Under the pieces are notes generated by a model. It worked only from the letters and a program-made list of their open reading frames with translations. It made no database searches and was not told the origin of the DNA. The translations under genes were made by a program, and so were the position numbers. Of a DNA stretch of 38,674 nucleotides, positions 1 through 38,674 are shown piece after piece. The stretch spans positions 1 through 38,674 of the forward strand of contig DQPL01000003.1 in NCBI GenBank assembly GCA_015664885.1. The letters are read 5' to 3'. Every line of letters starts with the position of its first letter. Positions within the stretch are counted from its first letter, which is position 1. Source of the DNA: Gemmatimonadota bacterium. GTDB taxonomy: Bacteria > Gemmatimonadota > Gemmatimonadetes > Longimicrobiales > Gaopeijiaceae.

Positions 1-375
1 GAGGTCGGGAAGAGTACCTGCGCCCGTGGGTGGAGCCGGCTGTGCCGGATCGGGCTGCGACGGTCCTCCGCGGGCCAGCTGGGTGGTGCCAACCGCGATG
101 ATGAGGCCGAACATAGCGATCCCCGCTATCCACCACAGCAGGTTCTGACGACCAACGGTTTCGGCGGCGGCAGCTCGATGGCCACCGCCACCCCCACCCC
201 CCCGTCCGGCTTTGTCGCCGCACTGGTTACAGAACTTCGCGTTCGGCGCGATCTTGGCACCGCACTGATTACAGAAGCGCCCACCAAGCTTTGCGCCGCA
301 ATGTTGGCAAAAATTGCCCGTCGCCGCCTTTCCGCATTCCGGGCAAAACGGCTTTCCGCCGCTGCGTTTGCTCAT
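1..375 (-). CDS. zinc-ribbon membrane protein, partial (C-terminus outside window)
   Basis: The frame opens with ATG at 375 and runs off the window start, so only 125 codons are seen. The first ~60 residues carry three zinc-ribbon knuckles (CPECG, then CQHCG, then two CNQCG repeats spaced as CxxC pairs). A glycine-rich linker follows, then one hydrophobic segment (LLWWIAGIAMFGLIIAVG), then a proline-rich stretch. This fits double zinc-ribbon proteins anchored by one membrane helix with the ribbons in the cytoplasm. The start overlaps the stop of the M14 peptidase gene as ATGA, so the two are probably translated in a coupled way. The role is unknown; zinc binding is inferred from the cysteine pairs. 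Confidence 0.8.
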   Translation of the reverse strand, partial: MSKRSGGKPFCPECGKAATGNFCQHCGAKLGGRFCNQCGAKIAPNAKFCNQCGDKAGRGGGGGGGHRAAAAETVGRQNLLWWIAGIAMFGLIIAVGTTQLARGGPSQPDPAQPAPPTGAGTLPDL

Positions 376-2663
376 TTGCGTATCGCGTTGAAGAGAAGCG
401 GCCAGGTGGCTACGGTCTGTGCGCGGTAGTTGGGCTGGAACCCGAAGAGCACGAGTGAACCGTCGCCGATGTCCACCTCGAGGATCGCCGGCTTGCCCGC
501 AATGTGCTCACCGCCGAGCACCCAACCAGAGAGCAGCGGGTCGCCTGAGCCGTAGCGGGCCGCAACGCGTACACGGGAGTCGTTCACTTCGTAGGCCATG
601 CTGCTGCGCCAATACCAAGAAGACACTTCACTGCGCATGCCTTGGTTGATCTGCGAGGACGTGTCGAGCTCGAGACGCAGGATGGAGCCTGGAATGTAGA
701 AGTCAGTGTTAGACAGTCCCTCTGTCGATTTCGAGATGTCGAGATCGAAGAGATCCGCCACGAATTCGGTCGCGGCCTCGATCGCGATGACCCGTCCGCC
801 GTTCTCGACGAAAGCCTTCACGGCAGCGATCCCCCGATGAGCAAGACCACCCGTGTACCGTTCGGGCAGTTCTCCCTGGTCGTACCCCTCGCGGATGGAC
901 TGCGCGTCCTGCGCCTGGAAGAGCAGTACGTCGTAGCCGCTCAGCGCCCCTCCGCGAATGTCCGCGTCATGCAGTGTGTCGTAGGGCATCTCGTATTCAT
1001 CGAAGACCCAACGCTGCCACCCCTCGGGCATCGGCTCCTGCCACGACTTGTACATGGCGATGCGCGGTGCGTCAGAGCCAACCAGGTGATCCGGCAACCG
1101 GAAGTCGAAGTCCGGCGCCTCGATCGGTGCGGAGAGCCCAACGCCTAAATGCCCATCGATCGCCACGGCGTCGAAGTCGAAGAGGTAGCCGAACGTGTGC
1201 GCGGTCACGTCGTAGGGACGCTGTGGTGGGCCACCGGGATACTCGCGTAGATCAGGGTAGTTTTGGATCTCGAGCATCGAATTGGCGAAGCCGGCGTACG
1301 GCTGATTCATCGGAATCACGTAGCTGCCTGCCGGAAACTGCATTTCTTCGACCGAGAAGCTCGATTCGGCCTGGTGGACCTCGACGTCGGCCATGACGAG
1401 CGAACGCAACGCATACTTCACGCCGGTCTGGTTTTCCTGTCCGCTCGCGATGATCCATACATCGGGCCAGTCATCCCACTTGTCGACCGCGCGCTTGTTC
1501 ACGCCGTAGAAGTTCTCGAGCCAATAGCGACGGTTCTTGGCCGCGTTGGTGAGCAACGCGAGCGCGCCTGACGTCTGGTAATCGACTATATCCGGCAGAC
1601 CCCAATCGCCACCCGACCACGGGTTGGGAAAATTCCACGAGCGCTTGCTGGCATCGAAGTTCCGGCCCGGCCCGAGACTCTCCGGCGCGATCGTTGTAGG
1701 CGACGCGAGCCGCGCAGACGCCGTTTCGGACAGAATGCGCGCGCCGGCGTGGTAGTGCATGTACGCTCGCGCCGGCGTGAATGCGTCGTACTGCGCGTTC
1801 ACCACCACACCTTTCTTGCCCTGAGACGTCAGCTCGGCCGCCATATAGGTGCCGAGCTGGTTCACCGCGGTGGTGAGCGCCGGATCGATGTTGGGCTCCC
1901 ACGGCTCGATGTAGGGTGGGAAGAAGATGCGAGCACCGTTGCTACCCATCTGGTGGATGTCGTGCACGATCTGGGGATGCCACTCGTTCTGAGCGCCCAC
2001 GGTGTGGATCGTTTCGTTCTGGGTGAACGCATACCAGTCGCGGTTATTGTCGTGACCCGTGTAGAACTGGTAGAGCCAAGGCAAGGGAGCAGCCTCGAAT
2101 TCGGTGCCCACGTGCTCGTTGTACCAATCGGCGACCCACTGTAGGCCATCGGGGTTGAGTGAAGGGATCTGCAGGAAGATCACGTTGTCGAGGATCTCGA
2201 GGATCTTCTCGTCGTTCGAGGACGCCATGATGTGTGCCAGTCGCGCCGCACCCTGACTTCCGCCGACCTCGGTCGCGTGAATGCCGTGCGTAATCATCAC
2301 GACGGTCTTGCCCATGTCGAAGAGGCGCTCGAGCTCGTCGGCTCCGGAGATGGTGCGCGGATCCGAGAGCTTCATCTGGATTTCGTGCAACTCTGCGAGG
2401 CGGGCGTGGTTCTCAGGACTTGTGATGGTGAGCATCACGAAGGGCTGGCCGATCTCGGTCGGGCCGAGCGTCTCGATCGCAACCCGGGGGCTCTGAGTCG
2501 CCAGAGTCTCATAGTACGCTCTGAGCTGATCCCAGTTGGCGAGCTTCCTGTCCTCACCCATATCGAACCCGAAGTGGTCCCGTGGAGTAGGAACGCCCTG
2601 GGCCGCGAGCGCGGGGCCCAGGAACGAGTGGGCCACGAGGGCCAAAATGAGCCGGCGAATCAT
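372..2663 (-). CDS. secreted M14-family zinc metallopeptidase
   Basis: A 763-residue protein. ATG at 2663 is chosen because AGGAG lies just upstream and a signal peptide follows (MIRRLILALVAHSFLGPALAAQG, cut around AAQG). The frame continues upstream but reads arginine-rich noise. Zinc ligands of the M14 carboxypeptidase fold are visible: HATE at ~129-132 (HxxE) and a later histidine in VHDIHQMG at ~233-240, with NPDG at ~170 and GHDNNRDW at ~203 between them. The long C-terminal part resembles the extra domain of large M14 proteins common in Gemmatimonadota and Bacteroidota. It likely acts in the periplasm or outside the cell on peptides. It is divergent from the next outer-membrane gene and overlaps the zinc-ribbon gene by ATGA. 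Confidence 0.9.
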   Translation of the reverse strand: MIRRLILALVAHSFLGPALAAQGVPTPRDHFGFDMGEDRKLANWDQLRAYYETLATQSPRVAIETLGPTEIGQPFVMLTITSPENHARLAELHEIQMKLSDPRTISGADELERLFDMGKTVVMITHGIHATEVGGSQGAARLAHIMASSNDEKILEILDNVIFLQIPSLNPDGLQWVADWYNEHVGTEFEAAPLPWLYQFYTGHDNNRDWYAFTQNETIHTVGAQNEWHPQIVHDIHQMGSNGARIFFPPYIEPWEPNIDPALTTAVNQLGTYMAAELTSQGKKGVVVNAQYDAFTPARAYMHYHAGARILSETASARLASPTTIAPESLGPGRNFDASKRSWNFPNPWSGGDWGLPDIVDYQTSGALALLTNAAKNRRYWLENFYGVNKRAVDKWDDWPDVWIIASGQENQTGVKYALRSLVMADVEVHQAESSFSVEEMQFPAGSYVIPMNQPYAGFANSMLEIQNYPDLREYPGGPPQRPYDVTAHTFGYLFDFDAVAIDGHLGVGLSAPIEAPDFDFRLPDHLVGSDAPRIAMYKSWQEPMPEGWQRWVFDEYEMPYDTLHDADIRGGALSGYDVLLFQAQDAQSIREGYDQGELPERYTGGLAHRGIAAVKAFVENGGRVIAIEAATEFVADLFDLDISKSTEGLSNTDFYIPGSILRLELDTSSQINQGMRSEVSSWYWRSSMAYEVNDSRVRVAARYGSGDPLLSGWVLGGEHIAGKPAILEVDIGDGSLVLFGFQPNYRAQTVATWPLLFNAIRK

Positions 2664-2721
2664 CAATACTCCTGTTGTTCGGCACGCTGCGGCGGACACC
2701 TCGCGTGCAGCGGTTCGTGCA

Positions 2722-4977
2722 GTGTCGGAATACGGTACCGCAGCCCTCCAAGGGCGGCAACGGACCTGGCGAGTCGGCTTGAGGAGCGCCGTCCTGTTGC
2801 TCGCTTTCAGCTCGCCGATCGGTCCTCCTCCTGCCACCCTGTGGGCGCAGGAGACCCTCCCGCAGGATGCATACCAGGACGCGCAGGTGGAGGCTCTCTT
2901 GGCCCGAGCCCGCGCCGCGAGGCTCCGCACGGTCGAAGGAATCGACAGCTACGAGGGAAAACTTCGCCAGCGCATCTACATCGGGCTGACCGCGCTACGC
3001 TTCCGCCGCGAACGAGGCCTTTTCGAGCACGAGCGGATCGCGAATATCCGCTGGACCTCCGACGGGAGACGCGTGATCCAGTGGACCGGTGTGCGCACCG
3101 CCATCCCCATCGCCGGACTCGACACCGGCCGTCCGGGCGGTGCGGAGCCCATGTTGACCCTCGGGGACACCTCCTTTGTGGGCGTGCGCGCCAACCAGCA
3201 GCTCGAGCGGGACATGGCCGACGACCTGCTCGACGAGACCGACATGCCGGGCTTCGACTTCGACCCAGGTGGCGACCGCCTACGCTTGGGGGAGGACAAC
3301 TGGGCGCTCGATCCGCTCGCGGACACGGCGCTCGCGCACTACCGCTTCTCGTCCGGCGACACGCTGCGCATCGACCTCCCGGCGGACCAACCGGATCTGG
3401 TGCTGTACGAGGTGCTGGTCGAGCCCAGGCGTGCCGACTTCAATCTCGTCGCGGGCTCACTCTGGTTCGACTCTGAATCAGCGTCGTTGGTACGGGCGAC
3501 ATACAAACCGGCGCGACCGTACAATTTGGCGATCGACGAGCCGGGCGAATCCGACGACGTACCTGGTTTTCTCCAGCCGATCGAGGCGGAGATCGATTAC
3601 ATCACCATCGAATACAGCCTCCAGGAGCAGCGCTATTGGCTTCCCAGAAGATTCGCGTTCCAAGGTGAGGCTCGGCTCGGAAGTTTCCTGCGCATTCCCA
3701 TGACGCTCGAGTGGAATGTCGGCAGCTATCTCGTCAACGAAGCTGCGAGGGATCTGTTCGTCGAAGGAGAACTACCGGACGGATGGCGGCGCCAAGAGAA
3801 CATGGACGTGGACCAGGACGGCAACGAGAATCCGACCATCGTCATCGTGCCAACGGTGGAGGAACTCCGCCAATCGCCGGACCTCTCCCAGAGGTTTGGC
3901 GAACGCTCGCCGCTGACGTTTAGCAGCGGTGAGATCGACCGGCTTCAGGACCGGCTCGAGGGGCTACTGCCCACGTATCAGCGTTTCCGGCCACAGTTCG
4001 CATGGGGGCTGCAGCGCGGAATGGTCAGGTACAACCGAGTAGAAGGGCTCAGCGTGGGCACGGCGGTTACCGTGCCTCTCACGCCCAAGTTCGACTTCGA
4101 CGGCACTGTGCGCCTCGGGGGGGGGGACCGGGATCTCAATGCCACGTCAGCACTGCTCTGGGGCCCGGAGTCGAGCCGGTGGACCACCGAGGCGTACCAT
4201 CGCCTCGAATCGATGTCGGAATTCGATAATCCGTTCGGTCTGATCAGCTCCGCGGACGCCCTCTTTCTCGGAGGGGGCGCGGCACAATTTTACCGGGCGA
4301 CGGGAGTCTCGCTCGGATACGAAGCGCTCGGAGAACGCGTGCGCTACAGCGTCACAGGGTTCAGTGAGAGACAACGGGGTGTGGCGCTGGAGACGGACTA
4401 TTTTCTCTTCGACAGATTCATCGACGACACGGTGGATGCCGTGCTCGCCGCCGATGACGTGAATGTCGCCGGCGTGCGGGGGGCGGTGGGCTGGTTCCGC
4501 GGCATCGACCCGAACGGCCTCATCCTCACTGGACGGCTCGCCGGGGAGGTAGGTGGCGGGGACCGGTCCTATCGGCGGGTCATGGGCGCGGCATCCCTCA
4601 ACCATCCGTTGCCACTCGGTCTCGCCGGGGCGATCGAGCTCGGGGCTGGGTCCACGTGGGGGGACGTCACCCTGCAGCGAGAGTTCTTCCTGGGCGGGTC
4701 CCCGAGCCTCAGGGGCTTCGGTACGAACCACGCGCACGGCACCGCATTCTGGAGGGCGCGCGGCGAATTGGCCACGGGACTCGCCGCGGCCCGGATCGGC
4801 GTCTTCAGTGACGTGGGCTGGGTTGGGCCTCGCGACGACGTGCGATTCGACGACCCATTGCTGAGCGTCGGCATCGGCACGTCGTTGCTCGACGGCTTGT
4901 TCCGCTTCGACGTCGCGCGGGCGGTCCGAGGGGCAACGGGCTGGAAGTTCCACCTGTACCTGGACGGGCTGTTCTAG
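2722..4977 (+). CDS. Omp85/BamA-like outer-membrane beta-barrel protein
   Basis: About 751 residues from a GTG at 2722. A TTG at 2779 is an equally possible start and puts the hydrophobic signal (RSAVLLLAF...ATLWAQE) right at the N-terminus; neither has a clear ribosome site. The N-terminal half is rich in acidic and beta-type sequence. The C-terminal third alternates hydrophobic and polar residues as a beta-barrel does. It contains GGSPSLRGFG (~660), matching the (V/L)RG loop motif of Omp85/surface-antigen D15 barrels, and it ends in a phenylalanine (YLDGLF), a typical outer-membrane insertion signal. No POTRA repeats are obvious by eye. The substrate is unknown; surface-antigen-type barrel is the safest call. 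It converges with the broken permease gene, 9 nt apart. Confidence 0.75.
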   Translation: MSEYGTAALQGRQRTWRVGLRSAVLLLAFSSPIGPPPATLWAQETLPQDAYQDAQVEALLARARAARLRTVEGIDSYEGKLRQRIYIGLTALRFRRERGLFEHERIANIRWTSDGRRVIQWTGVRTAIPIAGLDTGRPGGAEPMLTLGDTSFVGVRANQQLERDMADDLLDETDMPGFDFDPGGDRLRLGEDNWALDPLADTALAHYRFSSGDTLRIDLPADQPDLVLYEVLVEPRRADFNLVAGSLWFDSESASLVRATYKPARPYNLAIDEPGESDDVPGFLQPIEAEIDYITIEYSLQEQRYWLPRRFAFQGEARLGSFLRIPMTLEWNVGSYLVNEAARDLFVEGELPDGWRRQENMDVDQDGNENPTIVIVPTVEELRQSPDLSQRFGERSPLTFSSGEIDRLQDRLEGLLPTYQRFRPQFAWGLQRGMVRYNRVEGLSVGTAVTVPLTPKFDFDGTVRLGGGDRDLNATSALLWGPESSRWTTEAYHRLESMSEFDNPFGLISSADALFLGGGAAQFYRATGVSLGYEALGERVRYSVTGFSERQRGVALETDYFLFDRFIDDTVDAVLAADDVNVAGVRGAVGWFRGIDPNGLILTGRLAGEVGGGDRSYRRVMGAASLNHPLPLGLAGAIELGAGSTWGDVTLQREFFLGGSPSLRGFGTNHAHGTAFWRARGELATGLAAARIGVFSDVGWVGPRDDVRFDDPLLSVGIGTSLLDGLFRFDVARAVRGATGWKFHLYLDGLF

Positions 4978-4986
4978 GCTGGACGC

Positions 4987-6095
4987 CTATTCCTCCTGCA
5001 GCGACATCACCGGATCCACCCGGCTCACCCTGCGTGCTGGCAGATAACACGCAAGAACCACGACAAAAGCGACGAGTAGCACCACCACCAGGTACGTGAG
5101 CGGGTCGGTCGCCTCCACCTCGAAGAGCATGGAGGAGAGCATGCGACTGCTGAAGAACGCGGCACCGACGCCGAATACCGTGCCCCAGAAGACGAGCCTC
5201 AGCCCCCGTGCCAGTACGCCCCTCATGACCTCTGCCCGGCGAGCGCCGAGCGCGAGGCGGATACCCATCTCACGAGTACGCCGTGTGACCGCGAGCGCCA
5301 TGATGGCGTAGAGCCCGACCATCGCGAGCAGGCACGTGAAGCACGCGAAGCTCACCAGAACGATCATTCGGAAACGGTCGGTTGCGACAGATTGCGCGAC
5401 CTGGGCCTGCATGGTCCGCACCTCGTCGACCGGGACGCTCGAGTCCAGGGACCAGACCGTCTCACGGATCATCGAGGCTACGTGCGAAGGATCTGAAGCG
5501 GCGCGCACCATCAGGTACTGAAAGCCCCAGGTGATCTGCGACTGCGGCCGGTAATACTCGGGCGCTGGCGCCTCCGACAAGCTCTCTCGCCTAATGTCCG
5601 CGGCCACGCCTACCACAGTCATCCATGAATCCGGAAAGAACTCAGGATTGAAGGAGTCGGCCGAGCCTCGCAGGCCTCCGGCGTATCGAAGTCGCTTTCC
5701 GATCGCATCGCTGCCCTGCCAAAGCTGCTGGGCCATGGTCTTATTGACGATGACCACGGGGGGGGTCGCCGAGGCGATCGGCCGCAGTGAAGTCCTTGCC
5801 CTCGAGCAGCGGGATCGAGTTGGTTGCGAAGTAGTCGTCCCGGATGATCACCGTGCCGACCCAAATCGGGTCGTCGGCCTTCTCCTCCAGGCCTTCGGGC
5901 ACGACCGTCGTGTTGAAGCAGGTCCCGAAAAGCGGAGCGGAGTAGGTGGTGGTGGCGTAGGAAACTCCTGGCAGAGCCCGTGTGCGCGTCAGCAGGGCCT
6001 CGTAGAAGGCGTCCAACTCGGCCCGCCGTCTGATAGCGCGCCGAGGGCGGCGCGATGGTGGCGACCACGAGCAGACTCGTCTTCACGGGCCTCAT
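4987..6095 (-). pseudogene. decayed ADOP-type (MacB/FtsX-like) ABC permease, 5' half deleted, two frameshifts
   Basis: Three frames must be joined to read a C-terminal half of an ADOP permease. It starts at ATG 6095 (MRPVKTSLLVVATIAPPSAR), shifts frame near 6030-6045 into ELDAFYEALLTRTRALPGV, and shifts again at a run of eight G at 5758-5765 into VVIVNKTMAQQLW. The last part holds three or four membrane segments and the family-typical RRTREMGIRLALGARR, ending PVMSLQEE. With seven rather than eight C on the coding strand the second junction would read GDPPVVIVNKT, as expected. The N-terminal FtsX-like domain (several hundred residues) is absent: the gene begins mid-protein directly after padR, joined by ATGA. 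This points to an internal deletion. Either true decay or assembly indels could explain the shifts, but the deletion cannot be an indel error. Confidence 0.85.
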
Positions 6096-6442
6096 CCGAT
6101 CGCTGGCAACTCGGCGCGTGCGGCCGCGATGTCGGATTCGAGCCGAGCGACCTCCAACGCCAGAACTTGCTTCGCGAGCGCCGTCGCTCGGTAGAAACGC
6201 CACCTCGAGCTCGCACGCTCCTCCTGTTCGGGCGGGGTTTCGGTCTCCTCGACCAGGCCGTCTCTCGTGAGTCGCTGGAGCGTCTCGTACAAGGTGCCGG
6301 CCGCGAGCACGATTCTGCCGGCGGTGCGCTCCTCCACCTGCTGTCGCACTCCGTATCCATGCGTGGCGCGCGCGGCGAGGCTCAGCAGGATGTGAAAATG
6401 GACCGGCTTCAAGGGCAAGAAGCTCTCAGCGGTGGCGGACAC
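6092..6442 (-). CDS. PadR-family transcriptional regulator
   Basis: 116 residues from GTG 6442, with GGAGGG five bases upstream. The N-terminal winged helix is clear: FHILLSLAARATHGYGVRQQ, then RIVLAAGTLYETLQRLTRDGLVEE, which carries the PadR pattern of GTLY...L..L...GL. A C-terminal helix (ATALAKQVLALEVARLESDI) suits dimerisation. In Acidobacteriota and Gemmatimonadota such PadR genes commonly precede ADOP permeases, as here. The stop overlaps the permease start by ATGA. The regulator itself looks intact although its partner is broken. A perfect dyad 28 bases upstream is a probable autoregulatory site. Confidence 0.9.
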   Translation of the reverse strand: MSATAESFLPLKPVHFHILLSLAARATHGYGVRQQVEERTAGRIVLAAGTLYETLQRLTRDGLVEETETPPEQEERASSRWRFYRATALAKQVLALEVARLESDIAAARAELPAIG

Positions 6443-6470
6443 AGTCCCTCCGAGGGGTTGTCGGTATCCG

Positions 6471-6489
6471 ATTATCGGAACGCGATAAT
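6471..6489. promoter_or_regulatory. probable PadR operator dyad
   Basis: ATTATCG-gaacg-CGATAAT is a perfect 7+5+7 inverted repeat between the divergent padR (start 6442) and M28 peptidase (start 6599) genes. Position, symmetry and AT-rich half-sites fit the operator of a dimeric winged-helix regulator. Assignment to this PadR is inference from adjacency. A second partial dyad (CCGATtATCGG) overlaps its left side. Confidence 0.55.
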
Positions 6490-6598
6490 AGAATACCGCC
6501 CGCGAAAGATCTACGGGGTGATCGCCGGTACTGTTGTCACGGCCACGCCCACTCGTATACCGTTGCACGTTCCCGACACATCTCTGGAGGTAGCAATC

Positions 6599-8257
6599 GT
6601 GCGCCGCGCTTTCGTTTTCTCGTCCCTGCTCATCGCTGCTTGCACCGCAGATTCCGACTCCCGCCGAGGCCTGAACATGGCGGAGGACGTGCCGACGCTG
6701 GACGGGACCGCGATCGCTCAACACATGAGGACGCTCTCGTCGGATGACTTCCTGGGCCGCGCGCCAGGTCAGCCCGGTGGGGACATCGCGGCCGAATACG
6801 TCGCACAGAGCTACGAGGAGTACGGTCTGGAGGCACCAGGCGGCTCGTACTTCCAGGCAGTTCCGATGGTAGGAACGACCACCAATACCGCCACCGTGTC
6901 GCTGTCCTTTTCTGGGCCGAACTCTACGGTGACCCCACGCTACCTCACTGAATATGTGCTGAACGCGGGTGACCCGGTTGCCGATGGCGCAGGCGGCGAT
7001 GCAGAGTTGGTCTTCGTGGGATACGGAATCGAAGCGTCCGAGAACCAATGGCACGACTTCTCGGGGGTCGACGTTGCCGGCAAGTACCTCATGATCCTGG
7101 TGAACGATCCACCGGCGCCGGCGGCGGAGCCGGATCTGTTCGGAGGCCGCGTGATGACCTACTACGGCCGCTGGACCTACAAATATGAGGAGGCTGCACG
7201 CCAAGGCGCACTGGGGGCACTCATCGTTCATGAGACCGAGCCTTCGGGATACCCTTGGAGCGTCGTCCGGGGCGGTTGGTCGGGCGAACAGTTCTCCCTG
7301 CCGCCCGACCCCAACGGCCCGACGCCGGCAGGCATGGTCGGATGGATATCGGTCGACGTCGCGCGGGCTACGCTCACCTCCGCGGGGCTCGACTTCGACG
7401 AATTGAAAGCTCGTGCCGCCACGCGTGCCTTCAACGCCGTGGAGACCGGAATCACCGTGTCGGCCACCGTAGAGAGCTCGGTGCGCAGGGTTGAGACGAA
7501 GAACGTGGTGGGTCTCATTCGCGGGAGCGAACGACCGGATGAGTGGATCACGGTGAGTTCGCACTACGACCACTTCGGCGTCGGTGAAGCGGTGGATGGC
7601 GACTCGATCTACAACGGTGCATACGACAACGCCTCAGGCACCGCGATGCTGCTCAACCTCGCCAGCACGGTCGCGGCGATGCCGCAGCGCCCGGAGCGTT
7701 CAATCCTCTTTATTGCGACAGCGGCAGAGGAGCAGGGCCTGCTCGGCGCACAGTGGTATGCGCAGTCTCCGTTGCACCCGCTGAACCAGACCGTGGCCGA
7801 GATCAACATCGATGGCGCCAATCTTTGGGGCGAGACGGACGATGTCATCGTGCACGGAGAAGAAAGGAGCGCTTTGGGCGCTTACGTGCGCCCGCGGGCT
7901 GCGCAGCTGGGGCTGACCATCATCCCGGACGCCGAACCAGAGAAGGGATTCTTCTTCCGCAGTGATCACTTCCCGTTCGCGAAGGCCGGGGTTCCCTCCC
8001 TTTACGTCGAGCACGGGCGACAATACCGCGGGCGCCCCGACGGATGGGGCTCCGACATCAGGAGGGAGTACACCGCGAGCCGATACCACGCACCGTCCGA
8101 CGAGTACAGCGAGGACTTCGTATTCGACGGCGCCGTGCAGCAGGGCGCGCTGGTGCTCTCGGTTCTACTCGATGTCGCCGGTGATGACAGCTGGCCTGAG
8201 TGGAACGACGGCCAGGAGTTCAAGGCTGCCCGGGACGCGATGATGAGCGGCAGGTAG
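6599..8257 (+). CDS. M28-family zinc peptidase with PA domain, lipoprotein
   Basis: 552 residues from GTG 6599, with GGAGG eight bases upstream. The frame extends far upstream but that part is antisense to padR and the permease. The N-terminus is a lipoprotein signal (MRRAFVFSSLLIAAC, lipobox IAAC, cysteine 15). Residues ~120-290 form the protease-associated insert. The M28 metal and catalytic residues are all present: H322 in SSHYDHFG, D343 in AYDNASG, E377/E378 in TAAEEQG, D405 in NIDGAN and H457 in RSDHFPFAKAG. It is expected to be a di-zinc aminopeptidase-like exopeptidase tethered in the periplasm or on the outer membrane. It is divergent from padR and may share that control region. It converges on the Nif3 gene. 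Confidence 0.93.
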   Translation: MRRAFVFSSLLIAACTADSDSRRGLNMAEDVPTLDGTAIAQHMRTLSSDDFLGRAPGQPGGDIAAEYVAQSYEEYGLEAPGGSYFQAVPMVGTTTNTATVSLSFSGPNSTVTPRYLTEYVLNAGDPVADGAGGDAELVFVGYGIEASENQWHDFSGVDVAGKYLMILVNDPPAPAAEPDLFGGRVMTYYGRWTYKYEEAARQGALGALIVHETEPSGYPWSVVRGGWSGEQFSLPPDPNGPTPAGMVGWISVDVARATLTSAGLDFDELKARAATRAFNAVETGITVSATVESSVRRVETKNVVGLIRGSERPDEWITVSSHYDHFGVGEAVDGDSIYNGAYDNASGTAMLLNLASTVAAMPQRPERSILFIATAAEEQGLLGAQWYAQSPLHPLNQTVAEINIDGANLWGETDDVIVHGEERSALGAYVRPRAAQLGLTIIPDAEPEKGFFFRSDHFPFAKAGVPSLYVEHGRQYRGRPDGWGSDIRREYTASRYHAPSDEYSEDFVFDGAVQQGALVLSVLLDVAGDDSWPEWNDGQEFKAARDAMMSGR

Positions 8258-8258
8258 C

Positions 8259-8286
8259 CGGGCTTCGAGAAGCGCCTACAAGCCCG
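8259..8286. terminator. possible bidirectional terminator hairpin
   Basis: CGGGCTT (8259-8265) and AAGCCCG (8280-8286) form a 7-bp stem between the convergent M28 and Nif3 genes. It overlaps the last codons of the Nif3 gene. No long T-run follows on either strand, so efficiency is uncertain. Confidence 0.4.
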
Positions 8287-9034
8287 TCGGTTGATCCACA
8301 AATTGCCACGGCAGACCGAATCGCTGCTCGAGGTGCAGGCCGAGCGCCCGCACTCCGAAGGTCTCAGTCGCGTAGTGCCCGCCGAACAGCATCGTGATAC
8401 CCAACTCCACCGCGTCGAAATGGCTGTGGTGACTGCCTTCCCCCGTAACCAGAGCGTCCAAGCCCGCAGCGATCGCGTCCTGAACGAAAGATGCTCCGCC
8501 ACCCGTTAGCACGCCCACCCGTTCCACGTGCTCCGGGCCGCCCTCGATGAGGTGGATCGGTGCGTCGAGAACCTCCGACAGTTGCGCGGAGAGACCGGAA
8601 GGCGTCGTGGCATCGGCCAAGGTGCCCCACCAACCGATCGGGGTACCGTTGTAGTCACCGAACTGACCCTGCAGCTCCAGGCCAAGGGCCCGGGCGAGCA
8701 GCGCGCAGTTCCCGACCTCGGCGTGGCTATCCAACGGGAGGTGGCAGCTGTACAACGCTATACCCCCTTCGATCAGCATGCGTACCTTCCTGAAGTGCCG
8801 CCCGGTCAACGGTTCGAGGCCACCCCAGAAGAGGCCGTGGTGCACGATCATCAGGTCCGCGCCTCGCTCCGCGGCCTCGGCGATCGATGCCTCGGTGGCA
8901 TCCACCGCGACCACCACCTGTTCAATTTCCTGCGGCCCGGCGACCTGGAGCCCATTGAGAGCCGCCGCATAGTCAGGATGTTCAGCAACCGCAAGGTATA
9001 TGTCCAGATATTGGAGGATGGATTCTAGTTTCAT
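8276..9034 (-). CDS. Nif3-like dinuclear metal-centre protein (YbgI/YqfO family)
   Basis: 252 residues, the short single-domain form of the family. Metal-ligand motifs are visible: IVHHGLFW near residue 64-71 (HHG.FW), a DSH in SCHLPLDSHAEVGN near 100 and a C-terminal TGEGSHHSHFDAVELG segment (~195-210). These are typical of the toroid hexamer with a di-metal site. The family is annotated in databases as GTP cyclohydrolase I type 2-like, but its cellular role is not settled. ATG 9034 follows a weak GGGG box. It stands alone at the distal end of the par/bactofilin block, 147 bp after bactofilin, and may be co-transcribed. Confidence 0.92.
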   Translation of the reverse strand: MKLESILQYLDIYLAVAEHPDYAAALNGLQVAGPQEIEQVVVAVDATEASIAEAAERGADLMIVHHGLFWGGLEPLTGRHFRKVRMLIEGGIALYSCHLPLDSHAEVGNCALLARALGLELQGQFGDYNGTPIGWWGTLADATTPSGLSAQLSEVLDAPIHLIEGGPEHVERVGVLTGGGASFVQDAIAAGLDALVTGEGSHHSHFDAVELGITMLFGGHYATETFGVRALGLHLEQRFGLPWQFVDQPTGL

Positions 9035-9062
9035 GGATGGACCCCGGAACGTACGGAGCGTG

Positions 9063-9082
9063 CGTGGAAAACGTGTGGAAAA
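9063..9082 (+). promoter_or_regulatory. tandem DnaA-box pair
   Basis: CGTGGAAAA (9063-9071) and TGTGGAAAA (9074-9082) are two DnaA-box-like 9-mers (TTTTCCACA on the other strand) in the same direction, start to start 11 bp apart. The second is a perfect match to TTWTNCACA. The 12-mer 9062-9073 recurs exactly at 21380-21391 beside dnaN. They sit in the 147-bp gap before the Nif3 gene. DnaA binding is inference. Confidence 0.45.
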
Positions 9083-9181
9083 GCGATGGCCGCCTGGATA
9101 GTCCGTCGATTGCCTCTGCTGTCGATCTCAGCTAAAGCGTTATGAGGAGGCCACTTGTGGCACTAGCGCACGCCTGGCGAC

Positions 9182-9640
9182 CTAACTCCGCGTGCCGGCA
9201 GCGTACTGGGGAAAAGTCTGTTTATTACTTGATCGGTCAGCCAGCCCGGCCCCGTCCTCGCTAGTGGCCTGCTCGCCCTGGCTGCGGCCGTCCCCCATGT
9301 GGACCGTCCCATTGAGGATCGCTCCTTCCTCGAGCTGCATGCGGCGCGCCCTGATGTCGCCTTCGATGCGGCAGGTGGCCTGAAGCTCGAGCCGTGACTC
9401 GGCTACCAGGGTCCCGATGACGGTCCCCGACACCACGGCGTCCTGCGTGGTAATATCGCCGGAAACCATGCCGTCCTTGCCCACAACCACCGCTTTGCCG
9501 GCGAGCACGCTGCCCTCAACGGTTCCTTCGATTCTGATCGTACCGTCGGTCTCGCAATTGCCGACCACCTTCATGCCCGGTCCGATGATCGAAATCACCG
9601 ACTCCGGGGATACTCTATTGCCGCTCCGGTCACGTGCCAT
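9182..9640 (-). CDS. bactofilin
   Basis: 152 residues from ATG 9640 with AGAGGT upstream; the frame reads 19 further codons upstream without support. The body is the bactofilin beta-helix (DUF583): short repeats of hydrophobic-glycine rungs such as IIGPGMKVVGNCETDG, IRIEGTVEGSVLAGKAVVVG, MVSGDITTQDAVVSGTVIG and CRIEGDIRARRMQLEEGAI. The N- and C-terminal tails are polar and disordered. Bactofilins polymerise without nucleotide into membrane-associated scaffolds. Here the gene follows parA, parB and an M23 gene on the same strand, a context seen where bactofilin organises cell-wall hydrolases or chromosome-segregation complexes. The gap of 98 bp to the M23 gene allows its own promoter. Confidence 0.92.
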   Translation of the reverse strand: MARDRSGNRVSPESVISIIGPGMKVVGNCETDGTIRIEGTVEGSVLAGKAVVVGKDGMVSGDITTQDAVVSGTVIGTLVAESRLELQATCRIEGDIRARRMQLEEGAILNGTVHMGDGRSQGEQATSEDGAGLADRSSNKQTFPQYAAGTRS

Positions 9641-9738
9641 ACCTACCTCTACACCGACTGAGTACTGGGAAGCCAATGTAGCGCCGCGCGCCGGCAATGC
9701 TACCGAGAGCCTCTGAACCGCCCTCTGAGGGACGGCGC

Positions 9739-10527
9739 CTAGGAGGGTTGCTCCACCATGGTCAGTGGGTCGACCGCTTCGTCATTGAGCAGGATCTCGA
9801 AGTGCAGGTGCGGGGCCGTAGACCGGCCCGTGGAGCCGCTGAGGCCGATGACTTCTCGTTCGCGCACCTCCTGCCCTAGTGCCACCAGATGCAGCGATGC
9901 GTGGGCGTACATGGTCGAATATCCCCCGCCGTGGTCGATCTTGATGAAGCGGCCGTATACTCGATCCTCTCCCAAATCAACCACGGTGCCGCCCCCCGCA
10001 GCCCGGATGTATGAGTCCGTAGGCACGGCGATGTCGACACCTGGGTGGTCGTCGTCTCCCGAGGTGCCCTCGATCAGAGCCTGGGTGACAAAGCCCTTTT
10101 CGCCCAACGGCCAAACGGACGGTAGTGACGCGCCGCTCGCAGGCAACGTCTCGGCACCACGACCCCGTCGGGAACCGCTGGCGGGGGGAAGCCAAACATC
10201 CGACCCAGCGCCTGATCCGGAAGTGCCGAACAGGTCGCGGATGTTTCCATATTGCGCCTCGATCAACTCGAGCTGCCGCGCCAGGGCCTGTACGCGAACG
10301 CGATCGCCAGCCACCGCTTGCAGTTGGAACTCGAGGTCAGCTACGCGCGACGCTCGCGCGGCGAGGTACCACCAACTCCCTGCCATGACCGTCAGCGCGA
10401 ATGCCAACAGGGACGCTCCGGCAGCGAGGACCCTGAGCCACTTGTACGCGATGTGAATGGTGCGGCTCCCCGGCCCTCCATCCGGCATCACCATGATGGT
10501 GAGCTTCCGATCACGTTTCATGTTCAT
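9739..10527 (-). CDS. LytM/M23-family peptidase with membrane anchor
   Basis: 262 residues; ATG 10527 overlaps the parB stop as ATGA. A cytoplasmic basic N-terminus is followed by one helix (~32-52, LRVLAAGASLLAFALTVMAG), a short coiled-coil (VADLEFQLQAVAGDRVRVQALARQLELIEAQ), a linker and a C-terminal LytM domain. Zn ligands are HPGVD (~162-166), and HLHFE near 245, with HAS..H between, so the domain looks catalytically complete. It would cleave peptidoglycan cross-bridges in the periplasm. M23-bactofilin gene pairs are well known and the two proteins are thought to act together in cell shape. Confidence 0.92.
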   Translation of the reverse strand: MNMKRDRKLTIMVMPDGGPGSRTIHIAYKWLRVLAAGASLLAFALTVMAGSWWYLAARASRVADLEFQLQAVAGDRVRVQALARQLELIEAQYGNIRDLFGTSGSGAGSDVWLPPASGSRRGRGAETLPASGASLPSVWPLGEKGFVTQALIEGTSGDDDHPGVDIAVPTDSYIRAAGGGTVVDLGEDRVYGRFIKIDHGGGYSTMYAHASLHLVALGQEVREREVIGLSGSTGRSTAPHLHFEILLNDEAVDPLTMVEQPS

Positions 10528-11405
10528 TCGACGACCTCCGAGACCTCGCGCCGAGTGATCAGCGCGAATACCCGCTCGAAGTCCTCAGCGCCGTGGTACT
10601 GAATCTCGATGCTGCCCTTTCCTCCACGCTTCTGTTTGATCAAAACGAGCGTGGCGAGCGAATCTCGCAGCGCTACCTCGAGCTCCCGAACCAACGGGTC
10701 CACCACAGTGGCGCGTTTGCTGCTCCCCTTGGAATCTGCACTTCGTGCGCGTTTCTCGACTTCTCGTACCGACCAGCCTCCTTTCACCGCCGCGCGGGCC
10801 AGATCCGCCGCCCGAAGCGGATCCACAACCGACAGCAAGGCCCGCGCATGACCCATCGAGAGCGACTCGTCCTCGACCAACTTGCGGATCGAGGGCGGCA
10901 GCTTGAGCAGACGCAGCAAGTTCGCGACCGTCGAGCGATCTTTCCCCACCGCGTTGGCGATGTCGCCCTGGCTCATGCCATACTGCTCGCTGAGCGCGGC
11001 ATAACCCTCCGCCTCTTCGAGTGGGTTGAGCGCCTCACGCTGGAGGTTCTCCACCAGGGCCAGCACCAAAAGGGTCTCGTCTGATGCGTCCCTAACCAGG
11101 ACCGCGACGTCGGTCCAGCCCAGACTGGTGACCGCCCGCAGACGGCGCTCTCCCGCGACGAGCTCGTAGCGCCCGATCGCTTTGGGTGCTGGCCTTACCA
11201 CAAGGGGCTGCAGGAGTCCGTTCTCCCGAATGGAAACCGCGAGGTCCCCGAGCTCACCCTCTTTGAAGAGGCGACGAGGCTGGACCGGGTTCGGTAGGAT
11301 GGCGCTCACGGGAAGCGTCTGGATCTCTCCACTCTTTGCTTCCGGATCCAGGTACTCACCGAGCAGCGCTCCCAGTCCCTTGCCCAGACGATCCCGCCCG
11401 CTCAT
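10524..11405 (-). CDS. parB: chromosome partitioning protein ParB (Spo0J)
   Basis: 293 residues, family length. The opening GRDRLGKGLGALLGE is the ParA-stimulating N-terminal motif with its key arginine/lysines. The ParB/Srx nuclease-like domain follows, with NPVQPRRLF (~38), then GERRLRA (~87) and ENLQREALNP (~118), which form the CTP-binding pocket (GxRR and ENxQR). The helix-turn-helix that reads parS is SQGDIANAVGKDRSTVANLLRLLKLP (~140-165). The C-terminus is a dimerisation region. The start overlaps the parA stop by ATGA and the stop overlaps the M23 start. Two parS sites lie 0.7 kb upstream of parA. Confidence 0.97.
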   Translation of the reverse strand: MSGRDRLGKGLGALLGEYLDPEAKSGEIQTLPVSAILPNPVQPRRLFKEGELGDLAVSIRENGLLQPLVVRPAPKAIGRYELVAGERRLRAVTSLGWTDVAVLVRDASDETLLVLALVENLQREALNPLEEAEGYAALSEQYGMSQGDIANAVGKDRSTVANLLRLLKLPPSIRKLVEDESLSMGHARALLSVVDPLRAADLARAAVKGGWSVREVEKRARSADSKGSSKRATVVDPLVRELEVALRDSLATLVLIKQKRGGKGSIEIQYHGAEDFERVFALITRREVSEVVE

Positions 11406-12205
11406 CCGACCACCTGTGCGACGCCACTGTCACTAGCGGAGGCTGTTCGCTTGATTAGTTCCTGCGCGAGCGCGAGGTAGCTTTGCGATCCCTTGGACAA
11501 CACGTCGTATAGCACGATCGGCTGCCCAAAGCTCGGTGCCTCCGCCAGGCTCACGTTCCTCGGGATCGCAGTCTGGTAGACCTTCACGCCGAAATATTCG
11601 CGTGCCTCGGCAGCGACCTGCCGGGAGAGATTGAGCCTCGCATCGTACATCGTGAGCAGGACACCTTCGATATCGAGCCCAGGGTTCAGGCCCTTCTGTA
11701 CCAACCGCACTGTGTTGAGCAACTGGCTCAGGCCCTCCAGGGCGTAGAACTCGCACTGAATGGGAATGAGCACCGAGTCCGCGGCCGTCAGCGTGTTGAG
11801 CGTGAGCAGCCCAAGAGACGGCGGACAATCCACTAGGACGTAGTCGTACTGCTCACGAATGGGCTCCAGCGCACGCCGCAAGACCGTCTCCCGCTGCTGA
11901 GCATTCACGAGCTCGATCTCCGCCCCTACCAGGTCCCGTGTTGAAGGAACGACGTCGAGATAGGGGAAATGTACGCCGTGTAAGATGCTCTCGTCCACCG
12001 ATCGGTCGCCGACGAGCACATCGTAGACCGTGGTGAGCGACTCTCGCCCCTCCACACCTAGGCCGCTTGTCGCGTTGCCTTGCGGATCGACGTCGACGAC
12101 GAGCGTTCGTTTCTCAGCGACCGCCAAAGAAGCGCCGAGGTTTATCGCGGTGGTGGTCTTTCCGACCCCACCCTTCTGATTCGCTATTGCGATGACGTGC
12201 GACAT
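11402..12205 (-). CDS. parA: chromosome partitioning ATPase ParA (Soj)
   Basis: 267 residues from ATG 12205; the frame extends upstream without a better start. The deviant Walker A KGGVGKTTTAIN begins at residue ~10, Walker A' DVDPQGNAT at ~37 and Walker B DYVLVDCPPSLG at ~115. It is the short chromosomal Soj type without an N-terminal DNA-binding domain. It drives separation of ParB-parS complexes by nucleoid-bound ATP cycling. It is first in the parA-parB-M23-bactofilin run, divergent from a broken lipoprotein gene, with ~200 bp between them for its promoter. Confidence 0.97.
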   Translation of the reverse strand: MSHVIAIANQKGGVGKTTTAINLGASLAVAEKRTLVVDVDPQGNATSGLGVEGRESLTTVYDVLVGDRSVDESILHGVHFPYLDVVPSTRDLVGAEIELVNAQQRETVLRRALEPIREQYDYVLVDCPPSLGLLTLNTLTAADSVLIPIQCEFYALEGLSQLLNTVRLVQKGLNPGLDIEGVLLTMYDARLNLSRQVAAEAREYFGVKVYQTAIPRNVSLAEAPSFGQPIVLYDVLSKGSQSYLALAQELIKRTASASDSGVAQVVG

Positions 12206-12406
12206 AACTACTCGGAAGGCGTGAACACTCGCTCCAATCGGCGCGGGCGAAGAATATATCCATTGCGGCCGTACCCCGGAAAGACAGGATGTCTTGACCA
12301 CGGACAACAGCACGTTGCCCTTGAGCAGGACTTCGGGACAATTCCATAGGTGATCGGGACGGCTTGCAGGCCTTACAGTGCCCCCAACTCGTTGCAGGAG
12401 CTGGAC

Positions 12407-12858
12407 ATGAGGCGTCGTTGGGTGGGGGTCATCGCACTGGCGGTAGCACTCTCTTCGTGCGGAGATGACGACGCGCTCGCGCCCGACCCATCGCTGGCCC
12501 CGTTCGTCGGTGACTGGCGCGCCGCCTCCCTGGTGGTAGCAAGCCCCGTGGCTCCCGATCTCTCCGTCGATCTGATCGAACTCGGCTCGTCGTTCGACCT
12601 GAACATCCAACGTAGCGGCCACTATACCGCCATCCTGGTATTCGCTGGTCAGGGGCAGACGGAGATCGGTCAGATTTCCTTGTCGGGTCCTTCGGCGGTG
12701 ATCCTCGACCGCGAGTTCCCACTCCCTCGCGAGATATCTCGACCTTCATGTTCGACGGCCCTGATCGCCTGATTCTGGACGGTGACACCGAGTTCGACTT
12801 CAATCTCGACGGCACGTCGGAGCCGGTGACCGCCCACTTCGATCTGCGGCAGCGCTAG
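12407..12858 (+). pseudogene. small lipoprotein, frameshifted
   Basis: ATG 12407 follows CAGGAG and opens a lipoprotein signal (MRRRWVGVIALAVALSSC, lipobox LSSC), then an aspartate-rich tether and a beta-rich domain (FVGDWRAASLVVAS...). In the first frame reading ends at 12772 after an odd arginine/serine tail. The second frame continues naturally from ~12740 as STFMFDGPDRLILDGDTEF and stops at 12858. Total length 452 nt is one base short of a whole number of codons, so one base is missing near 12715-12740. Intact, it would be about 150 residues and resemble small lipocalin-like lipoproteins. Function unknown. It could be a sequencing or assembly error. Confidence 0.7.
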
Positions 12859-12872
12859 GGTCGTTCTCAGCT

Positions 12873-12888
12873 TGTTCCACGTGGAACA
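12873..12888. promoter_or_regulatory. parS site 1
   Basis: TGTTCCACGTGGAACA is a perfect 16-bp palindrome matching the universal parS (TGTTTCACGTGAAACA) except for two symmetric changes. Bound by ParB. It lies in the 126-bp gap between the broken lipoprotein gene and the mnmG 3' end. Confidence 0.9.
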
Positions 12889-12915
12889 GCCCATTCCCAC
12901 CGCCGCGCGACCATT

Positions 12916-12931
12916 TGTTTCACGTGGAACA
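12916..12931. promoter_or_regulatory. parS site 2
   Basis: TGTTTCACGTGGAACA differs from the universal parS at one base. Its centre is 43 bp (about four helical turns) from site 1, so two ParB clamps could load on the same face. Parallel copies elsewhere in the window were not found. Confidence 0.92.
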
Positions 12932-12984
12932 GAGCCATGCTCGAAGAGAACTCGCTGTCATGACCACTATATAGCGGGTTCACG

Positions 12985-14910
12985 TCAGCGTGCGATACGG
13001 CCCATTGTGCTGAGACTTTTGCTCGAGTCGCGGGAGGCGTCCGTCAGCCCACCAAACTTTCGCACCTCGAGCAGCAGATTTTGGAGATCTGCCGGCGACA
13101 CCCCAGAGATCCTACCTGCCTGAGCGAGCGTTTCTGGTCGAATCCTTGTGAGTTTCTCCCTGGACTCATAGGAAAGAGTCTTGAAATCCATGTACGGGAG
13201 GTCGTCGCCCAACCGGAAATCCGCTTGTCTTCGTAGTTTTTCGGCGCGCTCCCTCTCTCTCGCCACGTATCCTTCATACTTGAGCTCGACTTCGACCGCA
13301 TCGAGTACCGAATCAGGGAGTTGATCCACAGACTCCCCGGCACCATCGAGTAGGCTGACGGCGGAGACTCGTGGTCGTTTTAGCAACTCGACGGCGCGGG
13401 TCGGCTCAGAAACGGGACTGGAGTCAGCCGACTCCAAGATGGGGCCGGCGACCTCGGGCGGGATAACCGTCTGCCGGAACCAGGTCAGTACTCGATCCTC
13501 CTCCCGCAGGCGCGCTTCGAGGGACTTCTCCTGGGTTGCACTCAATAGCCCACGCTCACGAGCGAGGGGGCCGAGTCGGCGCGGTGCGTTGTCCTGCCGA
13601 AGCAAAAGGCGAAACTCGGCTCGTGAGGTGAACAGCCGATAGGGTTCGTCCACACCACGCGTCACTAGGTCGTCGATCAAGACCCCGATGTACGCCTGGT
13701 CTCGCTCCAGAACGAAGGGCGGCTCCTCCCTCACATGCAGTGCCGCGTTGATGCCCGCGACGATTCCCTGCCCCGCGGCCTCTTCGTAGCCGGTCGTGCC
13801 ATTGATTTGGCCGGCGAAGTACAAACCCGGAACTGCCTTCAGCGCCAGCGTGTGCCGAAGCTGGTGCGGAGGGAAATAGTCGTACTCGATCGCGTAGCCC
13901 GCCTTCGTCATCACCACATCTTCGAGCCCGGGAATGGTACGCATGAACTCGAGTTGCACCTCCACCGGCAATGAGGTCGACAAACCGTTCACGTAAAACT
14001 CGGTGGTATGCAGACCCTCCGGTTCCAGGAAGACCTGATGCCGAGGGGCGTTAGGGAAGCGCACGATCTTGTCTTCGATCGAGGGACAGTAGCGAGGCCC
14101 GCGGCCGGCGATTTCGCCCCCGTATAGCGCACTCTTCTGCAGATTGTCCGAGACGACCTTCTTGAGCCCCTCTGACGCCCATGTGATCCAACACGGTCGT
14201 TGCTCGGGAATGTCCTCCGTAGTGTAGGCGGAGAACCGATAGGATTCGGCATCTCCGTCCTGCCTCTCGGTGCGTTGGAAGTCGATGGTGCGCCCGTCGA
14301 TTCGTGGCGGCGTCCCCGTCTTGAAGCGGGCGACCTCCAACCCCAGAGCTTCGAGCCCCTCGGCCAACGCGATTGACGGCGCCTCCCCCGCACGCCCGGC
14401 ACCCACACCGGCCTCAGCACCGACATGGATTTTCCCTCGCAGGAACGTTCCGGTCGTCACAACCACACAAGGCGCCTCGAAGGTGATGCCTCCCCGCGTG
14501 CGCAGGCCCCGGACCTCGTGACCCTCCATGAGAAGGCCGCTCACCAGATCCTGATAGAGATCCAGGAACTCCAACCCGTCGAGCACCCGACGTACGCCGA
14601 TCGGATAAAGCGTCCGGTCGCATTGCGCCCTCGGACCCCACACCGCCCTCCCCTTGGAACGGTTCAGCATGCGAAACTGAATCCGGGACGCGTCGGTGGC
14701 TCGGCCCATGACGCCCCCGAGCGCATCGACCTCCTTCGCTACCACCCCCTTGGCCACACCACCGATCGCGGGATTACAGCTCATCTGCCCGATTCGCGCC
14801 AGATCCGGGGTGATCAGCAGCGTGCGCACGCCTGCGCGTGCGGCGGCGGCCGCCGCCTCGGTGCCGGCGTGCCCACCACCCACCACAATTACATCGTACG
14901 ATGTATGCAT
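12985..14910 (-). CDS. mnmG: tRNA uridine-5-carboxymethylaminomethyl modification enzyme MnmG (GidA)
   Basis: 641 residues, family length. FAD-binding [17 protein letters not shown] begins at residue ~11. The signature [13 protein letters not shown] (~44) and [16 protein letters not shown] (~365) are present. The C-terminal helical domain that meets MnmE is intact, with the [17 protein letters not shown] segment and [17 protein letters not shown]. With MnmE it installs cmnm5/nm5 at wobble U34 of certain tRNAs. It is third in mnmE-acyP-mnmG, 31 bp after acylphosphatase. rsmG, which usually follows it, is absent. Confidence 0.98.
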
Positions 14911-14941
14911 TCGATCTCACGCACCTTATACGCAGCTGTCG

Positions 14942-15244
14942 TCATTGGTGTAGGATCTCAAAGCCCACTCGAGATATCTGCCCTTCTGGTTCGATGTGCT
15001 CGACTGACGTTACCCTCGCAAATTGAGGGCCCTCGGCGATCAGGCGCTCAAACTCCGCGAGCACCTCGGTGCGCCCGGCGGCCTGAATCTCTACACACCC
15101 GTTCGTCAGATTCCGCACGTGCCCGCCAAGGCGCAAACGGCCTGCGACCGCTCGTGTCCACCATCGAAACCCCACGCCCTGCACGCGTCCGTGGACTCGG
15201 TATCCGCGCAGCGCAAAAAGGCCATCAGTGGGTGACTCACTCAT
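14942..15244 (-). CDS. acylphosphatase
   Basis: 100 residues from ATG 15244, which overlaps the mnmE stop as ATGA. The family signature GRVQGVGFRWWTRAVAGRL holds the catalytic arginine (R of GFRW) and GHVRNLTNGCVEIQAAG holds the catalytic asparagine. It hydrolyses carboxyl-phosphate bonds in small acyl phosphates in the cytoplasm. Placement between mnmE and mnmG is uncommon and may only reflect operon packing. Confidence 0.95.
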   Translation of the reverse strand: MSESPTDGLFALRGYRVHGRVQGVGFRWWTRAVAGRLRLGGHVRNLTNGCVEIQAAGRTEVLAEFERLIAEGPQFARVTSVEHIEPEGQISRVGFEILHQ

Positions 15245-16611
15245 TTCCCTACACAAAACTCTCGGAATACCACGTCGAGCACGTCCTCCACAGAGATCAC
15301 GCCGAGCACTTCCTCGAGAGCAGTCTCCGCGGGACGAAGATGGGTCGACGCTACCTCCGGGGGGAGCCCCGCCTCGAGTGCGTCCCGAAAGAGTTCGACC
15401 TCGGCGCGCGCGGTCGCGAGCGCCAGCGCGTGGCGCCGCCTCGTGATGACGGGAACCTCCGCCCCGACGTGCAGCAAGGCCGAGTACGCTAGTTCGGGAA
15501 GAGCACCGCGAAGTTCGTCGAGCCCGTCTCCGGACTGAACAGAGACGTCGATCACCGCTGCGACGTGCGCGGGCGACCGTCGCTCAGGGGAGTCATTTTG
15601 CAGATCTGATTTTGTTCGCAGCATAAGAACCGGTGCCTCGAGCTGCTCGAGAAAGCGTCGATCCGAGTCAGAGATCTCTTCGTCTGCTGGCACGCACAGC
15701 AAGACGACATCGGCGTCCCTGAGGTAACGTTTCGCGACATCGATTCCGAGCCGCTCGACCTGACGATCGGTCTCGCGCAAACCAGCAGTGTCTACCAAAC
15801 GGAACGGAAAGCCTCCGACTTGCACGAACGCCTCCAACGCATCCCGGGTTGTGCCAGGCTCTTCAGTCACGATTGCCCGTTCCTGTCCGAGCAACGCATT
15901 GTACAGCGACGACTTGCCCGCGTTCGGCCGGCCAGCCAGCACGGCCAACGCTCCTTCGCGCAACAGCTCCCCCTCAGGCGCTGTCGCGAGCAAGCGATCG
16001 ATACGTTGAGCTAGGTTCGTAGCTTCCGAGACGATCTCGTCCAACGGTACCGGCGCGTCGTCTTCTTCCGGAAAGTCGATGTGGTGCGCCAGCAACGCTT
16101 CGAGACGAACGAGGCCCTCCCGCAACCCCGAGATGCGCCCCGAGAGTCCCTGCTCCAACTGCCCGAGCGCAGCAAGGTGGAGCGCGCGACTGCGCGCTTC
16201 GATCAGATCCGAGACCGCCTCGGCTTGCACTAGGTCCAGCTTCCCTCTGAGGTACGCCCGTCTAGTGAACTCCCCGGGCTCCGCCTCACGAGCGCCCGCG
16301 CGTAGGCACGCATCCAGCGCCAGCGGTGGAACCAGCCACCCGCCATGACACGAGAACTCCACGACGTCCTCACCCGTGTAGCTCTCAGGAGCAGCGAAGT
16401 AGGTCACAATCGCCCGGTCTATCACCGAGCCATCGTCGGGGTCCCGGATCTCCGCAAGCGTCGCGTAGCGCGGATCGGGCATCCTCTCGAGCCCCGGCAG
16501 CAGTCGCAACGCGACGGAAGTGGCTTCAGGTCCCGATACGCGGACTACCGCGATCGCACCGAGGCCGGGCGCGGTCGACACGGCAGCGATTGTGTCGACG
16601 TCCAAAGTCAT
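15241..16611 (-). CDS. mnmE: tRNA modification GTPase MnmE (TrmE)
   Basis: 456 residues, family length. The N-terminal tetrahydrofolate-binding domain begins TIAAVSTAPGLGAIAVVRVSG. The inserted G domain has G1 GRPNAGKSS (~228), G2 GTTRD, G3 DTAG and G4 TKSD. The C-terminus ends FREFCVGK, the C(I/V)GK motif needed for activity. It works with MnmG on wobble uridines. The gene begins 14 bp after the inverted-repeat element. Confidence 0.98.
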   Translation of the reverse strand: MTLDVDTIAAVSTAPGLGAIAVVRVSGPEATSVALRLLPGLERMPDPRYATLAEIRDPDDGSVIDRAIVTYFAAPESYTGEDVVEFSCHGGWLVPPLALDACLRAGAREAEPGEFTRRAYLRGKLDLVQAEAVSDLIEARSRALHLAALGQLEQGLSGRISGLREGLVRLEALLAHHIDFPEEDDAPVPLDEIVSEATNLAQRIDRLLATAPEGELLREGALAVLAGRPNAGKSSLYNALLGQERAIVTEEPGTTRDALEAFVQVGGFPFRLVDTAGLRETDRQVERLGIDVAKRYLRDADVVLLCVPADEEISDSDRRFLEQLEAPVLMLRTKSDLQNDSPERRSPAHVAAVIDVSVQSGDGLDELRGALPELAYSALLHVGAEVPVITRRRHALALATARAEVELFRDALEAGLPPEVASTHLRPAETALEEVLGVISVEDVLDVVFREFCVGK

Positions 16612-16624
16612 CCGATTTCTGAGC

Positions 16625-16930
16625 CTGGGAGCCCGTAGTAGAAGTACAGTGGGCCGCGTTGCGGTGCCACGGCCCTAGATCCTAGGCGGGGCGACGACGC
16701 CATAGCCGTCGCTACGGCTAGCAGCCCCAACGACGGAGATGGGGCCGTGCCACCGCAACCCACACACCAGTAATGTATTGCCACACATGGCGCAGGGCGC
16801 AGGGGGGTCGCGGCTCAACAGATCGTTTCTCCTCCTCGCCGTAGAACAACTACGACTCGTCGTCGTGCCTACTTTTGAACTCGTGAGACCCCTGCGCGCG
16901 GCCCACTGTACTTCTACCACAGACTCCTAG
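16625..16930. repeat. 306-bp inverted-repeat element filling the yidC-mnmE gap
   Basis: A perfect 21-bp inverted repeat (16638-16658 and 16897-16917, starting GTAGAAGTACAGTGGG) extends outward with mismatches to 16625 and 16930, about 34 bp per arm. Inside are two further hairpin arms: 16659-16676 with 16741-16758 (17 of 18 match, TTGCGGTG...CACGGCCC) with a nested small hairpin (TAGCCGT-cgct-ACGGCTA), and 16797-16809 with 16885-16896 (GCGCAGGGG...). The whole folds as a three-way junction. No open frame is convincing and no clear target duplication is seen. It may be a MITE-like insertion or a structured intercistronic RNA. Confidence 0.75.
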
Positions 16931-16937
16931 AGAGAGC

Positions 16938-18689
16938 TTACTCGCTCTTCATCTTCAGAGGAGGCTTTCCCTTCATCTTCAGCCGCTCGCGAGCGATCCA
17001 AACCTGCTGCGGAATCGTCGCGATGTTCGCGACCAAATAGTAGAGGTTCAGGCCGCTCGCGAGTCTGAAGAAGATGAACACCATCATGATCGGCATGAGG
17101 TACATCATCATCTTCATCTGTGGGTTGGGCGTGTCCAGCGACTTGTGGCTCACGTACATCATTAGGAACATCGACAGCCCCAAGAACACCGGCAGCAGAT
17201 AGATCGGGTCCGGCGCGGACAGGTCGGGCAGCCAGAGGAACTGCTCGCCCCTCAGCTCGATCGTGTTCTGGAAGACAAAGAACAGCGCAATGAGCACGGG
17301 CCAGGGAAGCAGCATCGGCAGGCAGCCCGCCAACGGATTGAAGCCGTGCTCCTTGTAGAGCCGCATCATTTCCTTCTGCAGCTTCTCCGGCTGGTCCTTG
17401 TACTTCGTCTGGATCTCCTTGAGCAGCGGCTGCACAGCCATGTTGCGCAGCTGCGCCTTCATCGCCTTGTGGTTCAAGGGAAAGAGCACGACGCGCATCA
17501 TGACGCCGAAGATGACCAGCACCCAGCCGTAACCGACGGACAGCTTCGTGTGCAAGTACACAAAAATGGTCATGATCACGGACACGATCGGACGCAAGAT
17601 CGGCTGGAAGAACTTCCACCCGTACGGGTTCACCTCCTCCATGCCCTGCCCCAGGGAACTGAGCAGCGCATACTCCTGCGGGCCCAAGAAGACCCGATAA
17701 GCGAAGCTTCCGTCGTTCGAAAGCGGTTGGGCCGAGGCGACACGCACGACTCCCTCCGTCTCGGTCGGCTGCACGATCACCCCACCCAAGTAGCGCGCTT
17801 CCGTCGCCGCCTCGTCGCTCTCGCCCGCGAGCAACGCCATGACGAAGAACTTGTTCTTGAATGCCGCCCACAGCAGCGGCCCCTCCACAATGGTCGGCTC
17901 GGCCTTACCCAGGAGCGTCGACTGGATGCCCTCCTGCACATTGTTGGTCACATAAGCCATAGTGCGGGACTCGCCCACCGAGTCGGCCTCTGAGTAAGCG
18001 AGCCCCTCACCCAGGTCGGTCAGCAAGAGTGGGCGCTCGAGCCCAGACTCCACAGTCCCCCTTACGCCAACCGTGTATTCGTCCGGATTGAACTCGTACT
18101 CGAGCACAAACACAAAGGGGCTGGTCGGATGCTCGTAGACGAATCGCAGCGTACGAGCGCCCGAACGGCTGCTCATTGTCAGGCCGTTCGACGGTTCCAC
18201 CGTGAACGGCACCCCGCTCAAGTCCACCGTGTCTTCGCCCACGAGCAGCTTTTGGCCCATATACCCGCCTGACCCCTCCTTCACGAGGTCAACGAGGCCC
18301 TCTCGATTGAGTGCCTCGAACTCCGACATCTGGGCAGACATCAGGCGCGCGCCGTAGTTCGAAAACTCGTAACGATAGAGGGGCCCCTCGACCGTGATCC
18401 TATACTCGCGCAACGCGGCCGGGTCGGTCGGGAGCTCGACGGGCGCGGCGGCGCCCACGCTGGGAAGCCTTGGCGCGCTCGAAGTCGGGATCTCGGGCAC
18501 GAGCGCCCCGGCAGCGCCGTCCCCCGTGCCCGTCGGATCGGCGCTCGACGGTCCGCCGACCGCGGGCCCGGCGCCCAGACTGTCGAGGGGCAGCTCTTCG
18601 GGCGGAATCGGGGGGAACAGAAGGTTGGTGCCGACGAGCACACCCAACATCAAGAATATGGCCAGCAAGAAACGGACTTCGGTCTTCAT
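16938..18689 (-). CDS. yidC: membrane protein insertase YidC
   Basis: 583 residues. An N-terminal anchor ([21 protein letters not shown]) is followed by a Pro/Gly/Ala-rich linker and a periplasmic beta-sandwich (~90-360), the Gram-negative-type architecture. The conserved five-helix core runs from ~370, with [20 protein letters not shown] (groove arginine), the cytoplasmic loop with [21 protein letters not shown], and [20 protein letters not shown]. The basic tail ends [13 protein letters not shown]. It inserts membrane proteins with or without Sec. ATG overlaps the yidD stop by ATGA. Confidence 0.98.
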
Positions 18690-18922
18690 CGAGCTCGTCT
18701 ATCGATACGAGGAGGTACAGGATCCATCCCGAAGCCACCCCACGGATGACAGCGGCCCACACGCTTCACGGCCAGCAGGCCACCGCGGGCCACACCGTGT
18801 GTGTCGATCGCGTCCATCGCGTACGTGGAGCACGTCGGCGTGAAACGGCACGCCGCCGGGGTCCACGGTGAGATCGCCATTTGATAGACGCGGATCACAC
18901 CGATTAGGATTCGTCTGAGCAC
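18686..18922 (-). CDS. yidD: membrane protein insertion efficiency factor YidD
   Basis: 78 residues from GTG 18922, with GGAGG five bases upstream inside rnpA. The family signature is complete: [30 protein letters not shown] with conserved CRFxPTCS cysteines and a later [15 protein letters not shown]. It is a small membrane-associated protein between rnpA and yidC, its usual place. It overlaps rnpA by 19 nt and yidC by ATGA. Confidence 0.96.
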
Positions 18923-19452
18923 AGCGCCTCCACCGCCTCGTGGACATCCAACCGCAGTTGCCCGAACCCCGCCTCGTACGCCGCGCGGCGCGCTCGAATC
19001 AACAGGTCCCCACCGTTTCCACTCGCATCCAAGCTGGGGAGGACTTCTCTTCTACCGATCTCACGTAGCCTTCTCTTCAATCTGTTTCGCTCCACGATCT
19101 CCCGTCCGTGCTTTGGCACGATCAGCCCGAGGCGCGAACGCGAAGCGGGGGAAGGCGTGAAGAAGACGTCTAGGTTCGTCGTCCTCTTCCGCTTCCCCCG
19201 CTCCAAAAGCGCCCGGATTTCTGTGCTGTGTCGGATGCGCGCGCTCCGCGGCAGGCGCTCTTTGCACTCCGGCGAAACCGCGGCTACTTCCGGCCGATCG
19301 TGACCACCAGACGGGTCCGACCCCGCCTCCGACGACGGTTCAATACCTTGCGACCGCCCTTCGTCTTCATGCGCTCCCGGAACCCATGCTTGTTCACCCG
19401 CTTGCGGTTCCGGGGTCTGTAAGTCGGCATCATTGTGGTTAATCCAGCCCAT
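18904..19452 (-). CDS. rnpA: ribonuclease P protein component, frame extending through rpmH
   Basis: The conserved RnpA core reads [24 protein letters not shown] and [27 protein letters not shown], the basic RNA-binding RNR-type motif, and ends LCSDES. It binds RNase P RNA for tRNA 5' maturation. The core begins near 19254, which would give the normal ~116 residues, but no ATG, GTG or TTG lies in frame between ATG 19452 and a TTG inside the core. The frame is fully open from ATG 19452 across all of rpmH in another frame (182 residues). So either rnpA starts upstream of rpmH, as known in Thermus, or it starts at CTG 19254 or another unusual codon. The N-terminal extension is acidic and low-complexity. 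Confidence 0.85.
19284..19430 (-). CDS. rpmH: 50S ribosomal protein L34, nested in the rnpA frame
   Basis: 48 residues, [17 protein letters not shown]...[19 protein letters not shown]...LVVTIGRK, a clear L34 with the usual basic composition and the FRxRMxTxxGRxVL block. Two tandem ATG codons (19433 and 19430) precede it; the second is chosen because L34 usually begins MPTY or MKRT. No strong ribosome site is seen. The gene lies wholly inside the open frame that leads into rnpA and is first in rpmH-rnpA-yidD-yidC. Confidence 0.96.
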
Positions 19453-19738
19453 CGTTTTCGTTCGTTTGGAAAGAAGCTTGGAAAGATAGTCGAGCGTGTC
19501 TGAACACGTCAACGGCCCCCCCACAGCAGGGGGTGAAACTGCCCAAAACGCCCGTCCTGATTGCCGGTTTGACTTTCCAACACATGCTCGGTAGCTTCGG
19601 CGCCCCTGCCACGGGGAACCCGCTCAGAAGCACCACTTTTCAGCGCCTGCAAGCTCCACACATGCCCGTAGCTGTCACCCGCCCCTCAGCACATTCGGCC
19701 ACCGCTACCGATGCGGGACACAGCATACAAGAGATGCA
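19453..19738. other. divergent promoter region between rpmH/rnpA and dnaA
   Basis: About 290 bp without a gene. It must hold promoters for rpmH-rnpA (minus) and dnaA (plus). No good DnaA boxes were found by eye; CTCCACACA near 19654 is only partial. No strong sigma-70 pair stands out. Confidence 0.5.
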
Positions 19739-21121
19739 ATGGAGCTGACTGCGGCTGAGCTCTGGGCGCGGATCCAAGAGAGCGCTCGCGCATCCATTCC
19801 GGAGCACGGCTATCTCACATGGGTCGCTGGCGCCAAAGCCGTCGCGCTGACATCCGACGAACTCCAGGTAGAGGTACCCTCGCGCTTTCACGTCGAGTGG
19901 CTCGAGGACAAGTTCGGGCCGGTGCTCGCCGGAGCGGCGGAGCGCATTCTTGGGCGTCCCCTGAAGATTACGGCCTCATGCAACGCGGAGTTGTCCGCGA
20001 TTCCGGTGCCTTCTATCGAGTTGCGCCCGCCTTCGCCGACGGCGGCCGGGATCTCTCCCGTTGCTTCCCCCGCCCCGGCCGCGCCCCGGCCGCTGCTGAA
20101 CGAGCGTTACACGTTCGAGCGCTTCGTCGTCGGGGTGAACAACCAACTGGCCGCCGCTGCGTCACGGGCGGTCGCCGACAACCCCGCCAAGATGTACAAC
20201 CCGCTTTTCCTCTATGGCGGCGTAGGCCTGGGCAAGACACATCTGATGCACGCGATCGGGCACGAAGTCTTGGCAAACGACCCCACGCGCAGGATCTGCT
20301 ATTTGTCGTCGGAGCAGTTCACAAATGAGTTGGTCACTTCGATCCAGAAGGGGGCGATGGCCGACTTCCGTAGACGGTACCGGGAGATGGATTTGCTCTT
20401 GGTCGACGATGTGCAATTCCTGGCGGGAAAAGAACGTACCCAGGAGGAGTTCTTCCACACGTTCAACGCGCTCTACGACGCTCAGCGCCAGATCATCGTG
20501 ACGAGTGATCGGCCCCCGAAGGACCTTTCGGGTCTCGAGAATCGTCTGGTGTCCCGCTTCGAGTGGGGACTAGTGGTCGATGTGAGGCCGCCCGACTACG
20601 AGACGCGCATGGCCATCCTTCGCAAGAAAGCGGCCGACGACGGGCTGTCCATCGGCGACGAGGTCATCGACTTGATCGCCCACTCTTGTACGTCCTCGGT
20701 GCGTGAACTGGAAGGTGCCGTGATCAAGTTGCTTGCGTTCTCCTCGCTCACCCATCAGGAGATCACGCCGGGGTTGGCACGCACGGCGCTTCATGGCGTC
20801 CTGGGTCGCCACCGCGACGAGGGACCCGTTCTGTCACCAGAGCGCATTCGCGAGACAGTCGCTCGACGCTGGCGGGTCCGCGCGGAGGCGCTCGCCTCCA
20901 AGCGCCGCACCAAGGACCTGACCGTGCCGCGACAGGTCGCGATGTATCTAATCAAAGAGACTCTCGACACGTCACTCGTGCGGATCGGAGAGCTCTTCGG
21001 AGGCCGCGATCATTCGACCGTGATTCACTCGATCCGGAAAGTCGAAGACCAGATGGAGCGAGACCCCGTCTTTCGGGAGCAGGTCGACGCCGCGCGCGCG
21101 GAATGCGAGCACACGGAGTAG
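19739..21121 (+). CDS. dnaA: chromosomal replication initiator DnaA
   Basis: 460 residues. Domain I opens ELTAAELWARIQESARASI. A Pro/Ala linker (~92-118) is domain II. The AAA+ domain starts NERYTFERFVVGVNNQLAAA, with Walker A YGGVGLGKTH (~159), Walker B LLLVDDVQFL (~217) and the box VII arginine region. Domain IV ends with the DnaA signature FGGRDHSTVIHSIRKVE (~420), which reads DnaA boxes. It is followed by oriC and dnaN. Confidence 0.98.
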   Translation: MELTAAELWARIQESARASIPEHGYLTWVAGAKAVALTSDELQVEVPSRFHVEWLEDKFGPVLAGAAERILGRPLKITASCNAELSAIPVPSIELRPPSPTAAGISPVASPAPAAPRPLLNERYTFERFVVGVNNQLAAAASRAVADNPAKMYNPLFLYGGVGLGKTHLMHAIGHEVLANDPTRRICYLSSEQFTNELVTSIQKGAMADFRRRYREMDLLLVDDVQFLAGKERTQEEFFHTFNALYDAQRQIIVTSDRPPKDLSGLENRLVSRFEWGLVVDVRPPDYETRMAILRKKAADDGLSIGDEVIDLIAHSCTSSVRELEGAVIKLLAFSSLTHQEITPGLARTALHGVLGRHRDEGPVLSPERIRETVARRWRVRAEALASKRRTKDLTVPRQVAMYLIKETLDTSLVRIGELFGGRDHSTVIHSIRKVEDQMERDPVFREQVDAARAECEHTE

Positions 21122-21151
21122 AAGGCTGTTGGGAAAATCCGCGCAGAGCCG

Positions 21152-21389
21152 TGTGGATACAACGGCGAAAACCACGGGTGTTTCCCACATCGCTTCCGGA
21201 GCCACGGCGCGGCTCGTGGCAAACCGTGGAGAAATCAACAGAGATTCGACACCGCACGTGCGGCTTCGAAGTCGTTGCCAGCAAACGATAAACAGGCTGT
21301 GCACACAGTCCCAATCCACACATCCACAGGTCCTACTACTACTATGTTTTTATGATAAGAAGAGAGATAGTATCTAGCTGCGTGGAAAA
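21152..21389 (+). other. replication origin oriC (dnaA-dnaN intergenic)
   Basis: The gap holds several DnaA-box-like 9-mers: TGTGGATAC (21152-21160), TTTCCCACA (21181-21189), CAATCCACA (21312-21320), ACATCCACA (21320-21328) and CGTGGAAAA (21381-21389), each one or two bases from consensus. Directly after the box ending 21328 comes a short GC step (GGTCC), a DnaA-trio run TACTACTACTAT (21334-21345) and an AT-rich stretch to ~21377 (TTTTTATGATAAGAAG). Box, GC step, trios and AT-rich unwinding zone in this order is the basal bacterial origin architecture described in Bacillus. The duplex probably opens at 21334-21377. Confidence 0.85.
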
Positions 21390-21425
21390 CGGCATGATCC
21401 TAGGCATACGAGGAGCTGCGGCTCG

Positions 21426-22532
21426 ATGAATTTCACGATCACCCGGCAGAACCTTCACAACGGCCTGGCAGCCGTCTCGGCAAGCATCCCGTCCAAGACG
21501 ACGCTCCCCGTTCTTTCAAACATCCTCTTCGAAGCAAAAGAAGACGCCGTGTGGATGAGCGGGACAGACTTGGATGTTGCGGTGCGTGTGAAGGTGCCGG
21601 CGGACGTCAAAGAACTAGGTCGCCTGACCGCGCCCGGGAAGAAGCTTCAGGAGATCACACGGGAGCTCCCGGAACAACCGGTCGAGGTCGCGACACGCGG
21701 TGAGCAGATCGAACTGAAGTGCGGAAGGAGCAACTTCAAGTTGAACGGATTGCCGGCCGATGAGTTTCCAAGCCTTGCGGAGGTCGACTTCAGCGAAGGG
21801 TGGACCGTCACGGGCAAGGACGTGAACGGACTCATCCACCACACCACGTTTGCAGTGTCCACAGAGGAGAGCCGCCCTATCCTGAACGGTGTGCTGTGGG
21901 AGTTGCGCGAAGGATCCATGCGTATGGTGGCGACCAACGGTCATCGCCTCGCGCGCATGGGCGTGCCAGCGGAATCTGGTGGTGCCCCGTCAGCGGATTT
22001 CATCGTGCCGCCAGGCGCGCTTCAACATGTTCAACGCCTCTTCAAGGACGACGATACCATTGAGGTTGCACGTAGCGGGAATCACCTCGGATTCCGAGCC
22101 GATTCCACCGAGGTATACACTCGGCTCATCGAAGGCACGTATCCGAACTATGACCAGGTGATCCCACGGGACAACGACAAGGTCGCGACCATCGACAAGA
22201 AGGCGTTGGAGTCAGCGGTTCGCCGCATGGCGGTGGTAGCGTCTGACCAGACGCACCGGATCCGTTTGAAATTCGAACCCGGCCGAGTGCACCTGAACGT
22301 GCTCACGCCCGATCTCGGTGAGGGGCACGACGAATTAGAGATCGGCTACGAGGGCGAGGAATTGGAGATCGGCTTCAACGCGAATTACCTACTTGAGGTT
22401 CTCCGCTATATGCCGACGGACGAAGTCGACGTGGCGTTCAAGGCGCCCGAACGCGCAGTGACCATCGAGCCATCGGGCGACAACGACATCGACTACCTCT
22501 GTTTGGTCATGCCTCTGCGTCTATTGGACTGA
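21426..22532 (+). CDS. dnaN: DNA polymerase III beta sliding clamp
   Basis: 368 residues, family length, three clamp domains. The start MNFTITRQNLHNGLAAVSASIPSK and TLPVLSNILFEA are typical, as are the GVLWELREGSMRMVATNGHRLA block and the ending DIDYLCLVMPLRL. AGGAG lies 10 bases before ATG. It forms the ring that holds polymerase on DNA. recF and gyrB do not follow; pyrE comes in from the other strand 37 bp later. Confidence 0.98.
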   Translation: MNFTITRQNLHNGLAAVSASIPSKTTLPVLSNILFEAKEDAVWMSGTDLDVAVRVKVPADVKELGRLTAPGKKLQEITRELPEQPVEVATRGEQIELKCGRSNFKLNGLPADEFPSLAEVDFSEGWTVTGKDVNGLIHHTTFAVSTEESRPILNGVLWELREGSMRMVATNGHRLARMGVPAESGGAPSADFIVPPGALQHVQRLFKDDDTIEVARSGNHLGFRADSTEVYTRLIEGTYPNYDQVIPRDNDKVATIDKKALESAVRRMAVVASDQTHRIRLKFEPGRVHLNVLTPDLGEGHDELEIGYEGEELEIGFNANYLLEVLRYMPTDEVDVAFKAPERAVTIEPSGDNDIDYLCLVMPLRLLD

Positions 22533-22569
22533 GCAAGGCGCGTCGCAGCAGCCAATCACCGAAGCACCC

Positions 22570-23133
22570 TCAGCCGAGCGCTCGCGCGGCCTCCAGGATT
22601 TCGTCGCCGGTGAAGACCGAGAGTAGAGGAAGTCCTTCTGCAGCGAACAGGCCAGTCGCGTCGTCCGAGCGATCTACCAAGGTCATGACCCCCACAACCG
22701 CGGCTCCATGTTCTTGGACGGCGCGCACCGCCCGAAGCGTACTTTTCCCCGTCGTCATTGAGTCCTCGACCATCAGGCAGCGCGATTCGGGGGTCAATCC
22801 GCCCTCAACGCGCTGGCCCGTGCCGTGCTCCTTCGCTTTCTTTCGGACGGAAAAGCCGTCGATCGGACGGCCGTCGAGCGCGCTTCTGTGGGCGATCGCG
22901 TAGGCTACGGGATCGGCGCCCATGGTGAGTCCGCCGACATGCGTCGGCTCGAGGCCACTGTCAAGAACCAGCGCTAGGGCCACGTGACCGACGAGGACCT
23001 GACCTTCGGCACTCATCGTCGTGGGGCGCGCATCGATGTAGTAGTTCGAACGTGCTCCGCTAGCGAGTGTAAAATCTCCGAGTCTCACTGACCTTTCCAC
23101 GAGAAGCTGCTTCAAGCGATCACGATGATTCAT
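22570..23133 (-). CDS. pyrE: orotate phosphoribosyltransferase
   Basis: 187 residues from ATG 23133; upstream frame is noise. It opens with a substrate-binding segment GDFTLASGARSNYYIDARP, carries KKAKEHGTGQRVEGG (the catalytic flexible loop) and the PRPP motif CLMVEDSMTTGKST. It converts orotate and PRPP to OMP in pyrimidine synthesis. It stands alone, convergent with dnaN and divergent from the PrcB-domain gene. Confidence 0.96.
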   Translation of the reverse strand: MNHRDRLKQLLVERSVRLGDFTLASGARSNYYIDARPTTMSAEGQVLVGHVALALVLDSGLEPTHVGGLTMGADPVAYAIAHRSALDGRPIDGFSVRKKAKEHGTGQRVEGGLTPESRCLMVEDSMTTGKSTLRAVRAVQEHGAAVVGVMTLVDRSDDATGLFAAEGLPLLSVFTGDEILEAARALG

Positions 23134-23220
23134 CGGCGCCACTCTGCTCCGACTCTGTTTGGGGTCCGAACCGCGGCGAATCGCGTAGCGTGATGCGCCG
23201 CCGACAGTGCATGCACACTC

Positions 23221-24199
23221 ATGATAGCGGTGTTTTGGGGCGCGTGTGGTGACGGCAATGGGATCGGACCCGAGTCGCTGAGGTTTAGTCTCTCGGGCGC
23301 CATCACGATCGAGCTCGAGACTCCGCTCCATCTCGATCCGGCGACGCTCATCGCGGCCGGGACGCTCCTGCAACGCCTCGAGTGGCAGTCCTCCGGAGCG
23401 TGGAGCCTGTACGAACGAATCTCCTACTGGGAGGCTAGTTCGCGACGAGACCCTGATACGGAGCCCGGTAGCGCCCTTCGTCTCGGAGTACGTGGGGGTT
23501 ATCACCGAACTGAGTAGCCGTTCGTTTCTGCAGCTCGAACCCGCGCTTGAAGTCGGAATCACGGACGAGTGCCCACCGGGCGACACTCGCATCACCTTCT
23601 CGATCATGGACCTGCCAAGGAACTCCACGAAGACGTGGCAACAATGCGCGCGCGACTCTCTGTCCGAATTACGGATGTTGGGCGCGGGCCCGGAGCCTGA
23701 GGCGGCGCGCTTGGTGCAGGCGGCGCTAACGGTGCGCAACGCGACCTGGGGCCGGGACAGCGTGTCCGCATACGACGGCAGCGTTCCGTTCCGCACCCTG
23801 GCCCGAGGCGGAGAAACGATGGCCACACCAGCCGCTCCGTTCGCGGTCCTCACTGACACGGCCTGGAGCGCCTTTTGGCTCAAGCATTCCGGCAGTGCGC
23901 AACCGCCCGAGGTCGACTTCGACACCGAGATGGTCATCGTCGGCGCCGTGGGTCGTCGCGAGGAAGCGGGTGACAGCGTCGAGATCCGTCAGATCCTCCA
24001 GCTCGTCGACGGCACCTTGACCCACGTGGTCGAGCAGGTACCCGGAGATTGCTGCTCCCCGGTGGCGCGATCGATTCGCAGCAATCTGGACGGCGTCGTC
24101 CGACTCGGGTGGACTCACGCGGAGACCGACATTGGGGATGCCTACTACCAGCGCTTCGGGCTCTCCTTCTTCTTCAACTACCGCCCTAACGAGCGTTAG
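23221..24199 (+). pseudogene. PrcB-like-domain secreted protein, frameshifted
   Basis: Two frames are needed. The first (from ATG 23221, MIAVFWGACGDGNG) reads sensibly to about SLYERISYWEAS. The second takes over near 23435-23450 as LVRDETLIRSPVAPFVSEYV and runs to 24199. The span of 979 nt is one base over whole codons. The C-terminal third (PFAVLTDTAWSAFWLKHSG, PPEVDFDTEMVIVGAVG, SVEIRQIL) matches the pattern of PrcB C-terminal/protease-stability domains. WGAC at the N-terminus looks like a lipobox but the signal is too short, so the true start may lie upstream in another frame (MRRRQ at 23192). Function unknown. Confidence 0.6.
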
Positions 24200-24215
24200 C
24201 GGCCCGCTGGCGCAA

Positions 24216-24938
24216 TCAGGTGTGGGCCCGCTGTAGCGCAAACGCCCAGGCGATCCAATCGCCGTCGTGGGAGAGCGAGACGTCGACTGGCGCGGGCTCC
24301 CCATCGAGCCATACGGCTGGCGGCCTGCGACCTGGCTTGCCCGGCGCACACACGATCTCTACGCGATGCCCGTCGATCGCGAGAGCTTCGGCGATCGCCG
24401 CGCGCGCGCCGATGCGGACAGCCAGCGAAGCCCCCGAATGCACGGCTTCCAACTCTCGCGGGGTCAGCCTGGCCTCTAACTCGGTGCGCGGCGCAGACCA
24501 AGTGGCACCTGGTTCATCGAGTCGCGCCAGTCGGCTGTTGAGGCGGTCGTCCCTCGCTTCTGGCGTGATATCGCCGACCCAGCCGACCACATAAACCGTT
24601 TGCCGGTCCCAGGTCGCCTCGACTCCGATGATCGTCGATTCAAACTGCACGGACCCGGCGCGCAGCTTCGTCGCATCATTGCGCTCATTGGGTTGAGACC
24701 ACGACACCACGAACGTGTGATGGGCGAAAGTCGGGGGGCTTCCCCGCAGCTTCGACACGGCCTTGTACGCCGTTTCCTTCGCAGCCCACGACTGCCAGAG
24801 CTCGAGGTCCGGGTCGTGCGCGGCGCCGATCGCGACGCGCTCCTCTTCAGTGAAGATCCGTTCCAGGAAACGTTCGTCCGATGCTTTCCCGGGTACCCTC
24901 GCATCGGTGAGGTCCACGACGTCGTTCCCGACAATCAT
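24216..24938 (-). CDS. 4'-phosphopantetheinyl transferase superfamily protein
   Basis: 240 residues from ATG 24938. GNDVVDL at residue 4 holds the metal-binding aspartate of AcpS-like enzymes; the motif ELWQSWAAKETAYKAVSKL (~48-66) is the W(A/T)xKEAxxK signature. The C-terminal VSLSHDGDWIAWAFAL holds the SLSHxxxxxxA element. The spacing of ~170 residues between signature parts is longer than in plain AcpS. It would attach the phosphopantetheine arm to a carrier protein from CoA. It shares a one-base overlap (TGATG) with the upstream thioesterase, which suggests an acyl-carrier link. No carrier protein is in the window. Confidence 0.85.
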   Translation of the reverse strand: MIVGNDVVDLTDARVPGKASDERFLERIFTEEERVAIGAAHDPDLELWQSWAAKETAYKAVSKLRGSPPTFAHHTFVVSWSQPNERNDATKLRAGSVQFESTIIGVEATWDRQTVYVVGWVGDITPEARDDRLNSRLARLDEPGATWSAPRTELEARLTPRELEAVHSGASLAVRIGARAAIAEALAIDGHRVEIVCAPGKPGRRPPAVWLDGEPAPVDVSLSHDGDWIAWAFALQRAHT

Positions 24939-25378
24939 CACGGAGTGGACGGAGCCATCGCGAGCAGACCAGCACGTACTCCCTCGGGCACCCGCATCGG
25001 GCGTCGGTTGGATCCCATCCAGGCCGCCGTCACCAGCGACCGCGTGACCACCACACCCGGGTCGTCCGCTCGCACGATCTCTTGGGCGAACTTCATGCTG
25101 GTCCGCCGGAACGAATCCATCCAAGTGCGCACGATCAGCCCGTCTCCCCGCCTTGCTTCGGACAGGTAGTCGATCTCGCAGCGGACTACGAAGATCGTCC
25201 ACCCACGTTCGTCGAGGACCTGCCATGAGAACCCGGCCTGTTGCATCGCTTTGAAGCGTGCGTGCTCCAGATACGTGAGGAAGACCGCGTGGTTCACGTG
25301 CCCGAAGGAGTCGAGCTCGGGGCTGCGCACATCGATCGCGGTTTCGGCGACTGCTGCGCCTTCGCTGGTCGGCGTCAT
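24938..25378 (-). CDS. hotdog-fold acyl-CoA thioesterase (4HBT/YbgC type)
   Basis: 146 residues. The hotdog signature SFGHVNHAVFLTYLEHARFKAMQQAG (~23-48), with the catalytic aspartate replaced in DSFGHVNH by D22 just ahead, matches the Dx(M/F)GHVNNxxYxxxxExxR pattern. A beta core FVVRCEIDYLSEARRGDGLIVRTWM follows. It likely hydrolyses acyl-CoA or acyl-carrier thioesters. It is first of a two-gene unit with the phosphopantetheinyl transferase and is divergent from modAB. Confidence 0.9.
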   Translation of the reverse strand: MTPTSEGAAVAETAIDVRSPELDSFGHVNHAVFLTYLEHARFKAMQQAGFSWQVLDERGWTIFVVRCEIDYLSEARRGDGLIVRTWMDSFRRTSMKFAQEIVRADDPGVVVTRSLVTAAWMGSNRRPMRVPEGVRAGLLAMAPSTP

Positions 25379-25461
25379 GGCGGAAAGGACGCAAGAAGGA
25401 AGGGGCCCAGCAAGTGTGGACCTTGCCGCGATGAGGTGCTCTTGGGTACCGTGGCCGGCCC

Positions 25462-27057
25462 GTGTCTGCCGTTAGCCGAATTTCCCGTCCGCGCCGTTGC
25501 GTTCGCGCGCTTCACGCCCCGCACGTCTGTATGACGGGGTGGGTCTTGGCGTGCGGTCTTGTGCTGCTGCTGAGGGCGGATGCCGCGGCGGGCGAGCCAG
25601 TGCGGATCGGCTTCGAGCCTACGGTATCGTCGGCCAAGGCTGCCCCCGATTCTTCCCTGTTGGTTCTGGCAGCCTCTTCGCTCGCCGAGGTGCTACCAAG
25701 GCTTGCCGACGCTTGGCGTCGCGGGGGCGGCGCCGAAGTCCGTTTCTCTTTCGATGCCACCTCTCGGCTGGCGGTGCAGGCGTTGCAGAGCCCTTCCGCG
25801 GATGCGTTCTTCGCGGCCGACCGCGAGTGGATGGACTGGCTCGAGCAACGTGCTGTTGTACGCGAGGGCATAGCAGTAGCGATGGCGGCCAACGAACTCG
25901 TCGTCGTCGTTCCGGCTGACGCGAGTCCGCTCGCCACGCCCGCTGAACTCACGCGCTTCCCACGCATCGCTCTTGCGGGCGAAAACGTGCCCGCGGGTCG
26001 CTACGCTCGGGCAGCGCTCGAGGCGACAGGGGTCTGGGCCGAGGTAGCGGACCGCGTCGTGCGTGGCGGCTCGGTGCGCGGTGCTCTGGAGTGGGTAGCC
26101 CGGGGAGAGGTGCCCGTCGGAATCGTGTACCGGACGGACGCGGCAGCCGAGCCGGGAGTGCGTGTCGCCTTCGCGTTCGAGGCGACGAATCACCCGCGGG
26201 TCTTGTATTGGTCTGCGCCGTTGAGCGCTTCGCGGGCGCCGGAATCGACGGACTCGTTCCTGCGCTTCGTGGTCAGCGAGCAGGGCCGCGACATTGTCGC
26301 AGCTTCCGGATTCGCCCTGGTGGAGCCCTCGGCTGTGCAGGCTCTGCCAAGCGTCGCCGTGGTCCAGGCGCCGGCAGTCGCTTCAGCGATACGGCTCTCG
26401 CTCATGGTCGCCCTGTTGGCAACCATCGCTGGCTTGGTTCCAGCGGTCGGCCTCGGGTGGCTGCTGGCGCGCCGGGAGTTTCGCGGCAAGGCCCTGCTCT
26501 CGACGCTGGTCATGGCACCTCTGGTCATGCCACCGGTCGTGACCGGCTTTCTTCTGCTTTCCGTGCTCGGCGGGGGAACGCCTCTGGGAAGCCGGCTCGC
26601 GTCCCTGGGTCTGCCGGTTCCGTTCACTATCTTGGGCGCCGCCATCGCCGCGTTCGTCGTGGGCTTGCCGCTTTACGTGATTACGATTCGCGGCGCCTTC
26701 GAGGCCGTGGATCCGATGTACGAGGAGCTGTCGTGGACTTTGGGTGCGCCCCCACGCCGGACCTTCTTCCGCGTCTCATTGCCGCTCGCGCTGCCGGGCA
26801 TCGCGGCCGGTGCCATGCTGGCGTTCGCCCGCGCGCTCGGCGAGTTCGGTGCAACGGTGGTCCTGGCCGGCAATGTCGAGGGATCGACCCGGACGATTGC
26901 GCTCGCGGTCTACACGTTGCTCGAATCGCCGTCTGGCAGGAGCACGATCTGGGTGCTGGTCGGCGCCAGCGTTGGGATTTCCTTGCTGGCTCTGCTCGGA
27001 TTCGAAGCGCTCTCCCGCCGTCAGAAGCTCCACTTGGAAGACCGACATGGCCACTGA
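25462..27057 (+). CDS. molybdate ABC transporter, ModA-ModB fusion
   Basis: 531 residues from GTG 25462 (ATG 25531 possible; it gives a signal MTGWVLACGLVLLLRADAAAG). Residues ~65-290 are a ModA-type binding protein: LLVLAASSLAEVLPRLADAW, the FSFDATSRLAVQ segment with oxyanion-contact serines, and ADAFFAADREWMDWL. Residues ~305-520 are a ModB-type permease with five or six helices and the EAA loop EELSWTLGAPPRRTFFRVSLPLALPG, then ARALGEFGATVVLAGN. So binding protein and permease are one chain. It overlaps modC by 11 nt. Tungstate or another oxyanion is possible. Confidence 0.85.
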   Translation: MSAVSRISRPRRCVRALHAPHVCMTGWVLACGLVLLLRADAAAGEPVRIGFEPTVSSAKAAPDSSLLVLAASSLAEVLPRLADAWRRGGGAEVRFSFDATSRLAVQALQSPSADAFFAADREWMDWLEQRAVVREGIAVAMAANELVVVVPADASPLATPAELTRFPRIALAGENVPAGRYARAALEATGVWAEVADRVVRGGSVRGALEWVARGEVPVGIVYRTDAAAEPGVRVAFAFEATNHPRVLYWSAPLSASRAPESTDSFLRFVVSEQGRDIVAASGFALVEPSAVQALPSVAVVQAPAVASAIRLSLMVALLATIAGLVPAVGLGWLLARREFRGKALLSTLVMAPLVMPPVVTGFLLLSVLGGGTPLGSRLASLGLPVPFTILGAAIAAFVVGLPLYVITIRGAFEAVDPMYEELSWTLGAPPRRTFFRVSLPLALPGIAAGAMLAFARALGEFGATVVLAGNVEGSTRTIALAVYTLLESPSGRSTIWVLVGASVGISLLALLGFEALSRRQKLHLEDRHGH

Positions 27058-27688
27058 CTCTTCCTACCGACTGGGGCTGGATTTCGAGATTCCGTTGGCG
27101 TCCAAGACGATGCGAGTGAAGCTCGACACCGAGAGCCGGGCGATCGCGATCGTGGGTCCCTCCGGAGCCGGCAAAAGCACGATTCTGCGGGTGCTCGCTG
27201 GCGTGGAGCGACGCGCGCGAGGTCTCGTCACGTTCTGCGGCCAACGATGGCAAGGCGACGACGGGCCCATCGTGCCGCCGTGGCTGCGGAGAGTCGGGTG
27301 GGTCCCACAGGAGGTCCTACTCTTCCCCCACCTGACGGTGCGGGACAATCTCGGCTACGCGGGGCCTTCCGCTGCTGCCGTGGAGGAGACTGCTCGCCTC
27401 TTGCAGATCACGGAGTTGCTCGAGCGGCGACCCCGCCGACTTTCGGGCGGGGAACGGCAACGCGTGGCGCTTGGACGGGCGCTGCTGGCCGAACCGAAGC
27501 TCCTGTTGTTGGACGAGCCGTTCTCGGCACTCGACCGCCCCCTCCGCGCTGAGCTCGCTCGTGTTGTGGGCGAATGGTGCGCCGAGCGGGGTGTGCCGCT
27601 CGTGCTCGTCAGTCACGACGAGGCAGACGCTGAAGTGCTCGCCGAACAGCGGTGGCACCTCTCGGACGGGAAGCTCGTTCGCGAATAG
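27047..27688 (+). CDS. molybdate/tungstate ABC transporter ATP-binding protein (ModC type)
   Basis: 213 residues from ATG 27047 with GGAAG upstream. Walker A GPSGAGKST (~43), Q-loop VPQEVLLFP (~91), signature LSGGERQRVALGRAL (~133), Walker B LLLLDEPFSALD (~152) and H-loop VSHD are all present. It lacks the C-terminal TOBE domain found in full ModC (~350 residues), so molybdate feedback through that domain is not expected. It pairs with the ModA-ModB fusion. Confidence 0.92.
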   Translation: MATDSSYRLGLDFEIPLASKTMRVKLDTESRAIAIVGPSGAGKSTILRVLAGVERRARGLVTFCGQRWQGDDGPIVPPWLRRVGWVPQEVLLFPHLTVRDNLGYAGPSAAAVEETARLLQITELLERRPRRLSGGERQRVALGRALLAEPKLLLLDEPFSALDRPLRAELARVVGEWCAERGVPLVLVSHDEADAEVLAEQRWHLSDGKLVRE

Positions 27689-27692
27689 AGCG

Positions 27693-27803
27693 CTACTTCT
27701 CGAGCAAGCCCTTTTCGCGGATCACGTCGGCCAGTTCTCCGCGGGAAGAAACGCCGAGCTTCTGGAAGATGTTCGAGAGGTGCTTCGGCTCGACTCCAAC
27801 CGA
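27693..27803 (-). pseudogene. relic of a LuxR-type regulator C-terminus
   Basis: The 36 codons before the TAG at 27693 read VGVEPKHLSNIFQKLGVSSR followed by GELADVIREKGLLEK. This matches the second half of a LuxR/NarL helix-turn-helix (recognition helix, then KLGVxSRxELxxxxxxxGLL). Upstream on this strand the frame turns to noise and overlaps ogt in antisense, with no start or receiver domain. It looks like the tail of a regulator gene cut off by the arrival or rearrangement of ogt. Confidence 0.6.
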
Positions 27804-27828
27804 TTTGGAGGGCGCGAGCGTCGTTCGT

Positions 27829-28335
27829 GTGCAGCGCATCACCACTCCGCTTGGACCCATGCTGGCAGGAGCGACGGACGATGCTCTCTGCCTACTCAAG
27901 TTCGTCGACCGCCGAGCTCTACTTACGCAGATCGCAAGGATCCGCAAAGGTCTTGGCGCCGTGTTCGTGCCGGACCGGAACCCCATCGTGGAGCAAACGG
28001 CGCGCGAGGTCGAGTCCTATTTCGCCGGAACGCCCGAAGTCTTCACCGTTCCCACGAGCGCGCCAGGTACCGAGTTTCAGAAAACCGTCTGGCGGGCATT
28101 GGCGACCATTCCGTACGGGGAGACTCGCAGTTACGCCGAGTTGGCCCAGACCATCGGCCGCCCCTCCGCCGTGTGCGCGGTCGGCAGCGCGAACGGTATG
28201 AACGCCCTGGCGATCATCGTCCCGTGTCACCGAGTGGTCGGAGCCGACGGTAAGCTGGTGGAATACGGCGGGGGCGTGTGGCGAAAACAGCGCCTCCTAG
28301 AACTGGAAGTGTCCGCAACTGGTGGTCGGACTTAG
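27829..28335 (+). CDS. ogt: methylated-DNA--protein-cysteine S-methyltransferase (Ogt/AGT)
   Basis: 168 residues from GTG 27829, normal for the family. The frame extends upstream (ATG 27769), but that part is antisense to the LuxR relic; no well-placed ribosome site settles the start. The N-terminal half has TTPLGPMLAGATDDALCLLKFVD. The catalytic half has FQKTVWRALATIPYGETRSYAELA (helix-turn-helix), the conserved asparagine in SANGMNALAIIVPCHRVVGADG and the PCHRV active site with its methyl-accepting cysteine. It repairs O6-methylguanine. The opening resembles the AGT half of Ada-like proteins. Confidence 0.9.
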   Translation: MQRITTPLGPMLAGATDDALCLLKFVDRRALLTQIARIRKGLGAVFVPDRNPIVEQTAREVESYFAGTPEVFTVPTSAPGTEFQKTVWRALATIPYGETRSYAELAQTIGRPSAVCAVGSANGMNALAIIVPCHRVVGADGKLVEYGGGVWRKQRLLELEVSATGGRT

Positions 28336-28376
28336 TGTTACGGGAGCTGTGGTCGACCTGGACCCGCCCGGACCGC

Positions 28377-29105
28377 TCAGCTGGCTTCGGCAACCCGTCC
28401 GAAGCGGCGGTTGCGGGAAGAGTACTCGGAAATGGCCTGCGCGAGCGCGTCGCCCTGGAAGTCGGGCCACATGCGGTCGGTGAATACGAGCTCTGCGTAG
28501 GCACACTCCCATAGCAGGAAATCGCTCAGGCGCTTCTCCCCGCCCGTTCTGATGAGCAGGTCCACGTCAGGCGCGGGCTCCTCGGTGTGCATCGCCTGCC
28601 CGAGCAATAGGGAGAGCGAAGCCCGATCGAGGTCCGTGCGGGCGGCCGCGGCGCGGACGGCCGAGACGAGCAGGTCGCGGCTCGAGTAGTCCACAGCCAG
28701 TCGCAGCGAGAGTCGGCGGCATATCTGCGTCGCTTCTTCCGACTCCTCAATGAGGCGTACGAGGTCCGGCGCGAGGCGGTCGCGTCGGCCGATGACCTGT
28801 AGGCGCACGCCCTCTGCCTTGAGCTCGGCGATCTCACTCTTCAAGTATCGGCGGAACAACTTCATGAGTAGTTGGACTTCGCGCTGGGGCCGCTGCCAGT
28901 TGTCGGATGAAAACGCATACAGGGTCAGCACGTCGATGCCGAGGTCGGGCGATGCTTCGACCACCCGGCGGACTGCTTTCGCGCCCTCGCGATGACCCGA
29001 CTCGCGCCGGCGCCCACGCTCTCGGGCCCAGCGCCCGTTCCCGTCCATGATGATCGCTACGTGCAGACCATCCTGCTCGTCCGCACGAAGAGCACTCTGT
29101 GTCAT
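28377..29105 (-). CDS. uppS: isoprenyl (undecaprenyl) diphosphate synthase
   Basis: 242 residues from ATG 29105, GGAGG upstream. [20 protein letters not shown] (~15-34) holds the catalytic aspartate and phosphate-binding [15 protein letters not shown] (~67) and the C-terminal [27 protein letters not shown] are conserved. It makes the C55 carrier for peptidoglycan and other wall polymers by cis addition of isopentenyl units. It is last in a minus-strand run after a regulator/membrane pair; cdsA and dxr, its frequent neighbours, are absent. Confidence 0.96.
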
Positions 29106-29150
29106 AGAGCCTGCCTCCGAAAAAAAAGCGGGGCGGCTTCGGCGAGGCGG

Positions 29151-29540
29151 TCAGGCATCGCGCGTCGCACTGATGATGGCTTCCATGTGATCGAGGTAGA
29201 GCTGAAGCTCGCGGCAACCCAACTTCGTCAGCTCGTACTCGGTCCTTGGCATTCTGCTCTCGAACGACTTTTGACATCTCACGTACCCGGCGTCCTCGAG
29301 CCGACGCGCGTGCGCGCTCAGGTTGCCGTCGGTGGCGCCGAGCAGCTCCTTGAGATCGGTGAACGTGAGCGAGCCGTTTACGGCGAGCGCGCTCACGATT
29401 CCGAGCCGGACTCGCTCGTGAATCAGCCGATCGAGCTCCAAGGGATCGGCGGCCTGTGAGTGCTGGCCACGGACTCCTGCCAAGGCAGTCGGCCGAGCGT
29501 CTCCTCGGGCTTTGGGCAAAGCGCCCTGTCTAGCCGCCAT
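29151..29540 (-). CDS. winged-helix transcriptional regulator
   Basis: 129 residues. After a basic N-terminus, ELDRLIHERVRLGIVSALAV, then SLTFTDLKELLGATDGNLSA (turn and recognition helix), then RRLEDAGYVRCQKSFESRMPRTEYELTKLG (wing) give the MarR/ArsR-like single-domain 'transcriptional regulator' fold often paired with a membrane protein. ATG overlaps the end of the membrane-protein gene by 11 nt, so the two are coupled. It may bind the dyad upstream of its partner. Confidence 0.88.
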   Translation of the reverse strand: MAARQGALPKARGDARPTALAGVRGQHSQAADPLELDRLIHERVRLGIVSALAVNGSLTFTDLKELLGATDGNLSAHARRLEDAGYVRCQKSFESRMPRTEYELTKLGCRELQLYLDHMEAIISATRDA

Positions 29541-30147
29541 GTCTCCTCCAGATCAGGATACCGAATAAGATGTGTAGGCCTCCGAAGCCGGCGGCCATGA
29601 ATGCGTTGCCCCACGTCGCCGGAGCGAAGAAGGCGATGGTTCCCAGACCCATGAACGCGGCACCCATGAGTGGGACGGGACGAACGGAGTAGGAGCCGCC
29701 GGTGACTATGCCGGTGCCGTAGAGCAGTAGCCAGGCGCCCGGCAGCTGGTCGATCAATTCGGCCCGCACGAACACCACGGTGAGCACCGCGCCGACCACC
29801 AGAGGCGGGATGAGGTTCCAGGCGAATTTGCGGCCCGGGCCGGTGAGAAGCCCCTCACCCGCCGCCGCCGACTTTCGAATCATCGCGAGCGTCTGCGCCG
29901 ACAGAGCCGCAGCAGCCGCTGCCAGCCAAGTGCCCACCCACATCGAGGGTCCGGACGCCCCGGATGCTGCAAGCGCGGCCGCGATCGCGATCAGCCCCAT
30001 GAGCACGCCGCCGATCCCCGAAACGTGGGTAAAGGACGCAGAGCGCTGCATCGTTTCGCGGATGTAGCGCAGATTGTCCATCGCCCGATCGTGTAGTGCC
30101 ACAGGTCCCCGATCGGGATTGTTGAATTTCTTGGCTGGCAGATTCAT
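29530..30147 (-). CDS. multi-pass membrane protein paired with regulator
   Basis: 205 residues from ATG 30147. Five or six hydrophobic segments are visible: ASFTHVSGIGGVLMGLIAIAA, MWVGTWLAAAAAALSAQTLA, NLIPPLVVGAVLTVVFV, GAWLLLYGTGIVTGG, GAAFMGLGTIAFFAP and AFMAAGFGGLHILFGILIW. No catalytic motif is seen. Such membrane proteins with a coupled winged-helix gene recur in Gemmatimonadota. Function unknown; sensing of a signal for the regulator is inference. Confidence 0.85.
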   Translation of the reverse strand: MNLPAKKFNNPDRGPVALHDRAMDNLRYIRETMQRSASFTHVSGIGGVLMGLIAIAAALAASGASGPSMWVGTWLAAAAAALSAQTLAMIRKSAAAGEGLLTGPGRKFAWNLIPPLVVGAVLTVVFVRAELIDQLPGAWLLLYGTGIVTGGSYSVRPVPLMGAAFMGLGTIAFFAPATWGNAFMAAGFGGLHILFGILIWRRHGG

Positions 30148-30183
30148 AAATGCAGCATGGGGCTGACGCCGAGCACGAACAAG

Positions 30184-30202
30184 TACTTTGCTCCACAAAG
30201 TA
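30184..30202. promoter_or_regulatory. dyad upstream of membrane protein/regulator pair
   Basis: TACTTTG-ctcca-CAAAGTA is a perfect 7+5+7 inverted repeat 37 bases upstream of the membrane-protein start. Its position suits an operator for autoregulation by the downstream winged-helix protein. Binding is inference. Confidence 0.45.
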
Positions 30203-30236
30203 TCCGCGTTCGCCCAGTAGTAGCAACCCTTCGCGT

Positions 30237-31172
30237 CTACTTCGGCGCGATCACCTTCAGGGCAGCGGGTAGAATGCGTGCTTCGACCGTGTGGCCGGCA
30301 GAGCGGCGCACGTCGCCGTCCACCTCGAAGCGCGGCGGAGCCGGGAACTCCATTCGGAAGCCGCTGTCGGCGATCACCTCCACGCGATCCGAGGTCACGT
30401 GCCGACCGCGCTCAGCCAGATTGAACAGCCTGAGACGGGACAGTGGAGATGCGTCGCTAATCTGACACGCGTGCAACTTCCCGTCCTGGACGGTTGCATC
30501 CGGAGCGATGGGAAAGCCCCCCCCAAAGAAGGGCGCGTTCGAAACAGTGACCATAAGGTACCCCCCGCTACGCTCTTCACCGCCCTCGCTGCTGAGTCGC
30601 AGCTCGACGCCCGGGAAACGAAAGAGTTGCTGCAGTGCGGTGATCTTGTAGAGCAGTTCACCCTTGAGAAACCGTGCGCCGGCGGCAGCATCGATCACCG
30701 CGATATCAAAGCCGAACCCGATCAGGTTCAGGAAATAGCGCGTCTGCCAGCGTTCGGGAGTGTGCTCCGAGGCGCTCTCGGTTTCGACCCGCCCCACGTC
30801 CACGATCCTGATGTTGCCGGATGTCAGGACCTTGACTGCCGCCCCCACGTCAGATGGATCAAAGCCCAAGCTCCGGCCGAAGTCGTTGCCGGTACCGTTG
30901 GGCAGGATGCCGAGCGTGATGTCGTCGCGTCCGCTCGCGAGTAGCCGGTCCGCCACATTGCTCCAGGTGCCGTCGCCTCCAACGGCCACGACCACGTCGT
31001 AGCCCTCGGCGGTAGCCTTGTCGGCGAGCGCGATCTCTCCCCCGGGCTCGGCCGACTCGGCGAAGGTGACGTCGTCCAGTTGATCCGAGAGCAACTGGCG
31101 GTAGACCTCGATGCGCCGCTTACCGCGTCCGCGGCCCGAGGCCGGATTGAAGATGACGAAGTGGCGCGGCAC
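30237..31172 (-). CDS. diacylglycerol/lipid kinase family protein (YegS/DgkB type)
   Basis: 311 residues from GTG 31172, five bases after the upstream stop. FVIFNPASGRGRGKRR (~6-21), the VVAVGGDGTWSNVADRLL nucleotide motif (~75) and LGILPNGTGNDFGRSLG (~100) are the DAGK catalytic-domain signatures. The C-terminal beta region includes FFGGGFPIAPDATVQDGKL. It phosphorylates diacylglycerol or a related lipid to the phosphate. Product could feed the neighbouring CDP-diacylglycerol genes, though they are on the other strand. Confidence 0.93.
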   Translation of the reverse strand: MPRHFVIFNPASGRGRGKRRIEVYRQLLSDQLDDVTFAESAEPGGEIALADKATAEGYDVVVAVGGDGTWSNVADRLLASGRDDITLGILPNGTGNDFGRSLGFDPSDVGAAVKVLTSGNIRIVDVGRVETESASEHTPERWQTRYFLNLIGFGFDIAVIDAAAGARFLKGELLYKITALQQLFRFPGVELRLSSEGGEERSGGYLMVTVSNAPFFGGGFPIAPDATVQDGKLHACQISDASPLSRLRLFNLAERGRHVTSDRVEVIADSGFRMEFPAPPRFEVDGDVRRSAGHTVEARILPAALKVIAPK

Positions 31173-31177
31173 CGTGC

Positions 31178-31861
31178 TCAGAGTTCGAGTAGGGGCTCGA
31201 AGGTCTGCTGGCCCGCCTGGTACCACTGCTCACGGAAGGGATACGTGTTCACGTCTTCGATCGTGAGCCCTTCGGTCATCGCATGCTCGTAAAGCGTGAG
31301 CGAACCGTTCTCCTCCTCGTGCTCGGAGTGTGGGGCCTCCATGTAGATGTTCGCCTTGAACTTGGCGTCGGCCCCAGCTTCCACTGTGAACGCGTTGTAG
31401 AGGTTCTTGGTGGGAGCGTACTCGTGCTTGGTGACGGTGAAGTCGAGTACCGGCGTGTCGCCATCCCGGACCGTGACCTCCATCGCATCGCCAGACTCGG
31501 TCATCGAGATGTCGAGGTCCGACATGTAGTGCGGCAGATGCCAGCGCTCGATCGCGTGCAGGCGCGATGCCTCGGACGACGTGCCGACGCAGAACGGGAA
31601 GAACGCAGCCTTGGGCAGCGGTTTGCCGGGCTCCACCATGGGCGGAACGATCACCGCGAGCACGACCTCGAAGTAATGTCCAACCTCGCTCTCCGTGAAC
31701 TCGAAGCAGGTGAGTGCAAGGATACTCCGTTCGTGCTGCATCTCCAGAGGCTCCAGGTGGGACGGCAGTAGCTTGCGCGCGTCCGATGTGGGCATCTCGA
31801 AGAAGGCTCCCACGCAGTTTCGGAAGCCGTAGTACGTGTAATCCATGTCGCTCATGTGCAT
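31178..31861 (-). CDS. acetoacetate decarboxylase-like protein
   Basis: 227 residues from ATG 31861 (ATG 31855 possible). Layout fits the ADC superfamily: GFRNCVGAFFEMPTSDARKLLPSHLEPLE, then HYFEVVLAVIVPP, then FFPFCVGTSSEASRL. In true ADC a Schiff-base lysine sits in a GFPKK-like motif; the matching place here reads ERWHLPHYMSDLD with no lysine pair. So the fold is likely but decarboxylase activity is doubtful. It is co-transcribed with the lipid kinase. Confidence 0.6.
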   Translation of the reverse strand: MHMSDMDYTYYGFRNCVGAFFEMPTSDARKLLPSHLEPLEMQHERSILALTCFEFTESEVGHYFEVVLAVIVPPMVEPGKPLPKAAFFPFCVGTSSEASRLHAIERWHLPHYMSDLDISMTESGDAMEVTVRDGDTPVLDFTVTKHEYAPTKNLYNAFTVEAGADAKFKANIYMEAPHSEHEEENGSLTLYEHAMTEGLTIEDVNTYPFREQWYQAGQQTFEPLLEL

Positions 31862-31918
31862 GTTCGTCTTGATGCTGGTTGGCGAGACCGGTTAGGCTTC
31901 GCCGTCCACCGCACGTCA

Positions 31919-32728
31919 GTGCCAGTCGTCATTCGTCCTGCGCTCTCAGAGGCGTCTCGTTTGAAGCTCCGCGGCTACCTCGCCATCACCGCCGTTTGCG
32001 CGGTCATCCTGCTCTGCGATCCGATACAGCGTTTCTTGATCGTTCCTTCAGGCTGGCTCTTTCCTTCCCGTCGCGACCGCATCCTCGTCGCATGGGCCCA
32101 ATGGCTGTGCTGGGTGGTAACGGCACCTTTGTCATGGATCGGCGGAGCCTCTCTCCCCGAGCCGTTGAAAGTGCCCTCCGGGCCAGGGATTCTGATCTTA
32201 ATGAACCACCAGTCGCTCATCGACATCCCACTGATCGTGAGGTGCATCGACAACGGGTACCCCCGTATCGTGACGCGCCGACGCTACGCGCGTTGGATCC
32301 CGCTAATCTCACACGTGCTCAAGCTATATCAATTCCCGCTGGTAGACCCCGCGGCAACGGCGGGTCAGACTCGCAGGATGTTGAGAAAACTCCAAGAGTC
32401 GGCTCGAACGTCCGAGGTGCCGTTCATGATCTTCCCCGAAGGGCACCGCACCAGGGACGGCGAGATCGGGCCGTTCATGACAACCGGCCTCAGGCTCATC
32501 CTGAGGGCTCGGCCCTGGCGGGTCTATGCCTTTGTTGTTGACGGTTATTCGGGTTACCCCAAGTTGTCCGACTTCCTCGCAGGCATGGCCAAACTCGAGG
32601 GGCGCATCGAGTTGGTGGGAGAGTTCGACTGGCCGGATCCGAAGGGCGACCACAATGCGTTCGCCACCGAAATCCGGCAGCGGATGATCGATCGTTTGGC
32701 TGAGATACGGGGGGCCTCGGCCGCGTGA
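31919..32728 (+). CDS. 1-acyl-sn-glycerol-3-phosphate acyltransferase (PlsC type)
   Basis: 269 residues from GTG 31919; an in-frame GTG at 31856 would overlap the divergent gene. An N-terminal hydrophobic segment (GYLAITAVCAVILLCDPIQRFLIV) anchors it. The acyltransferase motifs are LMNHQSLIDIPLI (HxxxxD) and FPEGHRTRDG (block III). It would acylate lysophosphatidic acid to phosphatidic acid at the membrane. It overlaps the next gene by GTGA and is first of a three-gene unit. Confidence 0.9.
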   Translation: MPVVIRPALSEASRLKLRGYLAITAVCAVILLCDPIQRFLIVPSGWLFPSRRDRILVAWAQWLCWVVTAPLSWIGGASLPEPLKVPSGPGILILMNHQSLIDIPLIVRCIDNGYPRIVTRRRYARWIPLISHVLKLYQFPLVDPAATAGQTRRMLRKLQESARTSEVPFMIFPEGHRTRDGEIGPFMTTGLRLILRARPWRVYAFVVDGYSGYPKLSDFLAGMAKLEGRIELVGEFDWPDPKGDHNAFATEIRQRMIDRLAEIRGASAA

Positions 32729-33699
32729 AGGACGCGTCAATCTCCTTGGCCAGCGAACTGGCCGGCGCGCTCGTCGGAATCGGCGCCGGCTCCATCAGGT
32801 CGATCCTGCTGTACGGATCCCACATGCTGGGCGCCAACCCAGACCGACACAGCGCCGTCGATTTCGTGGTGATCGTCGACGAATACAGAGCCTTCTACGC
32901 TGCGCTCAACGAAGCCGGCGAACTACACCGGCCGACCTGGCTGCTGTCCTTCATGGCCGGATTCCTGCCGCCGAACGCCATTGCCTTCGCCCCGGACGAC
33001 GGGCGCAACGGAATCGCGAAATGCATCATCGTCAGCCGCTTCCATCTGGAGCGGGCGTTGGGGCCGGACCCCCCGGACCACTTTCTGCTTGGCCGACTGG
33101 TTCAGAAGGTAGGCCCGGTGTACAGCGTGACCGTAGAGGACGCCGAGTGGGTCGAGCAGCAACTGGCCTCGGCCCGTCACGGGGTCCTGGAATGGATGAA
33201 GCCGTACCTGGACGGCCCCATCGACGCGGAGCGACTGGGCCGACGCATGCTGGAGGTGTGCTATGGCGGCGAGATTCGGCCCGAGTCGAGGCAGCGCGCG
33301 AACCGGATTTTCGAGAGCCAGGCCGGGCACTTTCGAGAGCACTTCGGCCTCGTGTTGGCGCGCGGCGCGGAGCGGGGCGTGCTCGTCGAGAGTATCCATC
33401 ACGAGGCAGACCGCACGCGGGCGCTGGCCACCTACGAGCTGGCGCGTCCGGCGTCGGCAGCGTCGCGCAGGAAGTGGCGTCGTCACTTTCGGAAATCGAA
33501 GGCCCGGGCAACCGCCAGGTGGTTCAAGCACATGGCGACCTTCGCCAACTGGCTGCCATACGTCGTGCGCAAGGTGGAACGGCATCGCGGTGAACGAATC
33601 GAGCTCACCGCGCTGGAAAGACGGCTTCCACTCATCTTCTTGTGGCCGCGGGCCATCAAGGTGCTGTTGACGCGACCGCCCAAAGAGCTTTCGCGATGA
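32725..33699 (+). CDS. Tam41-like CDP-diacylglycerol synthase (putative phosphatidate cytidylyltransferase)
   Basis: 324 residues, GTG 32725 overlapping the plsC stop. No membrane helices are seen. By pattern it follows mitochondrial Tam41/Mmp37: SILLYGSHMLGAN (~27; GYGSG in Tam41), AVDFVVIVDEYRAFYAALNE (~44; nucleotidyltransferase aspartate and FHxxN), IAKCIIVSRFHLERAL (~97; KYGVxxxxxLxxDL), FLLGRLVQKVGPV (~120; AGRLQKPV) and EVCYGGEIRPES (~167; SYxGDIR). Tam41 makes CDP-diacylglycerol from phosphatidic acid and CTP on the mitochondrial inner membrane. Position between PlsC and a CDP-alcohol phosphatidyltransferase supports that same step. This is recognition by motif order, not a search result. 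Confidence 0.75.
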   Translation: MKDASISLASELAGALVGIGAGSIRSILLYGSHMLGANPDRHSAVDFVVIVDEYRAFYAALNEAGELHRPTWLLSFMAGFLPPNAIAFAPDDGRNGIAKCIIVSRFHLERALGPDPPDHFLLGRLVQKVGPVYSVTVEDAEWVEQQLASARHGVLEWMKPYLDGPIDAERLGRRMLEVCYGGEIRPESRQRANRIFESQAGHFREHFGLVLARGAERGVLVESIHHEADRTRALATYELARPASAASRRKWRRHFRKSKARATARWFKHMATFANWLPYVVRKVERHRGERIELTALERRLPLIFLWPRAIKVLLTRPPKELSR

Positions 33700-34430
33700 C
33701 CCCGGACCTCACGGTCCTGCTCGCCGTGCTCGCGTTGGCGCTCGCCACGATTCTGGTGTACGCCGTGAGTGCCGCGCGAACTGCTGCGGACCCGCACGAA
33801 GTGGTCGATCGCGGCAGCTTCGTACTCGGCGGTTTCATACGGAGCTGGTTCTACTGGTTCATTGGACCGCTGGTGAGGCTCTCCCTCGCTCTGAAGATCT
33901 CGCCCACGTTCTTCAACTTGCTCGGGGTCGCGCTCGGGATCGCGGCGGGCGTCGCCTTTGCGACGGGTCACATAACGCTCGGCGGTTGGGGCGTGTTGCT
34001 GGGTGGGGCGGCGGATGTGTTCGACGGACGCATCGCACGCGCGCGCGGACTGGCGAACCAGCGTGGAGCGTTCCTCGATTCCACGCTCGATCGCTTCGCG
34101 GAAGTCGGCGCCTTCGTCGGATTGGCCGTGCTCTTCCGGGAGTCGGCCCTGGCGCTGACCTTAGTTGTGACCGCCCTAGGGGGGTCCTTGCTCGTCAGCT
34201 ACGCGCGTGCGCGGGGGGAGAGCGTAGGCGTGGTGTGCAAACAGGGCATCATGCAGCGAGCCGAACGCCTGCTGCTCATCGGATTCGCCGGACTCTTCGA
34301 CCCTGTTGCGACGCTCTGGGCCGGCTGGGACTCCGGTACGCTACTCATTGCGGTCCTGGGCCTCGTTGCCGTCGGCACCCTACTTACGGCGGTCTTCCGG
34401 ACCGTGTGGATCGCACGAAGATTGTCGTAA
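33696..34430 (+). CDS. CDP-alcohol phosphatidyltransferase family membrane protein
   Basis: 244 residues from ATG 33696, overlapping the Tam41-like stop as ATGA. The family signature DG(x)2AR(x)8G(x)3D(x)3D is intact as DGRIARARGLANQRGAFLDSTLD (~114-136). About six helices surround it, beginning TVLLAVLALALATILVYAV. It swaps an alcohol for CMP on CDP-diacylglycerol, giving a phospholipid such as PGP, PI-phosphate, PS or another. The head group cannot be told from the sequence. It ends the plsC-Tam41 unit. Confidence 0.93.
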   Translation: MTPDLTVLLAVLALALATILVYAVSAARTAADPHEVVDRGSFVLGGFIRSWFYWFIGPLVRLSLALKISPTFFNLLGVALGIAAGVAFATGHITLGGWGVLLGGAADVFDGRIARARGLANQRGAFLDSTLDRFAEVGAFVGLAVLFRESALALTLVVTALGGSLLVSYARARGESVGVVCKQGIMQRAERLLLIGFAGLFDPVATLWAGWDSGTLLIAVLGLVAVGTLLTAVFRTVWIARRLS

Positions 34431-34615
34431 CCGTCAGTCGGACTGTCGCTTAGACGGCGGCGACCCCTCGCCAGATCTTGTGCCGCGCGCCTACGTACGT
34501 ACTGTCGTCACCCGCTCTCCGTAATCGCCCCTGCGAGCTATGTCAAAGTGCGCAGGGAATCGCCTGCCCCGTATAGCGATCCCCCGAGCGTACACAAAAA
34601 GATGGAGAGGATCTG
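34431..34615. other. intergenic start of a 650-bp gap
   Basis: No gene or clear terminator follows the phosphatidyltransferase stop. The dyad TACGTACGTA (34493-34502) is the only short palindrome noticed. Confidence 0.4.
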
Positions 34616-34969
34616 ATGAAGCTGGCCAAGGACTACAATGTCCGCCCGATGGGTTCAACAAGTGCCGTACCAGCGGTTCCCCACCGCAAGGGTGAAGGGA
34701 CTGTCCGTATGGGGTCGCTCCCCGAGGAATCCCACCTCGTTGATCGTCGCGCGAATTCTACTGCTGCCGTGCGGCGCATCGCGCTCCCAAACAAGCTGAG
34801 TGGTTACAGGCTCGGCTCCCGTGAGCAAAGCCCTCCTTTAAGCAGGGGGTGGGCCTCATGCGGGCGGCGCCCCTTCGGGCGGCTTGTGTTTCCGCTCTCC
34901 CGGCGAGGTCGGGAGAGCATGGAGGTCCCGCCTCCGGCAGTGGAGCCGGAAGCGGCGCCTTTGTCGTGA
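34616..34969 (+). CDS. doubtful small ORF
   Basis: 117 residues from ATG 34616 with GGAGAGGA 7-14 bases upstream. The first ~40 residues (MKLAKDYNVRPMGSTSAVPA) look like plausible soluble protein; the rest is Arg/Pro-rich and runs across three tandem hairpins, which is unlike coding sequence. Composition after ~34800 suggests RNA or DNA structure rather than protein. A short real peptide with a wrong 3' end is possible. No family recognised. Confidence 0.25.
   Translation: MKLAKDYNVRPMGSTSAVPAVPHRKGEGTVRMGSLPEESHLVDRRANSTAAVRRIALPNKLSGYRLGSREQSPPLSRGWASCGRRPFGRLVFPLSRRGRESMEVPPPAVEPEAAPLS
34868..34950. repeat. cluster of three hairpins
   Basis: Three consecutive stems: a GCGCCCCTTCGGGCGGC stem-loop (around 34867-34883, TTCG loop), a perfect 9-bp stem GCTCTCCCG...CGGGAGAGC (34894-34902, 34910-34918), and TCCGGC-agtgga-GCCGGA (34933-34950). 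They lie about 70-150 bp before the promoter of the monooxygenase gene. They could be a terminator array, a REP-like element or a small RNA. No known riboswitch was recognised. Confidence 0.45.
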
Positions 34970-35020
34970 GCGGACTCAGCGACTCGTCATTTGTTGCGTT
35001 CGGGTCGAGAAACGTAGGGT

Positions 35021-35050
35021 TTGACTTGGGTGAGTAAGCCTTTGTAACCT
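35021..35050 (+). promoter_or_regulatory. probable sigma-70 promoter of the monooxygenase unit
   Basis: TTGACT (35021-35026) and TAACCT (35045-35050), spacer 18 bp, 33 bp before the start codon at 35083, which itself follows a strong GGGAGG ribosome site (35069-35074). The -35 is near perfect; the -10 is weak. Confidence 0.5.
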
Positions 35051-35082
35051 AAAGGTCTGTCGTCTGTAGGGAGGTTGCACGA

Positions 35083-36498
35083 ATGCGCTCTTCATTTGCC
35101 CCATGGCGGTCTGTGATTGGCCTGGCTTTGCCGGTCCTCGTGGTCCTGGTTCTGACGTCTCCCTCACCTGCTGACGCGCAGCAAGGCGCTGCCGCAGTCG
35201 GTGAAGTCGTGTTCACGCGAGACATCGCACCGATCCTGCAGCGCAGCTGTGTACGCTGTCATCGGCCCGGTGGCGTGGCGCCGATGTCCCTCGTCGAGTA
35301 CGACGACGTGAAGCCGCACGCGCTGCGCATCATGCGCCGCACGGGCATCCGCGACCGCATGGGCGCGATGCCGCCATGGTACGTCGAGAAGGATATCGGC
35401 ATCCAGCACTATAAGGATGATCCGTCGCTGAGCACCGAAGAGATCGCCGCGATCGCTTCTTGGGCTCGCGGCGGCACACCGATGGGTGATCCCGCCGACA
35501 TGCCGGCGCCTCTGGTATTCGATGACAAGCCCGGCTGGACTCTCGGCGAGCCGGACGTGATCGTCTCCACCCAGGAATTTTTCGTGAAGGGCGACGACCC
35601 CGACTGGTGGGGTGACATCGAACCTGCTGCGACCGGACTTACCGAGGATCGCTACGTCAAATCCGTCGAGATCCGGGAAATCAATGACATCGGCAATAAT
35701 GGCGGGAGCGACCGCGAGACCGTTGGCGGCCTATACGTCTTCCACCACATGGTCTACGCCACGCGCGTGCTCGACGATCCGAGCGCCGGCAGTGTCACCT
35801 GGCCGGTGCACGAGGTCGGTCGCAACGCCGACATCTTCGACCCCGAAGGTGCACGGTTGCTCAAGGCGGGCTCTAGTATCGTTTCGAACTCGACCCATTT
35901 GCATTCGAACGGGACCGATACCCGAGCCCACCTCGAGGTAGGCTTCAGGTTCCATCCGAGGGACTACGAGCCGAAGTACAGGCCAGCGAACTTCTTCCTG
36001 GGCAGCGGCTCGGATATCGACATCAAGGCGGGTGAGAAAGACCAAGAGTTGCACGCCTACACCGTGCTGCAGCGGCACACCAAGATCGTCACCTTCGAGC
36101 CACATCTGCACGCGCCAGGGGAACGCATGTGCCTGGAGGCCATCTGGGGCTTCAACGTCGAGACGCTGTCCTGCGTCGGTTACGACCACAACTGGGTCCG
36201 GGGTTACACCTTCGAGGACGACTACCAGCCGTTGCTGCCGAAGGGGACGATCCTGCACATCATCGGCTACATGAACAACACCGATCAGAACCGCAATATA
36301 CCCGACGCCAGGAACTGGCAGGGCGCCGGTAACCGCTCGGTGGCGAACATGTTCATCGACCTGGGCATGCGTCTGTCGATGAACGACGAGCAGTTCCAGG
36401 AGGAGATGGCCATCCGCAGAGAACGGCTCAACCTGACCATCAATGATCATGTGATCGGCTGCCCGCTGTGCCTCGTGATCCCGCAGCGGACACGATGA
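35083..36498 (+). CDS. secreted cytochrome c / copper type II monooxygenase-like protein
   Basis: 471 residues with a Sec signal (RSVIGLALPVLVVLVLTSPSP, cut after ADA). A heme c site CVRCH (~56-60) sits in ILQRSCVRCHRPGGVAPM, followed by a cytochrome-like helix region to ~130. The rest resembles the PHM/DBH two-domain copper fold: FHHMVYAT (~224), STHLHSNGTDTRAHLEVGF (~268, HxH) and EPHLHAPGERMCLEAIW (~345, HxH...M). So one chain joins an electron-carrying heme to a copper-oxygenase body, in the periplasm. The stop overlaps the next gene by ATGA. The substrate is unknown; full ligand sets should be checked by modelling. Confidence 0.8.
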   Translation: MRSSFAPWRSVIGLALPVLVVLVLTSPSPADAQQGAAAVGEVVFTRDIAPILQRSCVRCHRPGGVAPMSLVEYDDVKPHALRIMRRTGIRDRMGAMPPWYVEKDIGIQHYKDDPSLSTEEIAAIASWARGGTPMGDPADMPAPLVFDDKPGWTLGEPDVIVSTQEFFVKGDDPDWWGDIEPAATGLTEDRYVKSVEIREINDIGNNGGSDRETVGGLYVFHHMVYATRVLDDPSAGSVTWPVHEVGRNADIFDPEGARLLKAGSSIVSNSTHLHSNGTDTRAHLEVGFRFHPRDYEPKYRPANFFLGSGSDIDIKAGEKDQELHAYTVLQRHTKIVTFEPHLHAPGERMCLEAIWGFNVETLSCVGYDHNWVRGYTFEDDYQPLLPKGTILHIIGYMNNTDQNRNIPDARNWQGAGNRSVANMFIDLGMRLSMNDEQFQEEMAIRRERLNLTINDHVIGCPLCLVIPQRTR

Positions 36499-37478
36499 AC
36501 AAGCGTAGCCGCCCGTTAGCGGCGGGGACCGGAGTCGGTCTCCTCGGATTCGCGGCACTGGCTCTACTGCTCCCGATTCAGCCGGCGAGTGCCCAGCTAG
36601 GGTACCAGACAGGCCAGAACGTCTCTCCGGCGTACGAGGGATGGATCCCGAACGACGATGGTTCGTTCAGCATGGTATTCGGGTACATCAACCGGAACTG
36701 GCAGGAAGAGCTCAACGTACCCGTGGGACCCGACAACAACGTCTCGCCGGGACCCGCGGACCAGGGACAAGCGACGCACTTCTTGCCGCGGCGCAATCGT
36801 TACACGTTCATGGTGCAAGTGCCCGCGGACTTCGGTGACAAGGAACTGGACTGGGCGCTCACGACGCAGGGCAAGACCGAGCACGCGTTCGGCTCGCTTC
36901 GCATGGACTACAAGCTCGACAACGTCGTGATCGCATCCGAAACCGGGGCGCTCGGCATCGGCGCCAGCAACGCCGAGATCCGGGCCAATACGCCGCCGAT
37001 CCTTATGGTCGAGGGAGCGAGCGTGCGCAGGGCGGGTGTCGGCGAAAAGCTGACGCTCGTGGCGACGATCACCGACGACGGCATGGAAGCCGCGATGCGG
37101 CGGCAACAGGCCAGAGCGACCGCGGCGGCGGCGTCACCCCGGGAGGGTCCGCCGAAGTTGTCGGGTCGGCAGTTGAATCCCCCCATCCGCATCACCGTGG
37201 ACAAAAGGGTGGGCCTGCACCTGTCGTGGTTCGTTTTCCGGGGTGAGGGTGACGTGTCGTTCCACCCCTATCAAGTGAAGACGTGGGAGGACACCCGCTT
37301 CGGTGCCAATTCTCCGTGGGCGCCCCTGTGGACCGCGCCTGAGATCCCCGAGGGCGGTCGGTGGGAGGTCGAGGTCTCCTTCGACCAACCGGGCACGTAT
37401 GTGCTGCGCGGTCGAGCGGACGACGGAGCGCTCTATCACGACCAGGACGTGACCGTCATCGTCGCGCCCATCAGCTAG
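36495..37478 (+). CDS. secreted protein coupled to the monooxygenase-like gene
   Basis: 327 residues from ATG 36495 (ATGA overlap). A signal peptide (TGVGLLGFAALALLLPIQPASA) is followed by a soluble beta-rich protein: QLGYQTGQNVSPAYEGWIPN, NRNWQEELNVPVGPDNNVSPG and a C-terminal immunoglobulin-like end (WEVEVSFDQPGTYVLRGRADDGALYHDQDVTVIV). No catalytic residues are recognised. Tight coupling suggests it is a partner or chaperone of the cytochrome/copper protein in the periplasm. Confidence 0.85.
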   Translation: MNKRSRPLAAGTGVGLLGFAALALLLPIQPASAQLGYQTGQNVSPAYEGWIPNDDGSFSMVFGYINRNWQEELNVPVGPDNNVSPGPADQGQATHFLPRRNRYTFMVQVPADFGDKELDWALTTQGKTEHAFGSLRMDYKLDNVVIASETGALGIGASNAEIRANTPPILMVEGASVRRAGVGEKLTLVATITDDGMEAAMRRQQARATAAAASPREGPPKLSGRQLNPPIRITVDKRVGLHLSWFVFRGEGDVSFHPYQVKTWEDTRFGANSPWAPLWTAPEIPEGGRWEVEVSFDQPGTYVLRGRADDGALYHDQDVTVIVAPIS

Positions 37479-37514
37479 GCAACTCCGCCCGCCCTCGGGC
37501 CTGCCAGCGAAGGA

Positions 37515-37559
37515 AAGCGGCCCCAGGAGCCCGAACAACATGGGCTCCTGGGGTCGCTT
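37515..37559 (-). terminator. strong terminator hairpin
   Basis: An 18-bp stem (37515-37532 with 37542-37559, one mismatch, core CCCCAGGAGCCC) and 9-nt loop. On the minus strand it is followed by TCCTTCGC after CTT and lies right after the tRNA fragment; on the plus strand it ends the monooxygenase unit. It probably works in both directions. Confidence 0.75.
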
Positions 37560-37563
37560 CAAC

Positions 37564-37606
37564 TCCGGCGCCAGGGACTCGAACCCCGAACCTACTGATT
37601 AAGAGT
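37564..37606 (-). pseudogene. tRNA-Lys(CUU) 3' half, broken at the anticodon arm
   Basis: On the minus strand the sequence reads ACTCTTAATCAGTAGG, then a T-arm CGGGG-TTCGAGT-CCCTG, then acceptor GCGCCGG and an A. The anticodon loop is CTCTTAA, so anticodon CUU. The 5' half (acceptor, D-arm and 5' anticodon stem) is absent: just upstream is TATCGAA, which cannot pair. No CCA is encoded. Tyrosine-recombinase elements often use the anticodon-loop-to-3' end part of a tRNA as their att site, so this may be an attachment-site relic. Confidence 0.75.
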
Positions 37607-37757
37607 TCGATAACAGCATATACGCAGAGTTCTCGTGAGGTCCTTTAAGTTGTGTCGAGTTAGGGTGTTAGGGGGTCGGTTGTTCTCCCGAGTGCTCCCT
37701 AGATTCGATCAGTGTCAGAGCTTCGCATGAACACGCCCGGATGAGTGGCCTGGACAC
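37607..37757. other. short gap after the tRNA fragment
   Basis: About 150 bp with TTAG-rich stretches (GAGTTAGGGTGTTAGGGG at ~37659). No second attC hairpin, gene or promoter was recognised here. Confidence 0.4.
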
Positions 37758-38396
37758 CTATTGAACGCGGGAAGTCGCCGAGTCGGACGCCGCAACCGCC
37801 GACCCTGTCCCATATTCCGGCACGTTTCGCTGGTAAACGCGCCAATAGTGCCACTCCTCAGTGATGTATTCGTTCCCGTCGGCAGCCGTCTCTTTCACGA
37901 TAGGGTCTCTCTCCCCTCGCAATCGGGCAACCTCGGCCCGGTCTTGGATCAATACTACCGTCATTTCGTAGATCTTTCCGCCAATCTTCAGGCGCACACG
38001 CGGATCGCGCTCGACGTTTCTCCACCACGCCTTGGCGTATGGGAACTTCTTGTTCAATCTGAATGTTTGCGCACTCGACTGCAGGTAGAGTTTGTCTCCG
38101 CGCGGAACCAGTAGGACCGTGACGGAGTGGGGGATACCGTACCAGGTACGAGTCTCAAGCTCGGTTGCGTTCTTGCTGAAGGGGTCACTGAACTGCTCGA
38201 CCCAGTCCCAATTTGTCACCGCCTCATGGACAACCTCCCCCGTCAACCACAATCCCGGCCTGGCCGACCGGCTGGCTTTGGCGTATTCCTCGGCACTGGG
38301 ATGTCCCGGCGCCAGCCCGGTCACGCGCAGTGTCAAGAGTGTCCCCACCATGAGGACGCCGACCACCAGCAAGCCAATCTTCAACGGCTTCATCAT
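37758..38396 (-). CDS. membrane-anchored FMN/F420-type split-barrel protein
   Basis: 212 residues from ATG 38396 (or 38393), GGGAG upstream. One N-terminal helix (IGLLVVGVLMVGTLLTLRVTG) precedes a domain with VTVLLVPRGDKLYLQSSAQ, KKFPYAKAWWRNVERDPRVRLKIGGKIYEMTVVLI. That pattern fits the nitroreductase/deazaflavin-type pyridoxamine-oxidase-like split barrel. The cofactor and substrate are unknown. It begins about 40 bp after an attC-like site on the same strand, as integron cassette genes do. Confidence 0.65.
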   Translation of the reverse strand: MMKPLKIGLLVVGVLMVGTLLTLRVTGLAPGHPSAEEYAKASRSARPGLWLTGEVVHEAVTNWDWVEQFSDPFSKNATELETRTWYGIPHSVTVLLVPRGDKLYLQSSAQTFRLNKKFPYAKAWWRNVERDPRVRLKIGGKIYEMTVVLIQDRAEVARLRGERDPIVKETAADGNEYITEEWHYWRVYQRNVPEYGTGSAVAASDSATSRVQ

Positions 38397-38436
38397 CTTC
38401 GTTCTCCCTACGGATTGCTGGATCGCTCGTTAGTGC

Positions 38437-38537
38437 GTCTAACGGATCTGCGATTCTGCTGCGCGGCTAATGTGGTGACCGCAAGCGAAGGGCGCGAGTC
38501 TGATGCCTACCGCGACAGTAGCAATCGCTTGTTAGGC
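38437..38537. other. attC-like integron recombination site
   Basis: GTCTAAC (38437-38443, RYYYAAC) and GTTAGGC (38531-38537, GTTRRRY) are the outer simple-site cores. Between them the arms pair as an imperfect hairpin: GCGATT with AATCGC, CTGCTG with CAGTAG and CGCGG with CCGCG, leaving single unpaired bases on the right arm, a hallmark of attC. Length 101 nt is in range. The middle of the hairpin (GCTAATGTGGTGACC...) is a loop. No integrase is in the window. Confidence 0.65.
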
Positions 38538-38674
38538 AGCTAGCGGGCCTACGATGCGGAAGCAGCCCTGCCCCACGCAGGCCCGCAACTCAGGACGCGC
38601 AGAACAAACAGTGCTGTAGGTCCGGTAAAATTGTGACAGCCGCTGAGTCAGGCTTCCTCAGATCTTCCCAAAAC
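38538..38674. other. window end, no gene seen
   Basis: 137 bp after the attC-like site. No reading frame of note or second core site was recognised. Confidence 0.4.

Follow-up and report, generated by a model that had tools for sequence, protein, structure and literature searches.

CDP-diacylglycerol synthase activity has already been described for a bacterial Tam41 (Kimura et al. 2022, as cited in the review PMC11646218), and the same review states that Tam41 retains only one of three acidic residues. In the PIP synthase MtPIPS, the residues Ser132, Arg155 and Arg195, along with Lys135, are reported as implicated in the binding of inositol-phosphate (PMC4634129). The gene cluster BT_1522-1526 of Bacteroides is described as yielding an inositol lipid in both glycero- and sphingolipid forms (PMC9246714), and a bacterial ceramide kinase, CpgB, is reported from Caulobacter (PMC10331486). 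Here, we describe a locus of Gemmatimonadota in which a Tam41-type enzyme probably feeds an inositol-phosphate transferase. Because the locus travels with a serine palmitoyltransferase-like (SPT-like) gene, its product may be an inositol sphingolipid made by an undescribed route.

The window, meaning the whole stretch of DNA that was analysed (38,674 nucleotides), belongs to a host assembly of 3.96 Mb that is 99% complete, and all named relatives of the locus come from Gemmatimonadota MAGs. The genes of the locus are the following:

28377-29105, minus strand: second cis-prenyltransferase (UppS-like); PF01255, 3.2e-77
30237-31226, minus strand: YegS/DgkB-type lipid kinase, 329 aa, start uncertain; PF00781, 8.6e-29, and PF19279, 1.4e-25
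31178-31861, minus strand: acetoacetate-decarboxylase-fold protein, divergent to the PlsC, Tam41-like and transferase genes; PF06314, 1.5e-9
31919-32728, plus strand: PlsC-like acyltransferase, 269 aa, a divergent second copy; PF01553, 1e-13
32725-33699, plus strand: predicted Tam41-like nucleotidyltransferase, 324 aa; AlphaFold2 fold, Z to 7ecd, profile match
33696-34430, plus strand: CDP-alcohol phosphatidyltransferase of PIP-synthase type, 244 aa; PF01066 CDP-OH_P_transf, 4.4e-11

The last three reading frames, all on the plus strand, overlap through GTGA and ATGA, just as the first-pass annotation had read them, and the lipid kinase that it placed next door was found with PF00781. The order PlsC, Tam41-like gene, transferase is repeated in most loci retrieved from other genomes, and since it recurs in this way, it is not due to chance. 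The layout that recurs widely has the kinase and the decarboxylase-fold gene on the left (minus strand), with PlsC, the Tam41-like gene and the transferase on the right (plus strand); the three-gene locus makes up one half of a larger unit, which that annotation had missed. Both the Tam41-like gene and the transferase gene are present in 66 of the 68 genomes having either, each standing singly in one genome, and the two exceptions (G111 and G084) both have the gene at a contig end or close to one. The locus PlsC is absent in a few genera (L095, L097 and L099, three genera), in which the Tam41-like gene and the transferase are kept.

A second UppS-like gene is found in the same place in loci L031-L033, L035-L042, L044 and L045, and the ordinary uppS is located beside cdsA on contig 42 (L046). 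Since the UppS-like gene keeps its place in most long loci, it may be used for the same lipid or for the glycosylation of that lipid. Between the prenyltransferase and the kinase (29151-30198, minus strand) lie a winged-helix protein (HTH_34), possibly a regulator of the lipid locus, and a small membrane protein. The decarboxylase-fold protein was modelled by AlphaFold2 with a pLDDT of 90 and matches acetoacetate decarboxylase (3bh2/3c8w) with Z 22. When the Schiff-base lysine of acetoacetate decarboxylase was sought among 17 decarboxylase-fold sequences, no invariant lysine was found, and a role as an actual decarboxylase was set aside for want of that conserved residue. Two paralogues of this protein occur, one at L114:8104-8766 (minus strand) by the SPT-like gene, and one at 31178-31861 (minus strand) by the kinase. 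Elsewhere in the window, mnmG, trmE, yidC, dnaA and dnaN apparently lie at 12985-22532, judging by eye from N-terminal sequences, which would place the lipid locus near the replication origin.

The 324-residue product of the middle gene gave nothing significant against Pfam (Polbeta, E 0.2), and a search of the window's own genome with PF09139 (Tam41_Mmp37) returned no match, this protein included. Across 395 genomes of the phylum, the PF09139 matches with E < 0.005 all fall on its orthologues, two of which pass the cut-off (L053 reaches 33.9 bits, the cut-off being 24). Single-sequence and first-profile searches of the PDB gave weak nucleotidyltransferase or chance matches only, and the Tam41 assignment emerged after divergent orthologues and structure prediction had been added. 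Profile-profile comparison of 17 family members with Tam41, represented by S. pombe 6ig2/6ig4, Firmicutes 7ecd and yeast, gave E 9.4e-6 over 183 columns. A second run of the comparison left out the yeast row, third in the alignment; with the two PDB Tam41 sequences only, the score was 43.2, the best of 200 column-shuffled controls being 24.1.

The AlphaFold2 model of the protein (pLDDT 86, pTM 0.85) presents the domain order of 7ecd and 6ig4, a nucleotidyltransferase fold followed by a winged helix, and then basic/aromatic C-terminal helices specific to the family. It matches the Firmicutes Tam41 7ecd with Z 21.2 (244 residues aligned, rmsd 3.1 Å) and 6ig4 with Z 16.4 (234 residues aligned), against Z 10.2 over 120 residues for the next-best family, the aminoglycoside nucleotidyltransferases. 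The latter, together with HalB and MntA, were rejected as the closest family, with about 80-125 residues aligned in most rows and Z <= 10.2. The first-pass annotation had claimed that the middle gene has the motif order of Tam41 and is of Tam41 type, not CdsA type; profile, fold and the orthologues above the PF09139 cut-off all bear this out, with the window protein itself falling outside PF09139. The Tam41/Mmp37 profile search that it advised was negative for the window protein and positive for divergent orthologues, and the modelling that it advised placed Tam41 at the top of the structural matches by a wide gap. Judged from sequence and modelled fold, the 324-residue protein is a member of a sister family of Tam41, which we call Tam41-like and keep outside PF09139 because the WH..N/NP..YS segment is missing.

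Seven residues, G31, S32, S43, A44, D46, K99 and R124, are constant in 22 orthologues. Aligned with an ordinary nucleotidyltransferase, Ala44 occupies the position of the first catalytic Asp and Asp46 that of the second. Tam41 is likewise without the first Asp (QIDL, MIDF), and Lys99 aligns with the lysine of its KYG. The active-site pattern of Tam41 is present, namely a GS motif, the first Asp lost, the second kept, and a Lys at the KYG position, and the Tam41 motif SYxGD(I/T)R aligns with CYxGEIR in the Tam41-like family. Loss of the conserved aspartates, which had been named beforehand as evidence against a Tam41 identity, is seen at the first position (Ala44) and not at the second (Asp46), and Tam41 itself has the same loss. 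The WH..N and NP..YS segment, which varies little among the Tam41 sequences used, has no counterpart in the 22 Tam41-like orthologues. Its absence, an identity to Tam41 of only about 11%, and an Asn in place of a cytosine-contacting Ser/Thr in the partner transferase would all suit a Tam41-fold nucleotidyltransferase with another donor or acceptor, e.g., another nucleotide or lipid phosphate. We consider this improbable, as the active-site pattern of the Tam41 type is kept and the pairing with a CDP-alcohol transferase is strict.

The Tam41-like protein is not a substitute for CdsA. Looking for CdsA elsewhere in the genome, as had been recommended, one ordinary copy was found (3.9e-53), and its usual frr-uppS-cdsA-dxr neighbourhood rules out such a replacement. 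An ordinary PlsC is also encoded (G000:C53, 119 bits) besides the divergent copy of the locus. With ordinary CdsA and PlsC both encoded, the locus represents a dedicated extra set; the earlier suggestion of a dedicated lipid unit is sustained by this CdsA and by the adjoining kinase.

The closest solved relatives of the transferase are the PIP synthases 6h53 and 5d92 (1.5e-12), and the CDP-alcohol signature DxxDGxxAR...GxxxDxxxD is kept as DVFDGRIARARG...GAFLDSTLD. Ser132, Arg155 and Arg195 are identical to MtPIPS, with Lys135 changed to Arg, in all nine of the locus members aligned. The protein scores 91 bits against the NCBIfam PIP synthase model NF045883 (cut-off 170 bits) and 119.6 bits against the archaetidylinositol phosphate synthase model (cut-off 180). 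It looks specific for inositol phosphate. In its SPTFFN stretch, an Asn that is invariant in locus members replaces the cytosine-contacting Ser/Thr (MtPIPS T34), and nucleotide recognition is perhaps altered.

Inositol-phosphate synthase is encoded in the genome (1.6e-92). Of the 146 genomes of the order, 131 have both a PIP-synthase-like gene and inositol-phosphate synthase, 7 have neither, and 8 are discordant. Genomes without the Tam41-like gene mostly carry another, more distant PIP-synthase-like paralogue, which sits directly beside inositol-phosphate synthase wherever coordinates permit comparison. The window's genome has no PIP-synthase-like paralogue adjoining inositol-phosphate synthase, and its other CDP-alcohol transferases are unlike PIP synthases; therefore, 33696-34430 is the genome's PIP-synthase-like gene. 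The same genome contains, at L050:541-2049 (plus strand), a 502-residue fusion resembling inositol-phosphate cytidylyltransferase/DIPP synthase, a possible second consumer of inositol phosphate.

Phosphorylation by the kinase, activation with CTP and transfer onto inositol phosphate make up a consistent series of steps for any lipid that has a free hydroxyl group, and the neighbouring genes point to two different lipids. The PlsC argues for phosphatidic acid, the substrate supposed in the first-pass annotation, from which the Tam41-like enzyme would make CDP-diacylglycerol and the transferase phosphatidylinositol phosphate, giving a glycerophospholipid pool apart from that of CdsA; the kinase would then recycle diacylglycerol, and the SPT-like gene would serve a separate lipid of the same lineages. 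The Tam41 enzymes studied so far do act on phosphatidic acid, PlsC adjoins in most loci, and the closest solved relative of the kinase is DgkB (2qv7, 5.9e-22). Additionally, 47 of the 67 carriers, the window's genome among them, have no further PIP-synthase-like gene, so the locus transferase could have taken over phosphatidylinositol synthesis. However, the other 20 carry a further PIP-synthase-like gene besides the locus transferase (the distant paralogue in 19, a second locus copy in G122), and in these a different lipid donor for the locus transferase makes sense. The glycerophospholipid route also offers no explanation for the SPT-like and decarboxylase-fold genes, though they are contiguous with the locus in deep branches, and it sits poorly with the three genera that lack the locus PlsC. 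We regard it as a credible but rather doubtful account.

The SPT-like gene, in contrast to PlsC, speaks for a backbone of sphingoid type, and so for a CDP-ceramide-like intermediate. In several deep-branching loci, the decarboxylase-fold gene and PlsC are separated by a gene of about 450 residues whose product is an alpha-oxoamine synthase, with serine palmitoyltransferase as its best solved match (1.9e-84). For the SPT-like proteins of L114 and L100, 3a2b gives 3.1e-81 against 7.5e-76 for the next class, and the protein has the PLP lysine motif TFSKS (GTFSKSLGG) and NPV..PAV. The NCBIfam SPT cut-off is 500-670 bits, and the protein reaches about 360 bits, tied with models of BioF and Kbl type, all of them sub-cut-off; the putative SPT identity is a best-match assignment, with the BioF/Kbl models scoring equally, and we write SPT-like throughout. 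The orthologue in the window's genome is found on contig 94, followed by the second decarboxylase-fold gene with overlapping ends.

Over the 146 genomes of the order, 60 possess both the SPT-like and the Tam41-like gene, 7 the Tam41-like gene only, 8 the SPT-like gene only and 71 neither (Fisher 5.6e-24, the genomes not being independent). By genus, all 19 genera with the Tam41-like gene have the SPT-like gene, against 3 of the other 40 (19/0/3/37). The 7 Tam41-like carriers in which no SPT orthologue was found are mostly incomplete assemblies, but G037 is 93% complete; G238, from another family, also has a Tam41-like gene and no SPT orthologue. As far as the data go, G037 and G238 are true exceptions to the linkage.

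We favour, tentatively and at a little under an even chance, the reading that the locus builds an inositol phospholipid on a sphingoid lipid that has been phosphorylated, with a CDP-ceramide-like intermediate, over plain CDP-diacylglycerol. From the computed gene order, folds, motifs and co-occurrence, we infer every reaction and both substrates. The lipid phosphate would most likely arise from an SPT-like enzyme supplying the long-chain base, an acylation step that the PlsC-like protein perhaps carries out, and the YegS-type kinase. The Tam41-type peripheral cytidylyltransferase would activate this lipid phosphate with CTP to a CDP-ceramide-like lipid, and the transferase would move the lipid phosphate from the CDP-lipid onto inositol phosphate, the product being ceramide (phospho)inositol. 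The Tam41-like enzyme and the transferase would form a dedicated branch apart from the CdsA branch. In a possible fuller version, the YegS-type kinase would phosphorylate ceramide itself, the Tam41-like enzyme would activate the product with CTP, and the PIP-synthase-like enzyme would then move it to inositol phosphate; we hold this complete chain to be somewhat less likely. Against the sphingoid reading, the PlsC and the kinase suit phosphatidic acid at least as well, and the SPT-like gene lies on another contig than the Tam41-like locus in the window's own genome. The term CDP-ceramide had no occurrence in the literature searched.

Compared with Tam41/Mmp37 (PF09139; 6ig2, 6ig4 and the bacterial 7ecd), the Tam41-like family shares the nucleotidyltransferase domain with winged helix, the one-Asp pattern, and an alignable KYG lysine, GR(L/F) arginine and YxG(D/E)xR motif. 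It differs in its 11-13% identity, the absent WH..N/NP..YS segment, its own C-terminal helices, and a gene placed in an operon with a presumed transferase. In genomes that contain CdsA, a conserved bacterial lipid operon encodes an enzyme of the Tam41 type, known above all from mitochondria, next to the enzyme that would consume its product; this is relevant to the diversity out of which mitochondrial Tam41 arose. Like the PIP synthases MtPgsA1 (6h53) and RsPIPS (5d92), the locus transferase has the CDP-alcohol signature, Ser132, Arg155 and Arg195; unlike them, it has an extra N-terminal segment, Arg for Lys135, Asn for the Ser/Thr of P(D/N)xx(S/T), and a score below the NCBIfam cut-off. The Bacteroides cluster BT_1522-1526 resembles this locus in its inositol lipid and in combining PIP synthase with inositol-phosphate synthase, whereas an AUR1-like enzyme there makes inositol phosphorylceramide, and the account of the cluster in PMC9246714 does not describe a Tam41-like protein. 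Caulobacter cpgABCD, as portrayed in PMC12275187 and PMC10331486, likewise joins a ceramide kinase to CTP-dependent activation in sphingolipid head-group synthesis; there, CpgD, from another nucleotidyltransferase family, activates the head group (CDP-glycerate) and not the lipid. If the backbone is sphingoid, the locus would represent a third logic of sphingolipid head-group attachment, a CDP-DAG-style route in Gemmatimonadota, beside transfer from a glycerophospholipid (AUR1/BT_1522) and the CTP-activated head group (CpgD).
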